DNA of 37,265 nucleotides from a virus (IMGVR_UViG_3300015372_000008:1-37265), one strand, 5' to 3'; positions 1-37,265 are shown, numbered from the stretch's first letter. Program-made: numbers and translations. Notes: a model not told the origin generated them from the sequence alone.

Positions 1-492
1 CCCCCAACCCCCCACCCGACCGTCCGGCTGACCATCACCGCCCTCCCAGCCCCCCAAGGATCCAAGCGCGCTCTGCCCATCAAACGCCGAGACGGGACCC
101 TCGGCGTCAACATCGTCGAAGGCGGCAGCCCCATCGCCCGGGAGAAGGTCCTGTCCTGGCGAGCCGCAGTCGTTGAGGCCTGCGAGAAGTGGCGGGCCGC
201 TCGGCCTAGCTGGACAAGGATCAGCGGGCCGGTAGCGCTGGAGATCGAGTTCCTGCTACCACGCCCGAAGGCGATCCCGAAGGAGCGGCTGGGCTGGCCG
301 TCGACGTTCCCGGATCTCGTGAAGCTGATCCGGGCGACGGAGGACGCGCTGAAGCTGGGGCTGCTGATCCGGGATGACAGCCAGGTCTGCGCGATCGGCC
401 GGACGTTGAAGCGGTACTGCCGGGAGGGGGAGGCCCCGGGTGCGGTGCTCGACCTATGGGAGCTAGGACCGGCAGATTCCCTGTTCGGGTAG
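1..492 (+). CDS. rusA: RusA-like Holliday junction resolvase, 5' end outside window
   Basis: The open frame enters from the left edge and ends at TAG 490-492, giving 163 visible residues. The pattern is that of the RusA family: an N-terminal strand followed by APQGSKRA, a hydrophobic strand ending in FLLPRPK, then P.LVKLIRATEDAL, and finally RDDSQV followed by Lys/Arg residues. The acidic residues in the ATEDAL and RDDSQV segments correspond to the metal-binding active-site region of RusA resolvases, which cleave four-way DNA junctions formed during phage replication and recombination. RusA is usually about 120-160 residues, so little is missing; no start codon can be assigned. It lies at the edge of a presumed replication/recombination region upstream of the late genes. 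Family assignment is firm; activity is inferred. Confidence 0.85.
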   Translation, partial: PPTPHPTVRLTITALPAPQGSKRALPIKRRDGTLGVNIVEGGSPIAREKVLSWRAAVVEACEKWRAARPSWTRISGPVALEIEFLLPRPKAIPKERLGWPSTFPDLVKLIRATEDALKLGLLIRDDSQVCAIGRTLKRYCREGEAPGAVLDLWELGPADSLFG

Positions 493-551
493 CCCTACCA
501 GGGGTATTTGCTCAGGATCATCAGAAACGGTCGCGATGGTGGTCACCGTCG

Positions 552-560
552 GTGTACACT
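552..560 (+). promoter_or_regulatory. Candidate -10 element in the RusA/zinc-protein gap
   Basis: The 123-nt gap contains TACACT (555-560), a TANNNT hexamer of the actinobacterial SigA type, overlapping the 8-bp palindrome GTGTACAC (552-559). No convincing TTGAC-like -35 box is seen 17-19 nt upstream. A start site just downstream would give a leader of about 45-50 nt before the ATG at 616. The rest of the gap shows nothing else. Confidence 0.3.
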
Positions 561-615
561 TCTGGGTGATGGCGACGCAGGTGGCTGACCGTGGTGTGGC
601 GGGAGGAGCTGCCAG

Positions 616-957
616 ATGGACACGACCGAGACCCGACTGAAGCGGCCGCCCGTGACCCCGAAGACGCCCGGGTTCTGCCCCGGAGCGCCGCAGGTTCGGC
701 TGGAGCCGTGGTATCCCGGCCGCTACCTGTTGAAGCGGGCGTCGTGGACGCCGAAGGGTCAGGCGAAGCCGATCGAGCAGGTCCTCGGCCTGTGCCCCTA
801 CTGCGGTAAGTGGGTGGAGGTCCGCTCCGGCGCGATGGTCGCCCACACGCAGCCGGCCGGGAGCGACGGGCACCGTCGTGAGAAGGCCGACGACGCCCGC
901 CGGGCCTACGCCGCCATGACCTTGCGTGCCGCGACCCGTAAGGCCTCCGTAGCGTAG
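616..957 (+). CDS. Small zinc-ribbon-like protein of unknown function
   Basis: 113 residues starting at ATG 616, with a strong purine-rich ribosome site (GGGAGGAG, about 600-607). The middle carries CPYCGKWVEV followed about 15 residues later by HTQP and then DGH, so a Cys2-His2-type zinc-binding site is possible. The N terminus is rich in Pro and basic residues and the C-terminal third is an Arg/Ala-rich helix. I do not recognise the family. Such proteins in actinobacteriophages often sit between replication and structural genes and are thought to bind nucleic acid or zinc. Two strong inverted repeats follow the stop codon, so it probably ends a transcript. Coding is well supported by the ribosome site and Cys spacing; function is unknown. 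Confidence 0.7.
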   Translation: MDTTETRLKRPPVTPKTPGFCPGAPQVRLEPWYPGRYLLKRASWTPKGQAKPIEQVLGLCPYCGKWVEVRSGAMVAHTQPAGSDGHRREKADDARRAYAAMTLRAATRKASVA

Positions 958-963
958 GGGATC

Positions 964-1002
964 CCGGTCGGCGGGCCCCATCGACCCCGACTCGCCGACC
1001 GG
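964..1002 (+). terminator. Perfect 10-bp GC-rich inverted repeat after the zinc protein
   Basis: CCGGTCGGCG (964-973) pairs perfectly with CGCCGACCGG (993-1002), and the stem can extend inward by a G-U and a G-C pair. It begins 7 nt after a stop codon, is followed by TTCAA rather than a long T run, and is the first of two tandem stem-loops. It is consistent with a GC-rich terminator or an mRNA 3'-end structure. Confidence 0.5.
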
Positions 1003-1005
1003 TTC

Positions 1006-1061
1006 AACATCGGGAGCCGCCAGCTAGGGTCCTCCCCCGTGGCTGGCGGGCTCCCGGTGTT
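1006..1061 (+). terminator. Second, longer stem-loop (about 19 bp, one bulged G)
   Basis: AACATCGGGAGCCGCCAGC (1006-1024) pairs with the segment ending at 1061, with one bulged G and one U-G pair; the loop is about 17 nt. It follows the first hairpin by only 3 nt. The length is unusual for a simple phage terminator. It may form a double terminator or a structured regulatory RNA; the sequence alone cannot decide. Confidence 0.5.
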
Positions 1062-1149
1062 CCTCTGACGGCTCGGTGTCTACTCCCTCGGTCAGGGGGA
1101 GCGCGTCTGGCCGTTCCAGGATGGAAGGCTCGTCTGGGCCGGGGCTGAC

Positions 1150-1311
1150 ATGGCCGAGGCGCGCGATCGCCTCCGGGCGGCCGGTCAACCGTGGGACGAG
1201 CGACTTGGCCGGTTCCTGGCTAGGTTGCCTGGCGTCCGCTTCCCCGTCCTAGCGGGAGCGGAGCACGCCGGGGCTGCTGAGGCGGCTCGGGCGCACCTGT
1301 CCGGCACCTAG
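1150..1311 (+). CDS. Possible small protein upstream of the Rpf-like lysin
   Basis: A 53-residue frame from ATG 1150 to TAG 1309-1311. The same frame is open upstream to a stop at 1066-1068 and reads plausibly as protein there (YSLGQGERVWPFQDGR), but no ATG, GTG or TTG is found in that part, so the true start may be a non-standard codon or the call may be wrong. The visible product is an Ala/Arg/Leu-rich amphipathic helix (AEARDRLRAAGQPWDERL). There is only a weak ribosome site. Its stop codon is part of the TAGGAGGG ribosome site of the next gene, which suggests translational coupling. No family is recognised. Confidence 0.4.
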   Translation: MAEARDRLRAAGQPWDERLGRFLARLPGVRFPVLAGAEHAGAAEAARAHLSGT

Positions 1312-1764
<453 letters not shown>

Positions 1765-1770
1765 CGCCGC

Positions 1771-1776
1771 TACCAT
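1771..1776 (+). promoter_or_regulatory. TANNNT hexamer 6 nt before a start codon lacking a ribosome site
   Basis: TACCAT (1771-1776) is followed by 6 nt and ATG 1783, and no Shine-Dalgarno sequence is present. TGGACG (1746-1751), 19 nt upstream, resembles a TTGACN -35 box with one mismatch. In actinobacteria this geometry puts the transcription start at the A of the ATG (leaderless mRNA). This is inference from spacing. Confidence 0.35.
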
Positions 1777-1782
1777 CCGCCG

Positions 1783-2028
1783 ATGGCGGCGCTCGTGCTG
1801 CGGTGGCTCGACCGGCTCGACCCGGAGACCCGCAGGAGAGGCGCCGTCTGGATGCTCATCGGCAGCCTGATCGGCTGGCCGTTGACGGCGCTGACCGTGG
1901 CGAGGGGCGAGCCGCAGTTCATCCTCGGATTGAGCTGGTTCGCGATCACCCTGACCGCGCTGGACGTTCTCTCCACGACGGACGTCCGGCGCGAGCAGGA
2001 CGACGACGGAACCAGCGAGGCCACATAG
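1783..2028 (+). CDS. Two-helix membrane protein, holin candidate
   Basis: 81 residues from ATG 1783. After a charged N-terminal amphipathic stretch (LRWLDRLDPETRRR) come two hydrophobic segments, about residues 22-40 (VWMLIGSLIGWPLTALTV) and 47-63 (FILGLSWFAITLTALDVL), and a hydrophilic acidic tail. Size, two membrane spans, a charged tail and a position just after a peptidoglycan hydrolase fit a class II-type holin, which would permeabilise the membrane for lysis. Holins cannot be proven by sequence, and small membrane proteins at 3790 and 14531 are alternatives. There is no ribosome site; the start may be read from a leaderless transcript. Confidence 0.65.
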   Translation: MAALVLRWLDRLDPETRRRGAVWMLIGSLIGWPLTALTVARGEPQFILGLSWFAITLTALDVLSTTDVRREQDDDGTSEAT

Positions 2029-2040
2029 GAGCCCTTGCCA

Positions 2041-2065
2041 TAGACTCACGCGGTGTTCGTGTGAG
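2041..2065 (+). promoter_or_regulatory. -10-like TAGACT overlapping a 7-bp inverted repeat
   Basis: TAGACT (2041-2046) has the TANNNT form. CTCACGC (2045-2051) pairs with GTGTGAG (2059-2065) around a 7-nt loop, using one G-U pair. The element lies 5 nt before the GGAGGG ribosome site of the gene at 2083. It could be a promoter with an operator or an mRNA 5' hairpin. No clear -35 box is seen. Confidence 0.3.
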
Positions 2066-2082
2066 CCTAGGAGGGCTACTTC

Positions 2083-2481
2083 GTGGGTGACTTCGGGAAG
2101 TTCGAGGGCCGGGAGATCCTGGTCAGCAGGCTGAGCGTGGGAGCGTTCTCGATCCCGCTGGAAGGCGTCCAGCACTCGGGCGATGAGCTCCTACTGCTGG
2201 TACGGGTGAAGGTCGGCGCGGTCGAGTTCCCCGACACCGACAGCCCGACCCGGATCCACAAGGCAAAGCTCGTGAACGCTGCGCCGGTAGGGGATGAGGA
2301 CCGGCCGGGGCTGGAGACGATGCTCTCGGACGCGGTCGACGCCCGCGATGGTGTGGCCCGTCTCGCGACCGACGGGCCCGACTGGCTCCAGGAGGACGTG
2401 GAGATGGGCGACGGCGCTGCTCCTACCCGCCGTAGGGGCCGCCGGGCCGACCTCCCCGAGCCGATCGACGAGCCGTCGTGA
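2083..2481 (+). CDS. Conserved-looking phage protein of unknown function
   Basis: 132 residues from GTG 2083, with an excellent ribosome site (GGAGGG 2070-2075, 7-nt spacing). The first two thirds look like a beta-rich domain (REILVSRLSVGAFSIPLEG, ELLLLVRVKVGAVEF); the last third is charged, with a basic RRRGRR patch and an acidic end. No motif identifies it. It overlaps the next gene by 4 nt (GTGA), so it is the first gene of a tightly coupled run continuing to 3546. The beta-rich section resembles small phage proteins sometimes found near terminase genes, but this is not enough to assign a function. Confidence 0.65.
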   Translation: MGDFGKFEGREILVSRLSVGAFSIPLEGVQHSGDELLLLVRVKVGAVEFPDTDSPTRIHKAKLVNAAPVGDEDRPGLETMLSDAVDARDGVARLATDGPDWLQEDVEMGDGAAPTRRRGRRADLPEPIDEPS

Positions 2482-2759
2482 CTGATCCGTCGGTCGAAGC
2501 CTTCGTCCAGCAGGGGATGGAGGAGATGACCCGCATCGTCCAGGCAGCAGTCATCTCGGTCGCGGTCGCGGTCCCGGCCTGCACGGCGCTGGTGCAGGGC
2601 GTCGCCCTCGCCCAGGCGCAGGGCCTCATGCCGCAGGGCCTCGATGCCGCGACCGAGGCCCTACTGGCGACAGCGGAACGTCTCCGCCTCTGCTACACGG
2701 ACCTCAAGCAGATCTCGGACCTGGTCGAGCAGGCGCAGGAGGAGCGCACGAGTGGATGA
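2478..2759 (+). CDS. Small helical protein, one hydrophobic segment
   Basis: 93 residues from GTG 2478, which overlaps the previous stop (GTGA). The sequence is mainly helical, with an alanine/valine-rich hydrophobic stretch at about residues 22-45 (IVQAAVISVAVAVPACTALVQGVALA) that could be a membrane helix, then a charged helix with heptad character (ATEALLATAERLRLCYTDLKQISDLVEQAQEE). It belongs to the coupled run 2083-3546 and ends overlapping the GTG start of the DUF1360-like gene. A minor structural or membrane-associated role is possible; no family is recognised. Confidence 0.65.
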   Translation: MTDPSVEAFVQQGMEEMTRIVQAAVISVAVAVPACTALVQGVALAQAQGLMPQGLDAATEALLATAERLRLCYTDLKQISDLVEQAQEERTSG

Positions 2760-3267
2760 TCGTCTCATCGTGGACATGCTGGCGGCCGCCAGACTGACCC
2801 GCCTCATCACTACGGACAGCTTTCCGCCGGTGAAGATCGCCCGTGAGGGGCTACTGGACGTAGTGGACCCAGACCGGAAGCGCCGACCGAAGGGCGCCGA
2901 GCCGCCCGCCCTAGCGGATCTGTTGGAGTGCAACTGGTGCACCGGCTGGTATGTGAGCGTCGGGGTCCTGGCAGCGCGCCGGTGGCTGCCGGGGTGGGGC
3001 TGGATCGCTCGTGCGCTCGCCACATCGATGGTCGTCGGGTTCGTCGCGACCCGCAGTGAGCACACGCGTGGGGACCTAGCCGATGTAGCGGATGCGGTCG
3101 ACAAGGCCGGGAAGCAGCTGGCGCAGGTCGTGGTGCCGTTCCAGGGGATCCTCCGTGATCTGAGCGGCGGCCCGTCGGGCACCTGGACCGAAACCCCTGC
3201 CGGGTGGCAGCTGCGCAGCTATGAGAAGCCCGAGGTCACGGATCTCGGCAACCTGAAGGAGTCGTAG
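2752..3267 (+). CDS. DUF1360-like membrane protein
   Basis: 171 residues from GTG 2752, 7 nt after GGAGGAG; the start overlaps the previous stop. The N-terminal half has the DUF1360 layout: a helical lead-in (LIVDMLAAARLTRLITTDSFP), a charged PDRKRRPKG region, then LLECNWCTGWYVSVGVLAARRW with the characteristic C-x2-C followed by a hydrophobic helix, and a second hydrophobic segment near 85-100. DUF1360 proteins are membrane proteins of unknown function found in bacteria and common in actinobacteriophages. The C-terminal 70 residues (ADVADAVDKAGKQL and beyond) are hydrophilic. The family match is good from the Cys motif; the role in the phage is not known. Confidence 0.7.
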   Translation: MDDRLIVDMLAAARLTRLITTDSFPPVKIAREGLLDVVDPDRKRRPKGAEPPALADLLECNWCTGWYVSVGVLAARRWLPGWGWIARALATSMVVGFVATRSEHTRGDLADVADAVDKAGKQLAQVVVPFQGILRDLSGGPSGTWTETPAGWQLRSYEKPEVTDLGNLKES

Positions 3268-3270
3268 GAG

Positions 3271-3546
3271 ATGGCAGGCGTGCGGGTTCAGGTCGGGGTG
3301 GAGAAGCGGAAGCGGCAGCGTTCCGACGACGACGGGATCTTCCTCGTGCTCCTCATCGAGGGGATCAACGTCTGCGACATCGGCGAGTTGAAGGATGAGC
3401 GGGCCCTGACGATCTGGCATGCGTGGCGGGCGCAGGAGACTGGCGGCGAGGAAGCGTTCCCGGTCCAGCCCCAGGCCGACAACGGCCAGCAGGGCCGCAC
3501 CGACGGCGAGGAGCATGTGCTCCCGCTCACGACCAGCGGGTCCTAG
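3271..3546 (+). CDS. Small hydrophilic protein of unknown function
   Basis: 91 residues from ATG 3271. The junction reads TAGGAGATG: the stop of the previous gene, the ribosome site and the start are fused, with no spacer between GGAG and ATG. The N-terminal half looks like a compact alpha/beta unit (VRVQVGVEKRKRQRSDDDGIFLVLLIEGINVCDIGEL); the C-terminal half is polar and Gln/Gly-rich and probably disordered. Its TAG stop overlaps the GTG start of the helix-turn-helix gene. No family is recognised. Confidence 0.6.
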   Translation: MAGVRVQVGVEKRKRQRSDDDGIFLVLLIEGINVCDIGELKDERALTIWHAWRAQETGGEEAFPVQPQADNGQQGRTDGEEHVLPLTTSGS

Positions 3547-3812
3547 TGGCCCAGGAGCAGATGACCTTCGGCTACGGCGGGCCCTACCTCCAGGACGAGC
3601 CCGTCGGGTTGAAGATCATCGCGGCCCGCCTGGACATGAACCCGGTGACGCTCGCCAGCCGGCGACACCGGGGCAGGTTCCCGAAGGAGCGTGGGAAGCT
3701 ATCGACCGACGTCCCTTGGTGGTACTGGAACCAGGACATCGTCCCATGGGCCCGAGTCGTTGGGCTCCTACCGGCGCAAGGAGTTGCAGATGGTCATCCT
3801 CGCCCTGAGTGA
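3546..3812 (+). CDS. Helix-turn-helix DNA-binding protein
   Basis: 88 residues from GTG 3546, overlapping the previous TAG by one base. Residues about 20-65 fit a small winged-helix/HTH_17-type domain: GLKIIAARLDMNPVTLASRRHRG as helix-turn-helix, then RFPKERG, a wing, and VPWWYWNQDIVPWARV, the tryptophan-rich end typical of AlpA/excisionase-like phage proteins. It probably binds DNA as a regulator or accessory factor. A terminase small subunit is possible because no terminase is seen, but the short length favours the regulator reading. The next gene starts inside its last 23 nt. Confidence 0.65.
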   Translation: MAQEQMTFGYGGPYLQDEPVGLKIIAARLDMNPVTLASRRHRGRFPKERGKLSTDVPWWYWNQDIVPWARVVGLLPAQGVADGHPRPE

Positions 3813-3993
3813 AATGAAGGCCGGCGTCCAGGCCCTCTTCTTCGGCCTCGCGGTCCTGTGCTTCGTCCTCGCCTGGCTCGGCGCTATGCCTGCTAGGGCC
3901 GAACGGCCGCACTGGTTCGGGTGGAACTGGCTGGCGCTCGGCCTGGCGCTCGCCTGGTTCGTGTTCTTCTACAACGCGTTGGCCCGCGCGTGA
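3790..3993 (+). CDS. Small two-span membrane protein
   Basis: 67 residues from ATG 3790, chosen because AAGGAG (3779-3784) precedes it by 5 nt; the frame is open further upstream but without a better start. Two hydrophobic segments are clear: about residues 11-29 (VQALFFGLAVLCFVLAWLG) and 44-61 (WLALGLALAWFVFFYNAL), separated by a basic/aromatic loop (ARAERPHWFGW). A second holin candidate or a superinfection-type membrane protein would fit the size. It overlaps both neighbours, so it is translated in the same coupled operon. Confidence 0.65.
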   Translation: MVILALSEMKAGVQALFFGLAVLCFVLAWLGAMPARAERPHWFGWNWLALGLALAWFVFFYNALARA

Positions 3994-4466
3994 CGAAGAT
4001 GTTCCCTCGGGAGATCATGCGCGGCCCCGCGGGGGTCGCCGTGCAGCTCTACGCCGCTCGGGTCGACACCGTCGAGGAGCAGGCGATGGTCGCCTGCTGG
4101 TTCTTGAACTGCCCCGGGCAGAGCGCCCCAGGCGTGGAGCAGTACATCCTGTGGGCGAACCATCTCCGGCCCCTACCGGGGCTCGGGCCTCCTGCGCCGT
4201 TGATGCCGGGCGCCACGCACGAGGTCCTCCTCGCGGCACTCGACCCGGACGGGCACCCGGAACCGACCGACAGCGCGACGTGGGAACCGTTCGTCCCCGC
4301 GAATCTCGTGCAGCAGCTCATCCTCACGGACGACGTGGCGTGTCAGGTCTTGATCCGCTCCGCTGCGGAGGAGATCTGCGGCGGGCGTCTGTGGGCGAAC
4401 CCGTCTCGGATCGGTGAGGTGGAGCCGTGGCGGTCCTGGCTGTACCACGCGGCGGTGATGACCTGA
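3990..4466 (+). CDS. Conserved-looking phage protein of unknown function
   Basis: 158 residues from GTG 3990, which overlaps the previous TGA (GTGA); ATG 3999 is a second possible start. The protein is Trp/Pro/Cys-containing and mixed alpha/beta (VACWFLNCPGQSAPGVEQYILW, WEPFVPANLVQQLILTDD), with no signal peptide or membrane segment. I see no catalytic motif. The following gene starts at the TGATG overlap. The coding call rests on tight overlaps on both sides and consistent codon use. Confidence 0.65.
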   Translation: MTKMFPREIMRGPAGVAVQLYAARVDTVEEQAMVACWFLNCPGQSAPGVEQYILWANHLRPLPGLGPPAPLMPGATHEVLLAALDPDGHPEPTDSATWEPFVPANLVQQLILTDDVACQVLIRSAAEEICGGRLWANPSRIGEVEPWRSWLYHAAVMT

Positions 4467-4684
4467 TGCCCTACCGGAGCAAGAAGGCGGAGCTGCCGTG
4501 TCACATCCATGCGTCCGAAGCGCCCGCCACGCTCTGCGGGATCAAGATGAACAGCGAAGCTCGGTTCCCCTACTGCGGAGCGCACGCGGTCCAGATGCAC
4601 ATCGATGGGTGCGACCCGCTGTGGTGCGGGGCCTGCCTGGATGCCTGGGAAGCGGCCGCACACTGGAAAAGCGTTTCTCGGTGA
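4466..4684 (+). CDS. Small Cys/His-rich zinc-binding-type protein
   Basis: 72 residues from ATG 4466 (TGATG overlap). Cys/His pairs are spaced as in zinc ribbons: PCHIH near the start, LCG, FPYCGAHAV, and GCDPLWCGACLDAW near the end, giving six Cys and several His for one or two metal sites. It is the first of three tiny genes (4466-4946) that overlap one another. The end of the gene carries one copy of the dispersed 31-bp repeat, so its last residues (HWKSVSR) may be dictated by a DNA site. Function unknown; nucleic-acid binding is a guess. Confidence 0.65.
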   Translation: MPYRSKKAELPCHIHASEAPATLCGIKMNSEARFPYCGAHAVQMHIDGCDPLWCGACLDAWEAAAHWKSVSR

Positions 4685-4688
4685 GCGG
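4658..4688 (+). repeat. Dispersed operator-like repeat, copy A
   Basis: 31 bp matching the intergenic copy at 36970-37000 at 29 of 31 positions in the same orientation. The centre is GAAAAGCGTTTC (one change from the perfect palindrome of the other copies), flanked by CACACTG and CGGTGAG. It spans the stop of the 4466 gene and the GTG start of the 4681 gene, so a bound protein could block transcription across this junction. Confidence 0.75.
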
Positions 4689-4806
4689 CCCGATCTCCTA
4701 CCGGGAGTCGTGGTGGCGGCGGGTCCTGGAGCGTGTCTTCGGGTGGCTCGGAGCCGTCTCGGTGCGGGTACAGATCTGGCTTGCTCGGCGACGGGATCAC
4801 CTATGA
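4681..4806 (+). CDS. 41-residue basic, Trp-rich amphipathic peptide
   Basis: Starts at GTG 4681 overlapping the previous TGA and ends at TGA 4804-4806 overlapping the next ATG. The product is rich in Trp, Arg and Val/Leu (SWWRRVLERVFGWLGAVSV), predicting an amphipathic or membrane-surface helix with a basic tail (LARRRDHL). The tight overlaps at both ends support translation. It could be membrane-active, but nothing identifies it. Confidence 0.55.
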   Translation: MSGPISYRESWWRRVLERVFGWLGAVSVRVQIWLARRRDHL

Positions 4807-4946
4807 GCGCATGCTGTCAGGTCTGTGGGGAGAAGATCGTCTGGTCGGTCCTCAGGGGCTGGCGGCATGAGGACGGGATGCTCGATGACCTCCACGCGGC
4901 GGTGAAGATCTACCCGCCGCCGCGTGGGTGCTGCGCCGAGCCCTAG
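4803..4946 (+). CDS. 47-residue Cys-rich mini-protein
   Basis: Starts at ATG 4803 (ATGA overlap). It has CCQVCGEK at the N terminus and GCC near the C terminus, a knuckle-like arrangement that could bind one zinc between both ends, with a helical middle (DGMLDDLHAAVKIY). It closes the left-hand small-gene operon; a 12-bp inverted repeat follows 14 nt after the stop. Family unknown. Confidence 0.55.
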   Translation: MSACCQVCGEKIVWSVLRGWRHEDGMLDDLHAAVKIYPPPRGCCAEP

Positions 4947-4960
4947 CCTGCGTAGGCCGT

Positions 4961-5002
4961 GGAGCGGGAGGGGGTGTCGCCCGCCAGCGTCCCTCCCGCT
5001 CC
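4961..5002 (+). terminator. Perfect 12-bp GC-rich stem-loop
   Basis: GGAGCGGGAGGG (4961-4972) and CCCTCCCGCTCC (4991-5002) are exact inverted repeats around an 18-nt loop. It sits between the small-gene operon and the virion-surface genes, with no T run. It is probably a terminator or mRNA end. TACGGT at 5027-5032 follows as a possible -10 of the next unit. Confidence 0.5.
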
Positions 5003-5026
5003 GGCACCACCGTCCCCTAGACCTGC

Positions 5027-5032
5027 TACGGT
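5027..5032 (+). promoter_or_regulatory. Candidate -10 (TACGGT) ahead of the virion-surface genes
   Basis: A TANNNT hexamer 25 nt after the stem-loop and 37 nt before ATG 5070, which has a strong GGAGGGG ribosome site. No obvious -35 box is present. The order hairpin, -10-like hexamer, gene recurs at 18377-18444. Confidence 0.3.
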
Positions 5033-5069
5033 CCGGCTCGCCGCGTCGGGCGCAGCAGGAGGGGACCGG

Positions 5070-5699
5070 ATGCTGACCGCCACAGGCCAGAACGCCATGC
5101 TCACGGGCGGGCTCGGGAACGCGATCACCCACGTCTCGCTGCACACGGGGAACCCGGGCTCGACGGGGACGAACGAAGCGACGGGCGGTTCGCCGGCCTA
5201 CGCCCGCAAGGCGGTCACGTGGGCGGCGGCGTCGGCTGGGACCCGGGCCAATGGGACGTCGTCGCTCGTGTTCGATGTCGCGGCGGGTTCGACGATCCTG
5301 TTCGCCGGCTACTGGGATGCGATCTCGGCCGGGAACTTCTACGGCTACTCGGGGATCGGGGCGTCGCTCCTCGGCGGGAACGGCGCCGCGGCGACGTCGG
5401 ATCTCATCACGTCCTACGCCCATGGGCTCGTGGCGAACGACCGGGTCTTTTTCCAGGACGTGTCCGAGGCGCTGCCGACAGGGATCGCTGAGGGGACCGT
5501 TTACTACGTGATCTCCACGGGCCTGACGACCGATGTGTTCTCGGTCTCGACGACGCTCGGTGGCGGCGCGTTGGATATCACGGGTGCGGGTGATGTCCGG
5601 TGGGAGCAGACGAAGCCGGAGACGTTCGGCAGCCAGGGGACGTTGACGATGGCGATTGGTGCGATCGTCCTCGACGCGACGCTGAGCGGAACGGCCTAG
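5070..5699 (+). CDS. Phage structural protein of the actinophage tail-fibre-like type
   Basis: 209 residues from ATG 5070, after AGGAGGGG. The N-terminal 60 residues contain a pattern common in actinobacteriophage virion proteins (HVSLHTGNPGSTGTNE, then GSPAYARKAVTWAAAS), followed by a beta-rich region including a segment typical of phage surface domains (HGLVANDRVFFQDVSEALPTGI, GTVYYVISTGLTTDVFSVS). No signal peptide. The absence of membrane segments and the Gly/Ser/Thr richness fit a beta-sandwich fibre or decoration protein. It opens the surface-protein group ending with the GH5 protein. Exact virion location is not known. Confidence 0.7.
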   Translation: MLTATGQNAMLTGGLGNAITHVSLHTGNPGSTGTNEATGGSPAYARKAVTWAAASAGTRANGTSSLVFDVAAGSTILFAGYWDAISAGNFYGYSGIGASLLGGNGAAATSDLITSYAHGLVANDRVFFQDVSEALPTGIAEGTVYYVISTGLTTDVFSVSTTLGGGALDITGAGDVRWEQTKPETFGSQGTLTMAIGAIVLDATLSGTA

Positions 5700-5706
5700 C
5701 TCAGCT

Positions 5707-6162
5707 ATGAGCGCGGGGTTCTACTCGGCGATGGTCGAGAACGCGACGATCACCGGCGCGGTCACCTGCCTCCAGCTGACCGCCCCATCGACCGCAGCGT
5801 TGAAGCTGACCCGGGTCGAGATCGGCCAGGCCGGCGTCACCGCCAGCGCGATGCAGCGGATGGCGTTGCGCCGCAAGTCGGCCACGGCGACCGGTCTTAC
5901 GTCGATCACGCCCAGACCGGTAGCGCCGGGCTATGCGGCGGCTGGGGCGACGGCAGGTCATACAGCGACGGGCGAAGGGACCGATACCACGGACCAACGC
6001 CTGTTCGTGTTCAACGTCCTCGCCGGGTATCTGTGGGCGCCGACGTCGCCGAAGGAGGAGATCGTCGTCCCGCCGTCGGGGATCATCTGTCTGAAGGCCC
6101 TGGCGACGCCGGGGACGACGACGGGGTGGGCGTTCCAGATGGACTTCGAGGAGATCGGCTGA
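5707..6162 (+). CDS. Beta-rich phage structural protein
   Basis: 151 residues from ATG 5707, only 7 nt after the previous stop and without a clear ribosome site. The sequence has alternating beta strands (TCLQLTAPSTAALKLTRVEIGQ, RLFVFNVLAGYLWAP, EEIVVPPSGIICLKAL) and ends FQMDFEEIG, a layout shared with small head/tail decoration proteins of actinophages. Residues 55-105 are Thr/Ala-rich and probably a flexible loop. It lies between two other probable surface proteins. A virion role is inferred from context and composition. Confidence 0.6.
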   Translation: MSAGFYSAMVENATITGAVTCLQLTAPSTAALKLTRVEIGQAGVTASAMQRMALRRKSATATGLTSITPRPVAPGYAAAGATAGHTATGEGTDTTDQRLFVFNVLAGYLWAPTSPKEEIVVPPSGIICLKALATPGTTTGWAFQMDFEEIG

Positions 6163-6197
6163 CGCCGTTCCCTCACGCGTAGGGAGGACGTGACCTT

Positions 6198-9100
6198 GTG
6201 ACGTTCGCCCCTACTGAACTCGACTACCGGGGTATCGCCGGTTCGGCGTCGCTCATCGACTCGGACTCGACGACGTTCGTCAGCGGCCGTCTCTATGTGG
6301 TCGCGGTGTCGGTGTCGGGTTCGGTCGGCCGGACGACGACCTCCATCACGAACAACGCTGGGGTGTCGGGCACCTGGGCCGAGGCCCTGTCGGGTGGCAC
6401 GGACTCCACCTGGAGCGACGGCGTCAACTGGGCCACGACGTGTTTCACCTCTACGAACGCGTCGGGGACGGGCAGTATCCGCGCCAACCTGTCGGGGTCG
6501 GCGTCGTCGTCGCTGCGTATCCAGATCTTCGAGATCCCGGATGGGTTCGATACCTCGGGGATGATCGTCCAGTCGGTCATCGGGTTCACGGCATTGGGCG
6601 GCTCGGCGCAGTCGACCGCGAACCTGGCGAACAGCGCCGCCGCCGCGAACATGCGGCTCGGCTACTTCGTCCACCGGTTGACCGATGCGTTCACGGCTGC
6701 GAACGGCGGGACACTCGAAGGCGCGCACGCCGACACCTCGCCGAACTCGGTCACGGTCGGCCTCTGGTGGAAGGTGGGTGACGCCACCAGCGACCCGTCG
6801 GTGACCTACGCCGACAACAGCCGGACGACCGGCTACTGGGCCATCGAGATCAAGGCCGCGGCTGTTACCGAGTCGTTCGTTCCGGCTCGGGATCGGCTGC
6901 CGATCACGCCGCCCTACAGCGGGTACAACCTGCCGGCCCGTCGGCCGGTGGCGTGGCTGCCCGAGATGACGGCCGTAGGGGTGAGCACCGGCGCGCGGCT
7001 GCGGGTCGCGGAGCGGGCCCGTGTGGCTGTAGGACATGCGGCGACGAGCCCAGCCCGGCTGCGAACCCCTACCCGACTTCGGGCGGGCAAGGTCAAGGAC
7101 TCGACCAACGCGGCGCGGTTGAGGCTGGCGGTCCGGGCGAAGGCGACGCTCAGCATCTCGCCGTGGAAGGTCTCGGGCCGGCACCTGAACCTGAACGGTG
7201 TCGAGACGACCGTGAAGGGCGTCAGCCAGTACGTCGGTGCTGGATGGGGCGACGACGGCCTCACGAACACGTTCACCGGCGCGGCGTTGACCACCTTCGT
7301 CAATGACCTTGTCGACTGTGGCATCAACATCGTCCGGCTGCCGATGCAGGACGACACCGGCTCGACCTACCGGGCCTTCGTGAAGGGCGTCATCGAGGCG
7401 TGCGCCGCCCAGAACATCTACTGCGTCTTGAACCCGCAGGACGGCGCCCCGGGCACGTGGGCCGGGAACCAGTGGCCGACGCAGTCCACGACGAACGACA
7501 CGGCGATCGCGGCGGCGAACTTCCTGATCGCCTACTGGAACTACCTCCCGGCGGCCGACCGGAAGTGGGTCCTGTTCGAGACGATCAACGAACCGACACT
7601 CGACTGGCTCGTGCCGAGCGAGGTCACCGCGTGGAAGAACGGGCACATCGCGGCGATCGATGTCCTCCGGGCCGGTGGCTATGACGGGCCGATCCTGTGC
7701 GACGGGATGAACTATTCGTGGACGATCCCGGTCGAGGGTGAGGTGTTGACGATCCTCGCGCACGACCCGAACGTGTGGTTCGCGTCGCACCGGTACGCCA
7801 CCCCGGATGGCACGACCTACCTGGGGGATAGCGACCCGACCACCGATTGGAAACCGGCGTGGCCCGACGTGGCCGATTCGATCGGGTTCGCGTTCGTCCA
7901 GGGCGAGTGGGGGCCCTACAACGGTGGGCTCGGGAGCGGCCGGACCCTCGACGACAACCTGGATGGCTGGTGCACCACGATGGCCGCGGAGATCACGGCG
8001 GCCCGTGGCCTCGATGATTGCGCCGGAATGTTCGGTTGGATCTGGGTCTGGTCCGACGAGAACACGATGCGCTCCTATGACGACTGGAACGACACGCAGA
8101 CTGTCACGCCCGTGCGTTGGGGCGACATGGTCTGCGGGATGTTCACCGCCGTCGCGGTGAGCGTCGGGGCCCGGTTGCGGACGAGCCTGAAAGCCCGAGC
8201 GCTGGTAGCGCACGGGGCGCCGAACGAAACGCCGCGGTTGAGGGTGGCGGTCCGGGCGAAGATCACGCCTGTTCACGCAGGGACGGGGCAAGCGGCCCGG
8301 CTCAGGACCGCTACCCGGGCTAGGACCCTGGTGGCGAAGGGCGCGTCGACGAGCGCGCCCCGCCTGCGAATAGCAGAACGGGCGCGGGCGCTCGTCGCGC
8401 ACGCGGCGCCGAACGAGGCCGGTCGGCTCCGGGCGGTTGAATGGACCCGGGTCACGAGCGTGAAGGGCGCCGGCACGAGCGCGCCGCGGCTCAGAACCGC
8501 TACCCGGGCTCGGGCCCTCGTCGCGAAGGGCGCGTCCACGTCCGCACCCCGGCTGCGGGTAGCGGAGCGGGCCCGGGCCGTGGTGGCCCACGCGGCGACC
8601 GGAACCGCTACCAGGGCTCGGGTCGCGGAACGGTTCCTGGCAGGAGCGCTCCACGCGGCGCCGAACGAGACGACCCGGCTCCGGGGGGCGGTGAAGATCG
8701 GGGCGTTCGGGTCGCAGGCCCTCAACGTGATGACTGGCGCGTTCCTGCGGGTGGCGGAACGGGCGCGGGCGGCGGACACGCACGCGGCGGCGGGACAGGC
8801 GACACGGCTCCGTACGACGGTCCGGTTGCGGGACACGAGCGTGAAGGGCGCGTCGACGGCGGCACCGCGGCTGCGGGTAGCGGAGCGGGCGCGGGCGGCG
8901 GGTCTCCACGCGGTGAGTGACACGGCACGCCTACGGGCGGTAGGGGATCTGCGGGCGGGGACGGCGGGCGCGCACGCGTCTCCTAGCGTGCTGAGGATCA
9001 GCGGGCGGACCAGGGCCGTTGTTGCGCATGCGGCCCCGGTGGCCGCGCCGCGGCTGCGGGCGGCGGTCCGGGCTCGGACGGCAGGGGTCCACGCTGCCCC

Positions 9101-9797
9101 CACGGTGACCCCCAGGCTCCGCCTGGCTGTCCGGGCTCGGGTTGCTGTCGCCCACGCTGCGCCGGCTCAGGCGGCCCGCTTGAGGGCCGCGGTGAAGCTC
9201 CGGGCGCTCGGGACGCAGGTCGGGATCGCCCAGACGGGTGCCCGCCTCCGGCTGGCTGTCCGGCAACGGGCCCAGGGCGCCCACGCGGCCCCGGCGGAGA
9301 CGACACGGCTCCGTGTGGCCTCGCGGACCCGGGCAGGCTCCGTGAAGGGCGCTCTGGCGGCGCCGCGGCTCCGGGCGGCGATCCGGACCCGGGTCACGAG
9401 CGTGAAGGGCGCCGGCGCTCAGCCGCGGCTGCGGGCGGCGGTCCGGGCACGGTCCGGGGCGCGGCACGACGCGGCGACACCGGGCCGGCTGCGGATCGCT
9501 ACCAGGAGTAGGTCCGTCGGCTACGTGAAGGGCTCGAACCCGGCGACCCGGCTGCGGGTGTCGGTGAGGTCCTACGTCCTGTACTCGCCCGGGTTCGGGA
9601 CCCGGGCCCTGTTGCGGGTCGCGGCGCGGCTGCGGGCCCGTGTGTTCCAGGTCCCGCCGGGAGAGGTGACCTGCTCCAGCTCGACGTTGGAGCCGGCCCG
9701 GATTTCCTCGGCCACACTGGAGCCGGTGAACGTGACAGCCGGCGCGCTGGTGCCGGCTATGACCTCGGCCTGTTCGCTGGAGGAATGCGATGCGTAA
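6198..9797 (+). CDS. Giant virion-surface protein: GH5-type glycanase domain inside an Arg-rich repeat array
   Basis: 1199 residues from GTG 6198 (GGAGG 10 nt upstream). Residues 1-260 form a beta-rich, Ser/Thr-rich domain. About 264-318 hold three arginine-rich repeats. About 322-650 match a GH5 (cellulase-like) TIM barrel: NIVRLPMQ with the conserved Arg, NEP with the acid/base Glu (E465), HRY (H531), GEWG with the nucleophile Glu (E570) and WIWVW near the end. About 657-1150 hold some 24 more repeats (RLR.A.RAR). The end has four 10-residue units (SSATLEP type). GH5 enzymes hydrolyse beta-linked polysaccharides, so a capsule or cell-wall depolymerase on the virion is likely. It lies just upstream of the portal gene, so a head fibre is as likely as a tail fibre. 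Confidence 0.8.
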   Translation: MTFAPTELDYRGIAGSASLIDSDSTTFVSGRLYVVAVSVSGSVGRTTTSITNNAGVSGTWAEALSGGTDSTWSDGVNWATTCFTSTNASGTGSIRANLSGSASSSLRIQIFEIPDGFDTSGMIVQSVIGFTALGGSAQSTANLANSAAAANMRLGYFVHRLTDAFTAANGGTLEGAHADTSPNSVTVGLWWKVGDATSDPSVTYADNSRTTGYWAIEIKAAAVTESFVPARDRLPITPPYSGYNLPARRPVAWLPEMTAVGVSTGARLRVAERARVAVGHAATSPARLRTPTRLRAGKVKDSTNAARLRLAVRAKATLSISPWKVSGRHLNLNGVETTVKGVSQYVGAGWGDDGLTNTFTGAALTTFVNDLVDCGINIVRLPMQDDTGSTYRAFVKGVIEACAAQNIYCVLNPQDGAPGTWAGNQWPTQSTTNDTAIAAANFLIAYWNYLPAADRKWVLFETINEPTLDWLVPSEVTAWKNGHIAAIDVLRAGGYDGPILCDGMNYSWTIPVEGEVLTILAHDPNVWFASHRYATPDGTTYLGDSDPTTDWKPAWPDVADSIGFAFVQGEWGPYNGGLGSGRTLDDNLDGWCTTMAAEITAARGLDDCAGMFGWIWVWSDENTMRSYDDWNDTQTVTPVRWGDMVCGMFTAVAVSVGARLRTSLKARALVAHGAPNETPRLRVAVRAKITPVHAGTGQAARLRTATRARTLVAKGASTSAPRLRIAERARALVAHAAPNEAGRLRAVEWTRVTSVKGAGTSAPRLRTATRARALVAKGASTSAPRLRVAERARAVVAHAATGTATRARVAERFLAGALHAAPNETTRLRGAVKIGAFGSQALNVMTGAFLRVAERARAADTHAAAGQATRLRTTVRLRDTSVKGASTAAPRLRVAERARAAGLHAVSDTARLRAVGDLRAGTAGAHASPSVLRISGRTRAVVAHAAPVAAPRLRAAVRARTAGVHAAPTVTPRLRLAVRARVAVAHAAPAQAARLRAAVKLRALGTQVGIAQTGARLRLAVRQRAQGAHAAPAETTRLRVASRTRAGSVKGALAAPRLRAAIRTRVTSVKGAGAQPRLRAAVRARSGARHDAATPGRLRIATRSRSVGYVKGSNPATRLRVSVRSYVLYSPGFGTRALLRVAARLRARVFQVPPGEVTCSSSTLEPARISSATLEPVNVTAGALVPAMTSACSLEECDA
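6990..7150 (+). repeat. First block of Arg-rich coding repeats (3 units)
   Basis: Three units of about 20 codons (RLRVAERAR, RLRTPTRLR, RLRLAVRAK) lie directly before the GH5 domain. The DNA is diverged while the RLR.A.R pattern is kept, so these are protein repeats more than recent DNA duplications. Confidence 0.8.
8163..9650 (+). repeat. Second block of Arg-rich coding repeats (about 24 units)
   Basis: About 24 units of 19-23 residues begin RLR.A.RAR and end in one of two flavours, HAAP-like or VKGAS-like. Roughly a quarter of the residues are Arg and very few are acidic. Some neighbouring units are close at DNA level, such as the VAKGASTSAP pair, pointing to expansion by duplication. Confidence 0.85.
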
Positions 9798-10080
9798 CGG
9801 TGGAACGGCATGGTTCACGTTCACGTTCGGGAAGTTGAAGCCCACGGCCCAAGATGCCGACCCGGTCCCGGTCGAAGTGGAGATGCGGGTCCCGGATGAC
9901 AGCAAGCAGGTGTGGACCTACGGGCTGGATCCGGAGATCGTCCGGGACTCCGTGGGCCACTACCACATGGAGACACCGCCGATGGATCACCCGGCTGGCG
10001 GGACGTACACGCTCCTCGCGCGCGGCCCCGGCTATCCGGAGACGCGGTGCGAGATCAAGGTCGAACCGGCCTACTGGTAG
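9790..10080 (+). CDS. Small beta-sandwich-like virion protein
   Basis: 96 residues from ATG 9790, overlapping the end of the GH5 protein gene by 8 nt, with GGAGG at 9779-9783 inside that gene. The strand pattern (AWFTFTFGKLKP, VPVEVEMRVPD, GHYHMETPP, GGTYTLLARGPGYPETRCEIKV) is that of a single Ig-like domain: the GxY/H motif followed by a strand and a final E.KV strand resembles small phage attachment or chaperone-like domains. Translational coupling to the giant fibre gene suggests a partner, perhaps a capping or assembly protein. Family not recognised. Confidence 0.65.
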   Translation: MRNGGTAWFTFTFGKLKPTAQDADPVPVEVEMRVPDDSKQVWTYGLDPEIVRDSVGHYHMETPPMDHPAGGTYTLLARGPGYPETRCEIKVEPAYW

Positions 10081-10086
10081 GGGCCG

Positions 10087-10092
10087 TAGGAT
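10087..10092 (+). promoter_or_regulatory. Candidate -10 (TAGGAT) before the portal gene
   Basis: TAGGAT (TANNNT) stands 21 nt before ATG 10114, which has a strong GGGGGGAG ribosome site. A transcript from here would have a very short leader. The same hexamer precedes the adaptor gene at 18431. No -35 box is evident. Confidence 0.25.
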
Positions 10093-10113
10093 GCGCGATC
10101 GAGGGGGGAGCTG

Positions 10114-12540
10114 ATGGCACGCCGCCGGGCAGTGAACGAGACCGTCGCGGCGGGCGGCGACCAAGTCACCGTAGGAGGCCAGCCGGCGCAGAACCGGCGG
10201 ATCACCGCGCAGGCGCAGACGCTCGACATCGCCGACCGCAAGGTGATCAAGCGGGTCCAGGCCACGAAACAGGAGTGGCAGGGCGAGGCCTGGTCCTACT
10301 ACGACTCGGTCCCGCCGGTCGGCTTCGCGACGGACTTCATCGGCAACGCGATGTCGAGGATCCGCTACTACATCGGCTACCAGCCCGACCCGTCGTCGTG
10401 GCCGATCGAGGTCGACCCGGAGGATCCGCCCGAGGACTTCGACCAGACCGCCTACGAGAAGGCCCAGGCGGCGCTCGTGAGGATGAACACGGGCTCGGGG
10501 TTGCAGGAGATGGGCCGCAAGACCGGGATCAACTTGACGATCCCGGGCGAGTGCTTCCTGGTGGCCCGCCACGCGCCGGATGAGGTATCTGGCGTAGACG
10601 TTGAGCGGTTCGACGTCTACAGCAACGACGAGATCGAGTTCCCGCGTTCGGGCGGGGCGGTGAAGATCAAGCCAGGCGGCGACGCCGACGCGGAGATCAA
10701 GCTGGACCCGGCACGGTCGCTGGTGGTGCGGATCTGGCGTCCTCATCCCCGTAGGGGCGAACTGGCGATCACGCCGATGCGCCGGCTGTTGGAGCCCTGT
10801 GAGGAGCTGCTGCTCATCCAGCGCTACTTCCGGAGCGCGACTCGGTCCCGGCTGAACGCAGGCGTGTGGCTGGTCCCGAAGTCGGCGAAGCTCGGGCCCG
10901 ATGACAACAAGGATCCGGAACACCCCGACGGCGTCGACATCCTGGCGGACAAGCTGGTCCGGCACTTCTCGACACCGATCGACGACGAAGGCAGCGCGGC
11001 GGCGGTGGTCCCGTTCCTACTGCACGTAGCGGGCGAGACGATCGACCAGTTCAGGCACCAGAGCTTCGCCCGAGAGTTCGACAAGACAGCGATGGCCCGG
11101 GTGCCACAACTCCTCGGCGCGATCGCTGGAGGGGTGGATCTCCCGGACCAGGTGGTACTGGGGTTAGGAGATGTGAAGTTCCGCAACGCCGAGGTCATCA
11201 CCGACGAGCAGTTCAAGCTCCATCTGGATCCCCTCGCAGGGGTCCTGTGCCGGAGCTGGACGGTCGGCTACCTCTACCCGTTCATGGAGGCCAAGGACCT
11301 CGACTTCGGGCCGATCGACCCGGAGGTCGCGCGCCGGTTCCTGATCTGGTACGACCCCTCGGCCGCGACGAAGGACCCCGACCAGGCCGAGTCCAGCAAC
11401 TTCGGTTACGAGAACGATCTGCTGGCGGGCCGGGTGTGGCGGCGGGTGAACAACTACACCGAGGAGGACGCGCCGGACGAGGAGGAGCTGGGCCAGAAGG
11501 CCGAGGCCCGCAAGGCCGCGATGCCGCCGACGCCGGAGCAGCCCACCGCGCCGGAGGAGCCCGGGGCGCCTCCACCGACGGATCAGGGCGACGACGAGCT
11601 ACCGCTCGCCGCCGCGGTCGTGGTCCCGCCGTGGGAGATCGTGACGGCCGGCCCGCGACGCCGAGCAGCGCTAGGAGCCCGGCTCGCCGCTGCGGAAGGC
11701 GCGGCGCGGTACCGGCTTCAGTCGGCGGCGGACACGGCGATGCGCGATGCCTACAAGCGGATTGGGGCGCAGGTCCGGGCGAAGGCCAACGCCGAGCTAC
11801 GGGCCGAGCTTCGGCATCTGCAGAACCGTGCGATCGTTGCGGCGCTAGGGGTTCAGCGGGTCGAGTCGTTGGGGGTGTCGCCGGGCCAGGCAGTCGCGGA
11901 TGCGCTCGATGAGCTGGAGGCCCGCTTCCATGAGATCGTCCTCGCGCATCAGGAGAACGTGATCCGCATGATCGCGGGAGCGGCGGGCGCGTCGACGGGC
12001 GCGTTGTGGGCGCGGGTGGAGGGCCGCTACGGCGACGCTCGGGAGGCGGCGTGGGGCGAGATGCGGGCCCGTCTGGAGAAGCTGTCGGCGGATGATCTGT
12101 TCCTGGCGATGATCGCGGCGGCGCCGAAGCGGCGGCCGTCGGTCATCCCGATCGAGGAGGCGCTCGGCGAATTCGATGTGACCGTGTCGATCCCGCCGAA
12201 CGTCGCGCGTGAGGTCCTGTCGATCAGCGGCGGGGTACCGGCGCCGGTTGCGACGGAGCCGCTGACCCTAGGCGGGGTAGCGACTGGGCCGATCGCGGTG
12301 GAGACGGTCGAGGAGCAGGGCATGACGTTCGAGGGCTACGAGTGGATCTACGGTGATCCGGGCACGCGCACGACCGTCTTCGAGCCGCACTACGAATTGA
12401 ACGGCCTGAAGTTCACCGATTTCAGCGACGTGGCCCTTGCCAATAGCGAGGATTGGCCTCCTGGTCCGTCCTACTTCCCGGGCGATCACCCGGGCTGCCA
12501 ATGTGACTACGCCCCGTTCGTCGGGGTGAAGGAGGGCTAG
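10114..12540 (+). CDS. Portal protein fused to a MuF-like C-terminal domain
   Basis: 808 residues from ATG 10114. Residues about 45-450 follow the actinophage portal layout: WSYYDSVPPVGFATDFIGNAMSRIRYYIGY near the start, a beta-rich middle, the segment VVRIWRPHPRRGELAITPMRRLLEPCEELLLIQ, and helical segments around 330-450. A Pro/Glu-rich linker (about 470-495) leads to a helical region and a MuF-like end (EPHYELNGLKF, GDHPGCQCDY). The portal ring forms the DNA entry vertex; MuF domains are minor head proteins. Portal-MuF fusions are known in actinophages. The terminase large subunit, usually next to the portal, is not in this window. Confidence 0.9.
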   Translation: MARRRAVNETVAAGGDQVTVGGQPAQNRRITAQAQTLDIADRKVIKRVQATKQEWQGEAWSYYDSVPPVGFATDFIGNAMSRIRYYIGYQPDPSSWPIEVDPEDPPEDFDQTAYEKAQAALVRMNTGSGLQEMGRKTGINLTIPGECFLVARHAPDEVSGVDVERFDVYSNDEIEFPRSGGAVKIKPGGDADAEIKLDPARSLVVRIWRPHPRRGELAITPMRRLLEPCEELLLIQRYFRSATRSRLNAGVWLVPKSAKLGPDDNKDPEHPDGVDILADKLVRHFSTPIDDEGSAAAVVPFLLHVAGETIDQFRHQSFAREFDKTAMARVPQLLGAIAGGVDLPDQVVLGLGDVKFRNAEVITDEQFKLHLDPLAGVLCRSWTVGYLYPFMEAKDLDFGPIDPEVARRFLIWYDPSAATKDPDQAESSNFGYENDLLAGRVWRRVNNYTEEDAPDEEELGQKAEARKAAMPPTPEQPTAPEEPGAPPPTDQGDDELPLAAAVVVPPWEIVTAGPRRRAALGARLAAAEGAARYRLQSAADTAMRDAYKRIGAQVRAKANAELRAELRHLQNRAIVAALGVQRVESLGVSPGQAVADALDELEARFHEIVLAHQENVIRMIAGAAGASTGALWARVEGRYGDAREAAWGEMRARLEKLSADDLFLAMIAAAPKRRPSVIPIEEALGEFDVTVSIPPNVAREVLSISGGVPAPVATEPLTLGGVATGPIAVETVEEQGMTFEGYEWIYGDPGTRTTVFEPHYELNGLKFTDFSDVALANSEDWPPGPSYFPGDHPGCQCDYAPFVGVKEG

Positions 12541-12543
12541 GAG

Positions 12544-13944
12544 ATGGACCCGACGATCACGAGGTTGAGCCTCGGCTGGCGTGCGGTCGTGGCGATGGAG
12601 GGCATGACCGATGACGGCCGCGGGTTCGGGGCGCTCGACTGGCGGGCCCTGCCGTTGTCGCTGTCGACGCAGACCGTCACGGCCTATGAGCATCTGGGTG
12701 GGTTCATCAGCGGCCGGATCGACACGCTGGAGAAGTACGGGTCGGTCGTCGTCGGCACCGGCGTTTTCAACGACGACGAGGATGGGCTCCGGGCCGCGGA
12801 GCTACTGGCGAACGGATCGCTGAGGGGCGTCTCGATGGACGCGCTCGGGCAGGGCCAGTTCGTCTGCTCCGAGTACGAGACGATCGAGGACCCGTGGGGC
12901 GTCTACGAGATGTGCACCGACGGGATCTTCTATTACCCGGAGGCCACGATCCTCGGGATGCACCAGGTAGCGACCCCGGCATTCGCGGCGACGCTGATGG
13001 AGCCGATCCCTGACGGCGAGACCGAGGAGGACGCGGCGGCGGCGGTGAAACTGATGGTCGCGGCGGCCGAGACGCTGTATGTCCCGGTCCCGGACCTACC
13101 GAACCTGCCGACGGCGCAGGCGGAGGGCTACACGGCGGCCCTACGGGCGCTCCTCGCTTCGATCGCGGTCCCCGACGAGCTCTCCCCGCCGGTGAAGCCT
13201 CCGGCGGCGTGGTTCGAGGCGCCGGAGCCGGATTGGATCGTGCCGCTCCACATCCGTGACGACGGCAGCGTCCAGGGCCACATCGCGGCGTGGGGCGAAT
13301 GCCACCTCGGGATCCAGGATGTCTGCACGATCGCGCCCCACTCGGCGACCGACTACCGCTACTACCACCTGGGGATGCTGATCACGGAGGAGGGCGACGA
13401 GGTCCGGGTCGGGCAGGTCACGCTCGGCACCGGCCACGCCGACCTCCATGTCGGGGTCCGTTCGGCGATGGCGCACTATGACGACACGGGCTGCGCCGTG
13501 GCGGACATCGTGGTCCGGGACGGGAAGCACGGGATCTGGGCGTGTGGGGCGGCGCGCCCGGGGATCACCCCGGAGCAGGTGCGGGAGTTCAACGCGACAG
13601 GTCCGTCGGGGGACTGGCGTCCTATTCCGGGTAGCGGCCTGGAGCTGGTCGCGGTCCTGCAGGTGAACGTCCCCGGATTCCCACTGGTCGCGTCGGCCGT
13701 CGACCTCGTCGAGGTAGTGGACACCGAGAAACGCGTTTCCAGTGTGCGGCCGGAGCAGGGGGCGCTGGTAGCTGGGCTAGGACCTCGTCACGTGGCTGCT
13801 CAGGGCCTGACGGCGCTGCGGGCAGAGCGGAAGGCGAGGCTGGCGTTGGAGGCCCGTGTCACCAAGGTCGAGCGGATGTTGACGCTCCTGGTGGACCGGC
13901 AGGCGGACCAGTTGGTGAACGACCTGATCGCCGAGATCCAGTAG
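12544..13944 (+). CDS. Capsid maturation protease
   Basis: 466 residues from ATG 12544, directly after TAGGAG. The N-terminal domain has the actinophage prohead protease pattern: DDGRGFGALDWRALPLSLSTQTV, then EHLGG (H50), GRIDTLEKYG, GTGVFNDDEDG, and LRGVSMDA with the candidate nucleophile S97. The C-terminal half carries the family's second conserved block (GHIAAWGECHLGI, TDYRYYHLGMLITEEGDEV, GTGHA, AHYDDTG, GIWACGAARPGITPEQVREF, GDWRPI, LQVNVPGFPL). These enzymes cut scaffold and capsid N termini during head maturation, which fits the long N-terminal region of the capsid protein. An internal copy of the dispersed repeat lies at 13721-13747. Confidence 0.9.
   Translation: MDPTITRLSLGWRAVVAMEGMTDDGRGFGALDWRALPLSLSTQTVTAYEHLGGFISGRIDTLEKYGSVVVGTGVFNDDEDGLRAAELLANGSLRGVSMDALGQGQFVCSEYETIEDPWGVYEMCTDGIFYYPEATILGMHQVATPAFAATLMEPIPDGETEEDAAAAVKLMVAAAETLYVPVPDLPNLPTAQAEGYTAALRALLASIAVPDELSPPVKPPAAWFEAPEPDWIVPLHIRDDGSVQGHIAAWGECHLGIQDVCTIAPHSATDYRYYHLGMLITEEGDEVRVGQVTLGTGHADLHVGVRSAMAHYDDTGCAVADIVVRDGKHGIWACGAARPGITPEQVREFNATGPSGDWRPIPGSGLELVAVLQVNVPGFPLVASAVDLVEVVDTEKRVSSVRPEQGALVAGLGPRHVAAQGLTALRAERKARLALEARVTKVERMLTLLVDRQADQLVNDLIAEIQ
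13721..13747 (-). repeat. Dispersed operator-like repeat, copy B (inverted)
   Basis: 27 bp identical to the reverse complement of the copy at 36970-36996, including the perfect palindrome GAAACGCGTTTC. It lies inside the capsid protease gene, encoding DTEKRVSSV, in a variable linker between the conserved domain and the C-terminal helix. Identity over 27 bp inside a coding region implies selection or a recent common origin of the DNA site. Confidence 0.8.
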
Positions 13945-13953
13945 GAGATCCCG

Positions 13954-14523
13954 ATGTCGCGGTGCGGGTGCGAGACGGTCAGCGGCTGCCAGTGCTTCGT
14001 GAGCCCCGGGGACGGGATCAACGTCTCCGGGGCGGGGTCGTCGGCGGACCCGTTCGTAGTAGCGGTTGCTCTGTCTGGGGATGGTGGGCAGACGGCGGAG
14101 TTCTCCAGCGGTGATCTACTGGTGGACGGCTCCGGGACCCGGGACACGCTCGGGACCGTGTCCGTCGCGCAGAGCGGCGCCCGCGCGAGCGCGTTCACCG
14201 AGGCCAGCTACCGGATCGCGATGGACGAGGTCTACGCGACGTTGATCGGCACGATCAGCGCGGCGGGTTCGGCTGGGAACGTGATCACGGTGACGGCGGC
14301 GGCGCTGCCGACCCCGAAGTACATCAGCGGGGTCGTCGGGATCTTCCGGTACACGCGGGCGGCGGGCGCCGGGACCTATGTGGGCATCGTGAGCATGGCG
14401 GCGGGCGGGGTCCTGACGTTGTTCGACGGGTCGGGTGTGAGCGGGATCGGGTTGACGCCGTCGTTCGCGACGGCGAGCACGGACGCGGTCGAGATCAGCC
14501 TGCACTATCCGGCGCTCGTGTAG
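13954..14523 (+). CDS. Head structural/decoration protein with Cys-rich N terminus
   Basis: 189 residues from ATG 13954, preceded by AGGAGA. The N terminus (MSRCGCETVSGCQC) followed by GDGINVSGAGSSADPFVV is a signature of many actinophage structural proteins, in which a short Cys cluster leads to a Gly-rich beta unit. The remainder alternates strands and Gly turns (GNVITVTAAAL, KYISGVVGIFRYTRAAGAGTYVGIV), fitting a beta-sandwich. Its place between protease and major capsid protein suggests a capsid decoration or cement protein. Confidence 0.65.
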   Translation: MSRCGCETVSGCQCFVSPGDGINVSGAGSSADPFVVAVALSGDGGQTAEFSSGDLLVDGSGTRDTLGTVSVAQSGARASAFTEASYRIAMDEVYATLIGTISAAGSAGNVITVTAAALPTPKYISGVVGIFRYTRAAGAGTYVGIVSMAAGGVLTLFDGSGVSGIGLTPSFATASTDAVEISLHYPALV

Positions 14524-14530
14524 CTGGGCT

Positions 14531-14734
14531 ATGACGCCTCGCCCGCCACTGCCGATCCTGCGCGAGCTGGGCCTGATCGTGATCGCGGTCGTATCGCTGG
14601 TCCTCATGGCGGTACTCCTGATCGTGGAGGACAATGTCGACCACGCGGCGCTGGTCGTGTTCTCGAACACGGCCGCGGTGTCGGTCGGGGCGCTCGTCGG
14701 TGGGGCCACGAAACCGCCTGTCCCTCCGCCCTAG
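14531..14734 (+). CDS. Small membrane protein
   Basis: 67 residues from ATG 14531, 7 nt after the previous stop, without a clear ribosome site. A long hydrophobic segment (LGLIVIAVVSLVLMAVLLIV, about 14-33) is followed by EDNVDH and a weaker second segment (AALVVFSNTAAVSVGALVGGA), then a Pro-rich end (TKPPVPPP). Small membrane proteins are occasionally found among head genes in actinophages; holin-like function is possible but the location is not typical. It closes the operon before the capsid leader. Confidence 0.6.
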   Translation: MTPRPPLPILRELGLIVIAVVSLVLMAVLLIVEDNVDHAALVVFSNTAAVSVGALVGGATKPPVPPP

Positions 14735-14858
14735 ATCGATAGTCCGAAACAAACGATCATCGACAGCGTTACTAAGCGACACGCCACTAGGCGCCTCCCT
14801 AGACGGCCAATAGGCGGGTTTGAACACGCGGTGGCCGGGCCGTGCTATCTTCCCGGCC
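14735..14858 (+). promoter_or_regulatory. Promoter/operator region of the major capsid gene
   Basis: This part of the 238-nt gap is locally AT-richer (14735-14782). TATCTT (14846-14851) is a good -10 hexamer; TTGAAC (14820-14825) resembles a -35 box but the 20-nt spacing is long. GGCCGGG (14833-14839) and CCCGGCC (14852-14858) flank the -10 symmetrically, so the promoter is embedded in an inverted repeat that could be an operator. The capsid protein is needed in the largest amount, so its own promoter is plausible. Confidence 0.5.
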
Positions 14859-14901
14859 CAGTCGTCGGGTCCGTAGGGCCTCCGGCTTCGCAGGTCGCAG
14901 G

Positions 14902-14958
14902 CGGCCGTAGGCCGTGCTGGTGTGGCGAGCGACCCACCTGCCTGTCGCTGATCCACAC
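14902..14958 (+). promoter_or_regulatory. Structured 5' leader of the capsid mRNA
   Basis: A short hairpin CGGCC-GTA-GGCCG (14902-14914) is followed by a longer stem: GTGTGG plus AGCGAC (14920-14933) pairing with GTCGCT plus CCACAC (14944-14958), with a small internal loop. The stem ends 4 nt before the GGAGG ribosome site (14963-14967). Such 5' hairpins can stabilise abundant mRNAs or control translation. Confidence 0.4.
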
Positions 14959-14972
14959 GCACGGAGGACGCC

Positions 14973-16724
14973 GTGGACCTCGAAGCCATCCTCGCCAAGC
15001 TCGCTGAGATCGGCACCCTCACGACCGAGGAGCTGCAGGAGATCGAGGACCTGCTCCTCGATGGCCTGAACGACGCCAAGTCCCGCATGGACGAGGCCTC
15101 CCGCGAGGAGAAGCGGGACATCCTCGCCGAGACCGAGAAGATCGTCGAGGCCGTGAAGGCGGTCCGGGACGAGAAGGTCAAGCGGGCGGAGGAAGACCGG
15201 CAGAACGACGAAGCGTTCGACGCGCTCGTCGAGAGCCTGCAGGAGCCCGAGGCGGCCGAGGATGAGGGCCCCGAGGACGACGACGACGACACCGACGAGG
15301 ACGAGCCCGAGGACCCCGAGGAGGGCGAGGGTGAGCCGTCCGTCGAGGACGAGCCGGAGCCGGTCCTCGCGGCGGCCCCTACGGCGCCTCGGCAGTCGCG
15401 GGGCCCGTCGCTGGAGCAGGTCGCTGGCCGTAGCGCTGCTCGGGTTCCGGCGGCGCCGCGGCGTGACACCGCGGTGACGGCGAAGATCGAGCTGTCCCAG
15501 GAGGGCGGCGTCCGGGTCAAGAACCGGCGGCAGGTCGTGGAGGCCTTCGTGTCGGCGCACGACCGCTACTCGCGGGCGGCTCCGGGCGTGGAGGTCCAGG
15601 TCCCGATCGTCCACGTGGAGTGGGACTTCCCGGAGGGGCAGCAGCTCTCGGCGACGGCGACCGCGGCCGAGAACGGCGCGGTTCTCGACCGGCTGTTCGA
15701 GCCGCAGAAGCAGCAGGCGGCGCTGACCGCGGCGGGCGGTATCTGCGCCCCGTTCCCGGTCCAGTACGACCTCCTGACTCTCGCCAGCGACGTGCGGCCG
15801 GTGCGGGCGAACCTGCCGTCGGTCGGTGCCCCGAGGGGTGGTATTCGATTCGTGCCGCCCTCGACGCTCGCCGAGATCCAGACGACGACCGCGGCGCCCG
15901 GGACGGCCGGTAGCGCGGTGTCGAAGTACACCGAGGCGATGGATATCGCCGGGAACGCGAAGCCGAAGCAGACGTTCGCCTGCAAGAGCGAGGTCGAGTG
16001 CCAGTGGTACGCGATCACGCGGATCCTGCAGTTCGGGAACTTCAACGCCCGCACGTTCCCCGAGCAGGTGGACCAGTGGGTGACGTTGACGATGGCGGCG
16101 CAGGCCCGGTTCGCTGAGACGCTGCTCCTGCAGCAGATGGCGGGCCCGACGGGTGTCCTGCAGGTCGATTACAACGGTGGGCAGCGCAGCTTCCTACAGG
16201 GCCTCCGGGTTGCGCTGTCCCGGCAGGCGTGGGGCTACCGGCAGCGGCACCGGCTCGACCCGGGCGTGAACATCCGGGTTGCGCTCCCCGACTGGATCCA
16301 CGCTGCGGTGAAGCTGGACATGGCCGAGCGGCTGGCCTACGGGAACGAGCAGCACGAGATCGCTGACTCGTGGATCGATGCCCGGATCCGTGACGCCGGG
16401 GTCAACCCCTGGTACTTCATCGACGGCGAGAACGACATCCAGGCGATGACCGCGGCGCAGACCGACGGCCCGACGCTGCCGTTCCCCCGGACGGTGATCG
16501 GCTACCTGTATGTGGAGGGGACCTGGGTTCTCCTCGATGGCGGGAGCCTGGACCTCGGGATCGTGCGGGACAGCACCCTCAACACGACGAACGATTTCCA
16601 GATGTTCGCCGAGACGTTCGAGGGCCTGTGCTTCCGTGGCTTCGAGGCGCAGCGGCTCAACATGACGCTCTGCATCAACGGCGCCTCGGCCGGCACCTAC
16701 ACCCCGGACGTCTGCGGGTCCTGA
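14973..16724 (+). CDS. Major capsid protein with N-terminal scaffold-like region
   Basis: 583 residues from GTG 14973, after GGAGG. Residues 1-90 are strongly helical coiled coil (LTTEELQEIEDLLLDGL, EKRDILAETEKIVEAVKAV), residues about 90-135 extremely acidic (runs of Asp/Glu), and about 140-165 a basic/Pro/Ala stretch suitable for cleavage. The rest (about 200-583) has the HK97-type layout: PFPVQYDLLTLASDVRPVRANLPSVGAPRGGIRF, a long central helix region (FPEQVDQWVTLTMAAQARFAETLLLQQM), VRVALPDWI and a late YLYVEGTWVLLDGG strand region. The N-terminal part is probably removed by the protease encoded at 12544. Length and order support the assignment. Confidence 0.9.
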   Translation: MDLEAILAKLAEIGTLTTEELQEIEDLLLDGLNDAKSRMDEASREEKRDILAETEKIVEAVKAVRDEKVKRAEEDRQNDEAFDALVESLQEPEAAEDEGPEDDDDDTDEDEPEDPEEGEGEPSVEDEPEPVLAAAPTAPRQSRGPSLEQVAGRSAARVPAAPRRDTAVTAKIELSQEGGVRVKNRRQVVEAFVSAHDRYSRAAPGVEVQVPIVHVEWDFPEGQQLSATATAAENGAVLDRLFEPQKQQAALTAAGGICAPFPVQYDLLTLASDVRPVRANLPSVGAPRGGIRFVPPSTLAEIQTTTAAPGTAGSAVSKYTEAMDIAGNAKPKQTFACKSEVECQWYAITRILQFGNFNARTFPEQVDQWVTLTMAAQARFAETLLLQQMAGPTGVLQVDYNGGQRSFLQGLRVALSRQAWGYRQRHRLDPGVNIRVALPDWIHAAVKLDMAERLAYGNEQHEIADSWIDARIRDAGVNPWYFIDGENDIQAMTAAQTDGPTLPFPRTVIGYLYVEGTWVLLDGGSLDLGIVRDSTLNTTNDFQMFAETFEGLCFRGFEAQRLNMTLCINGASAGTYTPDVCGS

Positions 16725-16768
16725 CCCCAGCCAGGACCTAACGGCCGTAGGGGAGCAGGAGGACACGG

Positions 16769-17686
16769 ATGGCGACAACGCCCGGACCCAAGACCCCGGT
16801 CGGTGCGCCCGCGCCCCTGCTCCCCTCTCGGTCGCTCCTACAGGCCCTCGGGACTCTGGACTCGCCGCTCGGGTGGGAAGCCGGCGTCATCCACGTCCAG
16901 GGCCGCGCAGTAGGAGCAGGGCTACTCGATTGGTGTTCGCCGGGCTCGATCGGTGCCGTCGCGGAGCATTGCTGCGTCGGTAGCGAAACGGCGTTCATCG
17001 TGTGGGCGCCGGAGCTGCGCGGCTCGCAGAGCCTCATGGACGGCCGGACGCTCCTCGAACGGCAGGACTCGGCCCGCTTGAACCTGGAGCGGACCCAGTC
17101 GTTCGTGATCGCCCGGGAGTTGATGTATGGGGCGTTCTCGGTCGCCGGGGCCTACGGCAACCCGTATCTCACGGACCCAGCGAACATGGACGTGATCACG
17201 ACGGCGCCGCAGCCCTACCACGTGGCGTTCGACCGGATCACCGACCTGTGGGCGGAGACGATGCTCGGCGAGCGTGGCATCCTCCATGTCCCGCCGGCAG
17301 TAGCCCGGGTAGGGATCGAGGAGGGGTTCATCGTCGAGCGTGGTACGCAGCTCGTCGATGCGGGCCTCGGGAACCTGGTCGTGACCGATGCCGCCTACGC
17401 CCGGGCGCATCCTGATGGCCTCGCGGCCCGGGACCCGTTGTCGCAGATCCAGTGGATCTTCATGAGCCCGAACATCGATGTGCGCCTCGGGGATGTGGTC
17501 GTCCTCCCCGCCGACGAAGCGGAGATGCGCCAGTCGGTGAACCGGGCGACGAACAGCCTCGTTGTCCAGGCCCAACGCTTCGCGTCCTACACCTACGAGG
17601 AGCACTGCGCCTCGGACGCGACGCTCCAGGTCCTCTCGATTCCTGTCGACCTGTGCAACCGCGACTGCATCTTCGGTGCGTCCTAG
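16769..17686 (+). CDS. Head protein of an actinophage family next to the capsid gene
   Basis: 305 residues from ATG 16769 with GCAGGAGG 7 nt upstream. The layout matches a family that follows the major capsid gene in many actinobacteriophages: an N-terminal GWEAGVIHVQG segment with nearby DWCSPG and HCC, a central FVIARELMYG helix, RGILHVPPAVARV, LVDAGLGNLVVTDAAYA and QWIFMSPNIDVRLGDVVVL, and a Cys-containing C terminus (DLCNRDC). Members are virion proteins, often called hypothetical or minor capsid. Residues about 170-250 resemble a capsid-like alpha/beta fold. The structural role is known only from context. Confidence 0.7.
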   Translation: MATTPGPKTPVGAPAPLLPSRSLLQALGTLDSPLGWEAGVIHVQGRAVGAGLLDWCSPGSIGAVAEHCCVGSETAFIVWAPELRGSQSLMDGRTLLERQDSARLNLERTQSFVIARELMYGAFSVAGAYGNPYLTDPANMDVITTAPQPYHVAFDRITDLWAETMLGERGILHVPPAVARVGIEEGFIVERGTQLVDAGLGNLVVTDAAYARAHPDGLAARDPLSQIQWIFMSPNIDVRLGDVVVLPADEAEMRQSVNRATNSLVVQAQRFASYTYEEHCASDATLQVLSIPVDLCNRDCIFGAS

Positions 17687-17695
17687 GAGGGACCC

Positions 17696-18364
17696 ATGAC
17701 GTCTCCGTGCTTCGAGTCCATCCAGGTCGTCGCCATGCGGGTGCATCGACTCGCCGCGAGCGGCGCCGTGCTTGCGGGCGCCAAGAACGCCTACCAGTCC
17801 GCGGCCGTGGTCAACGTGGCGAACACGTTCGTTTACAGCACCGGGGCGGACATCGAGCAGAAGAACGGTGGCGGGACGCTCTGCTTGACCTACCAGGGCG
17901 AGGACAAGCTGAAGGGCGCGAACCCGTCGGTGAACCTGTGCCAGCTCGACAGCCAGCTGATCGAGATGATGACCGGGTGGACCGCGTTGACGGACCTGTC
18001 CACGAACGTGATCGGCCTCGCGGCGCCGGCCGTGGACGCGGCGAACAAGAACGGTGTCTGCCTGGAGGCCTGGTCGCTGGCGTGGGATGGGAACCAGCAG
18101 GCGGTGGATGGGAGCTCCAATCCGCTCTACATCCGGTACTTCTGGCCTCGGGTGAAGTTCGTGGTGGGCGACTTCACGATCGAGGAAGGCGCGCTGGTCG
18201 TGCCGTTGACCGGGAAGGGCTACGGCAACACGGTCCTCACGACGGCTCGGGGTCCGGCGGGTGACTGGCCGGTCGGGGCCGGTTCGGGACCGTGGGGCTA
18301 CTTCCTCGACCCGTCCGTCGTGGTGCCGACCTGCGCCTACCTGACGGCTCCGACCGGGTCCTAG
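17696..18364 (+). CDS. Major tail (tube) protein
   Basis: 222 residues from ATG 17696, with TAGGAGGG, which includes the previous stop, as ribosome site. The sequence follows actinophage tube proteins: VVAMRVHRLAASGAVLAGAKNAYQS at the N terminus, strands ANTFVYSTGADIEQKNGGG, LCLTYQGEDKLKGANPSVNLCQLDSQLIEMMTG, and C-terminal PRVKFVVGDFTIEEGALVVPLTGKGYGN. It would form the stacked hexamer tail tube. It lies before the head-tail adaptor, while tail terminator and chaperones are about 7 kb away, separated by the glycan cassette. A strong stem-loop follows 12 nt after the stop. Confidence 0.85.
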   Translation: MTSPCFESIQVVAMRVHRLAASGAVLAGAKNAYQSAAVVNVANTFVYSTGADIEQKNGGGTLCLTYQGEDKLKGANPSVNLCQLDSQLIEMMTGWTALTDLSTNVIGLAAPAVDAANKNGVCLEAWSLAWDGNQQAVDGSSNPLYIRYFWPRVKFVVGDFTIEEGALVVPLTGKGYGNTVLTTARGPAGDWPVGAGSGPWGYFLDPSVVVPTCAYLTAPTGS

Positions 18365-18376
18365 CTGCGCTAGGAC

Positions 18377-18427
18377 GAGCCGGCGTCGCCCTGGGGCACC
18401 ACACCAGCTCCAGGACGGCGCCGTCTC
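18377..18427 (+). terminator. Long stem-loop ending the capsid-tail tube operon
   Basis: GAG plus CGGCGTCGCCCTGG (18377-18394) pairs with CCAGGACGGCGCCG plus CTC (18410-18427): about 17 pairs with two mismatches and a U-G pair, loop about 15 nt. No T run. Position and strength suggest a terminator or attenuator after the two most abundant virion genes. TAGGAT, a -10-like hexamer, follows 3 nt later. Confidence 0.5.
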
Positions 18428-18430
18428 TCG

Positions 18431-18436
18431 TAGGAT
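18431..18436 (+). promoter_or_regulatory. TANNNT hexamer 7 nt before the adaptor start codon
   Basis: TAGGAT is followed by 7 nt and ATG 18444, which lacks a ribosome site. The geometry predicts a leaderless transcript beginning at the ATG. The upstream sequence is occupied by the stem-loop and shows no -35 box. Confidence 0.35.
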
Positions 18437-18443
18437 CCGGGCT

Positions 18444-19304
18444 ATGACCGTCTCGGCTGACCTGTGCGCCCCGTGGATCGGCTACGACGAGGTCCACCAC
18501 CTCAAGAAGTACGAGGGCCTGTCGGAGGACGACATCGCCCCGTGGCTGATGCCGGCGAGCGAGATCTGCTTCAGGCTCAGCGGCCGCCACTTCCAGGGTC
18601 TCTGCACCGTCACGTCGCTGCGGCCGTGCCGGAACCCGTGCTACAGCTCGGGGCGGCGGCGCGAAGCGATCGGGTACACCCAGGAGGACTACGGCGGGTG
18701 GCTCGCCTACTGGTCCGGGCCCTGTACGTGTGGGCAGGCGCCGCTCGGCGCGTGTTCGTGCGGGTCGCTGTTCCAGCTCGACCTGTCGCCCTGGTTCCCG
18801 GTGCAGGAGATCACCGAGGTGAAGGTCGACGGCGAGGTCATTGACACGAGCCTCTACCAGCTCTATGAGGCCAGGGTCCTCACCAACGCGACACCGGTCG
18901 TCAGCCCGACGTTGACGGACGTGGAGGCGGCCGTGTCGACGGGTGGTTGGCCCGGCTGCCAGGACCTACGCCTGCCTGACAGCGAGCCGGGGACCTGGTC
19001 GATCAGTTTCAAGTGGGGGTCCCGCCCGCCGGAGGACGCGCAGATGGCCTGCGCGATGCTGGCGGGGGAGCTAGCCCTCGCCGGGGTAGGGGCTACGGGC
19101 TGCACCCTGCCGGAGCGGGTCCAGACGGTGACCCGTCAGGGGATCACGTTCGCCCTGTTGGACCCGCAGACGTTCTTGGACGCCGGCCGGACCGGGATCT
19201 ACCTGATCGACCTGTGGCTCGCCAGCATGGGGAAGGAGAGCGGCCCGGACAGCGGCGCCTCGTTGGCCTACCCCACCTCGCCGTCGGCGTTGCGGCACCG
19301 GTGA
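18444..19304 (+). CDS. Head-to-tail adaptor
   Basis: 286 residues from ATG 18444. The pattern follows actinophage adaptors: ASEICFRLSGRHFQGLCTVTSLRPCRNP near the N terminus, CTCGQAPLGACSCG, strands EITEVKVDGEVID and YQLYEARVL, WPGCQDLRLPDSEPGTWSISFKWGSRPPEDAQMACAMLAGELA, then LPERVQTVTRQGITF and DAGRTGIYLIDLWL. These proteins dock under the portal ring. Several Cys may form disulfides or bind metal. The gene overlaps the following glycosyltransferase by 4 nt (GTGA), so the modification cassette is translationally coupled to a virion gene. Confidence 0.85.
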   Translation: MTVSADLCAPWIGYDEVHHLKKYEGLSEDDIAPWLMPASEICFRLSGRHFQGLCTVTSLRPCRNPCYSSGRRREAIGYTQEDYGGWLAYWSGPCTCGQAPLGACSCGSLFQLDLSPWFPVQEITEVKVDGEVIDTSLYQLYEARVLTNATPVVSPTLTDVEAAVSTGGWPGCQDLRLPDSEPGTWSISFKWGSRPPEDAQMACAMLAGELALAGVGATGCTLPERVQTVTRQGITFALLDPQTFLDAGRTGIYLIDLWLASMGKESGPDSGASLAYPTSPSALRHR

Positions 19305-20347
19305 ACCCGTTCGAGTCGGTGCCGCACCCGGGCCGGAAACGGGCCCGGGAGCCCGAGGGGCCGTTGAGGATCGGGGCGGTCGTCCACAAGTACCCGCCCT
19401 ACCACAACGCGGGGGCGGAGTGGATGTTGCATGGGCTCCTGCGGGAGATGGTCCGCCGCGGTCACACGTGCGACGTGTTCGTCGCGCGGGGAGTGTTCTC
19501 CTCGCAGGGCTATGACGGTGTCGGGGTCCACCGTTACGTCGGGCATCGGCCCCTCGCCGGGGTCGATGTTCTGCTGACGCACCTGGACAACACGCGGGAG
19601 GCCACGGTCGTCGGTCGCCAGACCGGGGCGCCGGTCGTGCACCTGATCCACAACGACCGGCAGCTCAAGTTCCACTCGGTGCAGCCGGTCGACGCGGACC
19701 TGATCGTCGTCAACTCCTACTGGCTCAAGGCGATCTACGACACGTGGTGGCCGGGCCACATCGCCGTGGTGCATCCGCCGGTGGAGCCGGTCCGCTACCG
19801 GGTCAAGGAGTTCACGGACGACCGGGTCACGCTGATGAACCTGTCCGAGGCCAAGGGTGGCCCCTTGTTCTGGCGGCTCGCCGCGATGATGCCGCACCGC
19901 CGGTTCCTGGCGGTCGCCGGGGCCTACGCGTTGCAGGAGATCCCGCCGGAGCTTCCCCCGAACGTGATTCTGGTCCCGAACACGGCGCATGTCGTGGAGG
20001 ATGTCTACGCCCGGACGAAGATCCTGCTGATGCCGTCGTCCTATGAGAGCTGGGGCCGCTGCGCGATCGAGGCGGCGTGTTCGGGGATCCCGACGATCGC
20101 CCACGCGACGGATGGGCTTGTGGAAAGCCTGGGGACGGCGGGCCTGTTCATCCACAGGGACCATGTGAACAGCTGGGCCCGGTCGATCGATGCGCTCTAT
20201 GAAGACCGGTTCCTCTACGACACGTACTCGTGCTGGGCGTTGGAGCGGGCGGCGGCGTTGGACCCGCGTCGGAGCGACTTCGACCGGTTCGAGAAGCTCC
20301 TACGGCAGGTAGTCGCAGGCGAGATCCGCGCGACGGCAATAGCCTGA
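19301..20347 (+). CDS. GT4-type glycosyltransferase (GT-B fold)
   Basis: 348 residues from GTG 19301 (GTGA overlap with the adaptor gene). The N-terminal Rossmann half has HKYPPYHNAGAEWMLHGLLREMVRRGH, the GT4 acceptor-side opening with a Gly-Ala-Glu loop, and continues through DLIVVNSYWLK and VVHPPVEP. The C-terminal half has PSSYESWGRCAIEAACSGIPTIA followed by DGLVES, matching the nucleotide-sugar-binding E-x7-E region of GT4 enzymes. It probably transfers a sugar from a nucleotide donor. Its coupling to virion genes suggests modification of virion proteins, as phage glycosyltransferases do in some mycobacteriophages; action on host envelope glycans is the alternative. Confidence 0.85.
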   Translation: MNPFESVPHPGRKRAREPEGPLRIGAVVHKYPPYHNAGAEWMLHGLLREMVRRGHTCDVFVARGVFSSQGYDGVGVHRYVGHRPLAGVDVLLTHLDNTREATVVGRQTGAPVVHLIHNDRQLKFHSVQPVDADLIVVNSYWLKAIYDTWWPGHIAVVHPPVEPVRYRVKEFTDDRVTLMNLSEAKGGPLFWRLAAMMPHRRFLAVAGAYALQEIPPELPPNVILVPNTAHVVEDVYARTKILLMPSSYESWGRCAIEAACSGIPTIAHATDGLVESLGTAGLFIHRDHVNSWARSIDALYEDRFLYDTYSCWALERAAALDPRRSDFDRFEKLLRQVVAGEIRATAIA

Positions 20348-20433
20348 GTGCGGGCGTCCCGGGCCTGGGGCTTCGTGGGGGGAAGTCTGGGCCGTGCTCG
20401 GGCTCGGGGCGCCGCCCCACGAGAGGAGCCTGG

Positions 20434-21135
20434 ATGTTGCCCGAACGTGACCTTCACACGGCGCGTGAGTGGGCCATAGCGGCCCATGAGTTGGGCCGGA
20501 AGTCCTCGCACGGCTCGGCGCACAAGGGCCCGAAGGAGTGGGCCGCGAGCGCCTACAACGATCTCGATCGGGTCTACGACCTGCTCGACGAGGTGACAGG
20601 GGTCACGGGCCCACGTCCCCGGGACCTAGGCGTGGTACTGGACTGGGGCTGCGGGTTCGGGCGCCTGACCGGGGTCCTGGCGGCGACGTGCAAGTGGGTC
20701 TTCGCCGCCGACGCGTCGAGCGACGCTGTGCGTGGCTTCGAGCGGACCCACCCGAACATCTCGGAGGTCGTGACCGACATCCCGGCGCTGAGCGCCCCCG
20801 AGGGCAGCGTGGACCTCGTCGTGAGCTTCCATGTCCTCTATAGCCTCACGCCCGCGGGGGTGGCCGAGGCGATCCGGCAGCTTGCTGGGCTCCTAGCGCC
20901 GCACGGACGCCTGATCTTGGACATCCCGCATCACTACTGGGGCTACCGGCACCAGGCCGGGAAGCCGGAGGATCGGCTCCCGGGCGGGTGGTGGATCCAC
21001 TCGTTCGGGGAGGTGTCACGCGCCGCGCACGCGGCGGGCCTGTGGATCGAGCATGCGCCGGAGGTCCTACCCACCGGAGCGGTCTGGTGGGATCTCGCGA
21101 TCCCGCGGCTCTGGTCGTTCGCGAGGCAGCCCTGA
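20434..21135 (+). CDS. SAM-dependent methyltransferase, class I
   Basis: 233 residues from ATG 20434, with GAGAGGAG just upstream. Motif I is VVLDWGCGFGRLTG (D70), the SAM-binding loop; an acidic residue follows in FAADAS, then VTDIPAL and DLVVSFHVLYSLTPAGVAEAIRQLAGLLAPHGRLILDIP, the typical class I order with motif IV and post-motif helices. The C-terminal part is aromatic/Trp-rich (HHYWGYRHQAG, GGWWIHSF) and may bind the substrate. It resembles small-molecule or sugar O-methyltransferases of the ubiE-like kind, not DNA methyltransferases (no NPPY/DPPY or PCQ motif). It probably modifies a sugar or amino group in the same glycan pathway. Confidence 0.8.
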   Translation: MLPERDLHTAREWAIAAHELGRKSSHGSAHKGPKEWAASAYNDLDRVYDLLDEVTGVTGPRPRDLGVVLDWGCGFGRLTGVLAATCKWVFAADASSDAVRGFERTHPNISEVVTDIPALSAPEGSVDLVVSFHVLYSLTPAGVAEAIRQLAGLLAPHGRLILDIPHHYWGYRHQAGKPEDRLPGGWWIHSFGEVSRAAHAAGLWIEHAPEVLPTGAVWWDLAIPRLWSFARQP

Positions 21136-21683
21136 TGGACGGCTACGGCAGCTCGGTCCTGGGGCAGTGGGACTGGATCCTGTGGGCGATCGAGTCGAGC
21201 CCCTACCCGCACCGGTTCATCCTCGATGTTGGCGCTGGTCACGGGAAGGCCGCGGTCCTGTTGCGCGAGTACCTGAACGTGAAGCCCCACTATGTCGACG
21301 CGCTCGAACCGAACCTCCATCACTCCGTCTGGTCCTATGAGGGCTCGCTCTACCGGTACGTCGAGCCGCACCTGATGCAGGACTTCGACGCGTGGTCGAC
21401 GTACGACACGGTGCTGATGGCCGACGTGATCGAGCATGTCGAGGTGCCCGTAGGGTTGCAGGTCATCAACGCGATCCCGGGGCAGGTCATCGTCAGCACC
21501 CCGACCGACGCGTTGGAGAGCGACAACACGGGCGTCCCGCCGCTGGAGCAGCACATCAGCCAGTGGACGACCGACATGTTCTTGGACCTGGCCCGCCTCG
21601 GGCGGCGGCAGCCCCAGTTCTTCCATTGGCCGAAGGGCGACGCGCGTCAGCTCATCGTCCGGCTCGGGCCGAAGGGCCTGTAG
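21135..21683 (+). CDS. Small SAM-dependent methyltransferase, copy 1
   Basis: 182 residues from ATG 21135 (TGATG overlap). Motif I is ILDVGAGHGKAAVLL, an acidic segment DALEPN follows, then YDTVLMADVIEHVEVPVGLQVI, the DVIEH motif of Methyltransf_11/23 families, and a strand IVSTPTD. The C-terminal part (PLEQHISQWT) contains a His typical of this subgroup. It is closely similar in layout and length to the enzyme at 22447. No DNA methylase motifs. A sugar or lipid-linked glycan is the likeliest substrate from context. Confidence 0.8.
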   Translation: MDGYGSSVLGQWDWILWAIESSPYPHRFILDVGAGHGKAAVLLREYLNVKPHYVDALEPNLHHSVWSYEGSLYRYVEPHLMQDFDAWSTYDTVLMADVIEHVEVPVGLQVINAIPGQVIVSTPTDALESDNTGVPPLEQHISQWTTDMFLDLARLGRRQPQFFHWPKGDARQLIVRLGPKGL

Positions 21684-21691
21684 GAGATGCC

Positions 21692-22159
21692 ATGAACCGG
21701 AGTGAGGAGTGGTGGCAGTCGTTGGAGACGCCACGGACGCCGGCAAGGACCCGGGATCGGCTGACCATTGGCCGGGTCAGAGCACTGGAAACGCAACCAG
21801 AAGTGCGGGCACTGGTCGAGAAGATGCTCCATCCGTATGGGTGGGAGAAGGGGGCGCTCCAGAAGTTCTGCAAGCAGGCCGCCGACGCGCTGCTCGCCGC
21901 CTACCGGGACAGGGACAGATGGAAGGCGGACGCAGCACGGCTCCTAGTGGAGCGGCACGAACAGGTTCACGCCGAGCGGTGGGCGAAGTGCCAAGCCGAG
22001 GCCGCTCTGGTGGTTGCGGAGCGAGAGGTGGAACGGCTCCACGATGAGATCCGCGGCGTCCTCGAACGGGTCGCTACCAACAACGGCTGGTACGAGCGTC
22101 TTGTCGCGCTCGCCGCATCCCGGGAGGGCCAGGACGAGCGGCAGGTGAAGGGCAGGTAG
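21692..22159 (+). CDS. Coiled-coil protein of unknown function
   Basis: 155 residues from ATG 21692, preceded by TAGGAG at 5-nt spacing; ATG 21686 is out of frame and closes at once. The protein is nearly all helix: residues about 60-140 have heptad-like Leu/Ala spacing with many Glu/Arg (WKADAARLLVERHEQVHAERWAKCQAEAALVVAEREVERL). There is no enzymatic motif. It sits between two methyltransferases and may be a scaffold for them or an unrelated small protein. A degenerate half copy of the dispersed repeat (CACTGGAAACGC) lies at 21783-21794. Confidence 0.65.
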   Translation: MNRSEEWWQSLETPRTPARTRDRLTIGRVRALETQPEVRALVEKMLHPYGWEKGALQKFCKQAADALLAAYRDRDRWKADAARLLVERHEQVHAERWAKCQAEAALVVAEREVERLHDEIRGVLERVATNNGWYERLVALAASREGQDERQVKGR

Positions 22160-22162
22160 GAG

Positions 22163-22447
22163 ATGCCGACCAGCCCGTACCGTCGAGGTATCCCGGTCGC
22201 TCCGGTCCCCTCGATCGAGCAACCGCCGCCGGTCTACGACCCGGTCACGCTCGCGCTCTACCGGCTCCCGTGGGGCCAGCGGGCGTGCGGTCGTTGCGAG
22301 TTCTGGTCCCGGGAGGACGCCGCCGAGTGGGGCGAATGCCGCCGTCGGTCGCCGCTCCTTCCCGCGACGCTGGAGGCCCTATGGCCGAGGACCCGGTGGG
22401 ATCATTGGTGCGGCGAGTACGAACCCCAGTGGACCGGGGCGTCCTGA
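22163..22447 (+). CDS. Small Cys4-type zinc/metal-binding protein
   Basis: 94 residues from ATG 22163 (TAGGAGATG junction). The C-terminal half has the spacing CGRCEFW ... GECRRRSP ... WPRTRWDHWCGEYEP, a short motif found in many small bacterial and phage proteins with four conserved Cys. The N-terminal 35 residues are Pro-rich. It overlaps the following methyltransferase by 3 nt (TGATG). It could be a redox or zinc module assisting the neighbouring enzymes; function not known. Confidence 0.7.
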   Translation: MPTSPYRRGIPVAPVPSIEQPPPVYDPVTLALYRLPWGQRACGRCEFWSREDAAEWGECRRRSPLLPATLEALWPRTRWDHWCGEYEPQWTGAS

Positions 22448-22992
22448 TGCCGACCAGCCTCCTGGCGCAGTGGCCGTTCATCCTGGATCTCCTCGCCCGC
22501 CACGGGCCGCTGGGCCGTGTCCTCGATGTGGGGCCCGGGACCGGGAAGGCGCCCGTGCTGATCCGTGACGACGGGCGGCTCACGTTCGACCGGATCGATG
22601 CGCTGGAGGCCTACCAGGGCTACATCGAGGAGTGGTCCCTGCGGGCGCTCTACCGGGCGGCGGCGGGCGGGACGGTGATGTGCGGCCGGTTCGAGGACCA
22701 GCCGGCCGAACGGCTCTGTGCCTACGACACGATCCTGATGATCGACGTCTTGGAGCACATGGACAAGGGCGCCGCGCTCGCGGCCCTAGGCAAGACTCGG
22801 GGGCAGGTCGTGATCTGCACCCCGGTCGACTTCGCCGAGGCCTGGGCACCGGGGATGCCGGTCACGGAGCATCACGTGTCGCTGTGGCGCCCGGCGGAGC
22901 TAGAGCTGCTAGGACGCTGGATGTCGTACAGCATCAAGAACCGGGGTTGGCTGATTCGCCTAGGGCCGGTAGGGGAGCATGATGGCTGGTGA
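22447..22992 (+). CDS. Small SAM-dependent methyltransferase, copy 2
   Basis: 181 residues from ATG 22447 (TGATG overlap). It mirrors the enzyme at 21135: VLDVGPGTGKAPVLI as motif I, IDALEAYQGYI after it, YDTILMIDVLEHMDKGAALAAL, and VVICTPVDF followed by VTEHHVSLW. Length is almost identical, indicating an internal duplication or two related acquisitions. The two probably act at different positions or on different sugars. Confidence 0.8.
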   Translation: MPTSLLAQWPFILDLLARHGPLGRVLDVGPGTGKAPVLIRDDGRLTFDRIDALEAYQGYIEEWSLRALYRAAAGGTVMCGRFEDQPAERLCAYDTILMIDVLEHMDKGAALAALGKTRGQVVICTPVDFAEAWAPGMPVTEHHVSLWRPAELELLGRWMSYSIKNRGWLIRLGPVGEHDGW

Positions 22993-23005
22993 GGAGGTGG
23001 ATCTC

Positions 23006-23662
23006 ATGCTCGTGATCAGCCCTCACCTGGACGATGCCGTGTTGGGCCTCGGCCAGCACATGACCGACAACCCCGGTGGGACGTGCGTCACCGTGTTCGC
23101 CGGGGCGCCGGACCCCTACCCGAAGCTCATCGACCGGCCCCACGATGATCGGTGCGGGTTCGATGAGGACGACGACGTCGTCGCGATACGCCGTGATGAG
23201 GACCAGCGGGCGCTCGACCAGATCGGGTGGAAGGCCCGCCACCTCGGGTTCCTCGACTGCCAGTACCACATCGCTGAGAGGCCAAGGAAGTTCCGGGGTG
23301 AGCTGATCGATGCGCTGCTCGGGGAGTGGGAAGGCACGGGCCGGCCGGGTGGGATCTGGGCGCCGCTGGCGATCTCCCACCCGGACCACACCTATGTCCG
23401 GGACGTCGCCGCGCAGGTGTGTCGGGTCGCAGGTGTGCCGCTGGTCGTGTGGGCCGAGCCTGGCTACCGGTCCCGGTTCCTGACCGAGGCGGAGAACCTG
23501 ATCGGGATCCGGACTGATGGGTGGCTGGTGGAGGAGGTCGTGTGGCCGATGGAGAAGCTGCGGGCGTTGCTCGCCTACGAGAGTCAGCTTCACGGGATCA
23601 CGGCGGCGGCGCTGGCCGACGCGTTGACCTATGAGTGCTACGGGAAGTGGCGGTTGACGTGA
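23006..23662 (+). CDS. PIG-L/LmbE-family zinc deacetylase
   Basis: 218 residues from ATG 23006, chosen because GAGGAGG (22991-22997) lies 8 nt before it and the product then begins MLVISPHLDD, the usual start of the family; ATG 22979 and 22982 give 9 and 8 extra residues. Zinc and active-site features are visible: SPHLDDAV (H7, D9, D10) and SHPDH (H125, H128). PIG-L/LmbE enzymes remove acetyl groups from N-acetylated sugars such as GlcNAc or mycothiol precursors. In this cassette it probably de-N-acetylates a sugar, leaving an amine or shifting the charge of the glycan. Host mycothiol-type metabolism is the alternative. Confidence 0.8.
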   Translation: MLVISPHLDDAVLGLGQHMTDNPGGTCVTVFAGAPDPYPKLIDRPHDDRCGFDEDDDVVAIRRDEDQRALDQIGWKARHLGFLDCQYHIAERPRKFRGELIDALLGEWEGTGRPGGIWAPLAISHPDHTYVRDVAAQVCRVAGVPLVVWAEPGYRSRFLTEAENLIGIRTDGWLVEEVVWPMEKLRALLAYESQLHGITAAALADALTYECYGKWRLT

Positions 23663-24756
23663 GGCCGCTGATCGACGCCTACGCCAGCCAGGAGAACTAC
23701 GTCGATCATCTCCTGCCGATCTGGGAGGCGCTGCCGGAGAGTGTTCGGGGCCGGTTCCACGTCGTCGGCGACGCCCAGAACCGGATGTCCTACTGGCCGT
23801 CGCTCCGCAGCCAGCCTCTCCTCAAGCGTCAGGGCGACCCGCGGTGCCTGACCCTCGTCGCGTCCTACCAGGATGAGCAGTTCGTCCGGCCCCGACCGAC
23901 GGTCCTCGTGGAGCACGGCGCCGGTCAGAGCTACAGCGACCACGACCCGTCCTACCCGGGGGGTAGCGACCGTAGGGCCGTGCAGCTGTTCATCTGCCCG
24001 AACGAGACCGTGGCGCAACGCTGGCGCGACATGTACCCGGAGACGCCGACGGCGGTGGTGGGCTGCCCGAAGCTCGACCCGTGGCACGCCGTCGCAGCGA
24101 ACGGGGTGAGGTGGGGATCTTCCACTGAGGTTGGCGAGCTGCCGCTCGTGGTCATCTCGTTCCACTTCCAGCCCGCGACCAAGACGCACATCCCCGAGGC
24201 CCGCCCGGCGTTCGAGCACTACATGGATGCTGTCGAGGCCCTAGCCCACCAAGACGACAAGACCCGCGGGTTCCGCCTCGCCGGTCACCATCACCCACGG
24301 GCGCATGAGATCGGGGGCTGGATGCGGGCTCCGGCCCGCGGCCCGATGAAGGTCTACCAGCGGTTCGAGACGGTCCTCGACCTGGCCGATGTGTACGTGT
24401 GCGACAACAGTTCCACCATCTACGAATTCGCGAGCACCGACCGGCCCGTCGTCCTGCTGAACGCCCCCTGGTATCGGCGCGACGTCGAGCATGGGCTGCG
24501 GTTCTGGGCCCTAGCGGATGTAGGACTCCAGTGCGACCTGCCGATCGAGTTGCACGCGACGATCCTCGACGCGATCAAGGATCACCGGATGGTGCGGGCG
24601 CAGCGGTACGTCACCTCCCGGAAGGTCTACGCCCACGTGGACGGCAGGGCGGCGGCGCGTGCGGCCGTCGCGATCCTGGAGGTGTGGGCCGAGGGCCGCT
24701 GGGAGCAGTACGCCCACGGCCGGCCGGCGCACGACCCGTTCGCGCCTCACAGGTAG
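23659..24756 (+). CDS. TagB/SpsB-like CDP-glycerol transferase-type (GT-B) protein
   Basis: 365 residues from GTG 23659, which overlaps the previous stop (GTGA); ATG 23635 and GTG 23650 are possible earlier starts. Family hallmarks are VLVEHGAGQSYSDH (about residue 80-95), the donor-side His-Gly loop, FICPNETVAQRW, VVGCPKLDPWH, and CDNSSTIYEFASTDRPVVLLNAPWYRRD (about 248-275), matching the glyphos_transf/TagB group that adds glycerol-phosphate to teichoic-acid-like polymers. Some members use other sugar donors, so the product could be a sugar-phosphate or a plain glycosyl group. It closes the cassette; TAGCGT, a -10-like hexamer, overlaps its stop codon. Confidence 0.8.
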   Translation: MRPLIDAYASQENYVDHLLPIWEALPESVRGRFHVVGDAQNRMSYWPSLRSQPLLKRQGDPRCLTLVASYQDEQFVRPRPTVLVEHGAGQSYSDHDPSYPGGSDRRAVQLFICPNETVAQRWRDMYPETPTAVVGCPKLDPWHAVAANGVRWGSSTEVGELPLVVISFHFQPATKTHIPEARPAFEHYMDAVEALAHQDDKTRGFRLAGHHHPRAHEIGGWMRAPARGPMKVYQRFETVLDLADVYVCDNSSTIYEFASTDRPVVLLNAPWYRRDVEHGLRFWALADVGLQCDLPIELHATILDAIKDHRMVRAQRYVTSRKVYAHVDGRAAARAAVAILEVWAEGRWEQYAHGRPAHDPFAPHR

Positions 24757-24759
24757 CGT
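24754..24759 (+). promoter_or_regulatory. TANNNT hexamer 6 nt before the gp10-like start
   Basis: TAGCGT includes the stop codon of the preceding gene and is followed by 6 nt and GTG 24766, with no ribosome site. ACGACC (24731-24736), 17 nt upstream, resembles TTGACC at four of six positions. A leaderless start for the tail-neck operon is suggested. Confidence 0.35.
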
Positions 24760-24765
24760 GGCGCG

Positions 24766-25197
24766 GTGGACAACGAGCAGGCCCTCCGCCAGAAGCTCAT
24801 CGAGCGGGTGACCGCGGCGGCGACGATGCTCGCGGTGGATGTCCGTGGGGCGCTACGAGACGCGACGCCCCGGTCGCAGCAGGGCCAGTCGCACACGGCG
24901 GACCAGTGGACAGCGACGCCGCCGACGTTCGATGGGCAGGCGATCACGTTCACGGTGAGGAACCAGCGGGCGCAGATCATCGAGTGGCTCCGCTTCGGGA
25001 CGCAGGCGCACTGGATCCTCCCGGTGAAGGCCAGGGCCCTCCACTGGGTAGGACCCGGCGGCGAAGACGTGTTCGCGCGCCGCGTGTTCCACCGGGGCAC
25101 GACCGGGAACGACTTCCTCTACGGGCCCGAGGGGGTCCTGGCCGAGCGGAACCTCAGCGACATGACCCGCGCTGCGTTCGAGAGGACCCGCCGGTGA
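24766..25197 (+). CDS. HK97 gp10-like head-tail/tail completion protein
   Basis: 143 residues from GTG 24766. After an N-terminal helix (RQKLIERVTAAATMLAVDVRGAL) comes the gp10-like pattern: strands around ITFTVRNQRAQIIEW, GTQAHWILPVKARALHW with the P-K-x-x-A-L core, then EDVFARRVFHRGTTGNDF. Proteins of this family act at the neck or tail end in HK97-type phages. It overlaps the following tail-terminator-like gene by 4 nt. The family is supported by the motif; its exact place (neck or tail) is by analogy. Confidence 0.75.
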   Translation: MDNEQALRQKLIERVTAAATMLAVDVRGALRDATPRSQQGQSHTADQWTATPPTFDGQAITFTVRNQRAQIIEWLRFGTQAHWILPVKARALHWVGPGGEDVFARRVFHRGTTGNDFLYGPEGVLAERNLSDMTRAAFERTRR

Positions 25198-25712
25198 ACC
25201 CCGACACGCTCAAGGACCTCGGCCATGCGCTCCTCGCCAACGTGGTAGCCGACCTAGGGGCCGCCTCGATCGGGGTGCCGGCTCGGCAGATCTTCGCCCA
25301 CGGCCGGCCGGCGCGGGACTGCGACCAGATCGCCGTGTGGATCGAGAGCATCCTCAGCGGCGACAGCGGCCGGACCCGGGTGCAGCCCCTACTGGCGCAA
25401 GGACTCCCGAGCGCGGTGACGTCGGTCGTGACGTGGGGGGTCGAGATCGCTACCTGCGCGCCGGCCGTCGCGGTGGCGTTGCCGTCGGCTGGGGCGGTCA
25501 CGGCGGAGGGTGACCTCGGCGCGACCTACGCCTGGGCGCTCCACCGGATCCTCCAGGCACGCTGGACGGGCGGGAGCTTGTTCGCGCCGGCTCATCTGAC
25601 CTACCGGGGCAAGGAAGCGACGTTGGGCGGGTTCCCGCAGCTCCTCATGGAGGGCTCGCTCGTGATCGTGAACACGACCGTTGTCAGCTTCACGCAGGAC
25701 ACGGCTCCGTGA
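25194..25712 (+). CDS. Tail terminator-like protein
   Basis: 172 residues from GTG 25194 (GTGA overlap). The pattern RQIFAHGRPARDCDQIAVWIESI, VVTWGVEIATCAPAVAVALP and the helix TYAWALHRILQA, closing with LGGFPQLLMEGSLVIVNTTVV, matches a family found between the gp10-like gene and tail genes in many actinophages, usually called tail terminator or neck protein. It would cap the tail tube at its head-proximal end. It overlaps the next gene by 4 nt. Confidence 0.65.
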   Translation: MNPDTLKDLGHALLANVVADLGAASIGVPARQIFAHGRPARDCDQIAVWIESILSGDSGRTRVQPLLAQGLPSAVTSVVTWGVEIATCAPAVAVALPSAGAVTAEGDLGATYAWALHRILQARWTGGSLFAPAHLTYRGKEATLGGFPQLLMEGSLVIVNTTVVSFTQDTAP

Positions 25713-25975
25713 TCCGGGCGCGGGCGAACATCAACCTGCCGGGGATGGGGGCCGGCGACGAGTACCCGGTCGATGAGACCGACCCGTGGGTCCGATCCCT
25801 ACTGGAGGGAGGATTCCTGGACCCGGTCGTCCCGTCGGCCGAGTGGTGCTACTGGTGCGTGCCTCCCAGCCGGCACGCGACCCCCCAGCTACTAGCGGAA
25901 CACGGCCTGAGCGTTCACGGAGAGGTGGCGGGCGATGGTGACCCCGAGCGAGAGTACGACCCCGGAAGCCGATGA
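25709..25975 (+). CDS. Small tail-region protein
   Basis: 88 residues from GTG 25709 (GTGA overlap). Residues 1-45 look like a compact phage domain (RARANINLPGMGAGDEYPVDETDPWVRSLLEGGFLDPV), resembling short proteins in tail operons that carry a G-M-x-A-G-D turn. CYWC in the middle could bind metal. The last 41 nt overlap the tail chaperone start, an unusually long overlap. Function not recognised. Confidence 0.6.
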   Translation: MIRARANINLPGMGAGDEYPVDETDPWVRSLLEGGFLDPVVPSAEWCYWCVPPSRHATPQLLAEHGLSVHGEVAGDGDPEREYDPGSR

Positions 25976-26420
25976 GCTGCGGCTCCTCTCGTCGGGCCGG
26001 GTGGAGCTCTCCCTGGCCGGCGACCGTGTCATCACGCTGCGGGAGCCGACGGTCAAGGAGTTCTATGAGCTGGACGCCGTGTTCATGCGGCTCGTGGGTG
26101 AGACCCGCGAAGCCGATGAGCCGGAGGACCAGCAGCGGATGGCGAAGGACATCGGCGGCCGGTGGCTGACCCACGTCATAGCTGCGCTCGGGGATGTGGA
26201 GCGTGAGTACGACAGCCAGGCGATGCCGGCGTGGTGCGCGCGGAACTTCAACCAGCTCCGGGACGCCCTCCAAGAGCATTGGCTGACCGTCCCTTTAGCC
26301 TCTGGGCCGCGCTCCAACGGTTCCTCGGCGAGCACGACGGCCCCGACGCCGATGCCCGTGTCGGTGATGGACGCCCAAGCCTTGGCGAACCGGTTCATCC
26401 CGGGAGCGCCGATCTCCTGA
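25935..26420 (+). CDS. Tail assembly chaperone, upstream (gpG-like) form
   Basis: 161 residues from ATG 25935 (GGAGAGG just upstream), ending at TGA 26420. The core (RVELSLAGDRVITLREPTVKEFYELDAVFMRLV, then KDIGGRWLTHVIAALGD and MPAWCARNFNQLRDALQEHW) has the short all-helical look of actinophage chaperones placed directly before the tape measure. Chaperones coat the tape measure during tail growth. Residues after 121 are low-complexity (SGPRSNGSSASTTAPTPMP), as expected for sequence beyond a frameshift site. About one in many ribosomes would shift at CCCTTTA (26291-26297) to make the long form. Confidence 0.8.
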   Translation: MVTPSESTTPEADELRLLSSGRVELSLAGDRVITLREPTVKEFYELDAVFMRLVGETREADEPEDQQRMAKDIGGRWLTHVIAALGDVEREYDSQAMPAWCARNFNQLRDALQEHWLTVPLASGPRSNGSSASTTAPTPMPVSVMDAQALANRFIPGAPIS

Positions 26421-26734
26421 TCTCCTACCGGCCGTTGAGGATGCTGCCAGGCCTCTACCTCGCGATGCGCACCGTCGGGCTCACGCCGCGTGACGTGGAC
26501 GACATGAAGGTCTGGCAGGTCGCCGCGGTCCTGTCCTACGCACGGGCCCCCAGGCGTCCTGAGGAGCCCGTGGCGGGCCCGCGGACCCCGAGACGCCCAA
26601 CGGGCGGCTGGCGGCCCGTGGACGACCGGAGCCTCATCAGGGCCCGCCTCCAGGCCCACCGGGAGGGGAAGCCCGAACCGCTCCACCTGTTCGGGGTGAC
26701 CGACCCGCGACTCTTGGAGCCCTCCGAGACCTAG
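25935..26734 (+). CDS. Tail assembly chaperone, frameshifted long (gpGT-like) form
   Basis: Joins 25935-26297 to 26297-26734 by -1 slippage, giving about 266 residues. The downstream segment (SLWAALQRFLGEHDG, then DLLISYRPLRMLPGLYLAMRTVGLTPRDVDDMKVWQVAAVLSYARAP and a basic C terminus) has no start codon of its own with a ribosome site, is well formed, and lies in the frame reached by a -1 shift. Lambda gpGT is the model: the T part binds the tail tube protein while the G part coats the tape measure. Ordering before the tape measure fits exactly. Confidence 0.85.
26291..26297 (+). promoter_or_regulatory. -1 programmed frameshift slippery site CCCTTTA
   Basis: CCCTTTA is a canonical X_XXY_YYZ heptamer, correctly phased in the chaperone frame (C CCT TTA). 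The TTA codon is very rare in this GC-rich sequence, which argues for selection. After the slip the reading continues AGC CTC TGG. A downstream stimulator structure is not obvious. Confidence 0.85.
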
Positions 26735-26750
26735 AGCGGGTAGGACGTGC

Positions 26751-26756
26751 GAGAAT
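26751..26756 (+). promoter_or_regulatory. -10-like GAGAAT 6 nt before the tape measure start
   Basis: GAGAAT differs from TANNNT at the first position and is followed by 6 nt and GTG 26763, which has no ribosome site. GAGACC (26726-26731) at 19-nt spacing resembles TTGACC weakly. It is the weakest member of the leaderless set. Confidence 0.25.
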
Positions 26757-26762
26757 CCGGCC

Positions 26763-29700
26763 GTGGTCGACGAACCGGTACGGCTGGATCTCACCGAAGC
26801 GTTCAACCAGATCAAGGATCTGACGACGGCGATCACGGTCGCCGCGAAGATGGGCGCCGAAGACGCGGCCGCTCTGCTGGAGCGGGAGCTGGGCGACGTG
26901 AAGGCGTCGGTCAGTGTGGATCTCGCCGACCCGCAAGAGTTGACCGCTCTGATCTCCAACGCGGTGGAGGCCTCGCGGGAGGAGGTCTCGGTAGGACTAG
27001 CGGATCCCGACAGCATCACGAACCTGATCGTCGGCGCCGTCGATGAGGCCGACACGGACATCGACGTCGATGTGGCGAACCTGGACGACATCACGTCCAG
27101 CATCGAAGGTGCCGTAGGAGCCGCGGACACGGGCGCGGCTGCGAGCGCCGCCGAGGACACGAACGCCCTGGCCGACTCGCTCGGGAAGGTCAAGGACGCG
27201 GCGCCGGCTGCCGGGGCGTCGCTCGGCCACGTCGGCAGCGTCGCGACGATCTATTCGGGTCTCGCGTCGGCCGCTACGGGCAGTACGAGCGGCCTGGCGA
27301 ACGTCCTGAACGGGATGGGCCCGGTCGGCGCAGTCGCGTCGGCTGCGCTCGGTGCCACGGTAGGAGTCCTGGGCGCAGCCGCTACGCAGGCCGCTGAGGC
27401 CGAAGCAGCGAACCGGCGCCTGACCCAGACCCTCGGCGAGTACCGGGACGTGGTCGAGACGATCAACGTCGGGACGCTGAACAAGGACCTATCTGAGCTA
27501 GCACTCCAGCTCGGGTCGGACGACGACGCGATCCGGGCCTCGATCGCGAACTTCGCTGTCCTCGCCAAGTCGAGCGGCGCCACCCGTGAGGAGATCGCCA
27601 ACACCAGCGAGCAGCTGATCGCCCTCGCCGCGAACGCGGTCGCGCTGGACCCGTCGCTCGGGTCGGTCGCTGATGTCGTAGATCAGCTACCAGCAGCGAT
27701 GGCCCGCGGCGGCCGGGCGTTGGCCCGCTACAACATCGACGTCTCCGACGCCGACTTGGCGAGCGAGGCCCTGGCCCAGGGCATCACGAAGCCGATCGAC
27801 GAGATGACGCTGTTCGAGAAGACCGCGCTGCGGACCTCGGCGGCCGCCAAGCAGATCGGCGACGACATCGGCGACAACATCGCCAAGGGCTCGGACCTGG
27901 CGATCGTGAAGCTCCGCTCGCTGAAGCAGTCGGTCAGCGAGGCCCTGGAGAGCGCGGGCGGCGGGATCCTCGACACGTTCGTGCAGGGTGCCGAAGCGGC
28001 CGCGCCAGCCCTATCTGCCCTCGTCGGTGCGATCGGCCAGATCGGCGTCGCGGTCGGCGCAGCGCTGGGGCCCGCCGCGATCCAGGTACTCCACATCCTC
28101 GCCAACTCGTTCAAGTCGATCGGTGACGTGGTCGGGGCCCTGACTCCGCTCCTAGCCCTGCTAGGAGTCGTGGCCGGCGAGATCCTGAAGGTTTTCGCGC
28201 TGCTGACGGATCAGATCGCGCTCCTGGTGGAGTGGCTGAGCGAACGACTGACGCAGGCGTTCACGTTCCTCGCCCGCCAAGCGGTTCGGGCGCTCGACCC
28301 GCTGGTGTCGGCCATCAACTCGATGATCGACGCGTTCAACCGCATCCCGTTCGTCGGGAACATCCCGAAGATCGACACCTCGGCGTTGGACGGGCTCAAG
28401 GACGACCTGAACGGCGTCAAGGACGCCGCCGACGGCGCGGCGGGCAGCGTGACCGCCGCGGACGAAGCGTTCGTAGGGGTCGAGCAGATCCCGACCTGGC
28501 AGGCACGAGCCGCGGATCTCCAGGCCCTCGACGACGCCGCCATCGCGCTGAACGCGACGCTGCTCCAGAACCGGGGCATCGTCGACGAGGCCTTCTTCGC
28601 CATCCAGGATCTTGGCGACAAAGCGCCGCAGGTCATCTTCGACCTCGTCGACGCGTTCGAGCGCGGCTCCTTGTCGCAGAAGGAGTTCAAGGACAAGGCC
28701 GACGAGTTGGGGATCTCGGTCGAGGCCCTGACAGCGATCGAGAAGCGGGCCCGCAGCGAGGCCGACGGGTTCGGCAAGAAGGTCGCCGAAGCGGTAGGCA
28801 CCGTAGAGGATGCGACGAAGGACCTGTCCGACAAGGGCAAGGCCCACATCAGCGACTTCGTCAACGACCTCCAGACGAAAGCGTTCCAAGCGGCCGCGTT
28901 CGCCAACTCGATCCAGACGCTCATCGAGCGTGGCGCCACATCCACCGCGCAGCATCTCCTAGAGGCAGGCCAAGACGCGGCCGGCGCCGCCGCCGAAGCG
29001 GCGATCGCCAGCGACCAGAACCTGGCGACGATCGAGCAGACCAACCGCGACGTCGACACCGCGTTCGCCGGCGCGCAGACAGCGATCACGCAGCACACCG
29101 ACGACATCGTGTCGGGCCTCTCCGATGCGCAGAAGGCCTATGACACCAAGGTCAAGGAGCTCGTCGCTCACGACCAGGCGGCCCGGGGCGAGGTCACCGG
29201 CGGCATCGCGCGTGACCTGCGCGCCGCGCAGATCGACGCGTACCTAGAGGCAGTAGCGGTTGGGAAGTCGATCAGCGACGGCATCGCCCAAGGGATCAGG
29301 GACAACAGCGAGGTGGGCCTCGCGATCGAAGCGACGATCGACGGCGCCATGCTCACGGCGCAGTCCGCTATCCAGTCGGGGTCGCCGTCGCGCCTATTCG
29401 CCCTAGAGGTTGGCATCCCGATCAGCGAAGGCATCGCCCAGGGGATCCTCGACGCCCGCGACGCGCCGCAGTCGGCGATCGAGAAGGTCATCGACATGAT
29501 GACCAAGGACGTCCAGGGGCAGATCAGCGACCTGTTCGACGCCATCAGTGCGGGGCGGGAGGCCATAGACGCGCAACGAGATCTGCGTGAGGCCGAACAG
29601 CATGTAACGGACCTGACCAACGAGCAGATTGGTCTCAAGCGCCAGATCGCCGTGGCCCGCAAGGAAGTGGATGACGCCATCGCGCAGGGCGCGGTCATCA

Positions 29701-30641
29701 CCGCCCGCGAGCAGCAGAACATCGAACGAGCGATCCGCAACCTGGCCGACATCCGGGAGCAGCTGGACTTCCAGACGACGACGGGCCCGCAGCAGCTCGA
29801 CCAGGCGAAGCGGGAGCTGGCCCTACAGGCCCAAGCGCTCGACGAGATCCACGGCAAGATCGCTGAAGCGAAGGCGGGCGTGGCGCTCGGGACCGTCGAC
29901 AAGGAGACGCAGCAGGACCTGGAGAAGCAGGCCCAGGAGCAAGAACGCAACGTCCAGGATCTCCAACGGACGGTGGATGACCTGACCCGCAAGTTGGAGG
30001 ACCAGAAGGTCACGACCAACGATCTCCTCGTGGCGGAGGAGGATCTGGGCAAGGCCCAACAAGACGCCGTCGCGCCGGCCGAGAATCTGGCCGATGCGCA
30101 GCGCAAGCTGAACGATCTCCTCGAACGCCAGACCGAGATAGGGCCTGAATTGGAGCAAGCGACACGCGATGTAGAGGATGCGCAACTCCACCTCGTGCAG
30201 GCGTTCTACGACGCGGCCGAGGCCGGCGAAGCCTTCTACCAGAACGGGCACTACGCCACGGACATCCTCAACGACATCGCCACACAGGCCGGCTTGGCCT
30301 ACGGCACCTTGGACGCGCTGATCGGCAAGTACGCCGAGTTCACGCACGGTGTCGCTGGGCAGCTCGGCGGCGCTGGAGGCGGCACGACGCCGTTCCCGGG
30401 CTCGGTGGACCTCGGATTCACGACCCAGAGCGGCGCCCGGTACGTGACGCCGCAGGATGCGCTGGCGATCATGAACTTCTTCCGCGGCCAGGGCGGGCAG
30501 GGCGGCGCCACCTACGGCGACTTCGCTGCTCAGTACGGCACCAACGCGGCGAACGTCGCGTTCCACATCTACCAGGCACCGGACCCGGCGGCGACGGCCA
30601 GCGCGATCGGTGCTCGACTTGGACTCGCGGCTGTACGGTAA
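26763..30641 (+). CDS. Tape measure protein
   Basis: 1292 residues from GTG 26763 to TAA 30639-30641, the longest gene here. Residues about 50-120 contain three related units of about 25 residues (VDLADPQELTALISNAVEAS, VGLADPDSITNLIVGAV, VDVANLDDITSSIEGAV). A Gly/Ala-rich region with hydrophobic helices lies around 120-215 and again 412-490 (LGPAAIQVLHILANSF, LTPLLALLGVVAGEILKVF), probably the membrane-inserting parts. Residues about 930-1150 are long Glu/Gln-rich coiled coil. Tail length is set by this protein. No peptidase or lysozyme domain is evident, so cell-wall digestion during entry would rely on other proteins. Confidence 0.9.
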   Translation: MVDEPVRLDLTEAFNQIKDLTTAITVAAKMGAEDAAALLERELGDVKASVSVDLADPQELTALISNAVEASREEVSVGLADPDSITNLIVGAVDEADTDIDVDVANLDDITSSIEGAVGAADTGAAASAAEDTNALADSLGKVKDAAPAAGASLGHVGSVATIYSGLASAATGSTSGLANVLNGMGPVGAVASAALGATVGVLGAAATQAAEAEAANRRLTQTLGEYRDVVETINVGTLNKDLSELALQLGSDDDAIRASIANFAVLAKSSGATREEIANTSEQLIALAANAVALDPSLGSVADVVDQLPAAMARGGRALARYNIDVSDADLASEALAQGITKPIDEMTLFEKTALRTSAAAKQIGDDIGDNIAKGSDLAIVKLRSLKQSVSEALESAGGGILDTFVQGAEAAAPALSALVGAIGQIGVAVGAALGPAAIQVLHILANSFKSIGDVVGALTPLLALLGVVAGEILKVFALLTDQIALLVEWLSERLTQAFTFLARQAVRALDPLVSAINSMIDAFNRIPFVGNIPKIDTSALDGLKDDLNGVKDAADGAAGSVTAADEAFVGVEQIPTWQARAADLQALDDAAIALNATLLQNRGIVDEAFFAIQDLGDKAPQVIFDLVDAFERGSLSQKEFKDKADELGISVEALTAIEKRARSEADGFGKKVAEAVGTVEDATKDLSDKGKAHISDFVNDLQTKAFQAAAFANSIQTLIERGATSTAQHLLEAGQDAAGAAAEAAIASDQNLATIEQTNRDVDTAFAGAQTAITQHTDDIVSGLSDAQKAYDTKVKELVAHDQAARGEVTGGIARDLRAAQIDAYLEAVAVGKSISDGIAQGIRDNSEVGLAIEATIDGAMLTAQSAIQSGSPSRLFALEVGIPISEGIAQGILDARDAPQSAIEKVIDMMTKDVQGQISDLFDAISAGREAIDAQRDLREAEQHVTDLTNEQIGLKRQIAVARKEVDDAIAQGAVITAREQQNIERAIRNLADIREQLDFQTTTGPQQLDQAKRELALQAQALDEIHGKIAEAKAGVALGTVDKETQQDLEKQAQEQERNVQDLQRTVDDLTRKLEDQKVTTNDLLVAEEDLGKAQQDAVAPAENLADAQRKLNDLLERQTEIGPELEQATRDVEDAQLHLVQAFYDAAEAGEAFYQNGHYATDILNDIATQAGLAYGTLDALIGKYAEFTHGVAGQLGGAGGGTTPFPGSVDLGFTTQSGARYVTPQDALAIMNFFRGQGGQGGATYGDFAAQYGTNAANVAFHIYQAPDPAATASAIGARLGLAAVR
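30634..30639 (+). promoter_or_regulatory. TANNNT hexamer 8 nt before the distal tail gene
   Basis: TACGGT overlaps the last codons of the tape measure gene and is followed by 8 nt and GTG 30648, without a ribosome site. No -35 box is evident at usual spacing. It is part of the leaderless-start set. Confidence 0.3.
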
Positions 30642-30647
30642 CGGCCC

Positions 30648-33233
30648 GTGGAGCCCTGGCTGTCCTACAGCGGCACGGAGATCGCGAACGGTGTCCGCAC
30701 CCTCTCCTATCTGCGGAGGGGTCTCGGTGGGACCTGCTGGTATGTCCCCGCGAGCGGCGCCGACTTCAACGACGTGTCGCAGCTCGCCTGCTTCTGCGAG
30801 GAGCTGAACGACGGGCCGTACGTGGATCCGGCGACCGACGCCGCTCCGTGGTTCGACGCGGTGAAGCCTGAGAGCGACAGCTTCCTCGGTCTCTACCCGC
30901 TGACGATCGATCTCGTGCCGTCCTTCGGGCGCTACCAATCGCCGTCGGGGATCGTCGGGACGAGCCTCGGCCGCCTCGTCCGGGGCGGCGCCACGATCCA
31001 GGTCCGGGGCTGGCTGATCAGCGCGACGCAGGCCGGGAACGAGTACGGAGAGCGGTGGCTCCTCGCCGCGCTCCAGGGTGCGTGCGCGAGCGACGGGTGC
31101 GACATCGGGACGCTGTGTGTCTTGCCGACCTGCCCCGAAGGCGCCGGCTACAGCGCCGCGAACTACCGGACGCTCTATCGGGCGGGCCTCGTGGATTACG
31201 TCCCGGCGAAGCCTCTCAGTCAAGGCTACGAGTGGTATGTCCGGGAGGTCTCGTTCCAGTTCCGCTCCGAGCTGCCCTGGATGTACGAAGACGCCGACTC
31301 GATCGTGGCGCCGGTGACAGCGCGCCGTGGACTCGTAGCGGGCCTAGCTTCAACGGGCGAGTGGCCCGGCGAGGCCGGGATCCGGGTGAAGGTCCGGGCG
31401 GGCGTGACGCCCGTGGGCCCGTTCAGGATCACCGGGGTGCCGGTCAAGGACTCGTCGCAGCTCCTATGTGCCGGAGCGGGCGGGCAGTCGGGGGCGACGG
31501 CCCTGTGGAATCTGGATCAGAACTGGAAGTCGGACGCGACGCAGGGCCGCGAGGGCGTGAGCTCTGCGGGGTTCAGCCGGGACCACGACGTCTTCGACCT
31601 GACGGGCCATGGTTGGTCCTTGTCGCAGGGGGCGTCCAGCGAGAGCGTGACGTTGGAGCGCTACCAGGGCGTGAAGTACGCGGCGGTCCGCGGCGCCGGT
31701 TGCGGCATCTCCTGCCCTGACTCGGTCGCGTTGTCGGGCGCCGGTGACCTGGACGTGACCGTCGCGTTCCACGTCGAGTCGTGGGCCTACGGCTCCTCGG
31801 GGTTCTACGACCTGGCGTCGAAGTGGGGCGCGGCGGGTCAGCGGTCGTGGCTCCTGCGTTGGAACCGGTCGACCCGGAACCTGGAGTTCCTCCATAGCAC
31901 CGACGGCACAGCGACCGTTTCCACCTCGACGTTCCCGTTCGACCCGCACGGTGCCAACGGCTCCACCAGCATCCCCGAATCGGCGGCGATCAGCGACCGG
32001 ACCATCTGGTACGTGCGGGTCAACCTGCAGCTCGACACGGGCGCCGCGCAGCATGTGAAACGCTGGTGGGTCTCGACGAATCCGCTCAACGCCATACAGG
32101 TGAAGGCCGAGTTCCTCGCCGGGGCGACGTCGGTGAAGGACTCGACGGCGGCGTGTTGGTTCGGTGGCAAGGAGGAGACCGGCGGGTACTTCCGGGGCGG
32201 GATCTACAAGGGCAGCATCGCCCTCGCCGGGTCCACCAAGGCCGACCCGAACATCCACACCGACGCAACCCCTACCGCCGCTACGTTCTCCGACGGCGTC
32301 AACACGTGGACGTTCGTCCGGGCGGCGAGCGGGCTGAAGACAGCGTGCGTCTACCGCTCCATGTTCATCACCAGCGACGACGGCACCCTCCACCGGCAGA
32401 TGGTCCTGCAGAAGGGCCCTGACCCGGTGAACCCGGACCTCGGCCAGTTCGCGGCGAACGAGAGCTTCACCTGCATCTGGTACGGCAAGTTCTGGGGCAC
32501 CACGACCGGACAGCTGCTCATGGCCCGCCGCGGCACCACTACGCCTGGTAGCGGCGGCAGCGGTGCCGGCTGGGAGATCCGCCGTGGCACGACACTCGCG
32601 AACCAGCCTGAGGTACTGATCAGCGACGGGTCGGTGTCGACCGGCGTCAACTCCAGTGGCGCGATCACGCCCGGGACGCCGGTCGGTGTCGCGCTGGTCC
32701 GTGACGTGTCCACCGACCGGCTGATCTGCGTCGTGAACGGCGCCGCGTCCTTCAACGCCACGGATGTCACGACCGGGGCGATCAGCGGCGCCGGGCGGCT
32801 CACGATCGGCGGTGCGGCGGATTCCCTAGGGAACGTAACGGTTGCCAGTGCGGCGGACAGCGAGTTCTACGCCGGGGCGATCATCCACGGGAAGGCCCTG
32901 AGCCCTGCGGAGATCGTGGAGCTGACCTCACAGTGGGCGACGGTCGACGCGAGCCTCCCATCTCCTATCTCCGCCTGCTTCGACGTCATCGCCAACCTGG
33001 ACGCCGGGGAGGAGCTCACCCTCGACGGCGCTACACAGGAGGTCGTGGTCCGCCGCTCCAGCGATGGTGTGGTGGTAGGAGGCCTGGCGAACCTGGAGAT
33101 CGATGGGCCGCTGACCTGGCCGGAGATGGGGCCCTGCTCAGATGTGTGCTGGTCGGTGGACTTCGGCCACGCCGACACCGATGTGGGCGCGGGGGTGCTG
33201 GTCAGCATCGACCAGTTCAACCGGGAGATGTAG
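30648..33233 (+). CDS. Distal tail (Dit-type) minor tail protein with LamG-like insertions
   Basis: 861 residues from GTG 30648. Residues 1-275 follow actinophage Dit-like proteins: GTCWYVPASGADFNDVSQLACFC, APWFDAVKPESDSFLGLYPLTIDLV, GGATIQVRGWLISATQAGNEYGERWLLAALQG and a Cys-containing LCVLPTCPEGAGY. The C-terminal 95 residues (NLDAGEELTLDGATQEVVVRR, WPEMGPCSDVCWSVDF) also match the usual Dit end. Between them, about residues 280-765, lie two concanavalin/LamG-like domains (DVTVAFHVESWAY, LLRWNRSTRNLEFLHS; then FTCIWYGKFWG, GWEIRRGT, FYAGAIIHGKALSPAEIVELTSQW). The insert probably binds a host glycan. Confidence 0.8.
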   Translation: MEPWLSYSGTEIANGVRTLSYLRRGLGGTCWYVPASGADFNDVSQLACFCEELNDGPYVDPATDAAPWFDAVKPESDSFLGLYPLTIDLVPSFGRYQSPSGIVGTSLGRLVRGGATIQVRGWLISATQAGNEYGERWLLAALQGACASDGCDIGTLCVLPTCPEGAGYSAANYRTLYRAGLVDYVPAKPLSQGYEWYVREVSFQFRSELPWMYEDADSIVAPVTARRGLVAGLASTGEWPGEAGIRVKVRAGVTPVGPFRITGVPVKDSSQLLCAGAGGQSGATALWNLDQNWKSDATQGREGVSSAGFSRDHDVFDLTGHGWSLSQGASSESVTLERYQGVKYAAVRGAGCGISCPDSVALSGAGDLDVTVAFHVESWAYGSSGFYDLASKWGAAGQRSWLLRWNRSTRNLEFLHSTDGTATVSTSTFPFDPHGANGSTSIPESAAISDRTIWYVRVNLQLDTGAAQHVKRWWVSTNPLNAIQVKAEFLAGATSVKDSTAACWFGGKEETGGYFRGGIYKGSIALAGSTKADPNIHTDATPTAATFSDGVNTWTFVRAASGLKTACVYRSMFITSDDGTLHRQMVLQKGPDPVNPDLGQFAANESFTCIWYGKFWGTTTGQLLMARRGTTTPGSGGSGAGWEIRRGTTLANQPEVLISDGSVSTGVNSSGAITPGTPVGVALVRDVSTDRLICVVNGAASFNATDVTTGAISGAGRLTIGGAADSLGNVTVASAADSEFYAGAIIHGKALSPAEIVELTSQWATVDASLPSPISACFDVIANLDAGEELTLDGATQEVVVRRSSDGVVVGGLANLEIDGPLTWPEMGPCSDVCWSVDFGHADTDVGAGVLVSIDQFNREM

Positions 33234-35225
33234 GTGACGGCGGTCGACCTGATCCCGAACGTGGAAGTCGCGTTCCCGGGTTACTGGTCTGTCGTGGGCG
33301 GTGCCACATCCATCGGGGTCCTCACCGACGGGAAGTCGGCGTCGTACATCCAGTTCAACGCGGGCGGGCAGCCACTCTCCGGGCCGGTGTACGAACTGAC
33401 GTCGGTGACGTTGGGCGCGTTCCAAGCTGTAGCTGGGCTACGGGTTCGGGCCTGGGTCCTCGGCCTGACCTACACCCCGGCGTTCGGCGCGCCGGCGGAG
33501 TTCCGTATCGACGCGGTTGCGGGCCCGAACTTCACGGCGAGGCTCATCTTCGAGGACACGGTTTGCAACAGTTCGGCGGCTGCCGCGACACCGAACGACT
33601 GCTACACCCAGGCGGACGTCCCGGGGATCCTTCGGTCGCGCTGGTGGTCGCACTCGGGGACCGGGTTGCAGTGGGCGCAGGCCGACCTGGATGGGCTTCG
33701 GCTCCAGATCCAGAACCTCCTCGGGGGTGGGACGGCCCTGTTCCAGGTTGCGGAGATGGCGGTCGAGGTCGATGTCCGCAACGCGCCGACGGTGACGGTG
33801 AACCCGGGTCTGGTCTCGTCGGTCGTGCCGTTGCTGACCTGGGTGTCGTCCGATGCTGATGGTGACGCTCAGGGCCTCTGGGAGGTAGCGGTTTTCACCG
33901 CGGCGCAGGCCGCGGTCGGCGGGTTCGATCCGGCGACGAGCCCCGCGACCTACAGGTTCTCGGGGACGGGCCCCACCCAGTCGGCCGTGCTCGGCGTGAA
34001 CCTCACGGTCGGTCAGACCTACGCCACCTATGTCCGGGTGGGGAAGGTCATCGGGCTGGACGACAACGGGTATCGGTTCGCGCCGCCGCACCTGTTCGAG
34101 TTGTGGGGCCCCTGGGCGTCGTCGTCGTTGACGGTGATCGACACCGACCCGATCGCCTACCGGCCCTCGGTGTCGGAGGCGGTCCTCGACTGCCACGACT
34201 GGCGGGTCCTCATCGCGCCTCGGGGCGGCAGCTCGATCCTGGTCGAGTTGCCCTGGCGCGAGATCTCCTGGTCCCGGCGACTGCAGGAGGTGAGCGAGGC
34301 GCAGATCACGTTTCCGTGGGCCGACTGCGGCCCGGCGGTCCTCCAGCAGGTAGCGGATGTACGCCGGTGGGTCCATGAGCTGCAGATCTGGCGCGACTCG
34401 ATCGGGGGGGACATGGTCGAGTGGGTGGGGCCCTACGCCGGCCGGAGCCGCCCGAACCGCGACGACGTGACGTTCCGGGCCCGGGACTGGTGGTCGCTGC
34501 TGGAGCGGCGCCGATTGCACTCCACGCTGACGGCCGTCGGCGTGGACCTTGCCACGGTCTACGCGGCCGTCGCGAACGACGCCTTGGCCGTCGACAACAG
34601 CGCAGGCGTGGAGCTGGCGATCCGGGCGACGACGATCATCGGGGACCGGTCCTTCTCGGAGGGTGAGAAGCTGCGCGCGGCGGATCTCCTACGCGAGCTA
34701 GGACGCAACGGTGTCGACTGGACGATGGTCGGCCGGACACTCCTCGCAGGCGGGATCGAGCTTCCCGTCGACGCGTTGACGCTGCTCATCGACGAGCATG
34801 TCCTACAGGGCAACGGAGACGAGACCGGCGAGAACGACACCAACGACGTGACCATCGTCGGGAAGCTTGTCGACGACGTGCAGACCTACGGCTACGCCAG
34901 CGTCATCGACGAGCGCGGGGTCCTGGAGACCGTCGTCGCGGCGAGCGACATCGAGGACACGCTCGCGGCGACTGCGTTCGCCAACGCGACGCTCGCCCTC
35001 GCGCAGACCGGCGCGGATACGTGGAAGTTCCAGCTCGATCCCCGAACGCAGGTAGGGCTGGCGTCGCTCGTTCCGGGCGCCCGGTGGCCGGTGAACCTAC
35101 CGTCCCTCGGGCTGATCACGACCCTGCGTCTCGCGCAGGTCGACGTGACGATCACGAAGGACGACGGCGGCGTCAGCGAAACGATCGAGTGCACCCTGCA
35201 GTCCTTGGGGCTGGAGGAAGCATGA
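33234..35225 (+). CDS. Baseplate-hub-like minor tail protein
   Basis: 663 residues from GTG 33234, with GGGAG 6 nt upstream and the previous TAG adjacent. Residues 1-170 form a carbohydrate-binding-like beta-sandwich (WSVVGGATSIGVLTDGKSASYIQF), about 180-290 a fibronectin-type region (PTVTVNPGLVSSVVPLLTW ... GQTYATYVRVGKVIG), and from about 315 the hub part seen in actinophage minor tail proteins: LVELPWREISWSRRLQEVSEAQITFPWADCG, VHELQIWRDSIGGDMVEWVGPYAG, FRARDWWSLLERRRLH. It is the Tal-like tail tip. It overlaps the collar-domain gene by 4 nt. Confidence 0.8.
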   Translation: MTAVDLIPNVEVAFPGYWSVVGGATSIGVLTDGKSASYIQFNAGGQPLSGPVYELTSVTLGAFQAVAGLRVRAWVLGLTYTPAFGAPAEFRIDAVAGPNFTARLIFEDTVCNSSAAAATPNDCYTQADVPGILRSRWWSHSGTGLQWAQADLDGLRLQIQNLLGGGTALFQVAEMAVEVDVRNAPTVTVNPGLVSSVVPLLTWVSSDADGDAQGLWEVAVFTAAQAAVGGFDPATSPATYRFSGTGPTQSAVLGVNLTVGQTYATYVRVGKVIGLDDNGYRFAPPHLFELWGPWASSSLTVIDTDPIAYRPSVSEAVLDCHDWRVLIAPRGGSSILVELPWREISWSRRLQEVSEAQITFPWADCGPAVLQQVADVRRWVHELQIWRDSIGGDMVEWVGPYAGRSRPNRDDVTFRARDWWSLLERRRLHSTLTAVGVDLATVYAAVANDALAVDNSAGVELAIRATTIIGDRSFSEGEKLRAADLLRELGRNGVDWTMVGRTLLAGGIELPVDALTLLIDEHVLQGNGDETGENDTNDVTIVGKLVDDVQTYGYASVIDERGVLETVVAASDIEDTLAATAFANATLALAQTGADTWKFQLDPRTQVGLASLVPGARWPVNLPSLGLITTLRLAQVDVTITKDDGGVSETIECTLQSLGLEEA

Positions 35226-35926
35226 GGCAGTTCCCGCAGCCCACTGAGCCGCCCCGGGCGATCGCCCTCGCGTTCGAGCAGATCCGCCGGCTCCGCTCCG
35301 AGCTCCTAGCGCTCGTAATGGATGATCGGACCCGGCTCGGGGCGGTCGTCCCGCCTGGGGGCATGCTCCCGTTCGGCGGGGCGGCTGCGCCTGCCGGGTG
35401 GTTGCTTTGCTCGGGTGCGGCCGTGTCCCGTGTCACGTACGCCGACCTGTTCGGCGCCATCGGTATCGCGTGGGGCGCGGGCGACGGGTCGACGACGTTC
35501 AACCTGCCTGACCTGCGTGGCCGTGCGCCATTCGGGCTGGACAACATGGGTGGTGTCGACGGCGGTCGGCTCTCGGTCGCGAACACGCTCGGGACCGGAG
35601 GCGGCGCCGAGAACGCGCTCCCCGCGCACGTCCACGATCTCGCGCACGGCCACGGCGGCGGCTCGACCGGCGGGTTCGGCGAGACCAGGAACGTCGAGGA
35701 CACTGGAGGGTTCATACCCGGCGTCCGCGACCCGATCGTCAGCGCCCATACAGGCGGTGGAGTCGGGTACTACGCCCGCGAGGTCACCCAGATCCTCAAG
35801 GTGAACATCGGAGCGGCGCCGCATTCGCACACGATCTCGAACGCCGCGGGGAACACGGGGAGCACCGGGTCGGGCGCGTCGACGATGCCCCCCTATGCGC
35901 TCGTGAACTGGATCATCAAGTCGTAG
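35222..35926 (+). CDS. Phage tail collar-domain protein
   Basis: 234 residues from ATG 35222 (ATGA overlap). Residues about 43-110 are a tail collar domain: PPGGMLPFGGAAAPAGWLLCSGAAVSRVTYADLFGAIGIAWGAGDGSTTFNLPDLRGRAPFGLDN. The rest is a His/Gly-rich tip (LPAHVHDLAHGHGGG, APHSHTISNAAGNTG) ending in MPPYALVNWIIKS, the usual end of this fold. His clusters in such tips often coordinate metal ions. It is the distal fibre or receptor-binding tip. Confidence 0.85.
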   Translation: MRQFPQPTEPPRAIALAFEQIRRLRSELLALVMDDRTRLGAVVPPGGMLPFGGAAAPAGWLLCSGAAVSRVTYADLFGAIGIAWGAGDGSTTFNLPDLRGRAPFGLDNMGGVDGGRLSVANTLGTGGGAENALPAHVHDLAHGHGGGSTGGFGETRNVEDTGGFIPGVRDPIVSAHTGGGVGYYAREVTQILKVNIGAAPHSHTISNAAGNTGSTGSGASTMPPYALVNWIIKS

Positions 35927-35941
35927 AACGGGAGGTCCCGG

Positions 35942-36832
35942 GTGCCAGTCCACCCGCAAGCTGTGTGGTGCCCGATCGACGGCGTTTCCGGTGAGAGCTA
36001 CGAGCCGGGCCGACCGTTCCGCGATGTCCTCCACACGACCGAGGTGAAGGGCATCTACCGGTACAGCCCCAGCTCCTACTTCGGGCACCGGCATGTCCCC
36101 CACGCGACGATCGACCCGGAGAAGATCGCTCAGCACCTCGACACGTCCTACAGCGCCTACGCCCTGGAGAACGACGCCGGTGGGGTCGAGACGAACCGGT
36201 GCGGCGCGCTCCAGGTCGAGATCATGTGGACTGCGTCGGACGGGCCGAACCTGCCGCCGGAGATCATCCGCAACGTGAAGCGGTGGCTCGACTGGACCCG
36301 GGCCGTGCACGGCACCCAGCCCGTCCCGATCGACCAGTTCCACTACTACCTGCCGGAGGACGGCTGGCGTCTCGGCTTCGAACCGTGGCGGATGACGCCC
36401 GACGTGTGGCTCAGCTTCAACGGTCTCTGCGGGCATCAGCACCTCCCGGAGAACGAGCACGGCGACCCGGGGAAGATCCCGCTGGCGCCCCTATGTCCGC
36501 TACCACCAGCGTTGGAGGACGACGAGATGGGACTCGTGGTGCCCGACTGGGCTCGGCCGATCGACGCGGCCGGCTCGACCTACCCGGCCTATGGATGGCA
36601 GAAGCCTTACTTCCGGCTCTGGTATGGCATCAACCTCGACGGCGACTACGGGCAGCGGCCGAACCCGTTTGGCCTCCCGTGCGAGGAGATCGACTGCACC
36701 GGCTGGCTGGACGGCCACGGCGCCGCGCTCGGCCCGACGATGGCGGACAACGGCCGCAAGGTGACGATGCTGCGCGACGACGGCGCCCCGTTGACGTTCC
36801 TCACGGGCCACTCGAACGATGAGGGCCGCTAG
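35942..36832 (+). CDS. Endolysin, amidase_2-type N-acetylmuramoyl-L-alanine amidase
   Basis: 296 residues from GTG 35942 with GGGAGG upstream. The catalytic domain (1-185) has the family order: DVLHTTEVKG (H31), YFGHRHVPHATID, QHLDTSYSAYALENDAGGVETNRCGALQVEIM, and CGHQHLPENEHGDPGKI (H165, H167, later Asp). The His residues are the expected zinc ligands. A Pro/Glu-rich linker (about 180-195) joins a C-terminal domain of about 95 residues (WARPIDAAGSTYPAYGWQKPYFRLWYGINLDGDYG) with no recognised cell-wall-binding motif, perhaps a new binding module. It cuts the bond between muramic acid and the stem peptide and releases progeny. It is the last late gene. Confidence 0.85.
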   Translation: MPVHPQAVWCPIDGVSGESYEPGRPFRDVLHTTEVKGIYRYSPSSYFGHRHVPHATIDPEKIAQHLDTSYSAYALENDAGGVETNRCGALQVEIMWTASDGPNLPPEIIRNVKRWLDWTRAVHGTQPVPIDQFHYYLPEDGWRLGFEPWRMTPDVWLSFNGLCGHQHLPENEHGDPGKIPLAPLCPLPPALEDDEMGLVVPDWARPIDAAGSTYPAYGWQKPYFRLWYGINLDGDYGQRPNPFGLPCEEIDCTGWLDGHGAALGPTMADNGRKVTMLRDDGAPLTFLTGHSNDEGR

Positions 36833-36863
36833 GACCCCGTCAGGAACCGTCCTCGCCGGGCCC

Positions 36864-36877
36864 TAGCGCGCTATCGT
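36864..36877 (+). promoter_or_regulatory. Palindrome TAGCGCGCTA overlapping -10-like TATCGT
   Basis: The 10-bp palindrome (36864-36873) merges with TATCGT (36872-36877). A related motif, GCGCGCGATAGCCTTTTGCC, lies at 37019-37038, so the gap may hold two similar promoters, one on each side of the terminator. No -35 box is evident. Confidence 0.35.
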
Positions 36878-36925
36878 TTCTCTTGCCCCCGTGGTCCTCG
36901 GGTCCGGTGGCTCCTTTCGAGTAGG

Positions 36926-36951
36926 CGGCCCACCTGGAAACAGGTGGGCCG
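36926..36951 (+). terminator. Rho-independent terminator of the late operon
   Basis: CGGCCCACCTG (36926-36936) pairs perfectly with CAGGTGGGCCG (36941-36951) around a GAAA tetraloop, followed by TTTGCTGT. It is the best terminator in the window, 93 nt after the endolysin stop. Confidence 0.85.
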
Positions 36952-36969
36952 TTTGCTGTCGGTAGGCCT

Positions 36970-37000
36970 GCACACTGGAAACGCGTTTCTCGGTGTGCGG
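36970..37000 (+). repeat. Dispersed operator-like repeat, copy C (intergenic)
   Basis: 31 bp including the perfect palindrome GAAACGCGTTTC (36978-36989), flanked by CACACTG and CGGTGTG that extend the pairing with one unpaired T and one G-T pair. It lies between the terminator and the next gene, close to a possible -10 (37028-37033). It is the only intergenic copy, so it is the best candidate for the regulatory site proper. Confidence 0.8.
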
Positions 37001-37027
37001 CACCGGCCGAGACTCACGGGCGCGCGA

Positions 37028-37033
37028 TAGCCT
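37028..37033 (+). promoter_or_regulatory. Candidate -10 (TAGCCT) of the next transcription unit
   Basis: TANNNT hexamer 28 nt downstream of the operator-like repeat and 30 nt before ATG 37064, whose ribosome site is AAAGGAG (37050-37056). A repressor on copy C would overlap or abut the -35 region. Confidence 0.35.
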
Positions 37034-37063
37034 TTTGCCGCTCTCGTCGAAAGGAGCCAACCG

Positions 37064-37265
37064 ATGACAACCGAGAGCCAGGATCAGGAACGTCGTCTCG
37101 CCGAGGAGTTCGAGGAGACCGACGCGTTCGAGTTGCCGCCCGATGAGGAGTGGGACTCCTACAACCTCACGGATGTCAGCCAGGGGAACCGGGCGGTGCG
37201 TCTGCTCCGCCGGATGCTGAGGAACCGGCGGGAGGTCACGGACCTCGCCGCTGTGGAGTACGCCC
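37064..37265 (+). CDS. Start of an acidic protein, 3' end outside window
   Basis: Starts at ATG 37064 after AAAGGAG at 7-nt spacing and stays open to the window end (67 residues). The N terminus is highly acidic (ERRLAEEFEETDAFELPPDEEWD), followed by a basic helix (RAVRLLRRMLRNRREV). No domain can be named from this piece. It begins a separate transcription unit after the late terminator and is preceded by the operator-like repeat, so it may belong to the regulatory or early region. Confidence 0.65.
   Translation, partial: MTTESQDQERRLAEEFEETDAFELPPDEEWDSYNLTDVSQGNRAVRLLRRMLRNRREVTDLAAVEYA

Follow-up and report, generated by a model that had tools for sequence, protein, structure and literature searches.

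The 1199-aa protein encoded at positions 6198-9797 (plus strand) of a complete IMG/VR virus record of 37,265 bases, hereinafter the window, carries a GH5 domain with a predicted pair of catalytic glutamates and with arginine-rich repeats on both sides, and its gene is located between the gene for a Gp80-like protein and the portal gene. Gp80-like genes of other phages are associated with repeat proteins and embedded hydrolases. In our view, this protein likely serves as the enzyme payload on a Gp80-type appendage of the virion of an actinobacterial siphophage and is involved in the hydrolysis of coat glycans. The payload protein is probably exposed on the exterior of the virus, where it would help to clear the surface coat of the host.

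Genome context of the payload gene

The window has a G+C content of 69%, and searches for tRNAs and Rfam families within it produced zero matches. Comparison with PHROG profiles identified the portal protein (phrog_776, E = 1.7e-85) and the major capsid protein (phrog_777); in addition, the window encompasses a head protease region and genes for the major tail protein, head-tail adaptor, tape measure protein and minor tail proteins, along with an endolysin-like gene. Judging from this gene content, the virus is a siphovirus of actinobacteria. The relatives of the portal and capsid proteins come mostly from phages of Mycobacterium, Gordonia, Microbacterium, Arthrobacter and Streptomyces. In 26 related loci, the gene directly upstream of the portal gene is matched by the window gene at 2644-3267; in the window, this gene is separated from the portal gene by 6.8 kb, and the whole appendage module lies in between. 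The portal protein itself (10114-12540) consists of 808 aa, at least 230 aa beyond the length of its relatives, and its C-terminal stretch, with the motif GDHPGCQCDY, resembles a MuF-type head morphogenesis domain fused to the portal.

Upstream of the payload gene is the gene for a Gp80-like virion fibre or fibril protein (4959-5699, plus strand; translation may actually begin at the ATG near 5070), which matches PF23140 (E = 2e-10) and phrog_240, annotated as ‘head protein’ (E = 2.5e-14). A profile built from this protein and two relatives retrieved the podophage GP4 virion protein (PDB 8JOU) with E = 1.5e-5. The initial annotation had described the payload as a virion-type protein, and a virion-gene context is supported by this neighbour within the block of virion genes. 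Between the Gp80-like and payload genes, a small protein is encoded (5707-6162, plus strand) for which no match was detected in Pfam, PHROG or a tblastn search of phages. Another small protein (9790-10080, plus strand), a possible adaptor without a family match, is encoded by a gene whose start overlaps the payload stop codon.

The payload open reading frame starts with GTG and is uninterrupted. The first 225 residues (6198-6872) form a domain that is predicted, with low confidence, to be rich in beta-strands and for which no family match was found; no signal peptide was apparent on inspection of the N-terminus (MTFAPTELDYRGIAGS). This domain is followed by repeat units 1-3 (residues 267-319; 6996-7154), the GH5 domain (residues 320-656; 7155-8165), repeat units 4-27, which comprise the basic array (residues 659-1159; 8172-9674), and a 40-residue C-terminal tail (residues 1160-1199; 9675-9794) that differs from the main array and contains short SSATLEP-type repeats of its own.

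The GH5 domain

The Pfam profile PF00150 (Cellulase/GH5) matched the whole protein at residues 334-595 with 57.5 bits and the isolated domain, over most of its length, with 61.5 bits, against a cut-off of 23.5 (E = 1.1e-16). The observation of the initial annotation that a GH5-type domain is embedded in the repeat array is confirmed. An AlphaFold2 model of the domain was built from an alignment of bacterial mannanases retrieved with a two-sequence profile; all these sequences belong to GH5, so the support from the model is not fully independent. In this model, residues 360-535 mostly have pLDDT values of 65-90, and the strand-helix order of a TIM barrel continues to about residue 657, with a less confident C-terminal part. 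Among the best 50 solved structures listed by VIA-align, nearly all are GH5 enzymes or similar beta-glycanases (Z of 17-19, 249-298 residues aligned, the match extending over residues 320-657), with GH5_4 glucanases and mannanases tied in Z. Foldseek comparison of the model also gave matches to GH5-type folds; among viral models, a putative glycoside hydrolase from Erwinia phage pEp_SNUABM_01 ranked first, followed by weak matches to phage proteins and tail fibres. Taken with the shared origin of the alignment, these comparisons support, rather than independently prove, a (beta/alpha)8 barrel.

The alignment and the predicted strands place Glu465 (7590-7592), the predicted acid/base of an NEP motif aligned with that of mannanases, on strand 4, and Glu570 (7905-7907), the predicted nucleophile in a GEWG motif aligned with mannanase GEFG, on strand 7. 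The initial annotation had staked its assignment on a TIM barrel with the two glutamates in an active-site geometry, and the predicted structure has a TIM barrel with one glutamate at the end of strand 4 and the other at the end of strand 7. The active site of GH5 usually contains eight invariant residues, including a histidine on strand 3. According to the alignment, Arg380, Asn464, His531, Tyr533 and the strand-8 Trp are kept, and the position of the strand-3 histidine is occupied by Gln414. The identity of the domain to the nearest relatives found is only 24-32%, so that neither the GH5 subfamily nor the substrate can be named.

The replacement of the usual histidine by Gln414 counts against our interpretation and, together with the distance from characterised enzymes, could be taken as an indication that the domain belongs to the same appendage but has lost the cutting activity and functions as a lectin-like adhesin for a host glycan. 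We consider such a loss unlikely given that both catalytic glutamates are kept along with the Arg, Asn, His, Tyr and Trp residues, and favor an enzymatically active payload.

The repeat array

The repeat units start at residues 267, 287 and 307 before the GH5 domain and at residues 659, 680 and so on to 1137 after it, amounting to 27 units of 20-22 aa with a period of 21 aa; the 3 and 24 units counted previously on the two sides of the domain are thus recovered. The register of the repeat is R-L-R-x-A-x-R-x-R. In the 500 residues from 656 to 1155, there are 22 RLR motifs, 15 of which are spaced 19-22 aa apart, compared to a maximum of 4 motifs and 1 such spacing in 1000 composition shuffles, and the identity autocorrelation peaks at lags 21 (0.29) and 42 (0.28) over a background of about 0.12. 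The initial annotation described these repeats as very rich in arginine and almost devoid of acidic residues. The first part holds, with 87 Arg (about 17% of the array) and 11 Lys in residues 656-1155; the second is slightly too strong because the same stretch contains 5 Asp and 10 Glu, with Glu being common at strand position 5 of the unit. In this stretch, Arg and Lys thus account for 19.6% of the residues, and Asp and Glu for 3.0%. The HAAP and VKG endings of the units, said to alternate, do not do so strictly.

If the unit is a beta-strand, its register would place arginines on one face and Leu, Val and Ala mostly on the opposite face. AlphaFold modeling of six repeats from a self-built alignment yielded a low-confidence model with one strand per unit; its pLDDT of only 56 is a point against the proposed stalk. 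The unit starting at residue 307, before the GH5 domain, and that starting at residue 680, after it, are identical in most of their first 36 bases, a similarity that is compatible with the array having been duplicated around the enzyme as well as with the enzyme having been inserted into the array.

The high G+C content calls for caution with regard to frame and composition artefacts. GC-rich coding DNA gives rise to long false open reading frames, such as the 983-aa antisense one (5958-8909, minus strand) that runs across the GH5 gene, and RLR-like arrays of another kind are found in unrelated contigs. The possibility that the payload protein is itself such an artefact is nevertheless refuted: it is encoded in a single open frame, every segment of which has a third-position GC of 82-91%, which puts the repeats and the GH5 domain in the same frame; the GH5 match is significant (E of 1e-16), and the repeat spacing is far beyond that in the shuffled sequences. 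The payload repeat was absent from all 24 contigs that we retrieved with a DNA pattern derived from it, their RLR-rich frames being of another kind. Three contigs retrieved with the repeat pattern (L098, L093 and L111) contain frames that read as long RLRAAR arrays; these are a different low-complexity repeat, probably in a noncoding frame.

Gp80-like genes and repeat proteins

Another line of evidence comes from the neighbours of Gp80-like genes in cultured phages. The window Gp80-like protein is 55% identical over 71 aa to that of Microbacterium phage Magritte, in which the gene that follows, gp27, encodes an N-terminal domain, short repeats, a GDPD domain and a long array of approximately 20-residue repeats. 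In ValentiniPuff gp77, vB_MoxS-R1 gp68 and Leaf gp66, the last of which is annotated as ‘minor tail protein’, the order is N-terminal domain, GDPD and repeats, and a Gp80-like gene is located close upstream, as identified by Pfam in ValentiniPuff and Leaf and by sequence in R1. Another feature that Leaf and R1 share with the window is a small gene overlapping the payload stop codon. Burkholderia phage BcepMigl has a Gp80-like gene two genes ahead of a gene for a pectin-lyase-like protein.

A scan of IMG/VR with the Gp80-like profile identified 80 loci, 57 of which remained once near-duplicates were removed. When the most repetitive downstream open reading frame of each locus was used, a protein with short-period repeats that started within 2.5 kb downstream was found in 28 of the 57 loci, in contrast to 1 of the 131 control frames, that is, long open reading frames at portal loci from contigs other than those with the Gp80 loci (Fisher p = 2e-16). 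Counted per open reading frame, with some near-duplicates included, the difference was 31 of 101 versus 1 of 131 (p = 6e-12). The repeat period was 18-23 residues in 26 of the 28 repeat-bearing loci. Adjoining Gp80-like genes, we detected proteins with a GDPD domain beside or inside an array of approximately 20-residue repeats (L162, 7366-9078; L163, 7331-9490) and one with a similarly placed GDSL domain that scored just under the Pfam cut-off (L161, 6075-7928). The initial annotation knew of no standard phage fibre with this architecture; the Microbacterium phages and these IMG/VR contigs do encode counterparts, with GDPD or GDSL as the enzyme. The only GH5 domain found among the Gp80-linked repeat proteins compared is that of the window. 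A simple way to search for new virion glycanases and hydrolases of wall polymers follows from these observations, namely, to inspect the genes just downstream of Gp80-like ones.

Two loci of this set are of separate interest. The locus with the closest relative of the window Gp80-like protein (L134, 7001-8861; 63% identity) encodes next a 414-aa protein that is not a repeat protein, has an N-terminal hydrophobic stretch and lacks a Pfam match. In the AT-rich phage contig L157, which also contains a Gp80-like gene, a 957-aa protein (6031-8901) consists largely of approximately 20-aa repeats (NSIGIGQSFTAKRNVNSNIV) and presents a clean test case for the fold of the stalk.

The net charge of the 18 arrays compared ranges from -9 to +16 per 100 aa, the window array being the most basic. 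Given that the sister arrays range from acidic to basic, basicity is a variable trait rather than a rule. This spread bears on the possibility that the payload is an internal head protein whose arginine-rich array binds packaged DNA, with the enzyme injected or exposed later. The 17% Arg content of the array, the proximity of the gene to head genes and the frequent annotation of Gp80-like proteins as ‘head protein’ are compatible with such a role. We nevertheless find it highly improbable because the sister arrays are neutral or acidic, the repeat unit resembles an amphipathic strand, and the GP4 relative of the neighbour is a tail-fibre component.

Searches for homologues of the payload

Direct homologues of the payload were not found: scans for close relatives came back empty for the entire protein, for its GH5 domain and for the portal on its own, as did tblastn searches of phages with the full-length protein, the N-terminal domain and the GH5 domain, and of plasmids with the GH5 domain; 296 genomes from the phylum of Micromonospora produced only one weak local match to the GH5 domain. 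No GH5 domain was detected in the 30 portal-related records or in the 45 records with Gp80-like genes. A GH5 match in one viral contig (L130) turned out to be an ordinary host-type mannanase beside phage genes. Profile comparison revealed no significant similarity to the Microbacterium versions for either the N-terminal domain or the small protein at 9790-10080. The absence of homologues in these scans and tblastn searches, and the lack of significant similarity for these two components, weigh against our interpretation. Because no payload relative was found, it is the domain layout and the order of the genes, and not sequence, that link the N-terminal domain and repeats to the family.

Proposed role of the appendage

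Under the scenario that we favor, the Gp80-like protein would form a short fibril on the virion that anchors the 1199-aa protein, perhaps through the beta-rich N-terminal domain of the latter or through the small protein encoded at 9790-10080. The 27 repeats, as beta-strands, would make up an extended stalk on which the GH5 barrel is displayed. During adsorption, the barrel would hydrolyse a beta-linked glycan of the host coat, such as capsule, slime or wall polysaccharide, and cutting of this glycan would allow the tail to reach the host surface. The arginines may grip anionic polymers, as the initial annotation suggested for those of the wall; such gripping is not a general requirement because several sister stalks are neutral or acidic. 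More broadly, it is possible, although not quite probable, that tailed phages generally use the Gp80-linked arrays of approximately 20-residue beta-repeats as stalks for display, with unrelated hydrolases (GH5, GDPD, GDSL) swapped where the N-terminal domain meets the repeats and with a stalk charge tuned to the host coat. Provided that the stalk acts as a neutral scaffold, the module enzymes would be natural tools against actinobacterial coats.

Comparison with known systems

Of the relatives found by sequence, the GH5_8 beta-mannanases of the actinobacteria Micromonospora and Thermobifida are the closest to the GH5 domain, and the catalytic glutamate pair is aligned with theirs. Unlike the window protein, these enzymes are secreted, mostly carry carbohydrate-binding modules and lack basic repeats. 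The domain differs also from classical depolymerase tailspikes in being a predicted TIM barrel rather than a beta-helix.

Among viruses, a soil viral GH5 is a proven endomannanase active on beta-1,4-mannans and has been interpreted as an auxiliary metabolic enzyme (PMC6786970), which raises the possibility that the window GH5, also virus-encoded, is likewise made during infection against environmental polymers and is not part of the virion. However, the window GH5 is no stand-alone enzyme: it is embedded in a 1199-aa repeat protein, with the Gp80-like and portal genes of the virion block on either side. Moreover, the protein has no recognizable signal peptide, and the GDPD of the sister modules is not a plant-polymer enzyme; in enterococcal tail modules, GDPD is held to attack teichoic acids (PMC10194240). 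An auxiliary metabolic role therefore appears very unlikely, in contrast to that of a virion-borne hydrolase.

The GDPD payloads of the Microbacterium phages Magritte, ValentiniPuff, R1 and Leaf share with the window the Gp80-like gene just upstream, an N-terminal domain, a hydrolase near the border between this domain and the repeats, and a long array of approximately 20-residue repeats. They differ in the enzyme, GDPD rather than GH5, in having repeats that are neutral or acidic where measured, and in N-terminal domains without detectable sequence homology to that of the window.

The Gp80-like neighbour belongs to the family of the fibre I protein Gp80 of Ralstonia phage GP4 (PF23140, PDB 8JOU), which leads to the module described for Alishewanella phage LSH1. 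In LSH1, three co-occurring genes, gp34-gp36, encode a protein in which a lyase-like domain is accompanied by a poorly predicted stretch that may be repetitive (gp34), a match to the GP4 fibril 8JOU (gp35) and an Ig fold (gp36), and the working model of 2026 consists of an Ig-fold adaptor, a fibril and an enzyme payload (PMC13243795). In the first 50 kb of Alishewanella phage Slicko01, the payload gene was not seen. The window resembles the LSH1 module in combining a fibril protein of the 8JOU kind with an enzyme-like payload that has repeats, suspected ones in LSH1; the likeness is judged from the published description, and the LSH1 payload is a lyase-like beta-helix rather than GH5. The candidate counterpart of the Ig-fold protein is the small protein encoded at 9790-10080, which shares its position with those of Leaf and R1. 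By analogy, the window fits the three-gene model, with GH5 as the payload enzyme, and an orphan metagenomic protein is now tied to this recently proposed virion module. With regard to the question left open for LSH1, the related modules suggest an answer: next to the enzyme, they have regularly arrayed repeats of approximately 20 residues. The architecture is of the kind recently proposed for such modules; what is new in it is the GH5 domain, together with the strongly basic character of the stalk.
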